Of a stretch of DNA of 64,000 nt, positions 1 through 64,000 are shown one piece after another. Below the pieces are notes generated by a model that was not told the origin of the DNA, did not search any database, and saw only the letters and a list, made by a program, of their open reading frames with translations. The stretch spans positions 124,001-188,000 of the forward strand of contig CALIAU010000002.1 in NCBI GenBank assembly GCA_938045585.1. Reading direction: 5' to 3'. The translations under genes were made by a program, and so were the position numbers. The first letter of the stretch is position 1; each line of letters begins with the position of its first letter. Source of the stretch: an uncultured Saprospiraceae bacterium (GTDB taxonomy: Bacteria > Bacteroidota > Bacteroidia > Chitinophagales > Saprospiraceae).

Positions 1-1668
1 TCAGGAGATAAAGCCAATTTTGTTGTAAACTCAGAATTGGAATTACAACTGATGGCACCTGAGGCAGGCACTTCCTTTTTATATACAGATATTCAAATTG
101 GTCCTGAAATGGAATGGGAATTCTATCTCAATATGGACTTCTCCCCTTCTGGGTCCAATAAATCTACCATCTATCTTGTCCTAGATGATTTTGATCCTAC
201 TGCGGCAAATGGATATGGCTTGACCGTAGGAGAATCTGGTTCTGATGATGCCTTGATATTTTTTAAACTCGTGAATGGGAGTAAACAAAATTTGGGAAGA
301 GGTACTCTAGGAGCAATGGCAACCGATCCTTCTACGGCAAGAGTACAGGTATCCCTAACAAATAATCAATCCTGGGTAATACGTGCTGACTATACAGGAG
401 CAAACATGTTTACCACGGAAATTGAAATTGAGGATCCCATTACTAACTCAGGTTCTAGTTTTTTTGTACTTGAGTGCAGGTACACGTCGACGCGTACCGA
501 ACATTTCTTTTTTGATGATTTTATTCTTCCTTTTGTGCCTGATACAACTGCACCAAGCATCAGTAATAGTTTTGTAGATGGAGATAATGCAGTAGTAGTA
601 TGTTTTAATGAAGATGTTATTCTTCCCACTATTGGAGAGGTAGCAATCTCACCTGTCTTAAATATCAGCACAATTGAATATTATGACCTGCAAGAGAACA
701 AGGTGCGCATAGTGTTTTCAGAAAATATTCCTAGTGGAGTAGATTACACCATGAGCTTAAATCAAATTTCTGATTTTAGTGGTAACGCAAGCAATTTTAC
801 AAATATTGACTTTGCTATCATTGCGCAGGCTGAGAGAGGTGATTTAGTTGTCAATGAAATTCTAGCCGATCCTATTAGCGGAGGATTTGATTTTGTTGAG
901 ATTGTTAATCGTACTGATAAGAAAATTTCTTTATTCAATATTGGAATTGCTAATCTGGATAAAGAAGAATTTGACTACATAGAAAATCGTACAGTTTTAG
1001 AACCGGGAGAATTCCTAGCGCTTTGTAAAAACATTGCGTTTTTAGAAGAGACATATACTATTGAAGATCCCATGGCACTGCACGAGAACGATATTCCTTC
1101 TTTCAATATATCTGATGGGAATGTCAGTATCGTCTTTGATGATGGGAGTACAAGTTTTGTAATAGACTCTTTTGATTATAATGAAGATTTGCATTTTGAC
1201 TTATTAGAAACGACTAAAGGGGTAAGCTTAGAACGTTTGTCTACAGAAACGGATGCAAACAATCCAGAGAATTGGCATTCTGCCTCTTCAGCAGCAGGCT
1301 TTGCAACACCAGGTTATGCAAATTCAAATGGGGTAATTCTTGGAGGGAGTGGCAACACCTTTTCTTTAGACAAGAAAATATTTTCTCCAGATGGCGATGG
1401 TTTTGAAGATTTAATCTTTTTAAATTATGTTTTTGACAAACCAGGTTACGTAATAAATATCAACATATTTGATGCGAATGGAAGATTTATACTTAATTTG
1501 GAGGAGTCTTTGATACCCTCACTAGAAGGATTTGTCAAATGGGATGGACTAAACATGGATAGCAGAAGAACACCAATTGGCTTGTATATTATGCATGTTA
1601 CAGGTTTTCACCCAGATGGAGATAATGTAGAAAACAAACTTGTGTTCGCGATTGCAGAACAGTTGTAA
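1..1668 (+). CDS. Lamin-tail domain surface protein with gliding-type C-terminus (5' partial)
   Basis: The reading frame is open from base 1 to the stop at 1666-1668, so the true start lies outside the window; 555 codons are visible. After a beta-rich N-terminal part, an Ig-like segment begins near visible residue 180 (TTAPSISNSF). A lamin-tail-like domain follows at about 290-440 (GDLVVNEILADPISGG, then DFVEIVN). The last ~95 residues (FSPDGDGFEDL, then an IFDANGRFI segment and a KWDG motif) match the FlgD-like or gliding-motility-associated C-terminal domain that directs Bacteroidota proteins through T9SS. It is probably a secreted or cell-surface protein. No catalytic motif is visible and the function is unknown. 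It ends six bases before the next gene. Confidence 0.85.
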   Translation, partial: SGDKANFVVNSELELQLMAPEAGTSFLYTDIQIGPEMEWEFYLNMDFSPSGSNKSTIYLVLDDFDPTAANGYGLTVGESGSDDALIFFKLVNGSKQNLGRGTLGAMATDPSTARVQVSLTNNQSWVIRADYTGANMFTTEIEIEDPITNSGSSFFVLECRYTSTRTEHFFFDDFILPFVPDTTAPSISNSFVDGDNAVVVCFNEDVILPTIGEVAISPVLNISTIEYYDLQENKVRIVFSENIPSGVDYTMSLNQISDFSGNASNFTNIDFAIIAQAERGDLVVNEILADPISGGFDFVEIVNRTDKKISLFNIGIANLDKEEFDYIENRTVLEPGEFLALCKNIAFLEETYTIEDPMALHENDIPSFNISDGNVSIVFDDGSTSFVIDSFDYNEDLHFDLLETTKGVSLERLSTETDANNPENWHSASSAAGFATPGYANSNGVILGGSGNTFSLDKKIFSPDGDGFEDLIFLNYVFDKPGYVININIFDANGRFILNLEESLIPSLEGFVKWDGLNMDSRRTPIGLYIMHVTGFHPDGDNVENKLVFAIAEQL

Positions 1669-1674
1669 TTTAGA

Positions 1675-2646
1675 ATGGGAAAACTAAAAAATACGGGGAT
1701 TTTTAGCAATGTCATGGCATTGGCTTTGTTTCTGTTTACTCTCCTATTAGTATTTACGCCTGAGTTTAGTTTTCTCAATAAGTTTTCCCACAATACCACC
1801 TATATTATGTTAGGCATGGTCGCCATGGGTTTAATGTTTTTACCTATGCGCAACCGTAAACTTATGTTTTCAAGTTTTACCTGTGCTGCAATTTTGTGTT
1901 TATTCCTCAAAGGTGCATCCAATAGTAATATTGTCTTACCAGAGGTAAACAATCTACCTTCATTAAGCATTGCACATATAAATTTGGGCAATGTCACAGA
2001 CACCTATGAAAGTCTAATCTCCACTGTTAAACATTTGGACACGGATATTATTTCATTTCAGGAGTTTACCCCAGATTGGAATTTGTATATCGGAACTAAG
2101 CTAGATAGCTTATTCAAATATTCCGAAAAAAATGTGCGGATAGATCCTTTTGGAATGGCAGTTTTTTCAAAGAAACCTATTCAAGAAAAAGAGATCTTTT
2201 ATCATGAAGAAATTCCTAATTTCAAAGGGGATGTGCAATTAGGCGAAGAAGTAGTGAATCTTGTTTTCTCTTATGTACTTCCTCTTTTTGGTAATCAAGA
2301 TGTTGCAAATACGGAAGAACATTTATCTGCAGTCGCTGATAAACTAAATAGTAGCCATAGCCATAAGCTTTCCATAGGAGATTTTAATATGGTGTATCAT
2401 GCGAAAGAGATTATGAACTTCAGATCTAAAACTCTACTGCAAAATTCCAGAAGAGAAGTACCTATGGGAACTTTAAAAATGCCTTATGATCACATCTTTT
2501 ATTCAAGTGATCTGGAATGCACTCAGTTTTTAGAAATTCAGGATTCTAATAAAGTACATATAGGCATACTAGGGTCTTATCAAATAAGCCGTTCTAGCCA
2601 GTTATCTCAAAATGGAGAAGGATCATTAGGCAAATTGAGTTTCTAA
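1675..2646 (+). CDS. Membrane-anchored endonuclease/exonuclease/phosphatase family protein
   Basis: 323 residues. Three hydrophobic segments at about 10-30, 42-58 and 64-80 anchor the protein, and an EEP-fold domain fills residues 95-320. Family landmarks are visible: ISFQE with metal-binding Glu near 130, GDFN at 235-238, and YDHIF with the Asp-His pair at 272-273. Members of the fold cleave phosphodiesters in nucleic acids or phospholipids; the substrate here cannot be told. The strand that usually carries the first catalytic His reads LVFSYVLPLF, so that His may be missing or shifted. The start lies six bases after the upstream stop, suggesting cotranscription. The architecture resembles small membrane-bound EEP proteins common in Bacteroidota. 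Confidence 0.8.
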   Translation: MGKLKNTGIFSNVMALALFLFTLLLVFTPEFSFLNKFSHNTTYIMLGMVAMGLMFLPMRNRKLMFSSFTCAAILCLFLKGASNSNIVLPEVNNLPSLSIAHINLGNVTDTYESLISTVKHLDTDIISFQEFTPDWNLYIGTKLDSLFKYSEKNVRIDPFGMAVFSKKPIQEKEIFYHEEIPNFKGDVQLGEEVVNLVFSYVLPLFGNQDVANTEEHLSAVADKLNSSHSHKLSIGDFNMVYHAKEIMNFRSKTLLQNSRREVPMGTLKMPYDHIFYSSDLECTQFLEIQDSNKVHIGILGSYQISRSSQLSQNGEGSLGKLSF

Positions 2647-2694
2647 ACTCACTGACATTTCATACATTTAGTTTTTATCACTGTACATTAAATT

Positions 2695-2940
2695 ATGCCT
2701 TTTACTTACAAAACAGTTTTTGTACCCGCAGTACTACTCCCACCCAGTCAGTCAAGCTTTAAGTATTATGACGGAGAGGTAGATGGCATACACTTCGCGA
2801 ATGACATATCCGCAGCAATTGAAGAACAGGTAGAGAATGGCTATTCATTGTTTAGTACAGAGGCAATTACTTCAAGTAAATACTATGGAAGAGTATTTAC
2901 AGAGGGTATGATATTAATATTTAAAAAAATCGATGATTAG
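2695..2940 (+). CDS. Small DUF4177-like protein
   Basis: 81 residues with no signal peptide or membrane segment. The pattern (YKTVFVPA near the start, a central helix AIEEQVENGYSLFS, then GMILIFKK at the end) resembles the DUF4177 family of small alpha/beta proteins, whose function is unknown; the assignment is by pattern only. The end overlaps the start of the ElaA-like gene by eight bases, which supports both starts and suggests translational coupling. Confidence 0.7.
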   Translation: MPFTYKTVFVPAVLLPPSQSSFKYYDGEVDGIHFANDISAAIEEQVENGYSLFSTEAITSSKYYGRVFTEGMILIFKKIDD

Positions 2941-3391
2941 TTTCTCCTGTAAATCGTTTCAAGATCTCAGTACAAATGAGTTGTATGCCATTCTTTGGTT
3001 AAGGGCCAAAGTTTTTGTAGTAGAGCAGAACTGTCCGTATCAGGATTTAGATGGGAAAGATCAAAAATCATATCATGTCCTTGGGATAGCGGACAATATG
3101 ATTTCAGCCTATACCCGTGTTATCCCCAAAGGAGTATCTTACCAAAACTATAGTTCAATAGGAAGAGTTGTATGCGATCCTTCTGTGCGGGGCAAAGGAT
3201 CAGGAAAAGCACTCATGCAATTTAGCATAGAAAGCTGTAAGGAGTTGTTTCCAAATGACCCTATAAAGATTTCTGCCCAAAGCTATTTAAGAGGTTTCTA
3301 CATGGAATTAGGTTTTACTCAAACGGGGGAGGAATACCTTGAGGACAACATCCCGCACATTGCCATGATTCTAGACAAGTCCATTTTGTAA
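2933..3391 (+). CDS. ElaA-like GNAT N-acetyltransferase
   Basis: 152 residues, the usual length for the ElaA branch of the GNAT superfamily. Residues 19-40 (LYAILWLRAKVFVVEQNCPY, then a DLDG segment) are the ElaA signature. The acetyl-CoA binding region is RVVCDPSVRGKGSGKALM near 80-97. It probably transfers an acetyl group to a small amine; the substrate of ElaA proteins is not established. It starts inside the previous gene (8-base overlap), and its last 21 bases overlap the 3' end of the convergent phosphohexomutase gene. Confidence 0.9.
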   Translation: MISFSCKSFQDLSTNELYAILWLRAKVFVVEQNCPYQDLDGKDQKSYHVLGIADNMISAYTRVIPKGVSYQNYSSIGRVVCDPSVRGKGSGKALMQFSIESCKELFPNDPIKISAQSYLRGFYMELGFTQTGEEYLEDNIPHIAMILDKSIL

Positions 3392-4777
3392 GGAAACATG
3401 CGCAGCATCTAATAGTACGCGTACATCTGCCAAATTCGCAGCTTGGGCATATACACGTAAGACTGGCTCTGTACCGCTCGGACGAACCATTACCCATTCA
3501 TCATCGGATAAATAAAATTTGAAGCCATCAATAGTTTCTGTACTTAAGACTGGTTTAGTTCCAATCTGCGTAATGAGACCTGTTTCACATTTTTCTAGAA
3601 TCTTTTGTTTTAGATCCTCTGTTAAATGCAGATCATCTCGATCAAATTTGAACGAACCTACTTTGTCATACACTTCTTGGATTAACTGCTTAAGTGATTT
3701 TCCTGAACTGGCCATAAATTCCATAATCATCAAACCAATCCATACACCATCCCGTTCAGGAATATGCCCCTTGACGGATAGACCTCCAGACTCTTCTCCT
3801 CCCACTAAGACATCTTCTTTGGTCATAATCTCAGCGATATATTTGAAACCAATTTTAGTGACTAATAAATCGCAATTGTATTGCTCAGCTAACTGCCGCA
3901 TTTTGTTTGTAACAGAGAAGGTTACCACTACCTTACCTCTTTCTTTCTTGTACTCATACATGTAGTATAGCAACAAGAGTAAAATGTGATGTGAATCAAC
4001 AAACTCGCCATCCTCATCGTAGAGTCCTATTCTATCTGCGTCTCCATCATTTGCTAAGCCAAGGTTGATGCTAGCATCCTGTTTTATGTGATTAGACAGT
4101 TCTGTCAGATTTCTGGCAATAGGTTCAGGTGCCTGACCCATAAAAGAAGGGTTATTCTCACAATGCAATAAATGCGCTTCAGGAAATAGGCGGCGAACTA
4201 TATCCTGACCTGCACCATACATAGCATCGTAGGCAAGCACTAGACCAGATGACTTAATCAAATCAAGGTCAAAATTTTCGATGACATGGTCGTAATACAA
4301 TTGTTCTAAATTCACATGTTCCATTATCCCAGTCTCTAACATCTCTTCTGTAGATTGCATACTCCCTAGGCAGGTATCAGGAATAAGCGCTTCTACCTCA
4401 GCAATATCATTAGGCAGTGTAGGTCCTCCCAAATTTGACTTGAGTTTAAAGCCATTATAAGAAGGTGGATTATGGCTGGCTGTAATTACTACACCTAGGT
4501 CAGCATTTAATTTTACTACTCCCAAAGAAACCATGGGTGTAGAGGCAAATTTATCACCCATAAACACGTGGATTCCAAAGTTTGCAAATACGGAGGCTGA
4601 CACCTCTGCAAACATTTTCCCAGCAAATCGGCAGTCATAGCCAATTACTAGGCTGTTCATTTTACGCTTGAGCATCCATTTTGCGGTTGCCTCAGAAACC
4701 CGCTTCACATTATCAACCGTATAATCTTTGGCGATGATAGCACGCCAACCGTCTGTTCCAAATCGTATTCCGCTCAT
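3371..4777 (-). CDS. Phosphoglucomutase/phosphomannomutase family protein
   Basis: 468 residues, an alpha-D-phosphohexomutase with all four family sites. The phosphoserine loop is TASHNPPSYNGFK with Ser101, the metal loop is DGDADR at 244-249, the sugar-binding loop is GGEESGG near 327, and the phosphate-binding loop is RPSGTEP near 432. The enzyme interconverts 1- and 6-phosphosugars, feeding glycogen, lipopolysaccharide or peptidoglycan precursors. Length and sequence fit the bifunctional PGM/PMM branch better than GlmM, but specificity cannot be decided. It is transcribed alone and converges on the acetyltransferase gene with a 21-base overlap. Confidence 0.92.
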   Translation of the reverse strand: MSGIRFGTDGWRAIIAKDYTVDNVKRVSEATAKWMLKRKMNSLVIGYDCRFAGKMFAEVSASVFANFGIHVFMGDKFASTPMVSLGVVKLNADLGVVITASHNPPSYNGFKLKSNLGGPTLPNDIAEVEALIPDTCLGSMQSTEEMLETGIMEHVNLEQLYYDHVIENFDLDLIKSSGLVLAYDAMYGAGQDIVRRLFPEAHLLHCENNPSFMGQAPEPIARNLTELSNHIKQDASINLGLANDGDADRIGLYDEDGEFVDSHHILLLLLYYMYEYKKERGKVVVTFSVTNKMRQLAEQYNCDLLVTKIGFKYIAEIMTKEDVLVGGEESGGLSVKGHIPERDGVWIGLMIMEFMASSGKSLKQLIQEVYDKVGSFKFDRDDLHLTEDLKQKILEKCETGLITQIGTKPVLSTETIDGFKFYLSDDEWVMVRPSGTEPVLRVYAQAANLADVRVLLDAAHVSLQNGLV

Positions 4778-4831
4778 GCAATTGTTTTAGTCCCGAAAAT
4801 TAACAAATTCTCTACTGATTCAAGAGAAAAA

Positions 4832-4839
4832 TAGCTTTG
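4832..4839 (+). promoter_or_regulatory. Candidate -7 box for pcm
   Basis: TAGCTTTG fits the Bacteroidota -7 consensus TAnnTTTG. It lies 75 bases before the pcm start. An AT-rich inverted repeat (ACAATATAT at 4853-4861, ATATATTGT at 4866-4874) sits between it and the start codon, so it would be in the 5' leader. No clear -33 box was seen. Confidence 0.45.
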
Positions 4840-4914
4840 TAGAAAACATATTACAATATATTTATATATATTGTGAACACATTACTAGAGGGTTTTATAT
4901 AAGGAAATTTTATA

Positions 4915-5583
4915 ATGAGAAAAGATAACCATAGACATCAGGGTCTACGTTCACAGTTAGTGCAGGAATTAATTGTAAAGGGGATCCAAGATGAAGACGT
5001 ATTAGCCGCTATAAATACCGTCCCACGGCATTTCTTTTTAGATGAGGCATTTGCTGAGTGGGCATATACAGATAAGGCATTTCAGATAGGTTCGGGTCAG
5101 ACTATTTCACAGCCTTATACCGTAGCAAAACAAACAGAACTGCTGGAAGTAAAGAAATCGGATAAGATTTTGGAGATTGGAACTGGATCAGGATACCAAG
5201 CCTGTATACTGGCCTATCTAGGATGTAAGCTGTATACGATCGAACGACAAGAGGAATTATTTCATAAAACCTCTGCCTTACTGAATGCGATGAAATTTCA
5301 TCAGATAAGGACTCTCTTTGGCGACGGTTATCAGGGCTCTGAACGGTTTGCTCCCTTTGACAAAATAATTATTACTGCTGGAGCGAGTTCCATCCCTTCT
5401 ATTTTGTTTAAGCAATTGAAAATAGGAGGTATCATGGTTATACCTGTAGGCGATACTTCTTCGCAACGCATGCTACGCATCAAGAAAATTTCAAACACGA
5501 GCTACATCGAAGAAGATCATGGTAATTTTTCTTTTGTTCCTTTCTTAGGTGGTACGAATACATTAGCTGCAGCAAGGTTTTAG
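4915..5583 (+). CDS. pcm: Protein-L-isoaspartate O-methyltransferase
   Basis: 222 residues, full length. The enzyme uses S-adenosylmethionine to methylate L-isoaspartyl residues in damaged cytosolic proteins so that they can revert to aspartate. The N-terminal helix pair (RHQGLRSQLVQELIVKGI) and VPRHFFLDEAF near 38-48 are typical of Pcm. GSGQTISQPYTVA follows near 61-73, and the SAM-binding glycine loop is ILEIGTGSGYQ near 83-93. The ATG is preceded by an AAGGAAA stretch. It is a single-gene unit followed by a palindromic repeat element. Confidence 0.95.
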   Translation: MRKDNHRHQGLRSQLVQELIVKGIQDEDVLAAINTVPRHFFLDEAFAEWAYTDKAFQIGSGQTISQPYTVAKQTELLEVKKSDKILEIGTGSGYQACILAYLGCKLYTIERQEELFHKTSALLNAMKFHQIRTLFGDGYQGSERFAPFDKIIITAGASSIPSILFKQLKIGGIMVIPVGDTSSQRMLRIKKISNTSYIEEDHGNFSFVPFLGGTNTLAAARF

Positions 5584-5600
5584 TTTCTATGATTCGCGTA

Positions 5601-5684
5601 AGCCTGCCTACGTGCGTAAGCAGGCAGGCTGGAATACTGCGGCCTTTTTTCTGGAGCCTTGGCGATAGAAAAAAGGACACGCCC
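5601..5684. repeat. GC-rich palindromic intergenic element (copy 1)
   Basis: Two nested hairpins follow pcm. The first has AGCCTGCCT at 5601-5609 pairing with AGGCAGGCT at 5622-5630. The second has CCTTTTTTCT at 5643-5652 pairing with AGAAAAAAGG at 5667-5676. Read on the minus strand, the element starts with GGGCGTGTCC, as do the copies at 41753 and 49510. The AGGCAGG core also recurs at 49629 and 60750. It could act as a transcription terminator for pcm and for the opposite gene, but it looks like a dispersed repeat. Confidence 0.7.
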
Positions 5685-5704
5685 ACCTATTGAAATCTAA
5701 AATC

Positions 5705-6253
5705 CTAACTACCTACCTTTCTACCTTTTACTCTTTCCGATGCGTAATCCACATCGCGATATTTATCTAAATCCACCAGTAAGGCACTGTAGGCACTTCT
5801 ATTTGTGGTGGTATACATTTTCCCATTATAACTGACTTTCCCCAGCTTATTCCTCCATTCTTTAGCTAAGAGTACAAACCTGCCTCCTGCCTGTTTATTA
5901 GGACCAAACATGAGATATTTATCGTCACCTCCCTCCTCAAAACTTACAGCTAAGCGGTCTTCCTTAGGAGAAAACAGAAGGACACCAGGCGTTCCTTTTT
6001 TAAAGATAATTTGTTCTACTTCCCTTCCATCAATCAATTCAATTTTACCCTCTGTTATACGTGTCTCTTCAAGTCCTAAATTTCTTTGCAAAACAATATC
6101 AGAAGAAAGATAAAATTGTATCTGCTGCAAATCATCTGTACTAAATTCAAAATCGTTTTGTAATCGTTGCGTATAAGGTGTCAATTTTTTACCACACGAC
6201 GAGAGAGTTGCCAGTACCAATAGACCGAAGAATAATTTTGATATGTGTTTCAT
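5705..6253 (-). CDS. Uncharacterised lipoprotein
   Basis: 182 residues if started at the ATG at 6253, which places a standard lipoprotein signal (MKHISKLFFGLLVLATLSSC) at the N-terminus; an in-frame extension of 11 residues upstream is less likely. The mature part is beta-rich and includes GRFVLLAKEW near 127 and a basic C-terminal tail ending RVKGRKVGS. I do not recognise the family. The protein is probably anchored in the outer membrane facing the periplasm. It stands alone between the repeat element and tadA, on the same strand as tadA. Confidence 0.75.
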   Translation of the reverse strand: MKHISKLFFGLLVLATLSSCGKKLTPYTQRLQNDFEFSTDDLQQIQFYLSSDIVLQRNLGLEETRITEGKIELIDGREVEQIIFKKGTPGVLLFSPKEDRLAVSFEEGGDDKYLMFGPNKQAGGRFVLLAKEWRNKLGKVSYNGKMYTTTNRSAYSALLVDLDKYRDVDYASERVKGRKVGS

Positions 6254-6343
6254 GCTAAATTGTTTGGTTTCTATATAAATAAACAACTCAGCGAGTGGAA
6301 TGTAAAGTCTGTTAAGAAAGATTAACGCCTAAATAAGAGTTAT

Positions 6344-6805
6344 TTAAGACTTCAGGGCTCTTTTCTTAGCAAAGAACTGGCTCACTATCTGGGAACAAGT
6401 CTCATGTAGCACTCCATATTCTAATCTTGTTTTAGGATGTAATAACTCCTTTCCATAGCGCATAAATCCATTTTTCTCGTCTCCGGTACCATATACTATC
6501 CTTCCTATTTGGCTCCATTTCAATGCCCCTGCACACATAATGCAGGGCTCCATGGTAACATAGAGTGTGCATTTATTTAAATACTTATTTCCGAGATAGG
6601 AACTTGCAGAGGTAAGTGCAATTATTTCTGCATGGGCTGATACGTCTCTCAACATTTCAACTTGATTATATCCCTTGGCGATCACTGTATTATTAGATAC
6701 GATTATAGCGCCAATGGGCACTTCTCCTGAATCTTCTGCCTTCTGGGCTTCCAGAAGGGCCAATTTCATAAAATGATCATCGGAAAAAACTTCAATTGTA
6801 TTCAT
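6344..6805 (-). CDS. tadA: tRNA-specific adenosine deaminase (TadA-like nucleoside deaminase)
   Basis: 153 residues. The cytidine-deaminase-fold zinc site is complete: HAE with His58 and catalytic Glu60, and PCIMC with Cys88 and Cys91. GEVPIGAIIV near 27-36 and MYVTMEPC-type spacing (LYVTMEPC here) are characteristic of TadA, which converts A34 to inosine in tRNA-Arg(ACG). The C-terminal helix FFAKKRALKS matches the family tail. Cytosolic. A related guanine deaminase is possible but fits less well. Confidence 0.9.
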   Translation of the reverse strand: MNTIEVFSDDHFMKLALLEAQKAEDSGEVPIGAIIVSNNTVIAKGYNQVEMLRDVSAHAEIIALTSASSYLGNKYLNKCTLYVTMEPCIMCAGALKWSQIGRIVYGTGDEKNGFMRYGKELLHPKTRLEYGVLHETCSQIVSQFFAKKRALKS

Positions 6806-6886
6806 GGTATATCATACTCTAAGAATCTAATGTAAGGAAACTGTCAATAAAAAAATTACGATATAAGTAGATAAAAATTTTATTAG

Positions 6887-8383
<1,497 letters not shown>

Positions 8384-8450
8384 GTGTTAATCTTCTTATA
8401 AATCCGTAATTAGAGGGAATGATTAGCCCTGCCAAAGAGTTTATACTATC

Positions 8451-9725
8451 GTGAAGCATCTATTCTTAATAATTCTAGGTTTTTTTGCCGCAGTCAGTCT
8501 GTGCGCGCAAGAAGATAATTATGATGTGGTATATCATGACCATATTTACTACTCACATCTCAAAAGCGTAAAATTTACCCATAGTGGTTTGGTTACTTCC
8601 CTCCCCATAATTGATTTGGGGAGTAGTGGTAGATTAATGCTTCATTTTGATGATATGGAAGGAGGTGGAAATATTTACACCTATGAAATAATCCATTGTA
8701 CGAAAGACTGGCAGCCTTCTGATATAGAAAAAATAGAATACTTAGAAGGATTTGATAATGAAGAAGTAGATGAGTTAGAGTTTTCAGCAGGTACCATGTA
8801 CGACTATACCTATTATAATTTGACTATTCCAAATGAAGATGTCAGGTGGACCTTATCAGGCAACTACCTTTTAGTCATCTATGAGGGAGATGATAGTGAT
8901 CGCATTCCTGTTATTACTAGACGATTTATGGTGGTAGAACCAATGGTAGGAATTGGAGGAACAGTAGAGACTCCCTTTAGCGTCAGCAAGTTAAAAACCC
9001 ATCACAGAATAGAGATTACTGCCTATTTAAATGAAGATGTATCCATCAATGATCCTGTTTCAGAATTAGAAGCAGTAGTGATTCAAAATGGAAGATGGGA
9101 TAATGCTATTTTTGGCCTTGCTCCTAAATTTCAAGCACGGGCACGGATTAATTGGGATAGAACAGATCAAATTTTGATGCCAGCATTAAAGGAGTTTAGA
9201 AACTTTGATATTCGCACGTTCAAATACACCACTGACTTTGTGCATACAATTGACCTAAGGAAGGATGGAAATGATGTCTTACTCGAACTAGCAGAGGTAA
9301 GAACCTATCGAAATTACATCTCAGATATAGATGCAAATGGAAGATTTATTTTGACCAACAGTGAACGCGCAGAACCACACATCTCTAGTGATTATGCTAA
9401 TGTGATTTTCTCCTTAGATAGCCGAGAAATTTTTGAAAAAGATGTTTATGTAATGGGCGCCTTTACGGATTGGCAGCCGCGAGAGGAATTTAAGTTGGAA
9501 TACGATGCATCCCGTGAAATTTATGTTGGAAGTGCAATGTTGAAGCAAGGCTATTATGACTATATGTATGTCACCAAAGATAGAGATGGAAAGATAAACT
9601 GTGAAGACATTGAAGGCAGTTGGTTTGAGACTGAGAATGATTACACCCTGCTCTTGTACTACAGTCAGTTCGGAGCAGAATACGATAGGCTTATCGGTTC
9701 TTCTAGCTTTAATTCTAATAAATAG
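8451..9725 (+). CDS. Type IX secretion system plug protein (DUF5103 family)
   Basis: 424 residues with a GTG start and an N-terminal signal peptide ending near VSLCAQ. The mature sequence follows the DUF5103 pattern: an N-terminal beta domain with LMLHFDDMEGGGNIYTYEI and CTKDWQPSDI, a YNLTIPNEDVRWTLSGNYLL segment, and a C-terminal domain with NVIFSL and GAFTDWQPREEF. The family is known as the T9SS Plug, which closes the periplasmic end of the giant SprA translocon when no substrate is engaged. Its presence agrees with the sorting-domain proteins elsewhere in the window. It is monocistronic as far as can be seen. Confidence 0.88.
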   Translation: MKHLFLIILGFFAAVSLCAQEDNYDVVYHDHIYYSHLKSVKFTHSGLVTSLPIIDLGSSGRLMLHFDDMEGGGNIYTYEIIHCTKDWQPSDIEKIEYLEGFDNEEVDELEFSAGTMYDYTYYNLTIPNEDVRWTLSGNYLLVIYEGDDSDRIPVITRRFMVVEPMVGIGGTVETPFSVSKLKTHHRIEITAYLNEDVSINDPVSELEAVVIQNGRWDNAIFGLAPKFQARARINWDRTDQILMPALKEFRNFDIRTFKYTTDFVHTIDLRKDGNDVLLELAEVRTYRNYISDIDANGRFILTNSERAEPHISSDYANVIFSLDSREIFEKDVYVMGAFTDWQPREEFKLEYDASREIYVGSAMLKQGYYDYMYVTKDRDGKINCEDIEGSWFETENDYTLLLYYSQFGAEYDRLIGSSSFNSNK

Positions 9726-9872
9726 CCCCCATTCAGTCCTTTCTTGGGAGGAAAATTCTAAAATTCGCAATCTAATAGAGACCGTTTATCTATTATTAGC
9801 TATACTTTATATATTTATTGTATAATTAGTTACTGCAAATAGTATTTTGCTCTAGTTACTAATACAAATAAA

Positions 9873-11294
9873 ATGAACCGACTTATATTATTCTGCATTC
9901 TTATCTTGACTGTTAGTACTTTGTCAGCTCAGGACTTATGGACTCTGGAAGAATCTATCTATAGAGCTAGAACTGGTAGTATTGATGCATTGCAGTCATC
10001 ACTGAGTAAAGATTTTGCTGCTATAAACCTAGAATCAGCTCAACATCAACGGTATCCGAATTTAAATTTCAACACGAATGTGAACTGGAATTTTGGTCGA
10101 TCCATTGACCCTACTACCAATGAATTTAATACGGAAACATTCTTCTCTAATAATCTTTCCTTAGGAAGTGGTGTTGCTCTATATAGGGGTGGACAGATTC
10201 GCAATAATATAAAGCAAGCAGATATTTTAATGAAGGCTGCAGAGCTCGATCATGAACAGCTCATTAACGATCTTGCGTTGACGGTTGCAAACACTTATTT
10301 GAGTGCATTATTTGCCTTGGAAAATGAAAAAATTGCTAAGAATCAACTTGCTCTTTCCCAGCAACAGCTTGCTCAGATTCAAAAATTAGTACGCGCAGGT
10401 TCACTTCCAGCTAATGAAGAGCTACAAATAGAGGCTCAAATTGCAAGAGATCAACAAAGTATAATTGCCTCGTCGAATTCTTACGAACTAAGTATTTTGC
10501 AATTAAAGCAACTTTTAAATCTGGATCCAACAGATGATATTACAATAGAAAATCCTTCTGATGTGGAACCAAGTACTGACCCTTTTATACTCACCTTCCA
10601 AGAAGTCTATGCTGCTGCACTTCAGCATAGGCAGGATGTACTTGCAGACGAGAGGCGTTTAGAAGGCTCTGCATTAGGAGTCGATATTGCCAAAGGTGCT
10701 TTGATGCCTAGTTTAGATGCTTTTGGAAATCTAGGAACAAATTTTTCGAATAGAGGAATCAGTGTCTTAGGCTCAGAGATTGTGGAACTTGGATTAGATT
10801 CAAGACTTCCTGATGGAACCCCTTTCCCACTTTTATTTAGCCAAGAACGCACCTTGGTAGAAGATGCCAATTACCCAACGCAGTTGAGTGATAATTTATC
10901 CTATGGTTTTGGAGTGCAATTGTCCGTACCTATTTACAATAACTATCAGGTAAAACATAGTATCCAAAGAGCAGAGCTCGATTATCAAAATAATAAACTA
11001 GCAACACAAAGGACGAAAGAAAATTTGAAGATTCAGGTACAAACTGCCTTAGCAGATAGTAGGTCAGCTAAATTACAATATGAGGCAAGTCAGGTAGCTT
11101 TAAATGCGCAACAAGCAGCCTTTGAAAACACAGAAAAGAAATATAATCTAGGCGCAGCAAATACTTTTGAGTTTACGAATGCAAAAAACCAATTGGATGC
11201 TGCTCAATTAAATACATTGATTGCTAAATATGACTATCTCTTTAAGACAGTTGTTTTAGACTTCTTCATGGGTAAACAAATTACCTTGAAATAA
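9873..11294 (+). CDS. TolC family outer membrane efflux protein
   Basis: 473 residues with a signal peptide (MNRLILFCILILTVSTLSAQ). The mature protein shows the duplicated TolC coiled-coil pattern: NLALTVA-type helices near 130-230 (LTVANTYLSALFALENEKIA) and a second set near 355-470 (KYNLGAANTFEFTNAKNQL). It forms a trimeric outer membrane channel for a tripartite exporter. The periplasmic adaptor gene begins 11 bases after its stop, so the two form an operon. It is distinct from the second TolC gene at 19710, which belongs to the RND operon. Confidence 0.92.
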   Translation: MNRLILFCILILTVSTLSAQDLWTLEESIYRARTGSIDALQSSLSKDFAAINLESAQHQRYPNLNFNTNVNWNFGRSIDPTTNEFNTETFFSNNLSLGSGVALYRGGQIRNNIKQADILMKAAELDHEQLINDLALTVANTYLSALFALENEKIAKNQLALSQQQLAQIQKLVRAGSLPANEELQIEAQIARDQQSIIASSNSYELSILQLKQLLNLDPTDDITIENPSDVEPSTDPFILTFQEVYAAALQHRQDVLADERRLEGSALGVDIAKGALMPSLDAFGNLGTNFSNRGISVLGSEIVELGLDSRLPDGTPFPLLFSQERTLVEDANYPTQLSDNLSYGFGVQLSVPIYNNYQVKHSIQRAELDYQNNKLATQRTKENLKIQVQTALADSRSAKLQYEASQVALNAQQAAFENTEKKYNLGAANTFEFTNAKNQLDAAQLNTLIAKYDYLFKTVVLDFFMGKQITLK

Positions 11295-11305
11295 TAATAC
11301 TATTT

Positions 11306-12646
11306 ATGGCAAAAAAGTCTCGCAGTTTTTGGTTCACTTTACTTGCTATTTTAGCAATTGCAGTACTCGTTGTATTTGCTTATCTAAAAGGGAAAAAGAA
11401 ACCACAGGGAATTCCGATTGAAACAGAAAAGGTAACAACGCGAACCCTCAAAGAAAAGGTTTCTGGTAGTGGTAGAATCTTTCCAGAAAAGGAGATCAAA
11501 ATCAGTTCGGATGTATCCGGAGAAATTGTAAAACTCTATGTTTTAGAAGGAGACTCGGTAGTAGCAGGTCAAATCTTAGCTAAGATAGATCCAGAGGCTT
11601 ATGAATCCACTGTGGAAAGAGGAAGGGCAAGTCTGAATAATGCTAAGGCCCAAGAAGCCATGTCAAAATCTCAGGTGCAAAGTGCGGAAGCACAGATCCA
11701 ACAGATAAATGCACAATTGCAAAATGCAAAAACCATACATAAAAGGAATACAGATTTGTTAGCGGAGGGTGTCATCTCTCAAGTAGAGTTTGATCAATCC
11801 TTTTCAAATCTCCAAGGTTTAGAGGCAAATTACAAAGCTGCGCAGGCTTCAAAAAAATCCTCTGAAGAGAGTGCAAGAGGAGCAGCCTTTAATATCCAAA
11901 GTGCGGAAGCTTCACTAAAAGAATTGAGAACGAGTCTCAATAGAACGACTATAAAAGCCCCGGGATCAGGCATCATATCAAGCCTTTCTGTAGAGCAGGG
12001 CGAACGCGTTGTAGGAACTATTCAAATGACAGGAACAGAGATGATGCGTATCGCAAATCTAAATACAATGGAAGTGCAGGTAGATGTGAGTGAAAACGAT
12101 ATACTTAAGGTACAGGTGGGGCAGAAAGCAGATGTGGAAGTGGATGCCTATCTCGACCAAAAATTCAAGGGAGTCGTAACAGAAATAGCAAACTCTGCTT
12201 CGAATGTGGCCTCTGCAGCGCAATCATTGAATACAGATCAGGTCACTAATTTTATTGTTAAGATAAGATTAGACCCTAACTCCTATGCAGATCTAACTAA
12301 ACGTATAAAATATCCTTTCAGACCAGGTATGTCTTCTTCTGTTGACATCTATACACATGAGGAAGGGGATGCACTTACTATTCCTATACAATCCGTGACA
12401 ACACGAAATAAGGACGAAGAAGACAAAGATGGTGATCTGATAGAAGTTGTATTTATTCACCAAGGAGATACTGTAGCAATGCAAGAAATCGTTACAGGTG
12501 TGCAGAATGATGAATACATCCATATTGTTTCTGGTCTTGAAGAAGATCAGGATGTTGTCTCTGGGCCTTATTCAGCTATATCAAAGAAGCTAAAAGACGG
12601 AGAAGATGTATACATAAAAGAAAAGAAAGAGGATAAAAAAGACTAA
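11306..12646 (+). CDS. MacA/HlyD-like periplasmic adaptor subunit
   Basis: 446 residues. A signal anchor at about 9-27 (FTLLAILAIAVLVVFAYLKG) is followed by a lipoyl half (SGEIVKLYVLEGDSVVAGQILAKID split by the hairpin), a long coiled-coil hairpin at about 95-215, and beta-barrel and membrane-proximal domains. The layout matches MacA-type adaptors that join an inner membrane ABC transporter to TolC. The C-terminus is highly charged (KEKKEDKKD). The expected MacB-type ABC genes do not follow; a DUF2064 gene starts one base after the stop. The pump partner must be encoded elsewhere. Confidence 0.9.
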   Translation: MAKKSRSFWFTLLAILAIAVLVVFAYLKGKKKPQGIPIETEKVTTRTLKEKVSGSGRIFPEKEIKISSDVSGEIVKLYVLEGDSVVAGQILAKIDPEAYESTVERGRASLNNAKAQEAMSKSQVQSAEAQIQQINAQLQNAKTIHKRNTDLLAEGVISQVEFDQSFSNLQGLEANYKAAQASKKSSEESARGAAFNIQSAEASLKELRTSLNRTTIKAPGSGIISSLSVEQGERVVGTIQMTGTEMMRIANLNTMEVQVDVSENDILKVQVGQKADVEVDAYLDQKFKGVVTEIANSASNVASAAQSLNTDQVTNFIVKIRLDPNSYADLTKRIKYPFRPGMSSSVDIYTHEEGDALTIPIQSVTTRNKDEEDKDGDLIEVVFIHQGDTVAMQEIVTGVQNDEYIHIVSGLEEDQDVVSGPYSAISKKLKDGEDVYIKEKKEDKKD

Positions 12647-12647
12647 T

Positions 12648-13283
12648 TTGAATACAAGTGGAAAAGGACTTATAATCTTTGTCAAAAACCCAATTCTGGG
12701 TAAGGTAAAAACAAGGTTAGCAAAAGACATAGGAGACGAACAAGCATTAGCTGCATACAAGTTATTATTGCAATACACCCATGATATTGCAATGAAAACA
12801 GATACCAGTAAATATCTCTATTATAGTGAGTTTATATCAGACGATGATAATTGGTCGCCACGTGACTTCAGGAAAATGGCGCAATATGGTGACGACTTGG
12901 GGAAACGCATGTTTAATGCTATTGAACTTTCTTTACTCGAAAACAACAAGGTCGTATTGATTGGTAGCGATTGTGCTGAAATCAAAAAGAAGCATATCCA
13001 CACCGCATTCAAGCAACTCAAAACAAGAGACGTAGTTATAGGTCCTGCTGAGGATGGGGGTTATTATTTGATTGCAGTCAAAGAAAACTCAAAACCACTG
13101 TTTAGAGACATGGATTGGGGTTCTAGTCATGTGTTGGAAAATACGATTGCGAAGATCAAGGAATTAGGACTCACCTATTGTCTCATCGAAAAATTAAATG
13201 ATGTGGACACGTTAGAAGATTGGAAGATGCATTCTGAAGATCTTTACAATCGATATGGTCATGCTAATGACGAACAAGAATAA
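12648..13283 (+). CDS. DUF2064 (TIGR04282) glycosyltransferase-like protein
   Basis: 211 residues from a TTG start one base after the adaptor stop; no better ATG precedes the conserved LIIFVKNPILGKVKTRLAKD at 8-26, so TTG is favoured. This motif, VLIGSDCAEI near 104-113 and GPAEDGGYYLIAV near 136-148 define the DUF2064/TIGR04282 family, a GT-A nucleotidyl/glycosyl-transferase fold linked in some organisms to arsenosugar biosynthesis. No arsenic genes are nearby, so the substrate is unknown. Probably cytosolic and cotranscribed with the TolC-adaptor pair. Confidence 0.87.
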   Translation: MNTSGKGLIIFVKNPILGKVKTRLAKDIGDEQALAAYKLLLQYTHDIAMKTDTSKYLYYSEFISDDDNWSPRDFRKMAQYGDDLGKRMFNAIELSLLENNKVVLIGSDCAEIKKKHIHTAFKQLKTRDVVIGPAEDGGYYLIAVKENSKPLFRDMDWGSSHVLENTIAKIKELGLTYCLIEKLNDVDTLEDWKMHSEDLYNRYGHANDEQE

Positions 13284-13341
13284 AATTAGCTTTCAGTAGC
13301 CGTATTCAAGAAATTTAAACTTCATAAAACTTTTTTAAGCT

Positions 13342-13355
13342 GTACAAGGTTGTAC
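13342..13355. promoter_or_regulatory. Candidate operator overlapping the bacilliredoxin promoter
   Basis: GTACAA (13342-13347) and TTGTAC (13350-13355) form an inverted repeat with a two-base spacer. It overlaps the first bases of the -7 box TACTTTTG at 13353-13360, a good position for repressor binding. No regulator can be named. Confidence 0.4.
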
Positions 13356-13360
13356 TTTTG
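13353..13360 (+). promoter_or_regulatory. -7 box for the bacilliredoxin gene
   Basis: TACTTTTG matches the Bacteroidota consensus TAnnTTTG and lies 20 bases before the ATG at 13381. The -33 region is T-rich (ACTTTTTTAAG) without a clear TTTG. Confidence 0.5.
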
Positions 13361-13380
13361 TAACAAAGAAAAAATATACT

Positions 13381-13806
13381 ATGTATCCACGCGAATTAAC
13401 TATACCCATGGAAAAAGATTTAACTGACTTTGGTTTTACAGCTCTCAGCTCAGCAGAAGATGTAAATCAAGTTTTAGAAAATCAAACCGGGACTGCTCTT
13501 CTTGTTGTCAATAGTGTATGCGGTTGCGCTGCAGCAAATGCTAGACCAGCGGCTAAGATGGCTTTACAGTTTTCAAATAAACCAAATCAAGCTTTTACAG
13601 TTTTTGCAGGTGTGGATAAAGAAGCTACGGCTCAGGCAAGAAACTTTCTTTTACCCTACCCTCCTTCATCTCCTTCAATTGCTCTGTTTAAAGATGGAAG
13701 ATTAGTACATATGATTGAAAGACTTCAGATAGAAGGAAGATCAGCAGAGATGATTGCGAATTCTTTGAAAGCAGCTTTTGATGAACATTGCACTGTATCC
13801 GTGTAA
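13381..13806 (+). CDS. BrxA/BrxB family bacilliredoxin
   Basis: 141 residues, the usual length of the YphP/YqiW (DUF1094) family. The active-site motif is VVNSVCGCAAANARPA with Cys47 and Cys49 in a CGC arrangement, on a thioredoxin-like fold. In Bacillota these proteins remove bacillithiol from oxidised protein thiols. Bacteroidota homologues are widespread and their thiol partner may differ. FAGVDKEAT and LPYPPSSPSIALFKDG near 88-105 are also family-typical. It has its own promoter. Confidence 0.93.
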   Translation: MYPRELTIPMEKDLTDFGFTALSSAEDVNQVLENQTGTALLVVNSVCGCAAANARPAAKMALQFSNKPNQAFTVFAGVDKEATAQARNFLLPYPPSSPSIALFKDGRLVHMIERLQIEGRSAEMIANSLKAAFDEHCTVSV

Positions 13807-14321
13807 TGCTATTCTGGAGCATTAAAACTTATCTAAGCAATTAATTTCTTTATAGAATTGTGATTCTTACGAATGATGTGAGATGCTTATAGCGCTGACT
13901 GATTGGCTATACTGATACTATTCCAGTAGGGCTTTTCTTATTATATCTTTACGAAGATCGTAGCTGAGAATGGGGCATAAAAAATGGGGTGATAATAAAA
14001 CCACCCCAAGATAATGAGAATGAAACCTGGATTTAATCTTTAGTTTTCAGGATAACCAAATTTAAAAGAATTCTGATTTAAAACAAAATAATTTAACACA
14101 ATAAAGCAGCGTATCTAATATAAAGCTAGCCTTGATTTGTTTCTGCAATTTTTCAAAGAAATTTTGTTTTTAAAATATTGGTTACCACTATTTTACACAT
14201 GTGTATTAAATCTTATAAGTCCACATTTATTGTATTTTTTAGCATAATTGATATCTATTTTCTCTTCAAATTTAGTGCTTTATAAATGGCTTAAATTGTA
14301 ATGTGTCGCATATTTTACATT
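13807..14321. other. 515-base convergent intergenic region
   Basis: No credible ORF or RNA gene is seen. One hairpin stands out: TGGGGTG at 13985-13991 pairs with CACCCCA at 14002-14008. Its minus-strand 3' side runs into a T tract, so it may terminate the EF-G-like transcript, 314 bases beyond that gene's stop. The remainder is AT-rich and featureless. Confidence 0.5.
13978..14008 (-). terminator. Candidate terminator for the EF-G-like gene
   Basis: A seven-base stem (TGGGGTG/CACCCCA) with a ten-base loop is followed on the minus strand by TTTTTTAT. It could also stop readthrough from the bacilliredoxin gene, although there is no T tract in that direction. Confidence 0.5.
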
Positions 14322-16448
14322 TTAAGCTAGCTCCATTTCATTCTTGTTTTCATTTATGACCTTTGCCTGGATATCACCCGTAACAGACTGATATTCAGCA
14401 AATTTTCTTGAAAACTTTGCTCTACCCTGCGATAAAGATCGAAGTGTTGAAGAATATTTATACATTTCTGCTAAAGGAACCTTGGCTTTGATCTTCTGGT
14501 AATGACCATCTGCATCCATGCCTTGGATAATTGATCTTCTCGTTTGAAGATCGCCCATGACATCGCCCATAATAGAACCATTGCAAAGAATTTCTACATC
14601 ATAAATAGGTTCTAGTAACTTAGGTTTTGCTTTTTCAAATGCCGTTTTAAAAGCTTGCGCTGAAGCTATCATAAAGGCCATATCGTTGGAGTCCACTGAG
14701 TGCATTTTTCCATCGTATACAGATACGCGAATATTTTGACAACAAGAACCTGTCAATGGACCTTCTTCCATTTTCTGCATGATACCCTTTTTAATTGCAT
14801 TGATATATTTAGAATCAATGGAACCTCCAACTATGCACCAATAGAAAACAAATTTACCTCCCCAAGGAAGCTCTTCCTCATCTCTTGATCGAACGGTCAA
14901 ACCGCTAGGATCTGGCATACCTTCATAATAGGGTTCTATACGTAAATGTACCTCAGCAAATTGTCCAGATCCACCAGACTGTTTCTTATGGCGGTAAGAT
15001 TCATCTGCAGACGTTGTAATCGTTTCTCGATATGGAATTTTTGGTTTAATGAAGTCCAGTCGGAGTCCATTCACTTTGTCCATACGATATTTAATCAAAT
15101 CTAAATGTAACTGACCTTGTCCGTGTAAAATAGTTTGCTTGAGCTGTGGATTCTGTTCCACAATCAGAGTAGGGTCTTCTTCTTGCAAACCGTGTAAGAC
15201 TTTCATAATTTTCTCCATTTCCCCTTTTGCAGGTGGGGAAATAGCAGATCGTATTCTAGCCTCAGGAAATTTGATTTTATCAATTTTTAATTCGTTGCCT
15301 TTATTTGATAGAGTATTATTTGTATGGGTGTTTTTTAGTTTGACGGTTACTCCTATATCACCAGCTACCAGTTCATCTACATTGGATCTTATTTTACCAT
15401 TTGCTTCAAAGATCTGATTTAATCGTTCAGATGATCTATTATCTGGATTGTAGAGTTCCATACCTGGTGAAACCTTTCCTGAGTAAACTTTGAAATAACT
15501 CACCATTCCAATTTGAGGTTCAGAGAGAGTTTTATAGATGAACATAACATTCTCGCCCTCTTTCGTGCAGGCTATTTTTGAGCCGTCTTCTAGAGTTGCT
15601 TCAGGTCGCGCATTTGGAGCTGGTGCTATATCATTGAGGAAGCCCATAATTCTTCCGCTACCCATATTTCTTTCGGAGGAACAGCAGAACACTGGATAAA
15701 TCTGTTGTGTTGCAAGTGCTATAGTTAAACCTTTAGCAAGCTCTTCTTCATTAAGAGTACCTGCATCAAAGAATTTTTCCATGAGGGATTCGTCATTTTC
15801 TGCAGCTGCCTCTACTAGAGCATTGTGCATTTCTTGCGCTCTTCCCATTTCAGATTCTGGAATGGGCTGTTTGTCTGGTTTCCCTCCATCTTCAGGAAAT
15901 ACGTACATGACCATACGAAGGGCGTCTACTATAGAGTTAAACCCCGCACCTCCTTGTACCGGAAATTGCACCGGAAGTACTTTATGGCCAAAACGATTTG
16001 TTATTTGTTCTAAAGTTGCCTGGAAGTTAGCTTTTTCATGGTCCATTTGGTTTACCACGAACAACGCTGGCGTATTATAATCCTTTACATATTCCCATAT
16101 AATTTCTGTTCCTACTTCTACCCCATTGGCTGCATTAATCACGATAAGAGCAGTATCGGCTACCTTCATTGAACTTATTACCTCACCAATAAAGTCATCA
16201 GATCCGGGCGTGTCAATTATATTAATTTTGGAATTCTTCCACTTTGCATGCAAGAGTGTACTGAAAATAGAATTTCCTTTGTCCTGTTCGATGTTTGTAA
16301 AATCTGAAACGGTGTTTTTTGCATCCACATTCCCTCTCCGTCCTATCGCTTTAGCTTCAAATAGCATGGTCTCTGCAAGGGTGGTTTTTCCCGAGCCAGA
16401 GTGCCCAAGTAAAACAACATTTCTGATGTTCTCTGTACTAATACTCAT
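14322..16448 (-). CDS. Elongation factor G-like protein (translational GTPase paralogue)
   Basis: 708 residues with the full EF-G domain order: G domain, beta-barrel II, III, IV (KKQSGGSGQFAEVHLRIEPY) and V (GDVMGDLQTRRSIIQGMD). The P-loop GHSGSGKTT at 15-23 is intact. The other GTPase motifs depart from canonical EF-G: DTPGSDDF replaces DTPGHVDF, so the catalytic His is Ser; the G4 motif is NQMD instead of NKMD; and switch I reads EQDKGNSI instead of ERGITI. These changes mark the EF-G-like subfamily that coexists with true FusA in many Bacteroidota, so this is unlikely to be the main elongation factor. No ribosomal genes are adjacent. Its role is unknown. Confidence 0.88.
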   Translation of the reverse strand: MSISTENIRNVVLLGHSGSGKTTLAETMLFEAKAIGRRGNVDAKNTVSDFTNIEQDKGNSIFSTLLHAKWKNSKINIIDTPGSDDFIGEVISSMKVADTALIVINAANGVEVGTEIIWEYVKDYNTPALFVVNQMDHEKANFQATLEQITNRFGHKVLPVQFPVQGGAGFNSIVDALRMVMYVFPEDGGKPDKQPIPESEMGRAQEMHNALVEAAAENDESLMEKFFDAGTLNEEELAKGLTIALATQQIYPVFCCSSERNMGSGRIMGFLNDIAPAPNARPEATLEDGSKIACTKEGENVMFIYKTLSEPQIGMVSYFKVYSGKVSPGMELYNPDNRSSERLNQIFEANGKIRSNVDELVAGDIGVTVKLKNTHTNNTLSNKGNELKIDKIKFPEARIRSAISPPAKGEMEKIMKVLHGLQEEDPTLIVEQNPQLKQTILHGQGQLHLDLIKYRMDKVNGLRLDFIKPKIPYRETITTSADESYRHKKQSGGSGQFAEVHLRIEPYYEGMPDPSGLTVRSRDEEELPWGGKFVFYWCIVGGSIDSKYINAIKKGIMQKMEEGPLTGSCCQNIRVSVYDGKMHSVDSNDMAFMIASAQAFKTAFEKAKPKLLEPIYDVEILCNGSIMGDVMGDLQTRRSIIQGMDADGHYQKIKAKVPLAEMYKYSSTLRSLSQGRAKFSRKFAEYQSVTGDIQAKVINENKNEMELA

Positions 16449-16594
16449 AGCTGATTATAATTTAAAAGTGACGAAATAATATATCGTTATTAAAGTAGTT
16501 AATTAATCTATTATTTCATAATAGGCCAGTTTATAAAAACATTATTTCTTATATATTAATATGTGTAATATATTATATAGCTAGATAAAGAAAT

Positions 16595-17584
16595 TTATCT
16601 ATGGTCACTCTTGAAGGTGTTAGAAATGTCCTCTACCATCTCAGATACGCTTTGGTATGAAAAATTAAAACGCGATGTAGACTTTAGATTTGAATACAAC
16701 TTATCCTCACTAATATTCTCCAACGACTCCTTGCTTAGATAATTGGATCCGCCACCTCCAAGACGAGAAAAGAATTCCTTTAAAACTGCAAGCAATTTAT
16801 ATCTGCCCTCAATAGGAATAAAGGGTGCTTGAACATCTAAGGCTTGCGCAATGCGTTCGAACAAACTTTTGTAAGATATATTCTCTGAAGATAGTATATA
16901 ACGCTCTCCATATTCTCCATCTAAAATGAGATGAGTAATAAAGCGTCCAACATCTTTTGCAGCAACTATACCATTTGAACCTGTGGGGTAATACTTAAGT
17001 CCTGAGGAAATAGTTTTGAAGAAACCTGGAGTACCTGTTCTCCAATCCCCCACACCCAAAATCAATGCTGGGTTTACAATGCTAACTTGTAGACCTTCTG
17101 CTCCTCCTCTCCATACATGCTTCTCAGAGAGAAATTTGCTTAGCGCATACTGGGTATGTGCAAGTTTATTACTCCATTTAGTTTGTTCATTGATTTCAGT
17201 ATCATCTAAATTCTTACCTATTGCTGCAGTCGAACTAACATGTATGAATTTAGAAATAGAATGATCCAAGGCCAGATTTATTAAATTGGCAGTGCCGTCT
17301 ACATTTACAGCAAACATTTCCTTTCTATTTGTTTTTTGAAAGGAAACAATTCCAGCAGTATGAACTATACAATCAATCTTTCTTTTATTAAGAAAATCAT
17401 CTAATTGAAACACATCTCGAATATCACATTGCACGTACTCCACATATTCATGTTCAGTACGCAAATCTTGACGAGACAAAACAATTATTTTACTAAAGCC
17501 CTTTTCCAAAAGCACGTCTAAGACATGGCTGCCTAAAAATCCAGTTCCTCCCGTTAACAGTATGGTATTTTCCTTTTGTATCAT
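16595..17584 (-). CDS. NAD-dependent epimerase/dehydratase family protein
   Basis: 329 residues, an extended SDR. The nucleotide-binding loop GGTGFLGS lies at 12-19, an acidic residue follows strand 2 (VLSRQDL), and the catalytic YALSK motif is near 146-150 with an upstream Ser-rich strand HVSSTAA. The closest patterns are dihydroflavonol-4-reductase-like or 3-beta-HSD-like reductases that act on sugars or hydroxy compounds. The substrate is unknown. It starts two bases after the anmK stop, so it belongs to the cytochrome-anmK operon. Confidence 0.87.
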   Translation of the reverse strand: MIQKENTILLTGGTGFLGSHVLDVLLEKGFSKIIVLSRQDLRTEHEYVEYVQCDIRDVFQLDDFLNKRKIDCIVHTAGIVSFQKTNRKEMFAVNVDGTANLINLALDHSISKFIHVSSTAAIGKNLDDTEINEQTKWSNKLAHTQYALSKFLSEKHVWRGGAEGLQVSIVNPALILGVGDWRTGTPGFFKTISSGLKYYPTGSNGIVAAKDVGRFITHLILDGEYGERYILSSENISYKSLFERIAQALDVQAPFIPIEGRYKLLAVLKEFFSRLGGGGSNYLSKESLENISEDKLYSNLKSTSRFNFSYQSVSEMVEDISNTFKSDHR

Positions 17585-17586
17585 CT

Positions 17587-18672
17587 TTAATCAAATAGTA
17601 CACCGCCACAAACAGATTCCTTTGCTCCTGTAACAGATGAATAAAAATTAGGTTTACCAATCAGTTTAAAACTTGTTGCAAGTGCTATTAAAATTGCCTC
17701 CTTATAATCTATTATTTCTTTTTCAGGAAGGACTAATTCAATATTATCCTCTTGTAAGAAATCTCTCAAAAGCTCTATAAAAAATACATTGTAAGCTCCT
17801 CCTCCTGTGACAAACATACGTGTGCGTTTTCCTTCTTTAAGACCTTTTACTGATGCCAAAATACATTTGCTCACAAAAACATAAAAGCTAGCTAATGAAT
17901 CCTCTATGGCATAACCCATCGTTTCTGCACTAGGGATAAATTCTTCCACAATCCAATTATTGTCAAGAGATTTTGGAGCTTCTATGCTAAAATATGGATA
18001 TGAAAGCATCTTTTCAACTAAGTCTTGTTGAACAACGCCTTTTGACCCCAAGGTCCCATCTGTGTCAAAGGCAAGGCCAGCCTTTGCCGCAAAATAATTG
18101 GAATATTGGTTAAAAGGACTGATATCATATGCTATCCAATTGTTCTTAGCGTCTTGATAGCTTAGGTTTGCTATGCCTCCTAAATTCAAATAAAAATCAT
18201 AGCTCGGAAATAGATGATCATCCGCTAAGGGAGCCATGGGTGTCCCTACTCCGCCAGAGACTATATCTTTCGTTCGAAAGTCAGAAACTAATGGGATTTG
18301 TAGCTTAGATTGCATAACTACCCCATTTCCTAACTGACACGTCAATTGTTTTTCAGGTAGATGGTAAATCGTTTGGCCATGCACTCCCGCAGCCTGAATA
18401 TTTCTTAGGTCATCTTTGGCATGTTTAATAATACAATCAGCAAAAAAACTTCCCAATTCTATATCCAAGACACGCAATTCCATGGCGTCGAGTTCTTTAT
18501 AAGATATTATACGCTGTACGAATTCTTTAGGTAAAGAAAAACAACTCTTCTTGTCTATGCTCCAATCTTGAATAAGATCATCAGTATATGTGAATGTGCA
18601 CGTAACCACATCTACACCGTCAAGTGAACTTCCAGACATTAGACCTATAATTCTATGCACATAGCTTTCCAT
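17587..18672 (-). CDS. anmK: Anhydro-N-acetylmuramic acid kinase
   Basis: 361 residues, typical for AnmK. The enzyme hydrolyses the anhydro ring and phosphorylates the product to MurNAc-6-phosphate, salvaging peptidoglycan turnover products. Visible motifs are LMSGSSLDGVDVV near 11-23 (ATP-binding), AGVHGQTIYHLP near 94-105, NLGGIANLSY near 163-172, DTDGTLGSKG near 203-212 and FVTGGGAYN near 290-298. The etherase partner murQ is not in the window. It is packed tightly between the cytochrome and epimerase genes (gaps of one and two bases). Confidence 0.95.
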   Translation of the reverse strand: MESYVHRIIGLMSGSSLDGVDVVTCTFTYTDDLIQDWSIDKKSCFSLPKEFVQRIISYKELDAMELRVLDIELGSFFADCIIKHAKDDLRNIQAAGVHGQTIYHLPEKQLTCQLGNGVVMQSKLQIPLVSDFRTKDIVSGGVGTPMAPLADDHLFPSYDFYLNLGGIANLSYQDAKNNWIAYDISPFNQYSNYFAAKAGLAFDTDGTLGSKGVVQQDLVEKMLSYPYFSIEAPKSLDNNWIVEEFIPSAETMGYAIEDSLASFYVFVSKCILASVKGLKEGKRTRMFVTGGGAYNVFFIELLRDFLQEDNIELVLPEKEIIDYKEAILIALATSFKLIGKPNFYSSVTGAKESVCGGVLFD

Positions 18673-18673
18673 G

Positions 18674-18979
18674 CTATTTTAAGCTGAAGGTAAATTCCGC
18701 AACCGCTTCTATCTCTTCTTCCGACAAGAGGGCCTTAAAAGGCAGCATAGTATTTTTCCCATTTTTTATAAGTTCAATGCGCTCTTCCTTAGTTAAAATA
18801 GATTGAGAAATATCCTTACTTCCATTAATGCCCAGTTTCCCATCTGCACCATGGCAAATCGTACAGTTGATTTTGTAAATCTTAGCACCATCGACTGATG
18901 ACTGCCCATCACTTTTCTTATTTCCTGCACAGGCGATTGCTATTATGCATAAAGCAAGACTTATTATTATTTTTTTCAT
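18674..18979 (-). CDS. Lipoprotein c-type cytochrome
   Basis: 101 residues. A lipobox IACA places the lipidated Cys at 17, and a single haem-binding motif CTICH is at 39-43. MLPFKALLSEEEIEAVAEF near the C-terminus supplies the likely axial Met and the final helix of a class I cytochrome c. It should carry electrons at the periplasmic face of a membrane. It is first in an operon with anmK and the epimerase, and diverges from tetR with a 135-base gap. Confidence 0.88.
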   Translation of the reverse strand: MKKIIISLALCIIAIACAGNKKSDGQSSVDGAKIYKINCTICHGADGKLGINGSKDISQSILTKEERIELIKNGKNTMLPFKALLSEEEIEAVAEFTFSLK

Positions 18980-19059
18980 TGCATCCTATTTACGTAAATG
19001 TAATCAATACTAGAGGCCTAATAAAGCTATAATTCTACGAAATGACATGAATAAACGAC

Positions 19060-19087
19060 GGAAACTTTAAACATTATTAAAGTTTCC
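19060..19087. promoter_or_regulatory. Perfect inverted repeat, candidate TetR operator
   Basis: GGAAACTTTAA (19060-19070) and TTAAAGTTTCC (19077-19087) are perfect 11-base arms around a six-base spacer. The repeat covers the expected -33 region of the tetR promoter (-7-like TATCTTTA at 19102-19109), in the gap between tetR and the divergent cytochrome gene. This is the classic place for autoregulation by a TetR protein. Confidence 0.65.
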
Positions 19088-19101
19088 TAGGTTTATTAGT
19101 A

Positions 19102-19109
19102 TATCTTTA
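19102..19109 (+). promoter_or_regulatory. Candidate -7 box for the tetR-RND operon
   Basis: TATCTTTA is one base from TAnnTTTG, five bases before the tetR ATG. The same TATCTTTA sequence precedes the genes at 26424 and 57788. Confidence 0.4.
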
Positions 19110-19114
19110 CAATA

Positions 19115-19741
19115 ATGGAATCAAAAGAAAAAGAAAATCTTATCCAACAAGCAACTTTCTTATTCATGAAATATGGCATCAAGAGTGTTAGTATGGATGA
19201 TATTTCTAAAGAATTAGGAATATCAAAGAAGACTCTCTATACCTACGTAGATAACAAGCGGGAGTTAGTTAAACTGATTACACTTAATATGATAGAAATG
19301 GAACAAGCTGTTTGCAATTCTATTAAAAAGGAAGCTACAAATGCTTTAGATGAAATGTTAAAAATTTCCAGACATATAATTCAATTTATTGGACTCATGA
19401 CTCCATCCTTCACTTATGACTTACAGAAGTATTATAAACAGTGTTGGATTCTGATTGAAGAAGAACACTTTAGCTTTATTGAAAGTATAGTAAAAGACAA
19501 TCTTATAGCTGGTATTAAAGAAAAAATGTATCGCAGTAACATTCACCCTGAAATAGCAGCAAAACTCTATATGGCTCAAGCCAAACTAATATCCGATGAA
19601 GATATTTTCCCTGGTAGTAAGTTTGAAAAAGTAGTCTTGTTTAAAGAAATGATTCTTGCACATCTACATGGAGTAGCAAGTGACAAGGGTTTAAAAATTT
19701 TAAAGAAAAATGAAAATAAATACGTACTTGATGCAAAGTAG
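19115..19741 (+). CDS. TetR family transcriptional regulator
   Basis: 208 residues. The N-terminal helix-turn-helix domain spans about 5-55, with FMKYGIKSVSMDDISKELGI and the recognition helix SKKTLYTYVDNKREL. The C-terminal all-helical half should bind an effector. It is the first gene of a tetR-tolC-MFP-RND cluster, the standard arrangement of a local repressor of an efflux pump. The 28-base inverted repeat just upstream is its probable operator. Its 3' end overlaps the TolC gene by 32 bases. Confidence 0.92.
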   Translation: MESKEKENLIQQATFLFMKYGIKSVSMDDISKELGISKKTLYTYVDNKRELVKLITLNMIEMEQAVCNSIKKEATNALDEMLKISRHIIQFIGLMTPSFTYDLQKYYKQCWILIEEEHFSFIESIVKDNLIAGIKEKMYRSNIHPEIAAKLYMAQAKLISDEDIFPGSKFEKVVLFKEMILAHLHGVASDKGLKILKKNENKYVLDAK

Positions 19742-21110
19742 ATACCTTCTTGTTCTCATTTGGCTATGCAGTTCCTCTTGCATTTTAGCTCAGACTAGTT
19801 TCAGTATTGAAGAAGCTATTGATTACGCATATAAGGAATCCGATATTATCAAATTAAATATGCTTGACATAAAAGAAGCGGAGGCAAATATTAATGAATT
19901 TGTCTCAATAGGACGACCCAAAGTAGATGGGAACATTAACTATCAATACAATTTCATTAAAAACAGATCAGTTGTTCAAGATTTTATAAGCCCCGCTGTA
20001 TATGGAGTATTATTTAATGAGGGCGTTTTAGAAGAAAGAGATTTAGGTCCTCCTGCTTCTAATGAAATTACATTTCAAACCAATAATGCTTTATCTATGG
20101 GCATAGAAGCCAGTTCATTATTATTTGACGGTTCTTATCTGCTTGCATTAAAAGGTGCCCGCACCTATAAAGATTTTATTGCAAAGAACGAAGGGATTAG
20201 CAAACAGGAAATTAGATCAGAAATAACGAAAGCCTATTTATCTGTTTTAATTGTAGATGAAAACATAAAAATTCTTGACAAGAATTTAAAAAACCTTCAG
20301 CAGATACATAAAGAAGCAAAGGCCTATTATGAAACAGGTTTTGTAGAATCCATTGATGTGTCTCGAATCGAATTGAGCCAAGCTAATATTGAAACAGAAA
20401 GAAAAAAATTAATTCAACTCCGTTCCTTAAATATGAACGTACTGAAATTTCAAATGAATTATCAAGAAGATGACCAGCTTGAGCTAAGCGATGACCTAGA
20501 AACAATGGTTGATCTGATTGATATCGAAAACATAGATCTGTTATCAGAGATTGATTACAACAATAGAGCAGAATATGATATTATTTTGGGTTCCCAAGAA
20601 CTTAATAAATTAGATCTAGAACGAATTGAAAAAGGTAAATACCCAACCCTTGTAGCGCGTGCTGGTCTTTCAGGTCTCGTGCAAAGAGATAATTTATTTA
20701 GTAATGATGAACCAGGTATCTTACCGGCAGCCTATGCAGCATTAGGATTAAATCTACCAATCTATGATGGTAACGAACGTAGTGCGCAGGCACAAAAAGG
20801 AAAAATAAAAATTGAAAAAGCTGAAATCGAACGTCAGCAATTTGAGAAATCCGTAGCACTGCAAGTAAACAATGCTAGAGCCCGTTTAATTAATGCGAAA
20901 GAAAATATTAAAAATGCTAAAACAACTTTAGCAATTATTGAAGATATCTACAAGAAAACAAATATTAAGTATAGTGAGGGTGTAGGTTCTAGTGTTGAAC
21001 TCACCCAAGCAGAATCACAGCTTTATCAAGAACAATCTAAATATATAAATGCTTTATATGATCTTATACTCGCCAAAACAGAATTGGAGATTGCTCTAGG
21101 AACACTTTAA
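19710..21110 (+). CDS. TolC family outer membrane channel of the RND pump
   Basis: 466 residues. The start at 19710 lies inside tetR. A second ATG at 19731 would give a shorter signal peptide; both keep the export signal (LLVLIWLCSSSCILAQ). The mature part has the two TolC repeats, seen as ITKAYLSVLIVDENIKILDK near 171-190 and KYSEGVGSSVELTQAESQLY near 420-440. It probably forms the outer membrane duct for the adaptor and RND protein encoded next. Confidence 0.92.
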   Translation: MKINTYLMQSRYLLVLIWLCSSSCILAQTSFSIEEAIDYAYKESDIIKLNMLDIKEAEANINEFVSIGRPKVDGNINYQYNFIKNRSVVQDFISPAVYGVLFNEGVLEERDLGPPASNEITFQTNNALSMGIEASSLLFDGSYLLALKGARTYKDFIAKNEGISKQEIRSEITKAYLSVLIVDENIKILDKNLKNLQQIHKEAKAYYETGFVESIDVSRIELSQANIETERKKLIQLRSLNMNVLKFQMNYQEDDQLELSDDLETMVDLIDIENIDLLSEIDYNNRAEYDIILGSQELNKLDLERIEKGKYPTLVARAGLSGLVQRDNLFSNDEPGILPAAYAALGLNLPIYDGNERSAQAQKGKIKIEKAEIERQQFEKSVALQVNNARARLINAKENIKNAKTTLAIIEDIYKKTNIKYSEGVGSSVELTQAESQLYQEQSKYINALYDLILAKTELEIALGTL

Positions 21111-21119
21111 AATAAAAAC

Positions 21120-22274
21120 ATGTCAATAAACTTTAGATGTATAACCGCTTTGCTATTCAGCTCTCTTCTGATATTTTCTTGCAAACCAAAAGAACCAACC
21201 GACTTGGAAGGTATGCGAAAATTGATGACTAAAAAGAAGAAAGAACTTTCTACACTCCAAAAAAGCGTAGATGACTTACAAGAAAAAATTACAGCCTTAG
21301 AGCCTGTTCGAGAAGTTAAAAAGGTACTTGTAAGTATAGATACTGTAAGCAGTGTAGAATTTAAGCAGTATAGTAATGTACAGGCTACTGTAGTCCCAGA
21401 TGATTTTGTAAATGCCAGTAGTGAAACAGGCGGAAGAATCATAAAACGTTATGCAAACGAAGGAGACTACGTCACACGCGGACAACTACTTGCTACAGTA
21501 GATATGCAAACCCTAGAAAAGCAATTGGACGAATTGGCCACAAGCTACTCTCTTGCAACCACTATATATGATAGACAAAAAAGACTCTGGGATCAGAACA
21601 TTGGTTCAGAATTACAATTCCTAGAGGCAAAAACAAAAAAAGAGAGTTTAGAAAAAACGAAAGCTACCCTAGAATCGCAATTAGTTAAGAAAAACATCTA
21701 TGCGCCTATCAGCGGAGTGGTAGATCAAGAATTTCTTCAAGAAGGTGAAATGTCGGCACCAGGTGTTCCTATTCTAAGAATTCTAAATACACGCAAGGTT
21801 AAAATTGTTGCAGACCTGCCAGAAAATTTTCTTGGCTCAGTTAAGAAAAACGATAAGGTAAGTGTTTTCTTTCCAGCTCTTGACAAAACAATAGAAAGTA
21901 GAATCATAATGATGGGTAGAACAATTGACCCTACGAATAGGACATTCAAAATTGAAGTTCAGGCGAACAATAGCAAAGGAGACCTCAAACCAAACCTCCT
22001 AGCTGAGGTCAACCTAAACAACTACACAAATGCAAATGCAATAACTGTAAGCTCAGAGCTTATTCAAGAAGATGTAAATGGTGCAAAATTTCTTTACACG
22101 GTAGGCAAGGATAGTAATGGCAATACGATTGCACAAAAACAACTTGTAGAAACTGGAGAAAGTTATGAAAACAACATAGAAGTGAACTCTGGCCTCAAGC
22201 TTGGTGACATTATAATTGTAGAAGGTGCACGCTCTGTAAGTTCAGGAAATATAATAGTAACCGAAACAAAGTAA
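21120..22274 (+). CDS. RND efflux periplasmic adaptor (lipoprotein)
   Basis: 384 residues. A lipoprotein signal ends at FSC (Cys near 21), so the adaptor is lipid-anchored like AcrA. A short coiled coil (LMTKKKKELSTLQKSVDDLQ) precedes the lipoyl half-motif GGRIIKRYANEGDYVTRGQL. A helical hairpin, the second lipoyl half (IYAPISGVVDQEFLQEGEMS) and beta-barrel domains follow. It bridges the RND permease and TolC. It starts nine bases after the TolC stop and ends four bases before the RND gene. Confidence 0.93.
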   Translation: MSINFRCITALLFSSLLIFSCKPKEPTDLEGMRKLMTKKKKELSTLQKSVDDLQEKITALEPVREVKKVLVSIDTVSSVEFKQYSNVQATVVPDDFVNASSETGGRIIKRYANEGDYVTRGQLLATVDMQTLEKQLDELATSYSLATTIYDRQKRLWDQNIGSELQFLEAKTKKESLEKTKATLESQLVKKNIYAPISGVVDQEFLQEGEMSAPGVPILRILNTRKVKIVADLPENFLGSVKKNDKVSVFFPALDKTIESRIIMMGRTIDPTNRTFKIEVQANNSKGDLKPNLLAEVNLNNYTNANAITVSSELIQEDVNGAKFLYTVGKDSNGNTIAQKQLVETGESYENNIEVNSGLKLGDIIIVEGARSVSSGNIIVTETK

Positions 22275-22278
22275 ACGC

Positions 22279-25200
22279 ATGAGCAAACTTAAAGACAACT
22301 TCAAAGAATTTAGCTTAAGTAGCTTTGCCGTTAATAATGCTACTAGTATTTTTCTAATTACATTCATGATACTTCTCTTTGGTTTACGCTCTTATAATAG
22401 CATGCCAAAGGAAATGTATCCAGATGCCTCTCTTCCTACTATTTATATTAATACACCCTACTTTGGAAATTCGGCTGTTGAAGTAGAAAATCTAATAACA
22501 CGACCACTAGAAAAAGAAATTGAGGCAATTAATGAAATTAAAAATGTCAAGTCCTCCTCTGTGCAAGATTTCTCTGTAATCATTGCAGAATTTGTAACTG
22601 ATGTTACCATGGAAGAAGCTGTGCGTAAGATAAAGGATGCTGTGGATAAGGCCAAAGGAGATTTACCCACAGATCTAGATCAGGATCCTGAGGTACTAGA
22701 AATAAAATTTACTGATTTCCCAGTAGTTACAGTGAATGTATCAGGCCCAATTAATCAAGACGAACTAAAGAAACATGCGGAGTATTTAGAAGATAAAATA
22801 GAAAGTCTTAGCGAGGTTTCAAATGTTGATATAAAGGGAGCACGTGAAAAGGAAGTAAAGATCAATGTGGATGTACTGAAAATGCAAAGTCTACAAGTTT
22901 CATTTCAAGATATTGAAAATGCAATCGGCTCAGAAAATATGACCATGTCTGCAGGCGAACTAATAAACAATGATTTCAGAAGAGCTGTGCGTATCGTAGG
23001 ACAGTTTGACAATCCTTCCGAAATAAAAGATGTCATAGTAAAGAGTGAAAATCAACGTGCAATATTTTTACGCGACATTGCTGATGTAGAATTTGGATGG
23101 CAAGAACGCACTAGTATCTCACGCGTAGATGGTTACCCTGTTATATCCTTAGAGGTAATTAAAAAGAAGGGACAAAACCTATTAACTGCAGCGGACAAAA
23201 TTGATGCAATTGTCAATGAGTCAAAAAAGGTCCTGCCGAAAGATTTGAGCATAACCCTATTTAACGACCTTTCTGTTCAGACTAGGAATAATGTAGATAA
23301 CTTGCTCAATAGTATCATTTCAGGAGTAATTCTTGTTGTGCTTGTCTTACTCTTTTTCCTGGGCCTAAGAAATGCATCCTTCGTTGGACTTGCAATACCA
23401 CTCTCAATGTTAATGGGTATACTTCTTCTAAGTATTACTGGTACAACGATGAATATAGTGGTTCTCTTCTCTTTAATAATTGCACTAGGGCTTCTTGTTG
23501 ACAATGCGATTGTAGTTGTAGAAAACATCTTTAGATACCGACAGAATGGCTATAATGGTGAAAAATCTGCAAAGGGAGGTGCTGGAGAAGTCGCAGTCCC
23601 TATCATCGCATCTACGCTCACCACACTTGCTGCCTTTGCTCCACTCGCTTTTTGGCCAGGCATCATGGGACAATTTATGCAGTACATGCCCATTACTCTG
23701 ATGTTAGTTCTGGGTTCTTCTTTGTTTGTAGCACTAGTTATTAATACCGTCTTTACTTCAAAATTCATGAAGCTGAAGGAAGGAAAAAGTAGTATAAAAT
23801 CCTTATCTATTTCCATTGTAATCATGCTTGTACTCGCAGCCATTGGACATGTAGCTGATATCCTCTGGTTGAGAAACATACTGGTGATAGTCAGCATACT
23901 CAGTTTGATAAATTTCTTCATATTCAGACCAGGCTCTGTTTTATTCCAGGGCAAACTTTTACCCAAATTAGAGGCCTTATACAATAAATTTATTCGCTGG
24001 GTACTTTCAGGAGTAAAACCCTTACTTGTATTTTTTGGAACTTTTGTATTACTCATATTAGCAGTGGCACTTCTTATAATGAATCCTCCCAAGGTGGATC
24101 TATTTCCGAAGGCAGACCCAACATATGCAAATGTATTTATGAGCCTACCTTTGGGCAAGGACATGGATGCTACTGACAGAGTTGCAAGAGAATTAGAAAA
24201 AAGAATCGAAACAGTGCTGGAAGGAAAAAGGCATATTGTAGAATCTGTTCTGACCCAGATTGGAGAAAATACTGCAGATCCAAATCAACCGCCAGAACCT
24301 GGCTTAACACCTAACAAGGCTAGAATTACAGTTACATTTGTTCAATATGATGAAAGAGGGGGCATTTCTACCTCTGAAATTTTATCTGATATACGTAAGG
24401 TCATTGGAGGATTACCTGGGGTATCTGTGTATGCAGATCAAGATGCCAGTGGCCCACCTTCAGGAAAACCAGTCAACCTTGAACTTAAGGGAGATAATCT
24501 TGATAGTCTAATAGTTGTCTCCAACAAGGTTATGAATTTTATGAACGACCTGAATATTCCAGGAGTAGACGAACTACAATCTGATGTAAAATTAGGAAAA
24601 CCAGAAATGAGTATTGCTATTGACAGGACGGCTGCAAGAAAATATGAATTGTCCACTTTTAGCATTGCCAATACACTACGTACTGCCCTATTTGGTAAAG
24701 AAGTTTCAAAGTATAAAGAAGGCGATGATGAATATCCAATCGTTGTGCGCATGTTAGAATCAGATCGAAATAACATTGATGACCTCATGGCGCAAAAAAT
24801 CACTTTTAGAAACCCTGCAAATGGTCGAATTGTACAGGTCCCAATTACTGCTGTAGCTGATCATTCATATTCTTCTACTTATAGTTCCATTAAAAGAAAA
24901 GATGGTGAACGAGTCATTACGATTTATTCCAATGTGCTAGAGAATTACAATGCCAACGAAATCGTTGCAGAATTTCAAGAAAAATTAACTGAATTTGATT
25001 TCCCTGAAAATGTAAGCTACGCCTTTACAGGCGAGCAGCAACAACAAGCAGAAGACATGGCCTTTCTATCCAATGCCTTTCTAGTAGCTATCTTCTTTAT
25101 TTTTATAATTCTTGTTGCTCAATTTAATTCCTTTATAAGTCCGTTTATAATTATCATTTCTATCCTCTTCAGTACAATAGGAGTATTCTTAGGCTATGTT

Positions 25201-25683
25201 TTAACGGGAATGGATGTTTTTATTGTAATGAGTGGAATCGGCATCATTTCCTTAGCAGGAATAGTTGTGAATAACGCTATTGTGCTTATTGATTACATCA
25301 ATATTTTAATAGGCAATAGGAGAACAGAGAACAAATTAGATTCGATGATGGAAATGGATAAAGAAGAAATAAAAGAACTGATTATCCAAGGAGGTGCAAC
25401 TAGATTAAGACCTGTCCTCCTTACAGCATTTACAACTATACTTGGACTAATTCCCCTAGCCACAGGTTTCAACTTTAATTTTTTCACCTTTGTGAGTGAT
25501 CTAGATCCAAACTTCTTCCTAGGTGGAGATAATGCAAAAATATGGGGCCCCATGGCATGGACTGTAATATATGGTTTAAGTTTTGCAACATTCTTAACTT
25601 TGGTTGTCGTGCCAGTTATGTACTGGTTAGCATACAGAATAAAGTCCCTTGGATTTAAGTTAATAAGTAAGAAAACGGCTTAA
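22279..25683 (+). CDS. Efflux RND transporter permease
   Basis: 1134 residues, slightly longer than AcrB. Twelve membrane helices in two halves, with two large periplasmic loops, can be recognised. TM4 carries GLLVDNAIVVVEN: the first Asp of the AcrB DD pair is kept and the second is Asn. TM10 carries GIVVNNAIVLID, with Asn at the AcrB Lys940 position. Energy should still come from proton flow through the TM4 Asp, as in other RND proteins with a single Asp. The substrate is unknown. The stop codon shares one base with the pdxH start. Confidence 0.93.
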   Translation: MSKLKDNFKEFSLSSFAVNNATSIFLITFMILLFGLRSYNSMPKEMYPDASLPTIYINTPYFGNSAVEVENLITRPLEKEIEAINEIKNVKSSSVQDFSVIIAEFVTDVTMEEAVRKIKDAVDKAKGDLPTDLDQDPEVLEIKFTDFPVVTVNVSGPINQDELKKHAEYLEDKIESLSEVSNVDIKGAREKEVKINVDVLKMQSLQVSFQDIENAIGSENMTMSAGELINNDFRRAVRIVGQFDNPSEIKDVIVKSENQRAIFLRDIADVEFGWQERTSISRVDGYPVISLEVIKKKGQNLLTAADKIDAIVNESKKVLPKDLSITLFNDLSVQTRNNVDNLLNSIISGVILVVLVLLFFLGLRNASFVGLAIPLSMLMGILLLSITGTTMNIVVLFSLIIALGLLVDNAIVVVENIFRYRQNGYNGEKSAKGGAGEVAVPIIASTLTTLAAFAPLAFWPGIMGQFMQYMPITLMLVLGSSLFVALVINTVFTSKFMKLKEGKSSIKSLSISIVIMLVLAAIGHVADILWLRNILVIVSILSLINFFIFRPGSVLFQGKLLPKLEALYNKFIRWVLSGVKPLLVFFGTFVLLILAVALLIMNPPKVDLFPKADPTYANVFMSLPLGKDMDATDRVARELEKRIETVLEGKRHIVESVLTQIGENTADPNQPPEPGLTPNKARITVTFVQYDERGGISTSEILSDIRKVIGGLPGVSVYADQDASGPPSGKPVNLELKGDNLDSLIVVSNKVMNFMNDLNIPGVDELQSDVKLGKPEMSIAIDRTAARKYELSTFSIANTLRTALFGKEVSKYKEGDDEYPIVVRMLESDRNNIDDLMAQKITFRNPANGRIVQVPITAVADHSYSSTYSSIKRKDGERVITIYSNVLENYNANEIVAEFQEKLTEFDFPENVSYAFTGEQQQQAEDMAFLSNAFLVAIFFIFIILVAQFNSFISPFIIIISILFSTIGVFLGYVLTGMDVFIVMSGIGIISLAGIVVNNAIVLIDYINILIGNRRTENKLDSMMEMDKEEIKELIIQGGATRLRPVLLTAFTTILGLIPLATGFNFNFFTFVSDLDPNFFLGGDNAKIWGPMAWTVIYGLSFATFLTLVVVPVMYWLAYRIKSLGFKLISKKTA

Positions 25684-26324
25684 TGGATATTTCAAACTTA
25701 AGAGAACAGTATAAACTATCGACGCTTTCAAAGGCAGATGTCCTAGAAAATCCAGTCGATCAATTTAAACTTTGGCTACAAGATGCCATAGAATCCGAAT
25801 CCTTGGAACCGAATGCGATGACACTAGCAACAGTAGACTCCACAGGAAAACCTTCTGCACGTATTGTATTACTTAAGGAAATAAATACTGAGGGGTTTAT
25901 CTTTTACACTAACTATGCTAGCAAAAAAGCGAATGATATGGCAGCTAATCCAAATGTCGCGATAGTATTCAATTGGTTGGAACTCCAAAGGCAGGTACGT
26001 GTACAAGGAAGTATTCAAAAAATTTCAAGAGAACATTCTGAAAAATACTTTCATTCTCGTCCAAGAAAAAGCCAAATTGGGGCCGTTGTATCACAACAAA
26101 GCACTTCAATTCATTCTCGTCAGGTGATTGAAGAAAAATTGGAATTACTTAATCAAAAATTTGAACACCTTGAAGAAATCCCCATGCCTGAGGACTGGGG
26201 AGGATATATGATTACTCCAGACACAATAGAATTTTGGCAAGGAAGAAGAAGCCGCTTACATGATCGTCTGCAATATTATAAAGATGATCAAAACACTTGG
26301 AAGTTGCAACGTTTATCCCCTTAA
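25683..26324 (+). CDS. pdxH: Pyridoxamine 5'-phosphate oxidase
   Basis: 213 residues, full length. The FMN enzyme oxidises pyridoxine or pyridoxamine 5'-phosphate to pyridoxal phosphate in the cytosol. Family motifs are LATVDSTGKPSARIVLLKEI near 48-67, FYTNYASKKANDMAANPNVA near 74-93, SRPRKSQIGAVVSQQS near 124-139, the active-site EFWQGRRSRLHDR near 180-192, and the ending WKLQRLSP. The ATG overlaps the RND stop (TAATG), so translation is probably coupled to the efflux operon, a combination with no obvious pathway link. Confidence 0.95.
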   Translation: MDISNLREQYKLSTLSKADVLENPVDQFKLWLQDAIESESLEPNAMTLATVDSTGKPSARIVLLKEINTEGFIFYTNYASKKANDMAANPNVAIVFNWLELQRQVRVQGSIQKISREHSEKYFHSRPRKSQIGAVVSQQSTSIHSRQVIEEKLELLNQKFEHLEEIPMPEDWGGYMITPDTIEFWQGRRSRLHDRLQYYKDDQNTWKLQRLSP

Positions 26325-26371
26325 ACACCATTTTAAAAGTGTTATGGTAGTCTTAAAATAAATTATAGTAA

Positions 26372-26400
26372 TTGCAAAATACTTAGACGGCGTATCTTTA
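26372..26400 (+). promoter_or_regulatory. Candidate promoter for the thioredoxin-like lipoprotein
   Basis: TTG at 26372-26374 and TATCTTTA at 26393-26400 are 18 bases apart, close to the Bacteroidota TTG-N19-TAnnTTTG arrangement. The start codon follows 23 bases later. Confidence 0.45.
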
Positions 26401-26423
26401 GGTTTAAGTTCAAAAATATTTTT

Positions 26424-26921
26424 ATGAGATCGATTTTATTCCTTACAGTGGTCCTATTTTCTATTCTTTCTTGCAAACAGACAACAAGTGAACCAGAAGT
26501 ATTTACTGAGATTCCATGGGTTAGCATTGATAATGTGGAAGGATTAATAAATAAGAAATCTAAAAACGTAATCGTAGATGTTTATACACCCTGGTGTGGA
26601 CCATGTAAGTTAATGGACAAGCGCACATTTACTGACCAATCTACTATCGATTTGATAAGTAAAAACTTCTATCCTGTAAAATTCAATGCAGAGGGTCCAG
26701 ATCCGATTATGTTTAAAGGTAAGGAGTATTCAAATCCGAAATATGATAAATCTAAAGGGAACAGAAGAAATTACCCACACCAATTAAGTTCCTTTTTTCA
26801 AGTCCGTGGCTACCCATCCATCGTTATCTTAGATGAGAATTTAAACATCATTCATAAGGTTTCCGGATACAAATCACCTGAGCAATTGAATGAAATTCTA
26901 ACTGAATACATTCCTTCATAA
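26424..26921 (+). CDS. Thioredoxin-fold lipoprotein
   Basis: 165 residues. A lipoprotein signal ends at ILSC (Cys17). The thioredoxin active site is WCGPC near 57-61 in VDVYTPWCGPCKLMDKRTF, and the cis-proline segment is RGYPSIVIL near 134-142. An insertion of about 35 residues (GKEYSNPKYDKSKGNRRNYP) lies between the first beta-alpha unit and the cis-Pro part. It is probably a periplasmic thiol-disulfide reductase. The lipoprotein at 30958 is shorter but shares the VD-Y-WCxPC-LMD pattern. It ends one base before the convergent M1 peptidase gene. Confidence 0.9.
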   Translation: MRSILFLTVVLFSILSCKQTTSEPEVFTEIPWVSIDNVEGLINKKSKNVIVDVYTPWCGPCKLMDKRTFTDQSTIDLISKNFYPVKFNAEGPDPIMFKGKEYSNPKYDKSKGNRRNYPHQLSSFFQVRGYPSIVILDENLNIIHKVSGYKSPEQLNEILTEYIPS

Positions 26922-26922
26922 A

Positions 26923-29832
26923 CTAAAGACTTATTTCTTCAATTTTCTGCCAAAGATTTGCCTGATTAAAGTTTATCATAAAACTAATTCTTGGAAATAA
27001 GCTTCGACCTATATAAGTATTAGATAAATCGGTGGATTGAACTAAAGGCAGATAAATTCCCATCATTTCATTAGGCATTTCAAATGCAATACCGCCACTA
27101 TAAAATGGTTTTGCACTCAGATCTTCTGAAGCAGAGGCCTTTGTACTCACAGCACCCAAGTCAAAATACAACTTCAAAGGTATTTTTATAGGAAACGGAA
27201 AATCAGTTTTCACATTAAGCGCCATTATAAAATCATTACTTAAGCCTATACGAAAGGCACTACCTGGTGTATCCTTAAATCCTCCATCATTTAAACTGAT
27301 TTGCCTCGCACTAGATCCTTCTTGAGCGCTTCGTCCAAAATATACCTCATCATATTTATAATCTGTGAAGCCTTGTGACATCAGAGCAAAACTTCCTTTG
27401 ACAAATCGACTTGCAAAACTGCTGGACTCACGTTGCGAATTCATTAAAAAGTATCCTCCAAATAATCTAAATTTGAAAAACTTTGATCTTGCAAATTGAT
27501 AGGCATAATCATATTCACCACTCACTTTTAGATATTGCTCTCTCCTACCAGCAAATCCATCATAATTTCCATATTCCATACTTATGGAAAATGTAGTAGG
27601 AGCTAAGACATCCTGGCCTAGTGCTGTATATTTTAATTCAGAAATAAATGAATACGTTTCATCAAAGCGTACATTTTCCTCTTCAAAGATTGGATATTCT
27701 TCGATCAAATTTATTAGCCTCAAAGTCAAGTCCTTACTTGTTTCTTCTAAGGGATCTGTTTTAAAGTAAATCTTAAAAGCTGGGGTAAATTTTGTGTAAT
27801 GTAAATGATATTGATTATCAAAGTAATTATACCTTTTAAAAGCAAGCGAAGCAATTCCTTTTCTAATACTAGTTTGATCTAAGGATATATCTTTTTCTAT
27901 TCGACCAAAACCAACTAATTCATTTGCATTCACACTGTAGGCAGGTGCTAAGGCATATCTGAAGCTTTTGGGAGGATACGAGGAATTGTATAATCCCATA
28001 CCCAGCATAAGTTTATCATAATCGTTAAATGCAAAATACGGTAAATAAAAAAGATCACGCTTAGAATTACTTTCAATACCACCCAAAAATTTTACATTCA
28101 AAGGCTTTGCACGTTTAAAAATTCCGCCCCTTTTTAGAACATCATTATGCGCATTAATATCTGGCGACTTTATCTGATGGTACAATTCAATTTTATCAAA
28201 ATTACAATGAGGCAGCTCAAAACGTTTCTTTCCTTCAAAGCCATCAACCCAAAAACTATAGTTTGGTTTATCATCTTCCATTAATGATATATGTACAGGC
28301 GCCTGAATAGTTGACTCATTTTCTATCAGAACTGAACAATCATCTCCAGTCATTTCTATGGACTGGACAGCATAGTCAATATGTTGTTCTGTTCCTATAA
28401 AATCATCAAAAAACCAGTCAAGATTTTTATCAGATTCATTTTCAAAAGTTAATCTAAGTTGTTCTGGTTGGACATTTGAATTTTTATATTTTGAAAAATA
28501 TGTCTGTACCATTTGTTTAAACCGGAGCTCGCCTAAATATGATTCAAGAAAAGAATAACCAATTGCTGGCTTCTGATACGCTGCTATTCCATAATTAATG
28601 GCACTGAAAGACTCTGAAGTCAAACTAGACGCTTGATGTTTACCCATTCTTTCCTGCGCCCTAAAACCTGCTTCCAAGACACCTACCGCATCTGTGTTCT
28701 GGAATAACTTAGGGACTAAATTATTATAAGGAGCATCTGAATAGTAGTGCAAATGGTATTTATGATCATAGAAGGTATTCAATCCTTCGTCCATCCAAGC
28801 ATGATTCCTTTCATCAGAAGCTAAAGAAGCATAAAACCAATTATGTCCCACTTCATGTGCGATTAGATGATCAAGTACCTCTTCTTGCTGAGCACCTATT
28901 ACCGTAATATTGGGATATTCCATACCCCCTTTTGCATATTCTGATAAAACTAAGGTCATTTTCTCATACGGATAAGGACCTACTTCATCCGAATAAAACT
29001 GCAAGGACCGTTCTAAATAAGACATGGCATTTTTATATGCATCGCCTTTCTTATAACTATAGACCTCGAGATCTATAGGTTTATCGTTGATGGAAACCGA
29101 TTTTGTTTCTTTATGAAATTGAGGGGAACAAAACCAAGCAAAATCAATAACATTTTTTGCAGTAAATACATTACCTGGTTGTTCTTTACCAGTTGCTGCA
29201 ATAAGGTAATTCTCTGGCGTCTTAATTTTTACAGTGTAATCCGCAAAATCTGAATAGAATTCACCAATATCTAAGTAGGGCATGGTATGCCATTTCTCAT
29301 TTTCTAATTTTGCTAATTTGGGATACCACTGTGTTATTTGATAATAATCCCATCGTCTTCCAAAGCGAGAGTACAAACGTGGAATTTTTACTTCGTATTC
29401 AATAAGAATTTCCATTTCTTCTTGAGGACGCAGGCTTTTGCTTAAATGTATTTCAGCAATTTCGTTTACATCATCCAAATATCGGATGTTCAGTTCTTGT
29501 CCTGTTCTATTATCTGTGAATCGTATACGCTTATATCCGCCTTTATTTAATGGATGTGCAAAGTGCAATGCGGTATTGTTCATTCGTAATTGCTGTTGCA
29601 CTAAGGGACTATAGCTTGTTTTATAGGCATTTGCCCAAAGATGAAATTTCACCACTGTTAAATTCTTAGCTAAAGCGTTTGAAAATTTAACAAGCTGACT
29701 AGCCTTAAGACTATGGTCAGATGTGTCTAAAGCAACATCAATAGTATAACTTAAATTGGAAATCCCATTTTGGCCAATGGAAGGTAAAGTCATTGCTAGG
29801 AAAAGTAAAATAAAACCCGTAAGTCTTCGCAT
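26923..29832 (-). CDS. M1 family metallopeptidase with a probable C-terminal beta-barrel
   Basis: 969 residues from the ATG at 29832, which gives a clean signal peptide (MRRLTGFILLFLAMTLPSIG); a 30-residue upstream extension is unlikely. The N-terminal half is an M1 (aminopeptidase N-like) domain: GGMEYPNITV near 308-317 stands for the GxMEN substrate loop, HEVGHNW near 325 gives two zinc His and the catalytic Glu, and WMDEGLN about 22 residues later supplies the third ligand. From about residue 590 onward, alternating polar and aromatic strands (GMGLYNSSYPP, SGEYDYAYQFARSKFFKF, GGIAFEMPNEMMGIYLP) to the very end suggest an outer membrane barrel. The protein may thus be a surface or periplasm-facing membrane peptidase. 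Confidence 0.87.
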   Translation of the reverse strand: MRRLTGFILLFLAMTLPSIGQNGISNLSYTIDVALDTSDHSLKASQLVKFSNALAKNLTVVKFHLWANAYKTSYSPLVQQQLRMNNTALHFAHPLNKGGYKRIRFTDNRTGQELNIRYLDDVNEIAEIHLSKSLRPQEEMEILIEYEVKIPRLYSRFGRRWDYYQITQWYPKLAKLENEKWHTMPYLDIGEFYSDFADYTVKIKTPENYLIAATGKEQPGNVFTAKNVIDFAWFCSPQFHKETKSVSINDKPIDLEVYSYKKGDAYKNAMSYLERSLQFYSDEVGPYPYEKMTLVLSEYAKGGMEYPNITVIGAQQEEVLDHLIAHEVGHNWFYASLASDERNHAWMDEGLNTFYDHKYHLHYYSDAPYNNLVPKLFQNTDAVGVLEAGFRAQERMGKHQASSLTSESFSAINYGIAAYQKPAIGYSFLESYLGELRFKQMVQTYFSKYKNSNVQPEQLRLTFENESDKNLDWFFDDFIGTEQHIDYAVQSIEMTGDDCSVLIENESTIQAPVHISLMEDDKPNYSFWVDGFEGKKRFELPHCNFDKIELYHQIKSPDINAHNDVLKRGGIFKRAKPLNVKFLGGIESNSKRDLFYLPYFAFNDYDKLMLGMGLYNSSYPPKSFRYALAPAYSVNANELVGFGRIEKDISLDQTSIRKGIASLAFKRYNYFDNQYHLHYTKFTPAFKIYFKTDPLEETSKDLTLRLINLIEEYPIFEEENVRFDETYSFISELKYTALGQDVLAPTTFSISMEYGNYDGFAGRREQYLKVSGEYDYAYQFARSKFFKFRLFGGYFLMNSQRESSSFASRFVKGSFALMSQGFTDYKYDEVYFGRSAQEGSSARQISLNDGGFKDTPGSAFRIGLSNDFIMALNVKTDFPFPIKIPLKLYFDLGAVSTKASASEDLSAKPFYSGGIAFEMPNEMMGIYLPLVQSTDLSNTYIGRSLFPRISFMINFNQANLWQKIEEISL

Positions 29833-30121
29833 GGAGGAAATTAGCACTTTGACTTGGTAAAAACAACATTCGCAAAAAAACCTTGCCGAAATAAATCGAC
29901 AAGGCAACGAAATTACAGACACCCTATGACTGATTAAAGAACAAATTTAATATTATTCGATAACAATTGTGGTTAAAATTCTCATAATTAGTTGATTATA
30001 AGACAAAAAATTGTCAAATGTCTTGAAATATTCTTATTGAATATCAATAAAGAAATTTCAAAATTTTGAGCTCTTGCCCCTGTATTTAATAGCTTTGTGT
30101 ATTAAAATATAGAATATTACG
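29833..30121. other. Divergent intergenic region between the M1 peptidase and cysQ
   Basis: AT-rich. It holds two short inverted repeats: GACAA/TTGTC at 30002-30015, and ATATTC/GAATAT at 30028-30044. A promoter for cysQ is found near its end. No ORF is supported. Confidence 0.4.
30065..30097 (+). promoter_or_regulatory. Promoter for cysQ
   Basis: TTTG at 30065-30068 and TAGCTTTG at 30090-30097 are separated by 21 bases, a good fit to the Bacteroidota TTTG-N19-21-TAnnTTTG pattern. The ATG is 25 bases downstream. Confidence 0.55.
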
Positions 30122-30904
30122 ATGGATTCTAATAAAATGACCAAATTGAAGTCAATTGCCGCATTGGCTGGAAAAAAAATCTTAGAAATCTACGGAGAAA
30201 AGGATTTTCAAGTAGATCACAAAGATGATAGCTCTCCCCTTACGAAGGCAGATACACTAGCAAATAAGGTGATATGCGAGGGATTAGAGGAATTAGACCC
30301 AAGTATCCCTATTATTTCGGAAGAAAATAAACTTGTTGATTACGACATCAGAAAAAATTATACACGATTCTGGCTGGTAGATCCTTTGGATGGTACAAAA
30401 GAATTCGTAAATAGAAATGGTGAATTTACTGTAAACATTGCCTTAATAGAAAACCAACGGGTTATTAGCTCCGTTGTTTATGTACCGGTACTTGACGAAA
30501 TGTATTCCGCTATTAAAGATAAGGGAGCATATTTGGAAAAAGATGGGATAATGCAAAAGCTCAGTTGTTGTCCTTATCATCCTGACGAAAATTACCTACA
30601 AATAATCTGCTCGAGATCACACTTAAATGAAGAGACATCTCGTTTTGTATCTGCATATCCCAATCATCAGAAAATTGCAAAAGGGAGTTCTTTAAAATTT
30701 TTAATCCTAGCAGCTGGTAATGCACATATTTATCCGAGATTGGCTCCAACTATGGAGTGGGACACTGCTGCTGCACAAATTATCTTGGAAGAAGCAGGTG
30801 GTTCGGTAATTGATTGGGAAACAAAAAAAGCACTTATTTACAACAAAAAGTCACTTCGCAACCCTTACTTTGTTGCCTATGCAAATCAAATTAATACACA
30901 ATAA
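30122..30904 (+). CDS. cysQ: 3'(2'),5'-bisphosphate nucleotidase CysQ
   Basis: 260 residues, a member of the inositol monophosphatase-like family. Metal-binding motifs are ISEEN near 65-69, WLVDPLDGTKEF at 84-95 with Asp87 and Asp90, and EWDTAAAQIILEEAGG near 217-232. GEFTVNIALIE directly after the second motif is typical of CysQ. The enzyme removes the 3'-phosphate of PAP, recycling the by-product of sulfate assimilation; inositol phosphate activity is possible. No other cys genes are adjacent. Confidence 0.93.
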   Translation: MDSNKMTKLKSIAALAGKKILEIYGEKDFQVDHKDDSSPLTKADTLANKVICEGLEELDPSIPIISEENKLVDYDIRKNYTRFWLVDPLDGTKEFVNRNGEFTVNIALIENQRVISSVVYVPVLDEMYSAIKDKGAYLEKDGIMQKLSCCPYHPDENYLQIICSRSHLNEETSRFVSAYPNHQKIAKGSSLKFLILAAGNAHIYPRLAPTMEWDTAAAQIILEEAGGSVIDWETKKALIYNKKSLRNPYFVAYANQINTQ

Positions 30905-30943
30905 TCTTGCATATTAATTAGAATTACAAGAATTTACATATAT

Positions 30944-30951
30944 TATATTTG
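30944..30951 (+). promoter_or_regulatory. Candidate -7 box for the second thioredoxin-like lipoprotein
   Basis: TATATTTG matches TAnnTTTG and ends six bases before the ATG at 30958. No -33 match was found. Confidence 0.4.
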
Positions 30952-30957
30952 TTTAAT

Positions 30958-31392
30958 ATGAAATACCTCATTACTATATGCATGGTAAGCTTTTTGGCTT
31001 GTAAATCAAAACAGCATGTACCGGAGTTGATACCTGAAGAGAAGAAGGAAAGTTTTATTCAACTTCTTGATCGTTCAGCAATAGAGGATAAAATTGTCTT
31101 TGTTGATCTGTATACAGATTGGTGCCTTCCTTGTCAACTCATGGATGAAATAGTATACACGGATCCTATTATGCTTGAGTACTTGAGTGCACATTTTATT
31201 ACGCTCAAACAAAATGCAGAAAAAGGTGAAGGCCCAGATTTAACTGTGATTTATGATGTCAAAGAATACCCAACTCTTCTTTTTCTAGATTCCAAAGGAA
31301 AAGTACTTGAAAGAAAAAACGGCGCAGCATTCCAGGCTGAACTAATTGAACTAGGTACATCCGCTTTAGCCAAGCAATCAAGCAAGCTTTGA
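30958..31392 (+). CDS. Short thioredoxin-fold lipoprotein
   Basis: 144 residues from the ATG at 30958, chosen over an in-frame TTG nine bases upstream because it gives a compact lipoprotein signal (MKYLITICMVSFLAC, Cys15). The active site is WCLPC in VDLYTDWCLPCQLMDEIVY, and EYPTLLFLDSKG contains the cis-proline. It resembles the lipoprotein at 26424 without the central insertion. Probably a periplasmic disulfide reductase. The last 15 bases overlap the 3' end of the convergent Crp/Fnr gene. Confidence 0.88.
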   Translation: MKYLITICMVSFLACKSKQHVPELIPEEKKESFIQLLDRSAIEDKIVFVDLYTDWCLPCQLMDEIVYTDPIMLEYLSAHFITLKQNAEKGEGPDLTVIYDVKEYPTLLFLDSKGKVLERKNGAAFQAELIELGTSALAKQSSKL

Positions 31393-32067
31393 CAAATCCC
31401 TAATGAGAATTTTATTGGGCTTCCTTTCACTAAAGTGAATAATATTCTCTCTCTTTAAATCTCCCAATACACGGGCAACTGTCTGCCTCGAAGTATCTGT
31501 CACAAATGCAATCTCTTTATGAGACATACCATGATTTATTAGAATCTCCTCCATTCCTATCTGAATACCTTGTTTTTCAGCAGTTTTATGAATAAATCCA
31601 GAAATACGTTGCTTCGCTTTCATAAATACAAAGTTCTTAATACGCACTTCCAAATTGTCTAAACGCTCTACTATAATTTTTGTAATCTCTATAGCAAAAT
31701 CATGATGGGTAGTAAACATGCGTTGAAAGAGTGCAATAGGTACCATTAAAACTTTACTTTCTGTCATTGTATGAGCAAACTCAGAACGCGTATTTGCTTT
31801 GGTGAATACATTTTCGCCAAACATCTTATGAGAATACACCAAATCTTTGATAATAATCTTCTCTTCAGATGTTTTCTTACCTAACATAATTTTACCCTTC
31901 AATACAAAATATACATATTGAATAGTATCTCCGGTCTTATAAATGGAAGTATCCTTCTTGTAGGTGCTGATTTGACCAAATTTGCATATTTGCTCTAAAG
32001 CTAATGGTGGTAGGGCTTTAAAGATGTCCAAAGTGGCCAAGGTTTCCGTATGCAGTAAGGTTTTCAT
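31378..32067 (-). CDS. Crp/Fnr family transcriptional regulator
   Basis: 229 residues from the ATG at 32067; an in-frame TTG at 32073 is a weaker alternative. An N-terminal cyclic-nucleotide-binding-like barrel spans about 15-130 (SIYKTGDTIQYVYFVLKGKI, KMFGENVF). A dimerisation helix follows, then a winged helix with the recognition segment EIAFVTDTSRQTVARVLGDL near 182-201. No Cys cluster for an FNR iron-sulfur centre is visible. The effector cannot be predicted. It diverges from the PAS kinase gene. Confidence 0.9.
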   Translation of the reverse strand: MKTLLHTETLATLDIFKALPPLALEQICKFGQISTYKKDTSIYKTGDTIQYVYFVLKGKIMLGKKTSEEKIIIKDLVYSHKMFGENVFTKANTRSEFAHTMTESKVLMVPIALFQRMFTTHHDFAIEITKIIVERLDNLEVRIKNFVFMKAKQRISGFIHKTAEKQGIQIGMEEILINHGMSHKEIAFVTDTSRQTVARVLGDLKRENIIHFSERKPNKILIRDLSKLA

Positions 32068-32525
32068 AAGCAAGTTTTATTTTAAGATGCTTGCCAAAAG
32101 CAATACCCCTACAAACCAAAAAAAATAATTGTAGTTTATTTGTAGTATCTGTAAGGGTATTTGTAGGCACTCATAATTCCGAACCAGAGTATTCAGGGCT
32201 ATCTTTGTCTAATAAGATGAGAGCTAACGTTTTGGTCTTAAAAAATTAAATTGTTCTAAAGGTGTTAAGGCCATTCCGTTTATTCGGTGTGGTCTTATTT
32301 TTTCTTCTTTCCTTCTACAATTAAAAGCAAACGGAAAGTAAATCAACTAAATACTTAATTTTATCTATGAAAAGATAAATTTAGGTCGAGAAAGAACTAG
32401 TTGACACAAATAATATTACTTTTTGCACTTTTTATAAGTATATGGATTCTAAAGCTTTAGGTTAAAAATTCGTATAATTATTACTTCTCAAATCTTTAGA
32501 TGAAGTAAAAATCAAAGTCAAACTT
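32068..32525. other. Divergent intergenic region with repeated TTTGTAG
   Basis: About 450 AT-rich bases between the Crp/Fnr regulator and the PAS kinase. TATTTGTAG occurs at 32137-32145 and again at 32158-32166, exactly 21 bases apart (two helical turns). TTGTAG occurs at 32129-32134, and the inverted form CTACAAA at 32109-32115. All lie just upstream of the regulator gene. The remaining ~350 bases before the kinase show no convincing ORF or promoter. Confidence 0.45.
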
Positions 32526-35500
32526 GTGAATTCTAATAGTAAACATTCTGCTTTAAACACAGATTTCCTTTTGGATTTATCAATGCGTAGTTCTCGAGTA
32601 TTCGCAAATTATAATTCAAAATTTAATTATTTCTACAAGCAACTTTCTAAACTTGACGGCGTATTTGCACTTATAGAGGGACCCCATGAAAATACGTTCT
32701 ACTCTAATATCGATTTAAATGCAAAGCTGCAAAAAACCATATTTGATTTTATTGCACAAAAAAATAAACATAATTCAAAAGCAATATCAAAACGGACTAA
32801 GTTATATCAAGGAATTTCAAAAAAAATTAAATCGAAAAACTTTGAGCTCCACCTAATCGAAAATCCAAAAGGAATCAAAGCTTTATTAGCTTGTGATGTC
32901 AATCTATCCAAAGACAAAAACTTTAATACGCTTCTTAAGATTATCAAGTCTTCGATTAAACAAATAGATTTAATTATTTCTAATAATGATATCACTAGCT
33001 CTAATACATTATTAAAAAAAGAGAATGCAGAGTTAAAACAAAGTATCTTAAAACAGAATAAAGAGATAAATGAAAATATAGAAGTTCCAAAGAGAATTGT
33101 AGACTTGAACTCCTTCCCTATTGTTAATGTACGAAGAGGAAAAATTCTTTCTTACAATCCTGCTCTTAAGACACTACTAGAATGCAGCGATAACTACCTG
33201 AAAACTTGCAATTATATAGATATAATTCATCCAGATTTCCGAGAGAGAATTATGCAAATGGCAATGCAATTTATACTCGGAAAAGCTACTGCAGAAACAG
33301 TACAAGTGAAGGTCATAACTGCAAAGAAAAAAGTTAAGGACATTATAATGTCTATGCATTCTATCCCAGATGATGATGGGATACACCAATATACAAATTG
33401 TACTATCTATGATATTACACAAAAGAAAAAACTAGAAGATCAACTTATTTCCTCTCAAAGCCAATATGAACTGCTCGTAGAAGCCTCGCCAGCTGGCATT
33501 ATACATACAGATGAAAATGGCATCATTCAATTTATATCTGCAAAAGGAACTGAGATATTTGCGTGCGATAAAAAAAGACTTGTCGGCAAAAAGCTGCACA
33601 CACTTATTAGTAAATCCAATCAAGCTGATTTCTTAAAAGCTGTGCATACACTCAATGCAGAAAACAAAACCTTTGTTGGCGAATTTGCATGTAACACAAA
33701 AGATGGTAAAAAAATATACATACAATGCTCTCTTGGAGTTCTTCTAAACGAAAATAATGAAACCAGAGGATTCCTCTTTGCTTTCAATGATGCAACAAAA
33801 GAAATTGAGGCAAGCAGGAAAATAATCGAAAACCAGGCAACATTAAATTCTATTTTAAATAGTACTAACGAAGCACTCCTTGCCTATGACAAGAACTACG
33901 TAGTACTAATGGTGAATGATAATGCGAAAGACGACATTAAGACACTATTAAATTATGACATAACTATTGGTGTCCAAATTCCTAAAAACTTAAGAAAACA
34001 CTTTCTAAAGAAAAACATTTTTACTTCAGAACTTCTTGCCCTTGAAGAAAAAATCCGTACTGTGAACTCTCCAGAAGGCAACAAAGTCATTGAAATTTCA
34101 TATGCAATGATTAAGGATAGCAACAATACGATTTTGGGCGTTTTAGAGACTGGCAAAGACATAACCGAGCTAAGGAAAAAAGAAGAATTATTAATAAAAA
34201 GTGAGAGTCAGTACAGATTTCTTGTAGATAATATGAATGCTGGAGTTTCTCTAATAAGGCCTGACGGAACCCATGATTTTATAAACTCAAAAGGACTTGA
34301 AATTTTTGGGATCAATCAAAATTCTAAAAAACTGAGAAAACATTTTTCAAATCTTTTCCATGACGATGAATACAAGCGATTTGTATCTGTCAGAAACAAA
34401 TTAACACCAAACTCACGTGTTAAGAATGAACTGTATAAAGCTATCAATAATCAAGGAGATACAGTATACCTAGAATTGGCAATCTCTCTTGTAGGAGAAC
34501 CGGAAAACGAAGATGCTCCTTATTTGTTTTCTTACACGGATGTCACAAAAGCAATAGAGGCAAAAAAAGAACTTACGAATAGAGAAGCTACACTTAATGC
34601 TGTCCTAAATAGTACGCCAAATGGGATTTATGCAATTGATAAAAATTTAAATGTCATAGCAGCAAATAGACAGGCAATTTCAGATTTCAAAAAGCAAATC
34701 AATTGCAAAATTTCTATTGGCAAAAACTTGAAAGAAATAATAGATCCTAATCTATTATCTAAATGGAAAAGTACCTATTTCGATAAAGTCTTTAAAGGTA
34801 AAACATTTAAATATGTAGGACCATCTGATGGTGATGCTCATTTTATTGAAAACACCTATGCACCTGTAGTAACAGAAAAAGGTGAAATAATAGGTTGTCT
34901 AGAAGTTTCAAAAGACATCTCCGAACTTAAAATAAAAGAGGTAGAACTCAAGGAAAGTGAAAAAAAATATAGACTTCTTATTGAAACCTCCCCAACTGGT
35001 ATTCTACAAATCAATTTATCAGGTGAGTTAGTTTTTATGTCTAATAGAGCTGCAGAAATCTTAGAATATAAAAGCAGTCAATGCATAGGAATGGACGCCT
35101 TTAGGTTTGTTCATCCAGACTACCACCAACATTTACTTGACATATTAGGGCTATTATTTAAAGATAAAAAAGAAGTAGTTGAAACCGCTTTAACCGCTTT
35201 AACAAAAAAAGGAAAAAATATAAAAGTGGAAGGCTCTTCTAAACTTATAAAAAATAAGGAAGGAGAAACAGAGGGAATATTAGTAGTGTTTAGTGATATT
35301 TCCGAGAAAGAAAAAACCAGAAAAGCACTTGAATCTTCCCAGGCATACTTTTCAAAAATGTACGAAAATAGTTTTGACCCCATACTTATCTATAACTACG
35401 AAAAAGAAGAAATAATTGAATGTAATAATGCAACGTTGAAATTGCTTGGTTATACATCCAAAAAAGAACTAAAAAAACTAAGCCGTTATGATATTATTCC

Positions 35501-36929
35501 AAAAAAGACGAAATCTTTTCCTCTGGTAGATCAACACAAAGCTCTCGATTTGCACTTGAACAAAGTACGTAAGAATAACTCTATTAATTCAAGCGCAGTA
35601 ATTCTAACTAAGAGTGGGGAAGAACTTATTACTTCTATAAATATTATTCCAACTGAACAAAATACAACGGAGGCTTTCGTTCTAGTACATGATATTACGG
35701 AGCGTTTTAAAAGTATACAAGCACTAGAACAATCTAAGAAAAAAATAGAGTATGAAAGAGCTCTGTATGAAGCTATCATTAAGAATTCATTTGATGGAGT
35801 GGATATTACGGAATTTACAAGAGAAAAGAATAAGTATATCAAGCCAAGAATTGTTCTACGAAATGATATTATGAAAAGTTTTCTTCCAAATGACAATATA
35901 ACTTATACAAATCTGGATGAGATTAGAGCATTAAAACCAAGGCGATTACGGTCATTAAATCTAGACTTGCCTGTTTCACAAAAAGACATTGAAGAAAGTT
36001 ATAATTCCATTATAAAAGAGATATTTTCTGAAAGTCCAAAAAAACTAGAGCTAGTTCTTACTACAAAAAATAATACACATTATGCAGTTGAGTCATCACA
36101 TAAGATCATAGACTTTTATGACAATGCGTATATGATTAGAAACTTCAACGATATTACTGATCGTATTAGTCAAGAAGAAATAATTAATAAACAGATTGTT
36201 AATCTAAATGAAAAAAACAAAGAGCTACAGCGTTATATTGAGTCAAATATGCAATTAGAAAACTTTGCCTATATAGCCTCACATGATTTGAAGGCACCCC
36301 TACGATCCGTATCTAGTTTTGCACATCTTCTCAAATTAAATTGCTATAAAGACTTAGATGAGAAAGGTAAAAAATTCCTCGACATCATTGAAGAAAGCTC
36401 TAAGAACATGCAGTGGCTTATTGACGATCTTCTGGATTATTCAAGACTTAACACGGAAAATATTCGATTAGTAAAATTAAACATCAAACGTTTATTAAGC
36501 AGGATTCTAACTGGACTCGAAAAAGAAATAAAAGAGAAAAATGCAAAAATTGTATTGGAAGACATTCCCGAATTCATCTTTGCTGATGAATCAATGATGA
36601 TACAACTATTTCAGAATTTAATTCATAACGCAATCAAATTTGTAAAGGAAGGTGAAAATCCAGATATTACGATAACCGCAATATTAGAGAAAGAGTATTA
36701 TCATTTTATTGTAAAAGATAAAGGTATAGGCATCTCAAAAGAAAATACAAGTAAAATTTTTGGTATTTTTACAAAGCTTCATAGCAATGATGTTTACAAG
36801 GGTACAGGTTTAGGTCTTACAATTTGTAAAACAATTGTTGAGCGGCATAAAGGAACAATATGGGTTGAATCTAAACTAGGTTATGGAACAGAATTTCATT
36901 TCACAATTCAATTCGCCAAACTTAAGTAA
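32526..36929 (+). CDS. Multi-PAS sensor histidine kinase
   Basis: 1467 residues from a GTG start; no membrane segment or signal peptide is visible, so it should be a soluble sensor. Eight PAS-like units can be followed from about 198 to 1215, each closing with an xxDITE/DVT-type strand (YDITQKKKLE, FNDATKEIEA, GKDITELRKK, YTDVTKAIEA, SKDISELKIK, FSDISEKEKT, HDITERFKSI, FNDITDRISQ). A HisKA domain follows with ASHDLKAPLRS (phospho-His near 1253). The ATPase domain has NLIHNAIKF, DKGIGIS and GTGLGLTICK. The first ~190 residues are of unknown fold. Units 2-3 and 4-5 look like a duplicated pair. The stop overlaps the start of the response regulator gene by one base. Confidence 0.93.
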   Translation: MNSNSKHSALNTDFLLDLSMRSSRVFANYNSKFNYFYKQLSKLDGVFALIEGPHENTFYSNIDLNAKLQKTIFDFIAQKNKHNSKAISKRTKLYQGISKKIKSKNFELHLIENPKGIKALLACDVNLSKDKNFNTLLKIIKSSIKQIDLIISNNDITSSNTLLKKENAELKQSILKQNKEINENIEVPKRIVDLNSFPIVNVRRGKILSYNPALKTLLECSDNYLKTCNYIDIIHPDFRERIMQMAMQFILGKATAETVQVKVITAKKKVKDIIMSMHSIPDDDGIHQYTNCTIYDITQKKKLEDQLISSQSQYELLVEASPAGIIHTDENGIIQFISAKGTEIFACDKKRLVGKKLHTLISKSNQADFLKAVHTLNAENKTFVGEFACNTKDGKKIYIQCSLGVLLNENNETRGFLFAFNDATKEIEASRKIIENQATLNSILNSTNEALLAYDKNYVVLMVNDNAKDDIKTLLNYDITIGVQIPKNLRKHFLKKNIFTSELLALEEKIRTVNSPEGNKVIEISYAMIKDSNNTILGVLETGKDITELRKKEELLIKSESQYRFLVDNMNAGVSLIRPDGTHDFINSKGLEIFGINQNSKKLRKHFSNLFHDDEYKRFVSVRNKLTPNSRVKNELYKAINNQGDTVYLELAISLVGEPENEDAPYLFSYTDVTKAIEAKKELTNREATLNAVLNSTPNGIYAIDKNLNVIAANRQAISDFKKQINCKISIGKNLKEIIDPNLLSKWKSTYFDKVFKGKTFKYVGPSDGDAHFIENTYAPVVTEKGEIIGCLEVSKDISELKIKEVELKESEKKYRLLIETSPTGILQINLSGELVFMSNRAAEILEYKSSQCIGMDAFRFVHPDYHQHLLDILGLLFKDKKEVVETALTALTKKGKNIKVEGSSKLIKNKEGETEGILVVFSDISEKEKTRKALESSQAYFSKMYENSFDPILIYNYEKEEIIECNNATLKLLGYTSKKELKKLSRYDIIPKKTKSFPLVDQHKALDLHLNKVRKNNSINSSAVILTKSGEELITSINIIPTEQNTTEAFVLVHDITERFKSIQALEQSKKKIEYERALYEAIIKNSFDGVDITEFTREKNKYIKPRIVLRNDIMKSFLPNDNITYTNLDEIRALKPRRLRSLNLDLPVSQKDIEESYNSIIKEIFSESPKKLELVLTTKNNTHYAVESSHKIIDFYDNAYMIRNFNDITDRISQEEIINKQIVNLNEKNKELQRYIESNMQLENFAYIASHDLKAPLRSVSSFAHLLKLNCYKDLDEKGKKFLDIIEESSKNMQWLIDDLLDYSRLNTENIRLVKLNIKRLLSRILTGLEKEIKEKNAKIVLEDIPEFIFADESMMIQLFQNLIHNAIKFVKEGENPDITITAILEKEYYHFIVKDKGIGISKENTSKIFGIFTKLHSNDVYKGTGLGLTICKTIVERHKGTIWVESKLGYGTEFHFTIQFAKLK

Positions 36930-37372
36930 TGGATACATTAAAAACACGGAAAATCCTGCTTGTAGAGGATAACGAAGGAGATAGCAAATTGTTTGAAGAG
37001 GCAATATCAATAAATGACTTGAACATTGAGTTAGAAATAATTGCTGAAGGCGATAAGGCAATGCAATACTTTGAAGAATTACGTAGCATTGAAAAAATAG
37101 AATATCCTAATCTTATAGTACTGGATTTAAACCTCCCGAAGGTAAATGGAAAAACTATTCTTAAATTCATAAAAGAGAGTCCTGAACTTAAATCCATTCC
37201 AACAATTATCTTAACAACCTCAAATCTGTCATACGACATCGATGAATGTTATGCCCTGGGTGCAAATGCCTATCTACTTAAATCTTTTGAAATCGAAAAG
37301 TTTTTTCAAATAATTCAACTAGTAGATAAATTTTGGTTTAGAAACTCTCTGCTTCCTAGCAATAATCCTTGA
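36929..37372 (+). CDS. Single-domain response regulator
   Basis: 147 residues, a lone receiver domain. The acidic pocket is LLVEDNEGD (Glu13, Asp14), the phosphoacceptor is Asp66 in LIVLDLNLPKVNG, and the conserved Thr/Ser (LTTSN) and Lys (YLLKSF) follow. The sequence style is that of the RcpA-like regulators commonly encoded after PAS or phytochrome-type kinases. It overlaps the kinase stop (TAATG), so it is almost certainly the cognate acceptor. With no output domain it probably acts in a phosphorelay or by protein contact. Confidence 0.92.
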   Translation: MDTLKTRKILLVEDNEGDSKLFEEAISINDLNIELEIIAEGDKAMQYFEELRSIEKIEYPNLIVLDLNLPKVNGKTILKFIKESPELKSIPTIILTTSNLSYDIDECYALGANAYLLKSFEIEKFFQIIQLVDKFWFRNSLLPSNNP

Positions 37373-37375
37373 TAA

Positions 37376-38341
37376 TTATAGTGAGAAAATATATTCTCGC
37401 AATGAATCACTTTCTGTTAACTTAAGTTTCTTCTTAAGTCTATATCGCGTCATTTGAATACTTTTCATCTCTACATTTAATACACGCTTCAACTCATAAT
37501 TATCAAGATTCATTTTTATAAATGCACAGTGCTTTAAATCCAGAGGTGTCAACTTTGAATTAACTGCAGATAGCTTTTTGAAAAAACCCGGGTCAATACT
37601 CGCAAATAATTCTTGAAACTTGTCTTTTGATCTATTTTCTTCAATCAATGAATCTAATTCTCTTTCAATAGACTTGAGCTTTTTCAAAACAGACAATGGA
37701 ACGGCATCCACATTGGATAAGCTTTTTTCACAGGACTGCACGTCTGAGAGAACACCTACCAAGTTATTCAATATCTTATTTGAATCTACTTCCATATTCA
37801 TCATCTTGCGCTTTTCCACTCCCATCTCTTGATTCAAAGACTTCTCCTTTTGTTCCGCCATCTGTGTTCTTAACACTAAGGATTCTTTTAATTCATCTTT
37901 CTGAACCTTTATAATAGAATTTAATTCTTGTAATTCATTTCTTTGCTCAATCAATAATTTCTTAGCCTCTGTTAAGTTAAGTACATTCTGAACACGAGCC
38001 GTCAATTCTATCTGACTAACAGGTTTATGGATAAAATCAATACCACCAAAAGCAAACGCCTCTTCTAAGACCTTCTCATCCTTCTGCCCTGTAATGATCA
38101 CAACAGGAATATCCTTAAATAATTTATTTTGCTTGAGTAACTTTAGAGTACCCATTCCGCCAACGAGCGGCATTTGCCAATCTAGAATAATTAAATCTGG
38201 TATAGTCTGCTGAAGGAAGTCTAAAATCCCAGCACCATCATCTAATTCATAAAAATCATAATTTACCTCATTCAGAAATTCTTTGTAAAGAATGCGATCA
38301 AACTCTCGATCATCAACGATAAGTACTTTTGGATTTTCCAT
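37376..38341 (-). CDS. Response regulator with coiled coil and LuxR-like C-terminal helix-turn-helix
   Basis: 321 residues. The receiver domain occupies 1-118 (LIVDDREFD, phosphoacceptor Asp54 in LIILDWQMPLVGG). A coiled coil of roughly 120-200 follows (LLIEQRNELQELNSIIKVQK). The C-terminal ~90 residues (FFKKLSAVNSKLTPLDLKHC, then MKSIQMTRYRLKKKLKL) resemble the LuxR-like winged helix found at the end of Bacteroidota sensors and regulators. It probably regulates transcription. The gene converges on the single-domain regulator with a three-base gap, so it may belong to the same signalling pathway. Confidence 0.87.
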   Translation of the reverse strand: MENPKVLIVDDREFDRILYKEFLNEVNYDFYELDDGAGILDFLQQTIPDLIILDWQMPLVGGMGTLKLLKQNKLFKDIPVVIITGQKDEKVLEEAFAFGGIDFIHKPVSQIELTARVQNVLNLTEAKKLLIEQRNELQELNSIIKVQKDELKESLVLRTQMAEQKEKSLNQEMGVEKRKMMNMEVDSNKILNNLVGVLSDVQSCEKSLSNVDAVPLSVLKKLKSIERELDSLIEENRSKDKFQELFASIDPGFFKKLSAVNSKLTPLDLKHCAFIKMNLDNYELKRVLNVEMKSIQMTRYRLKKKLKLTESDSLREYIFSL

Positions 38342-38416
38342 ACACCCTTGGTATTTAAATCAAAAAACAAGAACCCAAAGATAATAGATTTTGATGAGAA
38401 GCTCAGTAAATCCGAT

Positions 38417-39601
38417 CTACTTAACTGAAGAACCTAAAATTAATTTCTTCTGTACGCGCTTCCCTTCTCGTTCGTAATCTACCTCAATCTCATCACCTGG
38501 ATTATATTTTTCCAAACTCAATATTAAGTCAGAAGAAGTTTCTACTTCCTCTCCATTAATTGACTTTATAATATCGCCATATGAATAACCTCCATTTGCT
38601 GCACGCACGATGCCTTTCAATCCAGCAGCTTCAGCTGGACTTCCTGGTGCTACCGCTTTGATCATAGCTCCTTTTTCATCATGATATTGATCAGGCAGTA
38701 AGTCAACTCCCAGAATGGGTCTACGCACTTCACCATATTGTATAAGATCAGGAATAATCCAATTAACGACATCTACAGGTATAGAAAATCCAATACCAGC
38801 ATATGCTCCAGAAGGACTGTAAATGGCAGTATTTACCCCAATCAGTCTGCCAGAAGAATCTAATAATGGACCACCAGAGTTTCCAGGATTAATTGCCGCA
38901 TCCGTTTGAATCACATCTCTAATTGGAATACCACTCTTACTATCAATCTCTCTACCTAGAGCACTAATTACTCCTGTTGTTAGGGTTTGATCTAATCCAA
39001 ATGGATTTCCTATCGCATATACAGATTGTCCTACGCGCATAGAAGACGAACTCGCTATCGGTAAGGGAACAATTTTTTCTTGCGGTGCACTAATCTGTAA
39101 CACAGCTAAATCTTTTCTAGGCTCTACCCCTATTACTTCCGCATCCCAGGTCGATTGATCAGATAAGGTCACAGTAACCTTTCCTCCTCTTCTCTGCAAC
39201 ACACTTTCTATAACATGAAAATTAGTAACAATATGGCCCTGCTCATTCCAGATAAATCCTGAACCCGTTCCCTCAGGAATCTCAGTAACCTTCATGGAGT
39301 AATAGTCCTGTCGTAAAGAAGAGGTTGTTATAAATACAACCGAGGGAGCAGCCGTTTCAAACAATTCTATTGTTCGTGTCTCTATATCTGTAACAAAACT
39401 TGTAGGTGCAACCTTCCGCTTATGTTGACGTGTGGTAACCGCACTATTAATCTTCTCCATTTCTGCATCCCGTGACAAGATGGATTCTCCACCGCCGTCC
39501 TTCTGTTCTTGAGCGGTATCTGTATGCTGAAAAGCCTTAATATTAAAACCAATCAACACACCTAAGAGTATAAAAAATATAGTTTTTAATCCCTTATTCA
39601 T
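38417..39601 (-). CDS. DegS/HtrA-like periplasmic serine protease with one PDZ domain
   Basis: 394 residues. An N-terminal anchor or signal (IFFILLGVLIGF) is followed by a trypsin-like domain with His129 (TNFHVIES), Asp164 (RKDLAVLQI) and Ser242 (NPGNSGGPLLD). A single PDZ domain at about 290-392 (GVDLLPDQYH, APGSPAEAAGLKG) follows. One PDZ and a membrane anchor are the DegS layout, whereas DegP has two PDZ domains. It lies 66 bases downstream of the anti-sigma gene on the same strand, reminiscent of the rpoE-rseA-degS logic of regulated anti-sigma cleavage. Confidence 0.9.
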   Translation of the reverse strand: MNKGLKTIFFILLGVLIGFNIKAFQHTDTAQEQKDGGGESILSRDAEMEKINSAVTTRQHKRKVAPTSFVTDIETRTIELFETAAPSVVFITTSSLRQDYYSMKVTEIPEGTGSGFIWNEQGHIVTNFHVIESVLQRRGGKVTVTLSDQSTWDAEVIGVEPRKDLAVLQISAPQEKIVPLPIASSSSMRVGQSVYAIGNPFGLDQTLTTGVISALGREIDSKSGIPIRDVIQTDAAINPGNSGGPLLDSSGRLIGVNTAIYSPSGAYAGIGFSIPVDVVNWIIPDLIQYGEVRRPILGVDLLPDQYHDEKGAMIKAVAPGSPAEAAGLKGIVRAANGGYSYGDIIKSINGEEVETSSDLILSLEKYNPGDEIEVDYEREGKRVQKKLILGSSVK

Positions 39602-39667
39602 AAACGTAATTTTATCTTACAAATATAATAACGGGAAATAAAGTAAACTCTTGCTTAAATGGAAATT

Positions 39668-41101
39668 TTATCTACGAAAGTCAAAAGTATATTGCGTAGT
39701 GACGGTTCTTTTAGGAGGAATGGATTTCCAATTCCCAGAATTTTTTAATAATCGGATAGCTTCATTTGTACAAGCATCATAGGTGCCATTCTCAGAACGA
39801 ATCTTTTTTAATGCTCCAGATGCATCCACTTCAAAAATTAGCGTTCTACTCCTACTACAATCCTCCAGTGCAAGATTTTCTTTGAGATACTCTTCAAACT
39901 GATCGAAACCAACTAATGGCTCAGCAACTATATTAGCCATTTTGCTAATCACTATCTCATCAAGCAAAGCACCTTCTTCTAAAGTAACTTGATATTCGTT
40001 TGACTCTCCAAGTACTAGTACCTGCTCAGTAAAGCCGGTATATGAAATAGATAATTGGCTTGCATCCTTTGACAGCATTAATGCAAATTCTCCATCTATA
40101 TCCGTCGTTGTACCATTACTGCTTCCAGATTCAATTACATTCGCACCTATCAAAGGCACACCCTGACTATCAAAAACCTGACCTTTGACAGTACGAACAT
40201 TTTGTCTTTGCTCATCTGCAGCCTTAGATCGCTTCGAACCAGTTTTATTTTGCTCGACATCTTCTGCCGCAAGATCTGCTGCTGATTCAAACTCTATATT
40301 CGATTTTTCTTCAAGCTGCATCTTAGACGCTTGCTTCTTTTTAACCCACACATTATCAACTTGGCTTTGTGGCATAGTTTCTTCTACAGCCGGTGGACTA
40401 GCTGTAGCGACATCTTCTATTTCCTGTTCTTGTTTGACACTTGATTCTTTCATAGCAACTCCATCAACAGCGATAGAAGTATTCGGAACTTCTCTAGATG
40501 AAACTGTAGGAACTTCTTGAACTTTTGGATCTTCACGTTTTACTGGTATTATTTCATTAGTATTCGCAAGGCCAGCATCTAAATCACTTGTGGAACTTGT
40601 AGAACTAAACTCAATATCTTTTTCAACATGTTCGCTAGTTGAGTTGGTTGTCTTTATTTTTTCCTCAACTTCCTCCTGCTTAATCACTGCAGATTCGTCT
40701 CTTTCTTTCATAAGCTCTGCAAGCTGATCCTCACTAGCCTCCTCTGTCTGATCTACTTTATCCACAAATTGAATTGTATTTTTTCCCTGATCTAGAATAC
40801 TTTGTCTTATAACAAAGCCCATTACTGCAACAAATAACAAGCCTGCCGCAATAGAAGCAATTTGAGAAAACCTAAAGCCTGTATTTCGTTTTTTCTTTTC
40901 TTGTTTTACAATCTTAGCAACCGTAGAATTAATTTCCTTATTTGTGTTCTGACTTCCCCCCAAAGCATAGCCTTCCAGAGCCTCAAACAAGAAAGGATCA
41001 TCAAGTGCTAGCTCCTCCAGTTCATGCCGTTCCTTTGGCGTTATCGATCGATCGATAAACTTTCTAAGTAAATCTTTTTTATGTAATTCCTTACTATGCA
41101 T
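39668..41101 (-). CDS. Membrane anti-sigma protein with carboxypeptidase-like and TonB-C-like outer domains
   Basis: 477 residues. The N-terminal ~70 residues (LLRKFIDRSITPKERHELEE) fit a cytoplasmic sigma-binding domain without zinc ligands. One membrane helix lies at about 79-98 (SQIASIAAGLLFVAVMGFVI). A long charged, low-complexity linker of ~190 residues follows, then a carboxypeptidase-like regulatory module at 300-385 (VKGQVFDSQGVPLIGANVIE, ending GALLDEIVIS). A TonB-C-like domain ends the protein (LIFEVDASGALKKIRSENG, AIRLLKNSGNWKSIPPK). It starts eight bases inside the sigma gene, so it is the expected cognate anti-sigma factor. The combination of outer domains is unusual and suggests that it senses outer membrane or TonB-linked events. 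Confidence 0.83.
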   Translation of the reverse strand: MHSKELHKKDLLRKFIDRSITPKERHELEELALDDPFLFEALEGYALGGSQNTNKEINSTVAKIVKQEKKKRNTGFRFSQIASIAAGLLFVAVMGFVIRQSILDQGKNTIQFVDKVDQTEEASEDQLAELMKERDESAVIKQEEVEEKIKTTNSTSEHVEKDIEFSSTSSTSDLDAGLANTNEIIPVKREDPKVQEVPTVSSREVPNTSIAVDGVAMKESSVKQEQEIEDVATASPPAVEETMPQSQVDNVWVKKKQASKMQLEEKSNIEFESAADLAAEDVEQNKTGSKRSKAADEQRQNVRTVKGQVFDSQGVPLIGANVIESGSSNGTTTDIDGEFALMLSKDASQLSISYTGFTEQVLVLGESNEYQVTLEEGALLDEIVISKMANIVAEPLVGFDQFEEYLKENLALEDCSRSRTLIFEVDASGALKKIRSENGTYDACTNEAIRLLKNSGNWKSIPPKRTVTTQYTFDFRR

Positions 41102-41666
41102 GCTTTTCCATACAACGTTTTAAATTTCTTCTGCCATTTTGAATAAGCGATCTTACATTCGCCCAAGAGAGCTCCAGTTGCTCCGTAATCTCCTTATATG
41201 ACTGCTTTTTTAAATAAAACAGCTCAACACAGCGTTTTTGTTCCAATTCTAGAGTTTCTATACATTTTTCCATCTTTTGCAAACTTTCCTCCTTATCTAC
41301 CTGCTCTTCATCAAAAGGATGAAAAACATCATCAGATTGCATAAGAATAATATTATCTAATTTCTCCCTATCCCTGTTTTCCTTACGTAACTTTTCAAGA
41401 CAGAAATTTTTAGTCAACACATACAACCAAGATTTTGGGTTTTTTACCTCATGTACCTTGATTTTAGTAAGATACCTATGATAGACTTCCATCACCTTAT
41501 CCTTTGCATCATCTTCATTCTTGTAATATTTTAAACAGGCTCCATACACATATTCTATATACCTTGTAAATAAGGCACTCGCATACTCCGGCGTTTCTTC
41601 ATGCTTGGCCTTAAGCAACAATTCTTCATCGCTTAGATCGGTATGTTTTGCAGTAAACCACTTCAT
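41094..41666 (-). CDS. ECF-type RNA polymerase sigma factor
   Basis: 190 residues. Region 2 spans about 25-95 (LFTRYIEYVYGACLKYYKNE, NPKSWLYVLTKNFCLEKLRK). Region 4 spans about 128-185 (ELEQKRCVELFYLKKQSYKE, LSWANVRSLIQNGRRNLKRC). The linker is longer and more acidic than in minimal ECF factors. It directs RNA polymerase to an envelope-response regulon that cannot be read from this window. Its stop overlaps the start of the anti-sigma gene by eight bases. Confidence 0.92.
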   Translation of the reverse strand: MKWFTAKHTDLSDEELLLKAKHEETPEYASALFTRYIEYVYGACLKYYKNEDDAKDKVMEVYHRYLTKIKVHEVKNPKSWLYVLTKNFCLEKLRKENRDREKLDNIILMQSDDVFHPFDEEQVDKEESLQKMEKCIETLELEQKRCVELFYLKKQSYKEITEQLELSWANVRSLIQNGRRNLKRCMEKHA

Positions 41667-41752
41667 TTCGTAAGGATAAAGTTAGCAATTTTAGAAATAG
41701 AAAAATGCTAAGTACAAGACCCTAGATATGACTACTAATATGATTTAGATTT

Positions 41753-41892
41753 GGGCGTGCCCCTTTCCCTCTACGAGCTACGCACTTGGGCAGGGTCATT
41801 CCCTTCCAGACTCGTTATTCACTCGGTACTGCGTACGCTGACATCAAGCTGTCAGCCCTTCCAGGCAATTCACGCGGGCTCTATCCCTAGAA
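41753..41892 (+). repeat. GC-rich palindromic intergenic element (copy 2)
   Basis: Starts GGGCGTGCCCCTTTCCCT and ends near GCGGGCTCTATCCCTAGAATC-like sequence at 41873-41893. Internal hairpins include GCTGACA (41837-41843) with TGTCAGC (41850-41856), and GTAC/GTAC at 41826-41836. The base composition is far richer in G+C than the flanks. It lies in the 276-base gap before the sigma gene, downstream of the M24 peptidase gene on the same strand. It shares its head with the elements at 5684 (minus orientation) and 49510. Confidence 0.65.
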
Positions 41893-41942
41893 TCTTTAAG
41901 TTTTTTTTACTCAACTCTTCTTAAAACCAGAATGTAAACGCT

Positions 41943-43292
41943 TCATTTCCCTATTACATGCAACTGCTCTTGCCTCCCATCCAAATAATAAAAACCATCC
42001 CCAGTAAACACACCGTCCTGCTCTAACATAATACGTACTAACTTACCTCCCCATTCCGCAATTTCACTTGCAGCAAAGAGTTCAATCGAATATGCCGTAT
42101 TTTCATATAGTGGATAATCTCCTTTCCCTTTGACACCATCTTGTTGATCCCACATACCTATTGTGGGTCCTGCAGCATGCCCATGAAAACCAATTGGATG
42201 TGTATAAATAGAAGCATGCATTCCCTGTGCCTTAGCTTGATCAAGTGTTCGTTTTAAAATTTCATTCCCAGATCTGCCTTTTACAAAATTAGCTGTCAAA
42301 AGATCTTGTAATTTTTTTCCCTCTGCAAAGGCATTTTGTAATCCTTGAGGGACATCATATTCATCAGGTTTAAGCACATAAAAGTGCTCTTGTTGATCAG
42401 TATTTAATCTTAGATATGTTATACCAAAATCAACATGCAACAAATCGCCATGAACCACGACATCTTTTTCAGGCCTGCGGCTAAAGCTGCGCAGAAACTC
42501 CTCGTTCCCAGTACTCGCCCTTTGTATACTGACTGAAGGATGAAACCATGTATCTAAATGAGCCTCCCTAACGAGTTCTCGTAGATTCCACACAATATCA
42601 TCAGTAGTAGTAATGCCTGGGTGGATACCTTTACTACTTAAGCCTTCTCTTAAAATTGCATGTCCAATCTTACAGATATGATCATAAATCTGAATCTCTT
42701 TTTCACTGCGTGTCTCTAACCATGCGATAGCTAATTTCTCTGCTGAGACAATTGCACCATGATATGCCTCTGGAATAGCAAGCAACAAGGCCTCATGCTC
42801 CGACTTAACTAAGCCATCCGCTAAACCAAAATCTTCTGAAAAATTTAGCCCTATTTTATTCGGTTTTTTTGTATTAATTATATTTGTTAACGCATCCCAT
42901 TGATCAGGATACACATCTATATCCCATTCCCCTTTCAATAATTTTCCTACACTGTAACGGGCAATGGCTATCCTGTCCATTTCTCCATCTTCCGCTCTAT
43001 AAAAAACAAATATCGTTCTGCGTCTGGCTGATAACCAGGTACTGGGCAACATTGTTTTCATTACTGGATCTTCATTATATTCTCTGGAAACTAAAATCCA
43101 CATATCAATTCCCGTACGTTCCATAAGCTGCGGCAATAGATTATCGATCCTGTCTTCAAGTATTTCATCGATTTGCTCAGCTCTCTTTTCCTCATCCAGT
43201 ATAAGTGGAAGATAATCTTGTGCTGAAGCTTGGCATACAAGCATTAGGATACCTATACGAAGGCAAACATGAACTAAATATTTAACGGTCAT
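41943..43292 (-). CDS. M24 family metallopeptidase (Xaa-Pro aminopeptidase-like)
   Basis: 449 residues with a signal peptide (IGILMLVCQASA region near 12-24), so it is exported. The N-terminal creatinase-like domain is followed by a pita-bread catalytic domain. All five metal ligands can be placed: Asp in LLHVDFGI, Asp in LNTDQQEHF, His in HPIGFHGHAAGP, Glu in AYSIELFA and Glu in IMLEQDGVF. It probably removes N-terminal residues before proline in the periplasm. It is transcribed toward the sigma gene, separated from it by the repeat element, and diverges from the VWA gene. Confidence 0.9.
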   Translation of the reverse strand: MTVKYLVHVCLRIGILMLVCQASAQDYLPLILDEEKRAEQIDEILEDRIDNLLPQLMERTGIDMWILVSREYNEDPVMKTMLPSTWLSARRRTIFVFYRAEDGEMDRIAIARYSVGKLLKGEWDIDVYPDQWDALTNIINTKKPNKIGLNFSEDFGLADGLVKSEHEALLLAIPEAYHGAIVSAEKLAIAWLETRSEKEIQIYDHICKIGHAILREGLSSKGIHPGITTTDDIVWNLRELVREAHLDTWFHPSVSIQRASTGNEEFLRSFSRRPEKDVVVHGDLLHVDFGITYLRLNTDQQEHFYVLKPDEYDVPQGLQNAFAEGKKLQDLLTANFVKGRSGNEILKRTLDQAKAQGMHASIYTHPIGFHGHAAGPTIGMWDQQDGVKGKGDYPLYENTAYSIELFAASEIAEWGGKLVRIMLEQDGVFTGDGFYYLDGRQEQLHVIGK

Positions 43293-43547
43293 AACTCCTT
43301 GTTTCCTTTAAAATATAACTTTTCAAAGACTCTAAGAATATTGAGTAGAGATAATGAAATACATAAGAACAATACCCCTCTAAGTGACATGTCTAACTAA
43401 AAAATATAAAAACTGCGATCTGCCTCTTTTACCAAACATATGCTTTCCCAGACATTTTTAAAATTAATTCTGACTGTCGTGTGTAATTTCTTTTGCTGCT
43501 GCATCCTTGGTGTGTAATTCATTATTCACTCATATAAATTAATTCCT

Positions 43548-45443
43548 ATGAAATACGTAATCATTTTAATCGCAACACTAGGATTCCTAAATTCAAGCTT
43601 TGGAACTATATCAGAAAAATCTACAACTGTAACTGGATATGTCTACGACGAAACGGGTGTAGGAATAATTGGTGCAAATGTTTTGGTCAAAGGCACAACA
43701 ATTGGAACAATTACAGACATAGATGGAAAATTTTCACTGCAGGTTCCAGAACAATTCAAAGAAATTCAAGTAAGCTATACCGGCTACTCTAATGAAACTA
43801 TTCGCATTGATCATTCAAAAGCTGTGCATGAAGTAAAGATTAGCATGCAAGCAGGTGCACTCTTGGACGAAATCGTCATCTCACACGAGAGCTCAAAAGG
43901 CAAAAAAGAAAACAGAACTACTTGGCGCAAAAGAAGTCATCACAATACAAGAACAGACATGAAGCAAAGCTATTCGCCTCCTGCAGTAGAAGTAGATAGA
44001 TACAGGAATGAGCAGTATGGTGAAATACAAGAGAATCGTTTTATAAACCCGCTAACGGAAGAAGCCCTTTCCACCTTTTCTATTGATGTTGACAGAGCAA
44101 GTTACAGTAACGTACGTCGCATGATAGATAATGGTCAACTACCACCTAAGGATGCAGTTCGCATTGAAGAAATGATCAACTATTTTGACTACCAATATGC
44201 ACAACCAGAATCTAAGGACCCTATAGCATTAGAAAGCAATCTCATGAATTGCCCTTGGAATAACGAACACCAATTACTACACATTTCTTTACAAGGAAAA
44301 GACTTAGACACAAAAAATCTTCCTGCTTCCAATCTAGTATTTCTAGTGGATGTTTCTGGATCTATGCAAAGCGTAAAAAAGTTACCTCTGCTAAAATCAT
44401 CGTTTAAAATGCTGGTAAATAATTTAAGAGAAAAAGATAAGGTAGCTATAGTCACCTATGCAGGAAGAGCTGCTGTAGTTCTAGAATCTACCCAAGCAAG
44501 TGAAAAAGAGAAAATACTTAATGCTATAGATAATCTAAGAGCAGGAGGATCTACCGCAGGAGCAGAAGGTATACTGACGGCTTATAAGATTGCAAAGGAA
44601 CAGTTTATCAAGAAAGGTAACAACAGAGTCATCCTTGCAACAGATGGAGATTTTAATGTAGGTGTAAGTTCGGATGAGGGCTTAGAAAAATTAATTGAGG
44701 AGGAACGAAAGTCTGGCATTTTCCTATCTGTACTTGGATATGGTATGGGCAATTACAAAGATGAAAAAATGCAAATCCTTGCTGACAAAGGCAACGGCAA
44801 TCATGCGTATATAGACAATATTCAAGAGGCAAGAAAAGTCTTTGTAAACGAATTTGGAGGTACCTTATTTACCATTGCAAAGGATGTAAAAATTCAAATC
44901 GAATTTAATCCAGCCCATGTTGTAGCCTATCGTTTAATAGGTTATGAAAATAGACTACTGGCAAAAGAGGATTTTAATGATGACACAAAGGATGCAGGAG
45001 AAATGGGAAGTGGTCATGTTGTTACGGCTATCTACGAAATAGTACCCATAGGCTCTAAAAGTGCATACATTGGTTCTGTAGACCCATTGAAATATCAAGT
45101 ACAATCAAAACCAGCAAAGACAAGTTTTACGGGCGAACTAGCAACCGTGAAATTTAGATATAAAACTCCTGAAGGTAATAAAAGCAAAATGATAGAAAAC
45201 AAGATAAAGGCAAAAGCTCAAAAGATGTCAAGTGTCTCTGAAGATATTCGATTTTCTGTGGCAGTTGCAGAATTTGGGATGCTCTTACGGGATTCGGATT
45301 TTAAGGCGGACGCCTCCCTGGAAAATGTAATTACACTTGCAGAACAAGCAAAAGGGAAAGACAAAGAAGGCTATAGAAGTGAATTTATTCGCTTAGTAAA
45401 ATCTGTAAAAGAACTGCACGGTGAACTTGCAACTAGAGATTAG
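43548..45443 (+). CDS. YfbK-like von Willebrand factor A protein with carboxypeptidase-like module
   Basis: 631 residues. A signal peptide (IILIATLGFLNSSFG) precedes a carboxypeptidase-like regulatory module at about 27-110 (VTGYVYDETGVGIIGANVLV, ending GALLDEIVIS). The YfbK N-terminal domain follows (LSTFSIDVDRASYSNVRRMI), then a VWA domain at about 260-430 with the MIDAS motif DVSGS near 266 and ATDGDFNVG. A DUF3520-type C-terminal domain ends the protein. It is probably an outer-envelope protein that binds a partner through a metal-dependent adhesion site. YfbK homologues often sit beside ECF sigma genes, as here. Confidence 0.9.
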   Translation: MKYVIILIATLGFLNSSFGTISEKSTTVTGYVYDETGVGIIGANVLVKGTTIGTITDIDGKFSLQVPEQFKEIQVSYTGYSNETIRIDHSKAVHEVKISMQAGALLDEIVISHESSKGKKENRTTWRKRSHHNTRTDMKQSYSPPAVEVDRYRNEQYGEIQENRFINPLTEEALSTFSIDVDRASYSNVRRMIDNGQLPPKDAVRIEEMINYFDYQYAQPESKDPIALESNLMNCPWNNEHQLLHISLQGKDLDTKNLPASNLVFLVDVSGSMQSVKKLPLLKSSFKMLVNNLREKDKVAIVTYAGRAAVVLESTQASEKEKILNAIDNLRAGGSTAGAEGILTAYKIAKEQFIKKGNNRVILATDGDFNVGVSSDEGLEKLIEEERKSGIFLSVLGYGMGNYKDEKMQILADKGNGNHAYIDNIQEARKVFVNEFGGTLFTIAKDVKIQIEFNPAHVVAYRLIGYENRLLAKEDFNDDTKDAGEMGSGHVVTAIYEIVPIGSKSAYIGSVDPLKYQVQSKPAKTSFTGELATVKFRYKTPEGNKSKMIENKIKAKAQKMSSVSEDIRFSVAVAEFGMLLRDSDFKADASLENVITLAEQAKGKDKEGYRSEFIRLVKSVKELHGELATRD

Positions 45444-45747
45444 AATTAAAAAAAGGGCAGTTTTACTTCTATAAAACTGCCCCTTACTCCTCATTAGCTG
45501 AGCAATCATACAACTATAAAGTTTGATTACGTTTTTCAGCCATTCTTCTAAATAAATTACTTGTTGAAAACAGTGCTAGAATTCTTTAGAAGAAAATAGT
45601 CAATCGTCACTTAGTACAATGTAAAATTAGTCAATTGAAACACATTCAATATTTTAATATTGTAAAAAAGGACGAATGGATAAAAATTGATGAAAATGGG
45701 AAGAATGACTTGTAATATATAAGCCATTCTTCCCAATATTTGTTACA
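45444..45747. other. 304-base convergent intergenic region
   Basis: Contains the strong hairpin at 45455-45482 directly after the VWA stop, then ~260 AT-rich bases with no supported ORF or RNA gene before the TonB receptor stop. Confidence 0.6.
45448..45482 (-). terminator. Strong intrinsic terminator, T tract on the minus strand
   Basis: GGGCAGTTTTA (45455-45465) pairs perfectly over 11 bases with TAAAACTGCCC (45472-45482) around a six-base loop. The minus strand continues into TTTTTTTAATTC, so it should end the TonB receptor transcript 266 bases after its stop. The same hairpin lies 11 bases after the VWA stop and may work in both directions. Confidence 0.8.
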
Positions 45748-48624
45748 CTATTCAAAGGTATATCTAAATCCCATATAGGCATTTCTACCAAATAAAGGAG
45801 CCCATACTATGGATGCATCAAAGTACGCACCGAATGGATCATCATTTGAGATAATTGCATCTTTTTGCTTGTAGTTAAAAATATTTTCACTGCCAACATA
45901 AAGCTCAAAGTTTTTAAACACCTTGGTAATCTGCGTATTCCCAAGAATAAAACTTGGCGAATATTCATCTCTTCTAAATTCTATTGGATTATCACCTGTA
46001 AAGGGCAATCGCTTAGCACCCTGCCAATTTAAAGTAAGATCAAACAACCAACTCTCTTCCACCTCGTATGCAAGATTTATAAAGGCTCTGTGTTTAGATA
46101 AAAGTGGTTTTGCTAATCGTCCCGTTGCATAGTCTGTTTGCACATCAAAGATTCTGTAGGCTGCACGCAAATCAAAATTATCAAAGACCTCGTAGTCCAT
46201 CTTAATTTGAAAACTATTTGCATAAGAACTACCTTCCAAATTAGAAAAATGCACAGCACGTGCTGATCTATCCCAATCTACTACAATCTGGTTCTGAAAG
46301 TCTGTACGATACAGATCTAGACTAAAGCTTAACTCCCTTCCATCCACAATAAATGCTTGTATAAAATTAATACCGTAATTCCAAGCTACTTCAGCATCAA
46401 GACCATAGGGAGAATTACTCGTTTCATCTCCATGCACTACGATATTTCTAGCCGAACTAAATGCACCAATATTTTCAGAAAAAATGCTGGATGTTCTAAG
46501 ACCACGTCCAGCTGTAATTTTAAGAACAGACAACTCAGCAATATTATACCTTGCATGCAGACGTGGAGATAAAAACGCTCCATAGTTTGTATGATGATCT
46601 GCTCGGATTCCTCCTAAGAAAGCAAACTTGCCCTCATTTGAAAATGAATATTCAAAGTAGGCTCCTGGCACAGATTCCCTTCTGGTATAAAATCCGTTAA
46701 AAATGGTCTCTTCCAAGTTGTCAAATTGATAAGAAACACCTGTCTTATAAGAGTGATCAGGATTACCAATTATACTTTGGAAAATTACATTCGCATATGC
46801 AGATTTTTGAATTACATCAAAGGCTTTAAAACCAAATTCAGCATCTTGATCATGATAGAGACCACTTATCTGAATTCCTAAACTGGAGTTTGGATTACTT
46901 GGGAATACAATACCTGATTTCCACCATGCTTCATAGCGGTTTGTTTTCTGTCCAAAACGCCAGTGATTTTCATGCTCCTCACTCGTTCCATCAAAATGCT
47001 GTGCTACTCCTCCACTATGATTCAATCTACTCATCTTAGCACCTATCTGTCCTTCCCATCCGTTGTTTGCATACCATTTCCAACGATTCATCAGAATCAG
47101 ATCTTCTTCCAATGGCATGTCAGTAAAGCCGTCATCATTCCTATCATGTCCTTGACTGAGTTTTTTGCCATGCACTAATAAAGCTGTTGATATATGCTTA
47201 TTAAACTCCTTACGCGCATTGGCATTTAATTCCACTCTTCCTCCTCTATTTAAAAATCCATTTAAATGAAGGCGCTCCCCTGCATCTGGCTTTTTATTTT
47301 CAACATTTATCTGACCAGTGATACTTTCAAATCCATTCACAACAGAACCTACCCCCTTGTTCAGTTGTATACTCTCAATCCATGGACCAGGCGTATAGGC
47401 TAAACCATATATTGCAGCAGTTGCCCGCACATCTGGTATGAGCTCTCTTGTAATTTGCATGTAAGGACCTGCTAGACCTAACATTTGTATCTGCCGAGTG
47501 CCTGTTACTGCATCTGTAAATGATACATCTATGGAAGGATTCGTTTCAAAACTTTCTGAAAGATTACAGCAGGCTGCCTTTCTTAACTCGCCCTTACCAA
47601 TACTTTCGACATTGATAGGATTTATAAATGAAAGGGAGGATGTTTTCTTTCTATAAACAACCTCAACTGCGTCTAGAAATACACCATCCGAAAGAGTAAC
47701 ATCGATGTCTTGATCCCTATGTAAGGCTATATTAATGGTATCCGTTTGGTAACCGATATAACTAATCACTAACAAATTATTTTCATCCGTACGCTGCAAT
47801 TCAAAATTACCATCCAAATCAGTAGTCGCGCCTTTTCCGTCCTCAAGCCAATTTAGTGTTGCTCCTATTAGGGGAATAGGTTTTCCTTCACTGCTCATTC
47901 CTTCCACGTTTCCCCGCAAAAGATAATGATGTGCATTAGAATGTCCCTCTGCCCCATGCCCAGCTTCTGGGTCTATACGGTACTGACAACAGCCAGGCAA
48001 ATTATCATAGACTTCTGCTGAAGTTTTAAAGTCTCCATTATCATGACCAGCTAGTGCAATCGCTTTCTGGATATCTACCAGTTGTACCTGTTCTTCATCA
48101 AAAGCAACTGTCAGCATACCTGTCACATCATCCCATGAAGCCTTCTCTGCACCTGCTTCTTTGGCCGTTTCTTCAATGCGACTTTGACACATACCGCATA
48201 ATCCATAAACATGAAAACTTGCCTTACCATCAATAATCTCAATTTCAGAACTGCTATGTAACCCAGCATTTAAATCATCCTGTTCCTCTTGTTCTTCAGG
48301 ACGATACTGGCAACAGCCTGGTAATTCATCATAGACTGCATCCGGCGCAAGAAAGGCACCGTTATCATGCCCCGCTTGCGCAATGGCATAGCGAATATCT
48401 TCTAAGGGTATTTCCTTACCTGGAAATTCAACATAAAGAACACCGGTCGCATCATCCCATTCTGCAACTGTAGCTCCTGCTTTTTTTGCAGTCTCTTCTA
48501 TTCTACTATCACACATCCCACAGAGTCCAGATACTGGGAATTCTGCCGTATGTATTTCGGTCGTCTGTCCGATCAATGTGCTCTGCATAAAAGCAAGCAC
48601 ACAAATCACTATAAAATGTTTCAT
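45748..48624 (-). CDS. TonB-dependent receptor with two tandem heavy-metal-associated domains
   Basis: 958 residues with a signal peptide (FIVICVLAFMQSTLIGQ). Two HMA-like domains follow at about 25-105 and 130-215. Each has the LCGMC(D/Q)SRIEETAK metal motif and ends in LPGCCQYR, so the unit is duplicated. Next comes a carboxypeptidase-like module at 230-320, a TonB plug (KAACCNLSESFETNPSIDVS, GLAGPYMQIT) and a barrel ending MGFRYTFE. The HMA motif and Cys-rich plug point to copper or another soft metal. It probably imports or senses the metal across the outer membrane with TonB energy. The Cys-rich gene 52 bases upstream is likely cotranscribed. Confidence 0.9.
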   Translation of the reverse strand: MKHFIVICVLAFMQSTLIGQTTEIHTAEFPVSGLCGMCDSRIEETAKKAGATVAEWDDATGVLYVEFPGKEIPLEDIRYAIAQAGHDNGAFLAPDAVYDELPGCCQYRPEEQEEQDDLNAGLHSSSEIEIIDGKASFHVYGLCGMCQSRIEETAKEAGAEKASWDDVTGMLTVAFDEEQVQLVDIQKAIALAGHDNGDFKTSAEVYDNLPGCCQYRIDPEAGHGAEGHSNAHHYLLRGNVEGMSSEGKPIPLIGATLNWLEDGKGATTDLDGNFELQRTDENNLLVISYIGYQTDTINIALHRDQDIDVTLSDGVFLDAVEVVYRKKTSSLSFINPINVESIGKGELRKAACCNLSESFETNPSIDVSFTDAVTGTRQIQMLGLAGPYMQITRELIPDVRATAAIYGLAYTPGPWIESIQLNKGVGSVVNGFESITGQINVENKKPDAGERLHLNGFLNRGGRVELNANARKEFNKHISTALLVHGKKLSQGHDRNDDGFTDMPLEEDLILMNRWKWYANNGWEGQIGAKMSRLNHSGGVAQHFDGTSEEHENHWRFGQKTNRYEAWWKSGIVFPSNPNSSLGIQISGLYHDQDAEFGFKAFDVIQKSAYANVIFQSIIGNPDHSYKTGVSYQFDNLEETIFNGFYTRRESVPGAYFEYSFSNEGKFAFLGGIRADHHTNYGAFLSPRLHARYNIAELSVLKITAGRGLRTSSIFSENIGAFSSARNIVVHGDETSNSPYGLDAEVAWNYGINFIQAFIVDGRELSFSLDLYRTDFQNQIVVDWDRSARAVHFSNLEGSSYANSFQIKMDYEVFDNFDLRAAYRIFDVQTDYATGRLAKPLLSKHRAFINLAYEVEESWLFDLTLNWQGAKRLPFTGDNPIEFRRDEYSPSFILGNTQITKVFKNFELYVGSENIFNYKQKDAIISNDDPFGAYFDASIVWAPLFGRNAYMGFRYTFE

Positions 48625-48676
48625 TATATATATTATAAATTTATTTAATATGTTTTTTCAGTATTTAACTAACATA

Positions 48677-49009
48677 TTAAACCAGCCGAGGAGGCTGCCA
48701 CACACCATGTGTAAATCTATGCGAATAGGAATTATTATATTCAAATCCTCTATGCGCAGTAACTTCGTGAAATTTCAAATCAGCTTCTAGCTTACTCATT
48801 GTGTAAAAAGTATGACAACATACACAATGGCAATCATCTCCACAATGGTCATCTGAGCTTTCTTGATTGTCAGAACTAGTATCTGAGCAACTTATCGATA
48901 CCTCAGTACTACAACAGGATCCTCCACCTATAGACAATAACATAGGGGCAAATGCAAAGGCATTTTTAAGCATTAATAGACAAAATATGATTGCAAGACT
49001 CTGTTTCAC
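48677..49009 (-). CDS. Cys/His-rich exported protein, probable metal binder (DUF6660-like)
   Basis: 110 residues. A signal peptide of about 19 residues ends near NAFA. The mature chain holds clusters GGGSCCSTE and DDHCGDDCHCVCCH, then a C-terminal HRGFEYNNSYSHRFTHGVWQ followed by PPR, a tail I associate with DUF6660-type proteins found next to metal-linked TonB receptors. The nine or so Cys and many His residues suggest periplasmic copper or zinc binding. It lies directly upstream of the HMA-TonB receptor on the same strand and is likely the first gene of that operon. Confidence 0.8.
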   Translation of the reverse strand: MKQSLAIIFCLLMLKNAFAFAPMLLSIGGGSCCSTEVSISCSDTSSDNQESSDDHCGDDCHCVCCHTFYTMSKLEADLKFHEVTAHRGFEYNNSYSHRFTHGVWQPPRLV

Positions 49010-49170
49010 ACTATAAAGATATAGATTTTATGAATAGAAAAACCAAATAAGCTGTTAATACAAAGGTCTATTTGTCGCTCAAAGCCCCGTTTTTACTCAG
49101 TTCTATGGCCTTAAGCCGCTTTTATACATTAGAATTCGTTAAATAATAGCTGTAATTAGCTATATGTTCT

Positions 49171-49178
49171 TACTTTTG
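49171..49178 (+). promoter_or_regulatory. -7 box for the small Cys-rich lipoprotein
   Basis: TACTTTTG matches TAnnTTTG and lies 27 bases before the ATG. The same sequence is used before the bacilliredoxin gene. No clear -33 box. Confidence 0.5.
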
Positions 49179-49204
49179 CGCTTTATTAATCAAAAATACT
49201 AGTT

Positions 49205-49420
49205 ATGAAAAATCTATTATTAGTTATTGTGACTGCTCTATGCTTTGTATTAGCATCTTGTGGATCAAGTTGTGTTACTTGTGAGTCAGCTGGTACTGCA
49301 ACAGAAATTTGTGAAGACGATTACGAAGCATTAGCAACTGCTGATGGCATTGATCCAGATAGTGTATCTTTCGATCAATATATTGAAATTCTTGAAGCAT
49401 TCGGTGTTGAATGTAACTAA
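49205..49420 (+). CDS. Small Cys-rich lipoprotein
   Basis: 71 residues. A lipoprotein signal ends at LASC (Cys19), followed by GSSCVTC, a second CxxC-type cluster, then EICEDDYEAL and a final VEC. The pattern resembles short Bacteroidota lipoproteins with a C-C-ICEDD core and no known function. The gene has its own promoter and a strong terminator, so it is a stand-alone unit. It diverges from the putative copper operon, which makes a metal or thiol role possible but unproven. Confidence 0.8.
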   Translation: MKNLLLVIVTALCFVLASCGSSCVTCESAGTATEICEDDYEALATADGIDPDSVSFDQYIEILEAFGVECN

Positions 49421-49445
49421 TCAAAAGTCACGAAAGAAAAAAATT

Positions 49446-49476
49446 GCTTTGAGTTTTACTCAGGGCTTTTTTTTTT
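49446..49476 (+). terminator. Intrinsic terminator of the small lipoprotein gene
   Basis: GCTTTGAGT (49446-49454) pairs with ACTCAGGGC (49458-49466), with two G-U pairs and a three-base loop, followed by ten T residues. Confidence 0.9.
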
Positions 49477-49509
49477 GTCCTATAGCACTTGCTTTCTTTA
49501 TTTTTATTT

Positions 49510-49647
49510 GGGCATGCCCCTTTTCGAGTCAGGCTATGCAGGGGTTTCGCCTGCCTGCTTGCGGCACGTAGGTAGGCCCCTTTGCGGTGACAGCCTTCGG
49601 CTCCCTTCCTACCTGCTTTCCAAGGAACGCAGGCAGGTCCTGCATGC
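49510..49647 (+). repeat. GC-rich palindromic intergenic element (copy 3)
   Basis: Begins with the perfect palindrome GGGCATGCCC (49510-49519) and then CTTTTCGAG. CCTGCCTGC (49550-49558) and GCAGGCAGG (49629-49637) form a perfect nine-base inverted repeat spanning the element. The internal AGGTAGGC also pairs with GCCTGCCT. The head is shared with the elements at 41753 and 5684. Small ORFs in this stretch are repeat artefacts. Confidence 0.65.
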
Positions 49648-49935
49648 AAGCTAATATCTATACATTAAAAACAGATTAAGCGAAACTTAGTTTGTACCCG
49701 CAAAATCAACTTTGGCTCTTTATATAAGTAATGCATATACTTTAAGTCATAGCCATTTCCTCACCTACACAGTATTCATTTCTAAGATTCTCTACCCGTC
49801 TCCATTAAAAATGGCACACATATTGCATTTTCCTGCTATAGCAGAAGTACCTACACAATACTTTTGTTAGATATGCTCGAATTCCCCCCTACAGAAAGCA
49901 GATCGCAAAACGAATTTTTGGTTTAAATTTTACAC
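49648..49935. other. Upstream region of the giant secreted protein gene
   Basis: About 290 AT-rich bases with no ORF, RNA gene or clear promoter. The leader of the downstream gene probably starts here. Confidence 0.4.
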
Positions 49936-52900
49936 ATGAAACGACCGTTACACTTACACACGGTATTGTCGTTTTGTATCCTGCTATGTATCGCAACCAG
50001 CAGCCTACAATCACAATGCGTACTTTCTCTTAGCTGTCCTGGCGACACTACTATAATGTTAGACCCAGGCGTCTGTTCAATAATCTATGACTACGAAATT
50101 GTATCCTCTCAGATGGATTGCACACTTGACTCTTTGGAGCAAGTAGATGGTAGTGGATTGACTTCAGGAGATGTTTTCCCTATAGGAATTACTAATCAGT
50201 CTTATGTCTATTTTGACGAAAGTGGTGAAATTGCAGTTTGCGATTTTAATGTAGAAGTAATATCTACTTCCATTGACACATTGCTTACCATGACTTGCAA
50301 TGATGAGATTAATATTTCTGTCAATGGCTTATGTGAGGTACTTGTAACACCTGACATGATCTTAGAAGGCGAACACTCAGGTTGTTTCCCTCCAGAAAAT
50401 ATAGTAATAAAAACATTAAGCGGAACTGTTGTTTCAAATCCAGTAAGACTAGGATTAGACAACCAACCGACTTCTTATATCGTAGAAATAACGCATCCAG
50501 TAAGTAATTTAAAATGTTGGTCTCAGATCAACTTAGAAGATAAATCAGCTCCAGAAATAGATTGCGAATGCCCACCTGGAGAATGGATGCAGAATCCGGA
50601 TTGTAGAAAATTATGCACAGATATCGAAGACATAATTGATGGTACTATTGGAGTTCCTTTTGTAAATGATAACTGCAGACCTACACAGGCCCTTTTAAAT
50701 GACTTTGCGATCAATCCAGGCGAACTATGCGGTGAACATATCGTGACCCAATACTGGACAGTGCAATATCTAGATGGAGATAGTTCCATTGTGTCTAATG
50801 TAAATTGTGAAACAGAATTCTACATTGACAGAAGTCTTATCACAGATATTGTATGGCCATTAGATACGATCATTGATTGTTCACGTTCTGAAGAATTTAA
50901 TATTACACATCCTGATAGTACAGGCTATCCTACCCTGAATGGAGAAGACCTGCATGCTGGAAATATGCCTGAAAATTTATACTGCAATATTTCTATTACA
51001 TATACTGACTTAGAATTGCCAACCTGTGGTGACGATTGTGACCGTACTAAAAAAATAGTGCGTACATGGACTAAATTAGATTGGTGTACTTCAGAAGTAT
51101 TTGAACATGAACAGATAATTAAAATTACAGATACAGAAGCACCCTATATAGAAATTGATACTGTACAAACCTACTACGTAGACATCTGGGAATGCTATGC
51201 TGACATATGGTTTGACGATCCTATTATTCATGATAACTGCGATCCAAATCTTGACTGGTTTATACAGAGTACTAACTCTGGAGGAACACTGGTAGATGAA
51301 GATGGCCTTAATGTGTCATTAAAACCTAAAAAACACGTCCTCAAGGTCCCAAAAGGTGTATGGATATTTAAAGTTGGAAGTGTGGACTGTTGCGGCAACA
51401 CCACTATTGTGGATGTGGAAGTGCACGTGGTAGATGGAACACCACCTGTAATCGTTGCACTCGAATATATAAATGTAAGTCTTTCTACTAATCCTTTAGA
51501 TACAAATGTAATTGGAGGTGGTAAGCTGTTTACCGAATCTGTTGATAAGGGTAGTTATGATAATTGTAGTGCAGTACATATGGAGATAAGAAGAGATACC
51601 GATAATTGTGATATTGTAGGGAATGATACCTATAGTAATAGACTGCCAGAGTTTTGTGACCCTACCTATAACAATGATGATCTCGACAATGGAGAACAAG
51701 TCAAGTTTTGTTGTGAAGATTTAACTGCTGATGGAGATGGGGATGGTACACCTGATGGATTAGTTAAAGTATGGGCTAGAGTTTGGGACGATGCAAACAT
51801 GGATGGCTACTTTGGCTCGAGTAATTTCATTGATAATCCTGGCACTGATCATGACCAATGCGATATACTAGACAACTACAACGAGGTTTGGTTATGGGTT
51901 AAAGTAGAGGACAAATTAGGTCCTTTAGTGGACTGCCCTGCTGATATAACTATACAATGTGACATGGACCCAACTGATCTAAGTCTGACGGGTAAAGCAA
52001 CTGCTTATAGTGTATGTGAAGATCTAGAAGTAGAATATGAAGACGATGCGGACGTGCATTGTGGAGGAGGTACCATCTGGAGAAGATGGACCGCAGTAGG
52101 TACTCAAAATTCTTGTATACAAAAGATTACAGTAGAAGCAAGTCATCAATTTATTTTAGAGTGTGCTATTGATCCTATAACAATGGATAATCAAGCGACC
52201 GTCTTTTGCGATGACTATGAGATACCCGAGCCTATATATACTGTAGGTGCTTGCGATCTTGTGGGAGTCAGCTCTACCCTAGATACATTTTGGTTAGAAG
52301 AAGATGCCTGTTATAAGGTTATTAAAGAATGGATATTCTTAGACTGGTGTACTGGAGAATCAGATACATGTAACTTTGTTTTGTACAAGGCAGATGAATT
52401 TGCTCCTGAAATCATGTGTCAAGACACCTGTATTGGTTTGGATGATTTCTGGGATGTAGATAGTGACGGAATCACCTGCGAGTTTGCAAACAACCCTCAA
52501 ATTTCACTGATGGCTACAGATGCAGGTGACTGTGCAAGTGCATGGCTAAAATGGGAAATAGAGGTCGACTATTGGGGAGATGGAACAGTAGATAGAACCT
52601 ATAGTTCTAATCTAAATCCCAACGATGCAGACTACACTGCTCCAAGTTTGTCTGGTGAGTTAAAAACATTGACACTAGATAAAAACGAAGCTACTGCCGA
52701 GTGGGCACAACATAAATTAAAATGGAAAGTATTTGATGGCTGCGGTAACTTCTCTACTTGTAATCAAGTAGTGGAAGTAACAGATAAAAAAGCGCCAACA
52801 CCCTACTGTCGAGCATTGAGCACAGCAATTATGCATGCAGGGGCAGTTCCTACAGCAAGTATCTGGGCTGAAGACTTTAATCTTGGTTCATTTGATAATT

Positions 52901-54390
52901 GTACTGACAGAACACAACTTTTATACACCTTTGACAACGTATCACCCGTTGTAGACAAATTAGACCAAGTACATTGTTTTGATGAAACTGGTGCTGAAGT
53001 GCCATGTTCACAATATGAAAATGGATACCCAATACAGAGATGGGATCCGGATGCAGGATCTACCGGCATTAAACTAATTGGAACGGATTGGTGTGGTAAA
53101 AACATCTTTACAGTAACCGTATGGGATGAGAAACTAAATAGAGATTTCTGTGAAGCAACCTTGGTAGTGAGTGGCGAAGCCTGTGAGATGGTTGCTGGAT
53201 TAAATACGACAGTAGCTGGAAATATATCCACTGCATCTGGAGAACGCGTTCCCAATGTAGATGTACACTTAATGACGTCTGATCCAGACTTTCCTAAAAG
53301 TGAAATAACGAATACTGACGGAATTTACTCTTTCTATGATAATCCACACTGGATGAATTATACGATCTCTCCTAAAAAAGATGGAGACGACTTAAACGGA
53401 GTAAGTACATTAGACATCTTATTTATTCAGAAGCACATTTTAGGATTAGAGATATTAGATAGTCCTTACAAATTGATTGCAGCGGATGTGAATGTAGATG
53501 AAAAAATTACAGGAATAGATATAGTAGAACTGCGTAAACTGATTCTTGGAGTCTATGACGCCTTCCCACAAACCGATAGTTGGGTATTTGTTGACAAAGG
53601 TTCTACTATGCAAGCTGATCATCCATGGCCGTTTACACAAGAGATTAATCTATATGGCTTAGATCAAAACTATATTGATGAAGATTTTATCGCCATAAAA
53701 GTAGGTGATGTGAATGAGACTGCGGCAGCAAGTCTTTCTAGCAATAATGCAGAATCCCGTTCTCTGAATACCAAAGACATAATCGTAAGTCAGGATAAAA
53801 ATGTAATACATTTTAAGGCAGGAAAAGACTTTAACGACATCTATGGATTCCAATTTGTTCTTCAGGGCGCAAGAAATATTCAGGGTGTTATCCCAGGTGC
53901 TGTACAGCTAGGCATGCAGCATGTGGCATCTTCCCGTGATAAGATCGTATGTAGTTTTGATAGTAAAGATGCTGTCCAAGCAAATGAAGGTGAGATTCTT
54001 TTCAGTCTTCAAGTATTTGGAATAGACAAGAATGTTAAACTTGAAACTGAGAAAATTGCGCCGCAGGTCTATATAGGAAATTCTTTTGAAATAGCGCATT
54101 TAGATATAGTCTTAGATGATCTAGTGAATGCCTATACATTAAAAAATATTCCTAATCCATTTACTGAATCAACAGAAATTAGTTTTAGCCTTCCGCAAGC
54201 GGAAGAAGCACAAATACGTGTATTCGATGTAGCAGGTAGAATGCTATTCACCCAAGAAAAATATTATAACAAAGGCTCGCATACTGTAACAATAGATGCA
54301 GATCAGTTAGGAAATATCAAGGGAGTATATTTCTACGAATTAAAAACTAAAACGTTTACTGAACTTAAACGTATGATGCTTGTTGACTAA
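49936..54390 (+). CDS. Large Cys-rich T9SS-secreted protein with dockerin-like repeats
   Basis: 1484 residues. A signal peptide of ~26 residues (LHTVLSFCILLCIATSSLQS) is followed by ~1050 residues of repeated Ig/HYR-like beta domains rich in Cys and in APEI(D/M)C-type junctions (DKSAPEIDCECPPG, DKLGPLVDCPADITIQCD). A carboxypeptidase-like fold lies near 1094-1140. A dockerin-like pair of Ca-binding repeats follows at about 1146-1200 (NGVSTLDILFIQKHILGLE and ITGIDIVELRKLILGVYD), then a cohesin-like segment near 1275-1400. The last ~80 residues (IPNPFTESTEISFSLPQ, IRVFDVAGRML) are a type A T9SS sorting domain. It is probably a cell-surface adhesin or scaffold. It ends three bases before the SDR gene. 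Confidence 0.9.
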   Translation: MKRPLHLHTVLSFCILLCIATSSLQSQCVLSLSCPGDTTIMLDPGVCSIIYDYEIVSSQMDCTLDSLEQVDGSGLTSGDVFPIGITNQSYVYFDESGEIAVCDFNVEVISTSIDTLLTMTCNDEINISVNGLCEVLVTPDMILEGEHSGCFPPENIVIKTLSGTVVSNPVRLGLDNQPTSYIVEITHPVSNLKCWSQINLEDKSAPEIDCECPPGEWMQNPDCRKLCTDIEDIIDGTIGVPFVNDNCRPTQALLNDFAINPGELCGEHIVTQYWTVQYLDGDSSIVSNVNCETEFYIDRSLITDIVWPLDTIIDCSRSEEFNITHPDSTGYPTLNGEDLHAGNMPENLYCNISITYTDLELPTCGDDCDRTKKIVRTWTKLDWCTSEVFEHEQIIKITDTEAPYIEIDTVQTYYVDIWECYADIWFDDPIIHDNCDPNLDWFIQSTNSGGTLVDEDGLNVSLKPKKHVLKVPKGVWIFKVGSVDCCGNTTIVDVEVHVVDGTPPVIVALEYINVSLSTNPLDTNVIGGGKLFTESVDKGSYDNCSAVHMEIRRDTDNCDIVGNDTYSNRLPEFCDPTYNNDDLDNGEQVKFCCEDLTADGDGDGTPDGLVKVWARVWDDANMDGYFGSSNFIDNPGTDHDQCDILDNYNEVWLWVKVEDKLGPLVDCPADITIQCDMDPTDLSLTGKATAYSVCEDLEVEYEDDADVHCGGGTIWRRWTAVGTQNSCIQKITVEASHQFILECAIDPITMDNQATVFCDDYEIPEPIYTVGACDLVGVSSTLDTFWLEEDACYKVIKEWIFLDWCTGESDTCNFVLYKADEFAPEIMCQDTCIGLDDFWDVDSDGITCEFANNPQISLMATDAGDCASAWLKWEIEVDYWGDGTVDRTYSSNLNPNDADYTAPSLSGELKTLTLDKNEATAEWAQHKLKWKVFDGCGNFSTCNQVVEVTDKKAPTPYCRALSTAIMHAGAVPTASIWAEDFNLGSFDNCTDRTQLLYTFDNVSPVVDKLDQVHCFDETGAEVPCSQYENGYPIQRWDPDAGSTGIKLIGTDWCGKNIFTVTVWDEKLNRDFCEATLVVSGEACEMVAGLNTTVAGNISTASGERVPNVDVHLMTSDPDFPKSEITNTDGIYSFYDNPHWMNYTISPKKDGDDLNGVSTLDILFIQKHILGLEILDSPYKLIAADVNVDEKITGIDIVELRKLILGVYDAFPQTDSWVFVDKGSTMQADHPWPFTQEINLYGLDQNYIDEDFIAIKVGDVNETAAASLSSNNAESRSLNTKDIIVSQDKNVIHFKAGKDFNDIYGFQFVLQGARNIQGVIPGAVQLGMQHVASSRDKIVCSFDSKDAVQANEGEILFSLQVFGIDKNVKLETEKIAPQVYIGNSFEIAHLDIVLDDLVNAYTLKNIPNPFTESTEISFSLPQAEEAQIRVFDVAGRMLFTQEKYYNKGSHTVTIDADQLGNIKGVYFYELKTKTFTELKRMMLVD

Positions 54391-54393
54391 ATT

Positions 54394-55095
54394 ATGAAAA
54401 CAGCATACGTAACAGGAGGAACTAAGGGTATTGGCTTGGCCATAGTACAGGCTCTTTTGCAGGATGGTTTCCATGTCGCATTGACAGCTAGCACACAAGC
54501 AAGTGTGGATCAAGCCAATGCTACCCTATCCAGTGATAAGATCCTATGTAAACAAGTAGATGTAAGAGATCTAGCTGGACAGCAAAGTTTTGTGCAAGAG
54601 CTAATTGCTAAATGGGGAAGACTGGATGTCGTAATAGCAAATGCTGGAATAGGACATTTTGCCCCAATTGATGAAATGTCTTCACAACAATGGACAGAGG
54701 TTATCGATATTAATCTTACTGGCGTATTTAATAGTGTAAAAGCTAGTATAGCTGCACTCAAGTCTTCAAAAGGATATATTATCAGTATTGCCAGTCTAGC
54801 AGGTGCGAATTTTTTCGAAAAAGGCGCTGCCTACAATGCAAGTAAATTTGGACTTGTAGGTTTCTCACAAGCGATCATGCTAGACCTAAGAAAGTACGGC
54901 ATTAAGGTAAGTACTATTATGCCTGGTTCTGTCTCTACGTATTTTAACAAGCATACGCCATCAGATAAAGACGCGTGGAAAATCCAACCTGAGGATATTG
55001 CCAAATTAGTCATCGATCTATTACATATGCCTCCACGTACGCTACCAAGTAAGATTGAAGTGCGCCCGTCTATACCACCCAGTGCTTTGAAATAA
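54394..55095 (+). CDS. Short-chain dehydrogenase/reductase
   Basis: 233 residues, a classical SDR. The cofactor loop is TGGTKGIG near 6-13, the NAG motif is ANAGIGHF near 84-91, the catalytic Ser is in ISIASLAG near 130-137, and Tyr/Lys are in YNASK near 149-153. Such enzymes reduce carbonyls or oxidise alcohols with NAD(P)H; the substrate is unknown. It starts three bases after the giant secreted protein's stop, so it is probably transcribed with it, although no functional link is evident. Confidence 0.9.
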   Translation: MKTAYVTGGTKGIGLAIVQALLQDGFHVALTASTQASVDQANATLSSDKILCKQVDVRDLAGQQSFVQELIAKWGRLDVVIANAGIGHFAPIDEMSSQQWTEVIDINLTGVFNSVKASIAALKSSKGYIISIASLAGANFFEKGAAYNASKFGLVGFSQAIMLDLRKYGIKVSTIMPGSVSTYFNKHTPSDKDAWKIQPEDIAKLVIDLLHMPPRTLPSKIEVRPSIPPSALK

Positions 55096-55160
55096 ATCAA
55101 ACGCACATCAAGGTATTATGTCATCAATTGTCATTTTAATTCGCAAGCAAGATATTTGAC

Positions 55161-55180
55161 TTTTCCGAACGTTCAGAAAA
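55161..55180. promoter_or_regulatory. 20-base palindrome upstream of phosphofructokinase
   Basis: TTTTCCGAACGTTCAGAAAA is a palindrome with one mismatched pair around the GAACGTTC core. It lies just before a weak -7-like TACATTG at 55184-55190. This is the size and place of a dimeric regulator's operator. The regulator is unknown. Confidence 0.5.
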
Positions 55181-55267
55181 ATGTACATTGCTTAAAATAG
55201 TAATATGCATAATGGTGCTGATCATTGGGAAAAAGAGCAGACAGATAATAACTCTAAGAAAAAAAAC

Positions 55268-56359
55268 ATGAAAAAGAAACTATTAGTGGCAACTGGTGGA
55301 GGGGATTGTCCAGGACTTAATGCAGTCATAAGAGGAATAGTAAAAGCAGCAAAGCAAACTAGTGAATGGGATGTCTACGGCAGTATAGAAGCGTTTAATG
55401 GAGTTCTAAAAAATCCACCTGAAATAGTAAAACTTAATAAACGCGTGGGAGGTATTCATGTAAAAGGTGGCACTATAATAAAAACAACAAATCGCGGAAA
55501 CCCGTTTAGCTTTCCAGTGCAAGGAGAGAATGGCAAAACAACTAAAAAAGATCTATCAGGTGATTTAGTAAAAAAAATACAAGACCTAGGTTTTGAAGCC
55601 ATGATTAACATAGGAGGCGATGGAAGTCAGAAGATCTCACAGCAACTATTTGAAAAAGGCTTAAACATAATAGGTGTACCTAAGACAATAGATAATGATT
55701 TGAGTGCAACAGATCTTACATTTGGATTTACCACAGCTGTACAAATTGCCACGGATAGCTTTGACAAACTGGTAACAACAGCAGAAAGTCACCATCGCGT
55801 GATTATAATGGAAGTTATGGGACGAGATGCTGGATGGATAGCCTTACATACAGCCATCGCTGGTGGTGCAGAAATTTGTTTGATTCCTGAAATCCCGTTT
55901 AAAATTGATAAGATATTAAAACGGATAAAGAAAAGATACAAGAAAGGAAAAGGCTTTGTAAATATTGTCATTGCTGAGGGAGCTAAATTAAAAGATGGTG
56001 AGGTTGTAGGCAAGCATGCAAAAGATGGTGATGAAAATATAAAATTAGGTGGTGTAGGTAATCAATTGCGAGCACTCTTGGAAAAAGCAAATTGCCCTGC
56101 ACAGGTACGAACCACGATTCTAGGTCATACACAACGTGGAGGGACGCCGGTAGCCTTTGACCGTATACTTGCCTCCGCAATGGGAGTAAAAGCATTTCAA
56201 ATGGTAACTGCAAAAGAGTATGGCAAAATGGTTGCTTATAAAAATAATGCGCTTACTACAGTCACTCTAAAAGAGGCTATTCGCGAGTATAATCACGTAG
56301 CAAAAGACCATTATCTTATAGATACTGCGCGCGCCTTAGGTATCTCTTTTGGAGATTGA
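55268..56359 (+). CDS. pfkA: 6-phosphofructokinase
   Basis: 363 residues from the ATG at 55268, which aligns with the family start (KKKLLVATGGGDCPGLNAVI); an in-frame ATG at 55205 would add 21 polar residues and is less likely. It phosphorylates fructose 6-phosphate in glycolysis. GGDGS near 117-121 has the Gly typical of ATP users, while PKTIDND near 138-144 has the Lys usual in pyrophosphate-dependent and long ATP-PFKs. The GGDCPGLN start puts it in the group III-like branch. The most likely donor is ATP. The last 49 bases overlap the convergent DUF6695-like gene. Confidence 0.92.
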   Translation: MKKKLLVATGGGDCPGLNAVIRGIVKAAKQTSEWDVYGSIEAFNGVLKNPPEIVKLNKRVGGIHVKGGTIIKTTNRGNPFSFPVQGENGKTTKKDLSGDLVKKIQDLGFEAMINIGGDGSQKISQQLFEKGLNIIGVPKTIDNDLSATDLTFGFTTAVQIATDSFDKLVTTAESHHRVIIMEVMGRDAGWIALHTAIAGGAEICLIPEIPFKIDKILKRIKKRYKKGKGFVNIVIAEGAKLKDGEVVGKHAKDGDENIKLGGVGNQLRALLEKANCPAQVRTTILGHTQRGGTPVAFDRILASAMGVKAFQMVTAKEYGKMVAYKNNALTTVTLKEAIREYNHVAKDHYLIDTARALGISFGD

Positions 56360-57291
56360 TTTGCATTGATTGTTGTTTGCATTTTAGAAAACGTGAAGTT
56401 CTTATCATTCTGAATCACATTGCATTCTAATGCATCGCTAGGATAGCTAAATTCAAATGGAAGGTGCACATCGAAACCTTGGTTGCCAGTTAGAGTATAA
56501 TTAAAATCAAATGTTGTTTCTCCTTTATCGTCTTTTCGTACGATCCGATATAAGCCCTGCCCTACTGAACTTAATGAAAACCAACTCGAAGAACCTATGC
56601 CTTGAAGCAAATGATATCCCTTTGACTTCATGCTCCTAGTCAAACCTAGGGTTTCTTTTTGTTTAAAAACTGGAGGAGTTTTAGTCGCTTCTTGAACGAA
56701 TAGTCTTTGTCCAAACAGATATGACAAAAATTTTAAATACGTACCTGTTAGTAGATATTTCACAGGTAGTAATTTTAGTAACAAGCGGTGAACGGGACTA
56801 GAAACAGAATTTGCTACGGCTGCATTCACAAACCTAGAGCAGTTTAATGTATAAAATCTATACGGAGAGTATATCTGAACTTTGTTCTTAGAATACTTGT
56901 CTAAAAAATCCTTTAATCTTCTTGTGTCAACATCTAGAATTTCTATAGCTAAAATTTTACCATCTCCATGCGTTGCTCGCATATTTGACAAAACCTCTAA
57001 AACCTGTTGTGTATTCTTGCCTTTCAAAGAATTTAGTAATAATTCTGGATCCGTCTCAGCATTTCTTATTCTCCCAAAACCTTGTTTAGTTTCATATCTA
57101 CCAAAATCATAATATTGAAATTCTCTCGTAGTACTATCGTGAATAAGAAAAGCTGCATGCCCAACCTTATAAATTGGATTCTTAATTACTCCTATAAATA
57201 TGAGGAAGCGCTCATACCATTCTCCCACTCCACTGACGTAGGTATCTGGCCATGCTAAAGGAATAATCGAATATCTATTATTACTATTCAT
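56311..57291 (-). CDS. DUF6695-like protein, possible permuted papain-like fold
   Basis: 326 residues with no signal peptide. The N-terminal part reads IIPLAWPDTYVSGVGEWYER, then VGHAAFLIHD near 43-52, and YTLNCSRFVNAA near 148-159. A His-containing strand followed much later by an NC-motif recalls circularly permuted papain-like (NlpC/P60-related) proteins, but this is inference. The opening matches proteins I know as DUF6695, whose function is unknown. The C-terminal third is beta-rich, and the final ~16 residues are encoded within the overlap with pfkA. Confidence 0.75.
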   Translation of the reverse strand: MNSNNRYSIIPLAWPDTYVSGVGEWYERFLIFIGVIKNPIYKVGHAAFLIHDSTTREFQYYDFGRYETKQGFGRIRNAETDPELLLNSLKGKNTQQVLEVLSNMRATHGDGKILAIEILDVDTRRLKDFLDKYSKNKVQIYSPYRFYTLNCSRFVNAAVANSVSSPVHRLLLKLLPVKYLLTGTYLKFLSYLFGQRLFVQEATKTPPVFKQKETLGLTRSMKSKGYHLLQGIGSSSWFSLSSVGQGLYRIVRKDDKGETTFDFNYTLTGNQGFDVHLPFEFSYPSDALECNVIQNDKNFTFSKMQTTINANQSPKEIPKARAVSIR

Positions 57292-57787
57292 CTACAAATC
57301 TTCAGAAAAGTAAAAAATAGCTGATTAAAAGAGGAGTTTAGAAAGGATAATTTAAAAATGGAATGCTGTTTTAACTAAGTTAAAACGGAGACAATTTTTC
57401 TATAAGAAAGGACTAAGGCTTATCCAAAAAATAGGATAGCAATCAGAGCTGCGAAAATCACTGCTGAAAAAAAGTAGGATAAAAGCAATTTAAAACTTGC
57501 TGACTTCGTATTATTCATGGTTCTTCTAATAAAGTTAAAACTCGTATATAACAGTGTGATTATGTAGAGCACTCAATATTAAAGGATTACGCAAAGATAA
57601 AACACGATGTGTATTGCTTTCTTGGTATTTATTACATGTGACTTTAAACAAATATTTTTTTATAATAATATAACCGAAATGCGAGTAATTTTAAGCTTTT
57701 AGTGTCATATAGGTCATATAAATACACTTAATAAGGCCAGAATGCGGAAAAACTCTTGTATTCGGTATCTTTAATAAAAATTACTTC
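57292..57787. other. Divergent intergenic region with a short membrane-peptide gene
   Basis: 496 AT-rich bases between the DUF6695-like gene and the EGF-like lipoprotein gene. It contains the 32-codon ORF at 57420-57518 on the minus strand and a -7-like TATCTTTA at 57766-57773 (plus strand) before the EGF-like gene. The rest shows nothing. Confidence 0.5.
57420..57518 (-). CDS. 32-residue single-pass membrane peptide
   Basis: An ATG at 57518 opens a 32-codon frame ending at 57420. A short polar start (MNNTKSASFK) leads into ~20 hydrophobic residues (LLLSYFFSAVIFAALIAILF) and the final FG. The layout of a basic, polar head and one uninterrupted helix is typical of real small membrane proteins and not of random translation. 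The upstream bases GAAGAACC offer a weak ribosome site. It lies between two genes and could be the third-message small protein of its own transcript. The function is unknown; homologue conservation would settle it. Confidence 0.5.
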   Translation of the reverse strand: MNNTKSASFKLLLSYFFSAVIFAALIAILFFG

Positions 57788-58414
57788 ATGAAAAAAATAA
57801 TCTATCTCTCTTTATTTCTACTTTCTGTTGGATTGGTCACATTTAATGCTTGTACAGATCCTTGTGGTGATGTTGTATGTAACAATGGAGGCATCTGTGA
57901 TGAAGGAATTTGTGACTGCCCAGAGGGATTTTCTGGAACTAACTGTGAAATTGATCTGTGTGCGGATTGTACAAATGGAACTTGTACAACAGGAGAATGT
58001 GTCTGTGCCCCTGGTTATGAGGGAGAAAATTGCGATATAGTCAGTAAAGATAAATTTATAGGAATTTGGTCTGGAATATTTGATTGCCCTACCCTACCTG
58101 ACAGCTTACTTGAAGACATTGATCTTAGCGAGATTACTGTAAACATGGAAGTGCTCAATAATATAGATGATATCGAAATGGTTGTCTTAGATGCGCCAGA
58201 TTTTCCTATCGACATTTTTGGTAGTGCAAAAATCAGTGGGGATGTAATGACAATTACACCACAAACTGAAACTATAGATTATGAGGGCATTATGATTGAA
58301 GTGACTGGTAGTGGAACAGGTACACTTGTAAGCGAGACGACAATGAATCTGGAAGTAAAAATTGAATCTTTGATTATCGATTTTGATTGTACCGCAACTC
58401 TAGAAAAGCAATGA
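57788..58414 (+). CDS. EGF-like lipoprotein
   Basis: 208 residues. A lipoprotein signal ends at FNAC (Cys22). Two EGF-like domains follow at about 25-60 (CNNGGICDEGICDCPEGFSG) and 60-82 (CTNGTCTTGECVCAPGYEGE). The C-terminal ~115 residues form an unidentified beta-rich domain (FIGIWSGIFDCPTL, then GSGTGTLVSETTMNLEVKI). It should sit in the outer membrane. The msrA start overlaps its stop in an ATGA, so the two are translationally coupled. The pairing of a disulfide-rich lipoprotein with a lipoprotein methionine sulfoxide reductase suggests oxidative-damage handling in the envelope. Confidence 0.88.
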   Translation: MKKIIYLSLFLLSVGLVTFNACTDPCGDVVCNNGGICDEGICDCPEGFSGTNCEIDLCADCTNGTCTTGECVCAPGYEGENCDIVSKDKFIGIWSGIFDCPTLPDSLLEDIDLSEITVNMEVLNNIDDIEMVVLDAPDFPIDIFGSAKISGDVMTITPQTETIDYEGIMIEVTGSGTGTLVSETTMNLEVKIESLIIDFDCTATLEKQ

Positions 58415-59112
58415 TAAAACACGTAATGTATATATGTCTCTTTGCAAGCATAATCTTACCAGCTTGTAGTCAAAACACATCGACTAAGAAAGGTGGTTTT
58501 GAAACACACGACCATGGAGTGATAGATATTGAAAAATATGTTGATAAATCTACTTACGCAGAATATGGTGTAGCAACTTTTGCAGGTGGTTGCTTTTGGT
58601 GCACGGAAGCCGCTTTTGAACGCATTGATGGTGTAGTTGATGTAATTAGCGGTTATTCAGGAGGCATAAAGCCAAACCCTACCTATCGGGAGATAGGAAC
58701 AGGTACTTTAAAGCATGCAGAGGCAATTCAGATATATTACGACAAATCAAAAGTTAACTTTGACACACTCTTAGATGTTCTCTTTGTTGCGCATGATCCA
58801 ACGACTCTAAACAGGCAGGGTCCGGATAGAGGTCCACAATATAGATCTGCCATCTACTATCACAATGAAGAACAAAAGAATCTTATCGACAAAAAGATAG
58901 CTTATCTCACAGATGCAAAAAAGTTTAATGACCCTATAGTAACTGAGGTAGCTGCCTTTACTAAATTTTGGGTTGCAGAAGGATACCACCAAAACTTTTA
59001 TGAATTAAATCCGAATCAGTCATATGTACGTGCGGTGAGTCGACCAAAGGTTGAGAAGGTAATGAAAACCTTTCCAAACTTGTTAAAGAAAAGATATATG
59101 ACCAAGCCATAA
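58411..59112 (+). CDS. msrA: Lipoprotein peptide-methionine (S)-S-oxide reductase
   Basis: 233 residues from the ATG at 58411 that overlaps the previous stop. A lipoprotein signal ends at LPAC (Cys19), so this MsrA acts outside the cytoplasm. The catalytic motif GGCFWCTE has Cys61 as the attacking residue. GYSGGIKPNPTYREIGTG and HDPTTLNRQGPDRGPQYRSA are the conserved substrate-pocket segments. It reduces methionine sulfoxide in oxidised envelope proteins. A hairpin terminator follows directly. Confidence 0.94.
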   Translation: MIKHVMYICLFASIILPACSQNTSTKKGGFETHDHGVIDIEKYVDKSTYAEYGVATFAGGCFWCTEAAFERIDGVVDVISGYSGGIKPNPTYREIGTGTLKHAEAIQIYYDKSKVNFDTLLDVLFVAHDPTTLNRQGPDRGPQYRSAIYYHNEEQKNLIDKKIAYLTDAKKFNDPIVTEVAAFTKFWVAEGYHQNFYELNPNQSYVRAVSRPKVEKVMKTFPNLLKKRYMTKP

Positions 59113-59117
59113 AAAGT

Positions 59118-59155
59118 AAAGAGCCGATACTTCTCACGATATCGACTCTTCTTTT
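59118..59155 (+). terminator. Terminator after msrA
   Basis: GAGCCGATA (59121-59129) pairs with TATCGACTC (59140-59148) with one mismatch, extended by AA/TT outside, and is followed by TTCTTTT. Confidence 0.75.
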
Positions 59156-59310
59156 AAAAAACACCCTTAACTTCTTTATTTCATTGGCTTCTTACGAAAA
59201 CCATAGGGTAAAATTAAGGTTTAGCTATTCAATCAACAAGTAATAGACATATATGGTATTGCTACATGTATCTACAAAAAGTTTACATCAGACTTAACTA
59301 TAATATTTGT

Positions 59311-60486
59311 TTACAAAGTCTGCCTTCGCAATTCCCTTTTCATTTCGTCCTTCAAGGTGGCAGCCGCCTCCATGGTAAGGTCAAAGTCTGACGGAAATCC
59401 TACATTATAACTTGGACTAATGCGGTTACGTGTTTTTCTGCTAAGTGCTCTTCTATCCCCATTGTAAGTACAGAACCATTCATCAAATGCAGCTTCCACT
59501 TGAATCGGACGTGAGTACATGTGTTCATTCGTCAACTTATCTGTAAATAATAATTGCCCGCGCACCATTGCCTCCTTATTTCGCCGTACTTCTGTCACAT
59601 GTGCTGTCAGTGTTTTATTAGTAAACACCTTTATGTCATTTCCTAATGAATCTTTTAAGATTCTACCCTGACTATCCGTCTGAACTTGCTCCTCTGTAAT
59701 ATCCTTTGTTTCTCTATAATGATTGACAAACTCACTATTTGGACTCACAGCGATATCAGTGACTTGTAATTCTGCAATCACATCTATTGGTACTCCATTC
59801 GCCTGTTCTAGAAAATACTCTGTCCATCTTGAGTTAAGGTCTCTAACACTGATACCTAATACTTCTTGCTCAAATGATTGTGGCATTATCACATGTGCCT
59901 CATTTTTCATCTTAACTAGTACACGTGTAGTTCCTAAAAAGTATGCCTCATCTAATAATTGCTTTTTATCTCTGTAGTCACTATAGAAGTATTCTATTTT
60001 TTCTAAGTTCTGCACTGCTGAGCGTGCTGCAAGTTTGTCTCCCTTTCTTGCCGGCACCATCAAGTCTAGACTCTTATTGTAATAGTAAGCACTGGCACCA
60101 TCTGCAGCATTCTTCATTCGCTCATTTACTTTTACAAATTGGAACTCTGCCTTATAACCGTCTTTACTCACAAGCGGAAGTAAGGGTGTAATTCGTTCTT
60201 GACGTCTTTTTATTTTTTCAAAAGTAAAATATATGCGACTCCAATTTTCTTCCTTCTCCTGAGAACTTAGAAATTGGATTCTATCTAGATCCTTTTTTGT
60301 TGACTTTGCGAAAGCCTCTTCTAGTCCCATCACATATTTAGTCTTCTTATTCTCTTCCCCTTCCATTTTGTCTGCAGCAAAAATAATTGCTTCATCATAC
60401 TTACCCTGTTCGACCATTTTGTCGACTGATTTACATGAAACTAGAAAAAGTGTTGCTGCTGCTAGTGTGTAGATGTACTTTTTCAT
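59311..60486 (-). CDS. Uncharacterised lipoprotein with TPR-like N-terminus
   Basis: 391 residues with a lipoprotein signal ending at LVSC (Cys18). The N-terminal segment (SVDKMVEQGKYDEAIIFAAD) resembles one tetratricopeptide unit. The middle is helical, and the C-terminal half contains strands with VIAELQVTDIAVSPNSEF and a WFCTYNGDRRALS stretch. The last ~30 residues are helical and basic. I do not recognise the family. A periplasmic or outer membrane location is likely. It has its own transcript, and the repeat fragment at 60741 lies upstream. Confidence 0.75.
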   Translation of the reverse strand: MKKYIYTLAAATLFLVSCKSVDKMVEQGKYDEAIIFAADKMEGEENKKTKYVMGLEEAFAKSTKKDLDRIQFLSSQEKEENWSRIYFTFEKIKRRQERITPLLPLVSKDGYKAEFQFVKVNERMKNAADGASAYYYNKSLDLMVPARKGDKLAARSAVQNLEKIEYFYSDYRDKKQLLDEAYFLGTTRVLVKMKNEAHVIMPQSFEQEVLGISVRDLNSRWTEYFLEQANGVPIDVIAELQVTDIAVSPNSEFVNHYRETKDITEEQVQTDSQGRILKDSLGNDIKVFTNKTLTAHVTEVRRNKEAMVRGQLLFTDKLTNEHMYSRPIQVEAAFDEWFCTYNGDRRALSRKTRNRISPSYNVGFPSDFDLTMEAAATLKDEMKRELRRQTL

Positions 60487-60740
60487 AACTCTAAATTTTA
60501 TTGGTTAATAAATATTGTTTGTTTAATAAGAATACTCTTATTCCTTAATACATGTATCGATTTAGAATTAGTTTACAAGAGAATTAACCCAAGTCTTAAT
60601 CTTGTGTTAGCAAACGCCTACAAGAGACAGCTTGAAACGTTAAGGTTTAGCAAATCTTAACAGTCACATATTATGCTATCTGCTGTATAAAGAACATGTT
60701 GTTTTATATTGTATGATGTTATACGTTACTTACTAGCTGT

Positions 60741-60768
60741 CTACGTCCGCAGGCAGGTAGGTCCTGAG
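60741..60768 (+). repeat. Fragment of the GC-rich repeat family (copy 4)
   Basis: Contains CGCAGGCAGGTAGGTCCTG, nearly the same as the ACGCAGGCAGGTCCTG tail of copy 3 (49628-49642). It lacks the GGGCGTGCCC head and is a short remnant. Confidence 0.5.
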
Positions 60769-60835
60769 GTGATCTTCGGTCTATACTATCAGCAGTATCA
60801 GGCAAAACTGTCGTATATACTCCGTAAAATTTACT

Positions 60836-60843
60836 TATTTTTG
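60836..60843 (+). promoter_or_regulatory. -7 box for the secreted EEP gene
   Basis: TATTTTTG matches TAnnTTTG and ends four bases before the ATG at 60848, which implies an almost leaderless message. Confidence 0.45.
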
Positions 60844-60847
60844 AACT

Positions 60848-62536
60848 ATGCAGCGACTTTTAGATATACTCCTTTTTATTTGCTTCATTTCTGTAAACTC
60901 CAACTTGTTTGCCCAGCAAATAATTATTGATGAGCGTTTTGAAGATTGGGAAACTGCTCCTCTGCAAATTGATGACAAAAATGACAATATCTCAGGAGTA
61001 GACATTGAAGAACTTTCTGTTAGCAATGATGAAAATTATCTCTATATCCAATTTGTATTAGATGATGAAATACAGCTTCAAGAAGACAACTTTTTATCCC
61101 TATACATTGATTCTGACCAAAATTCAAATACAGGATTTAGTGTAGAGGGTGTGGGAGCCGAAATCAGTTTTTATTTTGGAGATAGATCTGGATTTGTAAA
61201 CTTCAGCTTTGGGTTTGAAAATATTATTCACCAAGATATAGGTCTGCTTACAGCACCTACCGTAAGTTCGGATAGATTTGAAATTGCTATACGTCGCAAA
61301 AACACGGTAGATGGAAACCAGGTTGACCTAGATGGTAGCATTGATATTGTTTTTGAAAATGACATTTACGAAGGAGATAAAATTCCTAATACGTTTACGG
61401 GCATCTCTTACACTTTTGATGATAGTGTACAAGCAGAGCTTCCAAGCTATACCTTTAGCCGCTCAATAGATACTGATCTACGTATTGTAAATTATAATGT
61501 TCTTAGGGATGATCTCTTTGAACCCTTTTTAAGAAACTCTTACGAACGTGTGCTAAAAGCTATAGATCCTGACATTATAGCCTTTCAAGAAATTTATGAC
61601 AATACCTCTTCACAAACAGCTGCACTCATAGAACAAATGCTCCCTTCCACAGGTGGCCAACAATGGTACCATGAAAAAGTAGGAGCTGATCTTATTTTAC
61701 TATCTCGCTACCCAATTGTAGATGATAGATGGGTAGATGGGAATGCGGCCTTTGTAGTAGATGTAAATGGAAAAGAAGTACTCATTATTAATGTACATTT
61801 CCCTTGCTGTGATAATAACTTCGAACGCCAAAACGAAATAAATGCCTTATTGCGGTTTTTACGTGAAACCCAAGAAGGGCAAGAATATCCACTTGAAGAG
61901 AATGCACCTATCCTCATAGTTGGAGACTATAATCTTGTTGGCTTCCGTTCACAAATCGAAAGTTTACTTTCAGGGAATATTACGGATAATAATAGTTATG
62001 GCCCTGACTTTATTCCCGATTGGGGAAAGGGTCCCCTTACAGATCTTAATCCTCCTCTCACTGGGCTTCCTGCCACGTATACATGGAGAGGAGAAAACAG
62101 TAGCTTCTTCCCTGGCAGGTTAGATTATATAGTGTATAGTAGTTCTTCTATTTTCCCAGTGAATTCTTTTGTTCTGCATACGGAGTCCTTGGGACAGAAT
62201 GCACTTTCTGTAAACAACCTTAGTCAAAACGATACGAGACAAAATTCTGACCATCTTCCGATGGTCAGTGATTGGTCATTTGAAGAACTTATCAGCAGTA
62301 CAGACAATCCCACTACAGCTTCAATAAATGTATGGCCAAACCCATTCACAGAATACCTTTACATTGAGTCAGAGGAAGACATCGAACTCATACAGCTATT
62401 TGACCTCGCAGGTAAACTAGTATACACAGGTCTTGATAGCACAATAAAGACCTCACAGCTTACGTCCAATACTTATATAATCAAAGTTTTATTTACAAAT
62501 GGCAAGACAGCTATACAAAAAATAATACACGAATGA
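60848..62536 (+). CDS. T9SS-sorted endonuclease/exonuclease/phosphatase protein
   Basis: 562 residues. A signal peptide of ~24 residues is followed by a carbohydrate-binding or DOMON-like beta domain at about 30-190 (LYIQFVLDDEIQLQED, SLYIDSDQNSNTGF). An EEP catalytic domain spans about 200-480: DIIAFQEI, LIINVHFPCCDNN with the first catalytic His, VGDYNLVGF and SDHLPMVSDW are all present. The C-terminal ~70 residues (VWPNPFTEYLYIESEED, IQLFDLAGKLVYTG) are a type A T9SS sorting domain. It is probably a secreted nuclease or phosphodiesterase for scavenging DNA or phospholipid. The next gene overlaps its stop by four bases. Confidence 0.92.
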   Translation: MQRLLDILLFICFISVNSNLFAQQIIIDERFEDWETAPLQIDDKNDNISGVDIEELSVSNDENYLYIQFVLDDEIQLQEDNFLSLYIDSDQNSNTGFSVEGVGAEISFYFGDRSGFVNFSFGFENIIHQDIGLLTAPTVSSDRFEIAIRRKNTVDGNQVDLDGSIDIVFENDIYEGDKIPNTFTGISYTFDDSVQAELPSYTFSRSIDTDLRIVNYNVLRDDLFEPFLRNSYERVLKAIDPDIIAFQEIYDNTSSQTAALIEQMLPSTGGQQWYHEKVGADLILLSRYPIVDDRWVDGNAAFVVDVNGKEVLIINVHFPCCDNNFERQNEINALLRFLRETQEGQEYPLEENAPILIVGDYNLVGFRSQIESLLSGNITDNNSYGPDFIPDWGKGPLTDLNPPLTGLPATYTWRGENSSFFPGRLDYIVYSSSSIFPVNSFVLHTESLGQNALSVNNLSQNDTRQNSDHLPMVSDWSFEELISSTDNPTTASINVWPNPFTEYLYIESEEDIELIQLFDLAGKLVYTGLDSTIKTSQLTSNTYIIKVLFTNGKTAIQKIIHE

Positions 62537-62925
62537 AATATGTAGTCATTGTTCCTTTTTTGTTTGTAGGATTATTAGCACTGCTTGGTCTAAGACCTAT
62601 AAGCCAACCGACCGCGGATAATGTTATTATAGTTACTGGCACACTCGATAGTGTCTATAGTGCTTGCACAAGTTGTTATGACATCTCTTTTCAAATAGCA
62701 GGAGAAAACGTAAGTTATTACATCAATAGAGGAGAAGAACTTGGTCTTGACATTAAAGAGCTGGCAAGCAATCTTACAGGTAAAGAGATAGAGTTGCACA
62801 TTATAAAACACTGGACGCTCCTTGTTCCAGAATATAACAGTAGGCATATTGCTAAGCTACAGTATGGTGAAGAAGTCTTATACTCTGAGTACAAAGAGGA
62901 TGGCTGGTTTGAGGAGAGAAGATAG
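62533..62925 (+). CDS. Small exported protein of unknown function
   Basis: 130 residues; the ATGA overlap with the secreted EEP gene shows translational coupling. An N-terminal hydrophobic segment (YVVIVPFLFVGLLALLGL) is a signal or anchor. The rest (IIVTGTLDSVYSACTSCYDI, then ELASNLTGKEIELHIIKHW) has one CxxC pair and looks like an OB-like beta fold. The family is not recognised. A role beside the secreted EEP enzyme is possible from context only. Confidence 0.75.
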   Translation: MKYVVIVPFLFVGLLALLGLRPISQPTADNVIIVTGTLDSVYSACTSCYDISFQIAGENVSYYINRGEELGLDIKELASNLTGKEIELHIIKHWTLLVPEYNSRHIAKLQYGEEVLYSEYKEDGWFEERR

Positions 62926-62992
62926 AATCGAGAATAGAATTAAGATGCTAGATTAAGCGCATGCAACAATAAATAAAAATCAGTATCTTTTA

Positions 62993-63505
62993 ATGAAATT
63001 TCAACGAATGATCAGGACATCGCACAAGCTAGGCTCAATAATCCTATTCTTAATTATAGCATCCATTGCAATCTCTTGTAATGAAGATGAACCAAGAACT
63101 GAGCGTGCAGTAGAGATAAACACAGTGGAAGAATTGGATAAAATGATGAGAACATGCCGCGAGAGTGAATTTCTAAGCAGAGAGGAAATCGAAAACAATC
63201 TAATTGGTGATTGGCAATTAATAGGTATACGATCTGGATGGGTAAATGAATTCGAAAAGAAGGACATTCGGCTTAAGATTGATGCTGAGAAAATTGTGTT
63301 GAACGATCGTACTACTGGAGAAATTTTTGAAACAGATTGGGAGCTCAAATTTGTAGAGGTAAATTCTTATCAATACCATTATCTAGAAACAGATGAAGAT
63401 GGGTTTAACAATAGGCTTGGAATGGAAACATTTTGCGAAGAGATGATGTACGGTACTGGTCGTGTAGATGATGCTGACATCTATGTCTATTATAAAGTGG
63501 ATTAA
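62993..63505 (+). CDS. Uncharacterised lipoprotein
   Basis: 170 residues. The signal segment (IILFLIIASIAISC) ends at Cys29. The mature part opens with an acidic helix (VEELDKMMRTCRESEFLSRE), followed by a beta-rich region containing LIGDWQLIGIRSGW near 69-82, the pattern of small lipocalin-like Bacteroidota lipoproteins (GxW near the first strand). No function can be assigned. It begins 67 bases after the previous gene and ends 23 bases before the serine hydrolase gene, on the same strand. Confidence 0.75.
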   Translation: MKFQRMIRTSHKLGSIILFLIIASIAISCNEDEPRTERAVEINTVEELDKMMRTCRESEFLSREEIENNLIGDWQLIGIRSGWVNEFEKKDIRLKIDAEKIVLNDRTTGEIFETDWELKFVEVNSYQYHYLETDEDGFNNRLGMETFCEEMMYGTGRVDDADIYVYYKVD

Positions 63506-63528
63506 TACATCATTCCTTACTTGAATCC

Positions 63529-64000
63529 ATGCGCATTATAAAGATTACAATTTTCATTTTCATCAGCTCAATTAGTTTGGCTGCTCAGGATGCGCCTATG
63601 CTACTTACAAAACCTGAGTCATCAGGTATTTCCAGTGATAGTTTAAAAGCAATGAGCAAGCATTTTCACAGCTTGGTGGATAGCAAACAACTGGCAGGCA
63701 TTCAAACTGCAGTGTTGTCTAAAGGAAAATTGATTCACTTCGACAGCTATGGTTATGCAAATATTGAGGAAAACATACAGTTAGACGATCAGAGTATTTT
63801 CAGAATCTTTTCGATGACAAAACCAATCGTATCTGTTGCTCTGATGCAACTCTATGAGGCTGGTAAGTTTAAATTAGAAGATCCTCTTTATACCTATCTG
63901 CCTGAGTTCAAAGAAATGATGATCTACACTGACTCGATGTTAATTGAGGCTAAAAACCCAATTAGAGTTATAGACATTTTGAGACATACTTCAGGCTTCA
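63529..64000 (+). CDS. Serine hydrolase of the beta-lactamase class C family (3' partial)
   Basis: An open frame from the ATG at 63529 to the window end gives 157 codons. The signal peptide is MRIIKITIFIFISSISLAAQ. The SxxK catalytic motif is SMTK with Ser95 and Lys98 in FRIFSMTKPIVSVALMQL, and LRHTSGF near 150 matches the conserved LLxHTSG segment of beta-lactamase-related serine hydrolases (PF00144). Such enzymes include esterases, D-aminopeptidases and penicillin-binding proteins. The downstream YxN motif lies outside the window, so specificity is open. Confidence 0.92.
   Translation, partial: MRIIKITIFIFISSISLAAQDAPMLLTKPESSGISSDSLKAMSKHFHSLVDSKQLAGIQTAVLSKGKLIHFDSYGYANIEENIQLDDQSIFRIFSMTKPIVSVALMQLYEAGKFKLEDPLYTYLPEFKEMMIYTDSMLIEAKNPIRVIDILRHTSGF

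Follow-up and report, generated by a model that had tools for sequence, protein, structure and literature searches.

The window (the whole 64,000-nucleotide stretch of DNA from an uncultured Saprospiraceae bacterium that was analyzed) encodes a TonB-dependent receptor with two HMA units at its N-terminus, and sequence comparison identifies this protein as a fused variant of a conserved gene pair, receptor plus chaperone; the fusion is real and recurrent.

The receptor and its two HMA units

The receptor ORF starts with ATG and occupies positions 45748..48624 of the minus strand, where the sequence-only reading had placed it; all features of the window receptor and its leader ORF given below are on the same strand. 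Its product of 958 amino acids, delineated by the ORF list, Pfam, a repeat alignment and an AlphaFold2 model, has the domain order HMA-HMA-CarbopepD_reg_2-plug-barrel. The putative signal peptide region (residues 1-20, 48565..48624) is a hydrophobic stretch recognized by eye, without a predictor. HMA unit 1 (residues 26-108, 48301..48549; repeat alignment and AlphaFold2) contains a CxxC motif at residues 35-38 (48511..48522) and a CCxY tail at residues 104-107 (48304..48315), both read from the sequence and from an alignment of non-redundant units. HMA unit 2 (residues 134-216, 47977..48225) was recognized by Pfam, the repeat alignment and a single-unit model; its CxxC (residues 143-146, 48187..48198) and the C, C and Y of its CCxY tail (residues 212-215, 47980..47991) are invariant in all 25 N-terminally fused receptors that were aligned, out of 26. 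The CarbopepD_reg_2 domain (residues 250-312, 47689..47877) is over the Pfam cut-off. The plug domain (residues 336-437, 47314..47619) is below the Pfam Plug cut-off in the window protein and over it in a relative (L083), and the beta-barrel, known from the AlphaFold2 model and Foldseek, spans about residues 450-958 (45751..47277). Thus, the earlier placement of the units at the N-terminus of the receptor is borne out by the ORF, by Pfam and by AlphaFold2.

The model of the whole receptor has a mean pLDDT of 77.6, and the order of strands and helices typical of HMA is seen twice, followed by the barrel; pLDDT falls below 50 over a large part of the plug, for instance at residues 350-357, where the Cys-Cys pair lies, and 363-405. 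Foldseek matched the model to FepA, Cir and BtuB, i.e., to proteins with the plug-plus-barrel fold, and a PDB sequence search with the receptor returned two short N-terminal matches and nothing else. By its modeled fold, the window protein is a TonB-dependent receptor, for which energized uptake is predicted.

In unit 1, LCGMC starts at residue 34 and CCQYR ends at residue 108; in unit 2, these positions are 142 and 216. The two 83-residue units are identical at 53 of 82 aligned residues (65%, and likewise 65% in DNA), and their alignment score of 274 compares to a maximum of 44 in 500 shuffles; the units are clearly homologous repeats as judged by this alignment. The duplication that had been claimed from the letters is therefore confirmed, whereas the description of the units as near-identical does not hold at 65%. 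Pfam HMA (PF00403) reports a single stretch over the cut-off, in unit 2 (28.2 bits versus 24.8), and none of its own for unit 1. An HMA fold with CxxC was found through an alignment of 98 non-redundant units, a single-unit model and a PDB match: the model built from the 98 sequences has a mean pLDDT of 95.7, and its best PDB match is to CopZ-type chaperones. The best PDB sequence matches of the window HMA pair are two HMA domains of zinc ATPases. Both the CxxC and the CC tail are present in 98/98 units, and CCxY in 83/98, in a set that was gathered with a profile built from those units and from which units shorter than 78 residues were dropped. The HMA units of relatives vary in sequence and number. 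In the unit tree, the two window units are closest to those of the one congener of the window organism, and the tree, with only 8 of 58 branches well supported, weakly suggests that unit duplications in other lineages are separate. Loci L021 and L010 encode stand-alone proteins in which an HMA domain of the GCPFC type is followed by one of the CC-tailed type.

Pairing and fusion in receptor loci

Relatives of the HMA-HMA region were found in 44 of 60 near genomes and in 139 of 392 genomes drawn from the phylum; relatives of the receptor were found in 50/60 (E up to 1e-50) and 122/392 (E up to 1e-60), respectively. We analyzed 161 receptor loci, namely the window and 160 of 173 other receptors, the 13 omitted being the lowest scoring of their lists. 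The HMA unit is fused to the receptor in 27 of these loci: there are 13 N-terminal double units, 13 N-terminal single units and one receptor (L083:3830-6562) with the unit at the C-terminus instead of the N-terminus. The architecture of the window protein thus recurs, with N-terminal fusion in 26/161 loci and in named public genomes. A separate HMA gene lies next to the receptor, defined as within 400 bp on the same strand, in 78/161 loci (scored as 28 upstream and 50 downstream; the upstream label is wrong for L185, where the HMA gene overlaps the downstream end of the receptor, and for L119, where it is due to an HMA-MauE gene and a unit is also present downstream). The earlier statement on separate occurrence holds in that the unit is often a protein of its own in Bacteroidota, and in these 78 loci the stand-alone gene adjoins an orthologous receptor. 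Altogether, an HMA partner is paired or fused in 105 loci, in 78 of them as a separate protein, and neither arrangement was scored in 56. We estimate that chance alone would bring HMA and receptor so close together in far fewer than 1% of similarly sized genomes. A stop codon was observed in the first of the two pieces in which the L208 receptor was matched.

In named genomes, the best 80 of 581 relatives comprise 33 single and 4 double fusions, 40 paired loci and 3 with neither, two of these three being cut by contig ends. It should be noted that these 80 loci were chosen by likeness to fused receptors, so that 77/80 paired or fused is not a frequency, and that the mislabeling caused by HMA-MauE genes applies to L273, L281, L283, L284 and L289 in this scoring. 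Fused receptors in named genomes include those of Sphingobacterium, Pinibacter, Segetibacter and Chryseobacterium.

A receptor tree was constructed with FastTree from 158 rows, the fragments L096, L207 and L208 having been dropped; 50 of its 155 inner branches are weak. HMA states are strongly clustered on this tree (28 changes versus 84 in shuffles), and the distinction between fused and unfused receptors needs 4 changes. N-terminally fused rows fall in three places: family f1, to which the window belongs, together with f2; families f20 and f22; and family f23. The window falls in a clade of 85 rows (local support 99), of which 82 are paired or fused; among the other three, L130 stops where its contig ends, and the sequence available upstream of L065 is about 0.6 kb long. 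Because 4 changes are needed on the receptor tree, we interpret the fusion as a recurrent event in an operon pair, and since the stand-alone HMA gene adjoins the orthologous receptor in 78/161 loci, fusion joins partners of the same operon. By this tree-based account, HMA and receptor were joined on more than one occasion, in one case at the C-terminus, which, like the N-terminus, lies on the periplasmic side of a TonB barrel.

The conserved residues of the receptor itself were counted over the same 158 rows, also without the three fragments. The vicinal Cys-Cys of the plug, C352-C353 (47566..47571), is kept in 158/158 receptors, including 54 without a linked HMA unit, and His485 of the barrel (47170..47172) in 152/158. 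We had considered the plug Cys-Cys as a mark of HMA-paired receptors, and this was ruled out by its presence in all 158; it marks the receptor family and not the pairing, because it is equally constant in the 54 receptors without linked HMA.

A leader-like ORF upstream of the receptor

A Cys-rich, probably exported ORF of 110 amino acids from GTG (48677..49009) is located 52 bp upstream of the receptor and has a CruR-like layout: a CHCVCC motif at residues 60-65 (48815..48832) and, three residues from the end, the Pro-Pro of a C-terminal WQPPRLV (residues 106-107, 48689..48694), both placed by a leader alignment. In 105/161 loci, an ORF upstream of the receptor and on its strand contains 4 or more Cys and has Pro-Pro within its final 25 residues, the upstream Cys-rich ORFs numbering 196 in all; this compares with 70 of the 960 Cys-rich ORFs elsewhere in these loci. 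Such leader-type ORFs accompany 81/105 paired or fused receptors and 24/56 of the others. The alignments omit ten of these 105 ORFs: five apparently spurious ones (L055, L089, L187, L192, L210) and five near-copies or picks at contig ends (L128, L130, L143, L147, L149). Among the WQPP-type leaders, Pro-Pro is exactly 3 residues from the end in 24/27, and the last Cys is 40-46 residues earlier in 25/27; the presence of Pro-Pro in the last 25 residues was the selection rule and its invariance in the alignment follows from selection, whereas its exact place three residues from the end does not.

The majority of the scanned ORFs of other types (60/68) match the NCBIfam family HYC_CC_PP (NF047658), a match that the window leader lacks. 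The window leader scores 19.9 bits against Pfam DUF2946, below the cut-off of 23.7, and 3/27 WQPP-type ORFs have a DUF2946 match at E up to 0.05. The window leader has WQPP, and not RAPP, near its C-terminus; the last Cys is 40-46 residues before Pro-Pro in 25/27 ORFs of this type, the distance from CXXC to the Pro-Pro motif in CruR being about 45 residues, and the Cys motif differs. By sequence, then, the window leader resembles CruR in layout, although it misses the DUF2946 cut-off. As a separate candidate, a conserved mRNA hairpin over the WQPP codons, seen in the window at 48697-48683, was rejected (mean z of -0.49 over 26 loci, 6 of them below -1.5). No Rfam match was found in 45000-50000 at gathering scores.

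Leader types and metal signatures

To relate leader types to metals, we used leaders away from this receptor: 40 regions were examined, and 31 chosen downstream genes were scanned, of which 26 encode pumps of the CusA/CzcA family and 5 encode other TonB receptors; two of the nine regions outside that scan also have pump genes. The Met triad of the pumps and the metal signatures of ATPases are general background that we applied to these sequences. In alignment with E. coli CusA, Met573, Met623 and Met672 are kept in 13/13 pumps behind HYC_CC_PP leaders, whereas none of the triad is present in 12/12 aligned pumps behind WQPP leaders (one pump being partial). Because of this difference (13/13 versus 0/12), HYC_CC_PP leaders go with copper-type pumps; by the same signatures, WQPP leaders go with a pump class other than copper-type, probably zinc-type. 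The two settings of the WQPP type differ in the leader itself: a CxP[FL]CxC core is present in 18/20 WQPP leaders away from this receptor and in 0/19 leaders aligned ahead of fused receptors, and CNPFxxC is present in 6/8 other receptor-linked rows. The OprC signature TIGR01778 is absent among the families shown for the 5 other TonB receptors behind WQPP leaders. Leaders thus head efflux as well as import operons, which may be compatible with either sign of regulation.

ATPases with a copper signature lie near the cassette in 3/161 loci (L108, L122 and L176). In the genome of the window, the copper P-type ATPase family was unmatched at E 1e-20 in a search that was positive in 14/14 control genomes, and no pump was over the CusA/CzcA cut-off. 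The window also contains an RND efflux operon at 19710-25683, with an outer membrane factor, an adaptor and an AcrB-type pump. On the Ornithobacterium plasmid pOR1 (L370:2814-7447), a WHPP-type leader ORF, another TonB receptor and a heavy-metal ATPase stand in a row; this receptor has no Cys-Cys in the plug, and the ATPase has no copper signature and ends with DVG, which we take to be a signature of zinc-type ATPases.

Other settings of the unit

The HMA unit was also found away from the receptor. In a Pontibacter plasmid cluster, it accompanies SCO, a four-helix copper protein and a Met-triad pump; in Parabacteroides distasonis (L365:2666-4291), an RND periplasmic adaptor carries a CC-tailed unit, fused at its C-terminus; in Ornithobacterium, the unit is within a DUF3347 protein; and on a Haliscomenobacter plasmid, a stand-alone unit adjoins a pump without the Met triad. 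A membrane protein, HMA-MauE (238-279 amino acids, with a CACLG motif), is encoded near the receptor in 9/241 loci (L119:6244-6978, L126:2884-3615, L116:2908-3624, L181:1827-2666, and L273, L281, L283, L284 and L289), and in 5 loci its gene overlaps the start of the receptor by 1-4 bp; it is a candidate inner-membrane partner of the receptor. The genome of the window has one HMA-MauE gene, away from the receptor (L001:937-1641).

A fixed metal-related neighborhood was not found: among the best 25 of 198 families, no Pfam family matches more than 3 of 134 neighbors in same-strand runs, these being one per sequence cluster out of 253, so that recurrence is understated. A response-regulator gene is located upstream in 6 loci of f23. 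A gene of cluster c19, which reads like a sigma factor, is present in 7/161 loci in mixed orientation; ahead of two fused receptors, L059 and L061, it belongs to the upstream run of genes on the same strand.

Discussion

Our preferred interpretation, which we hold to be somewhat better than even on the sequence record, is that the window protein draws on TonB to import a thiol-loving metal, copper being the likeliest, and has a periplasmic capture protein built in twice. The metal, free or chelated, would enter the barrel and pass the plug near the invariant Cys-Cys, after which the two HMA domains, tethered below the barrel, would take it up at their CxxC and CC sites and hold it for periplasmic users or for an inner-membrane carrier; the Cys-rich upstream ORF would be a metal-responsive leader of the CruR type that tunes the receptor. 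We infer this transport model with a strong genomic association behind it. Weighing against it are the 56 loci in which no adjoining HMA gene was scored, the WQPP type of the window leader, the Haliscomenobacter unit beside a pump that lacks the Met triad, the negative searches for a copper ATPase and a CusA/CzcA pump in the genome of the window, and the plug Cys-Cys, which does not track the HMA unit.

The choice of copper deserves a separate consideration. The sequence-only reading had named copper by motif, and this basis is weak because Cu(I) and Zn(II) are not distinguished by a CxxC motif; the suggestion of copper gains instead from the context of the relatives, i.e., from the copper-type ATPases (3/161) and the HYC_CC_PP leaders, and from the Pontibacter cluster in which the unit occurs. 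The same importer with zinc or another divalent metal as its ligand is rather unlikely in our assessment. The window leader belongs to the WQPP type, whose members away from this receptor precede pumps without the Met triad in all 12 aligned cases, the WQPP-type leader of pOR1 precedes a receptor and an ATPase with the presumably zinc-type ending, and the closest PDB sequences to the HMA pair come from zinc ATPases; however, the Cys core typical of the distant WQPP leaders is missing ahead of all 19 fused receptors, copper-type ATPases and HYC_CC_PP leaders accompany relatives of the cassette, and CC-rich thiol sites suit Cu(I). Considering these sequence associations together, copper is favored by the receptor family, and zinc is possible for the window.

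Other roles of the HMA pair can be envisaged for the same architecture. The receptor could belong to a metal-resistance regulon with the pair as a periplasmic sink and not as an uptake relay; the fusion of the unit to an RND adaptor in Parabacteroides, its occurrence in the DUF3347 protein of Ornithobacterium, the presence of the same leader types ahead of efflux operons, and the copper-type ATPases near three cassettes agree with such a detoxification role, which we nevertheless regard as quite improbable, given that TonB-dependent receptors are known as importers. A sensory role appears slightly less probable still: here, in the manner of the FecA N-terminal domain, metal binding in the periplasm would alter gating or pass a signal to a partner in the inner membrane, and the pair indeed occupies the position of the signaling domains in transducing TonB receptors, with response-regulator genes upstream in the f23 loci and the sigma-like c19 gene upstream of L059 and L061. 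These regulators are, however, not conserved partners (6 and 7 of 161 loci), and a domain that is free-standing in 78/105 loci and once C-terminal suits a carrier better than a signaling arm. Finally, the differences in sequence and number of the units between relatives might suggest a remnant or a scaffold that binds no metal in vivo; the retention of CxxC and the CC tail in every non-redundant unit makes this very hard to credit. The import of a metal, most likely copper, by a receptor with built-in capture domains is therefore the interpretation that we retain.

Among known systems, the closest in layout is CruR, a DUF2946 leader with CXXC and RAPP 45 residues apart and RAPP three residues from the end, which controls the TonB copper importer CrtA/BfrG of Bordetella pertussis in the cruR-crtA operon, according to passages of the two reports (PMC9426467, PMC12914433). 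In both cases, a TonB-dependent receptor is immediately preceded by a small exported Cys ORF that has Pro-Pro three residues from the end; a leader of the CruR kind would act by copper-controlled ribosome arrest and Rho termination. The differences are that the window leader misses the DUF2946 cut-off and carries WQPP where CruR has RAPP, that the published logo has no conserved Cys in CrtA orthologs, and that a fused HMA domain is unmentioned for CrtA in the published passages. The synteny section on CruR names proteobacteria and a few Planctomycetes, Firmicutes and Deinococcus, and not Bacteroidota; the text of the paper contains no word starting with “bacteroid” (PMC9426467).

With OprC, the copper TonB receptor of Pseudomonas, the window protein would share outer-membrane copper import, as proposed here; the 18 NCBIfam models that match the window protein at E up to 1 do not include TIGR01778, which would count as a difference only if the library contains this model. 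The unit shares its fold and CxxC with HMA chaperones of the MerP/CopZ type, of which MerP is periplasmic, and differs from them in an added C-terminal helix with the invariant CC; NCBIfam chaperone models match it far below the cut-off. HYC_CC_PP takes the leader position in many relatives, and a literature search under this name found nothing. A 2024 study of Bizionia assigns copper uptake to an OprC-like receptor and also lists several HMA proteins, with no mention of an HMA-receptor pairing in its passages (PMC11213822). Our literature search, with most subscription journals outside its coverage, found no description of a fusion between HMA and a TonB receptor.

A broader reading joins these elements, and we offer it tentatively, as a possibility to which we give less than even credence: Bacteroidota may have a widespread, undescribed relay in which a TonB receptor with a Cys-Cys plug would pass metal to a periplasmic HMA protein with a second CC site and, in some flavobacteria, on to the adjoining HMA-MauE protein of the inner membrane; the type of the arrest-peptide leader (HYC_CC_PP or WQPP) would mark the metal, and in the window the chaperone would have been duplicated and welded onto the receptor.

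Copper acquisition is termed poorly characterized in the abstract of the CrtA paper. Few copper-importing TonB receptors are named in the literature passages that we met, the sole Bacteroidota case among them being the OprC-like candidate of Bizionia. A receptor and chaperone pair with repeated natural fusions offers a concrete route, and it names which two proteins would exchange metal. With these leader ORFs, the CruR layout reaches a phylum that is unnamed in the text of the CruR paper, and the metal of an operon could become readable from the type of its leader.
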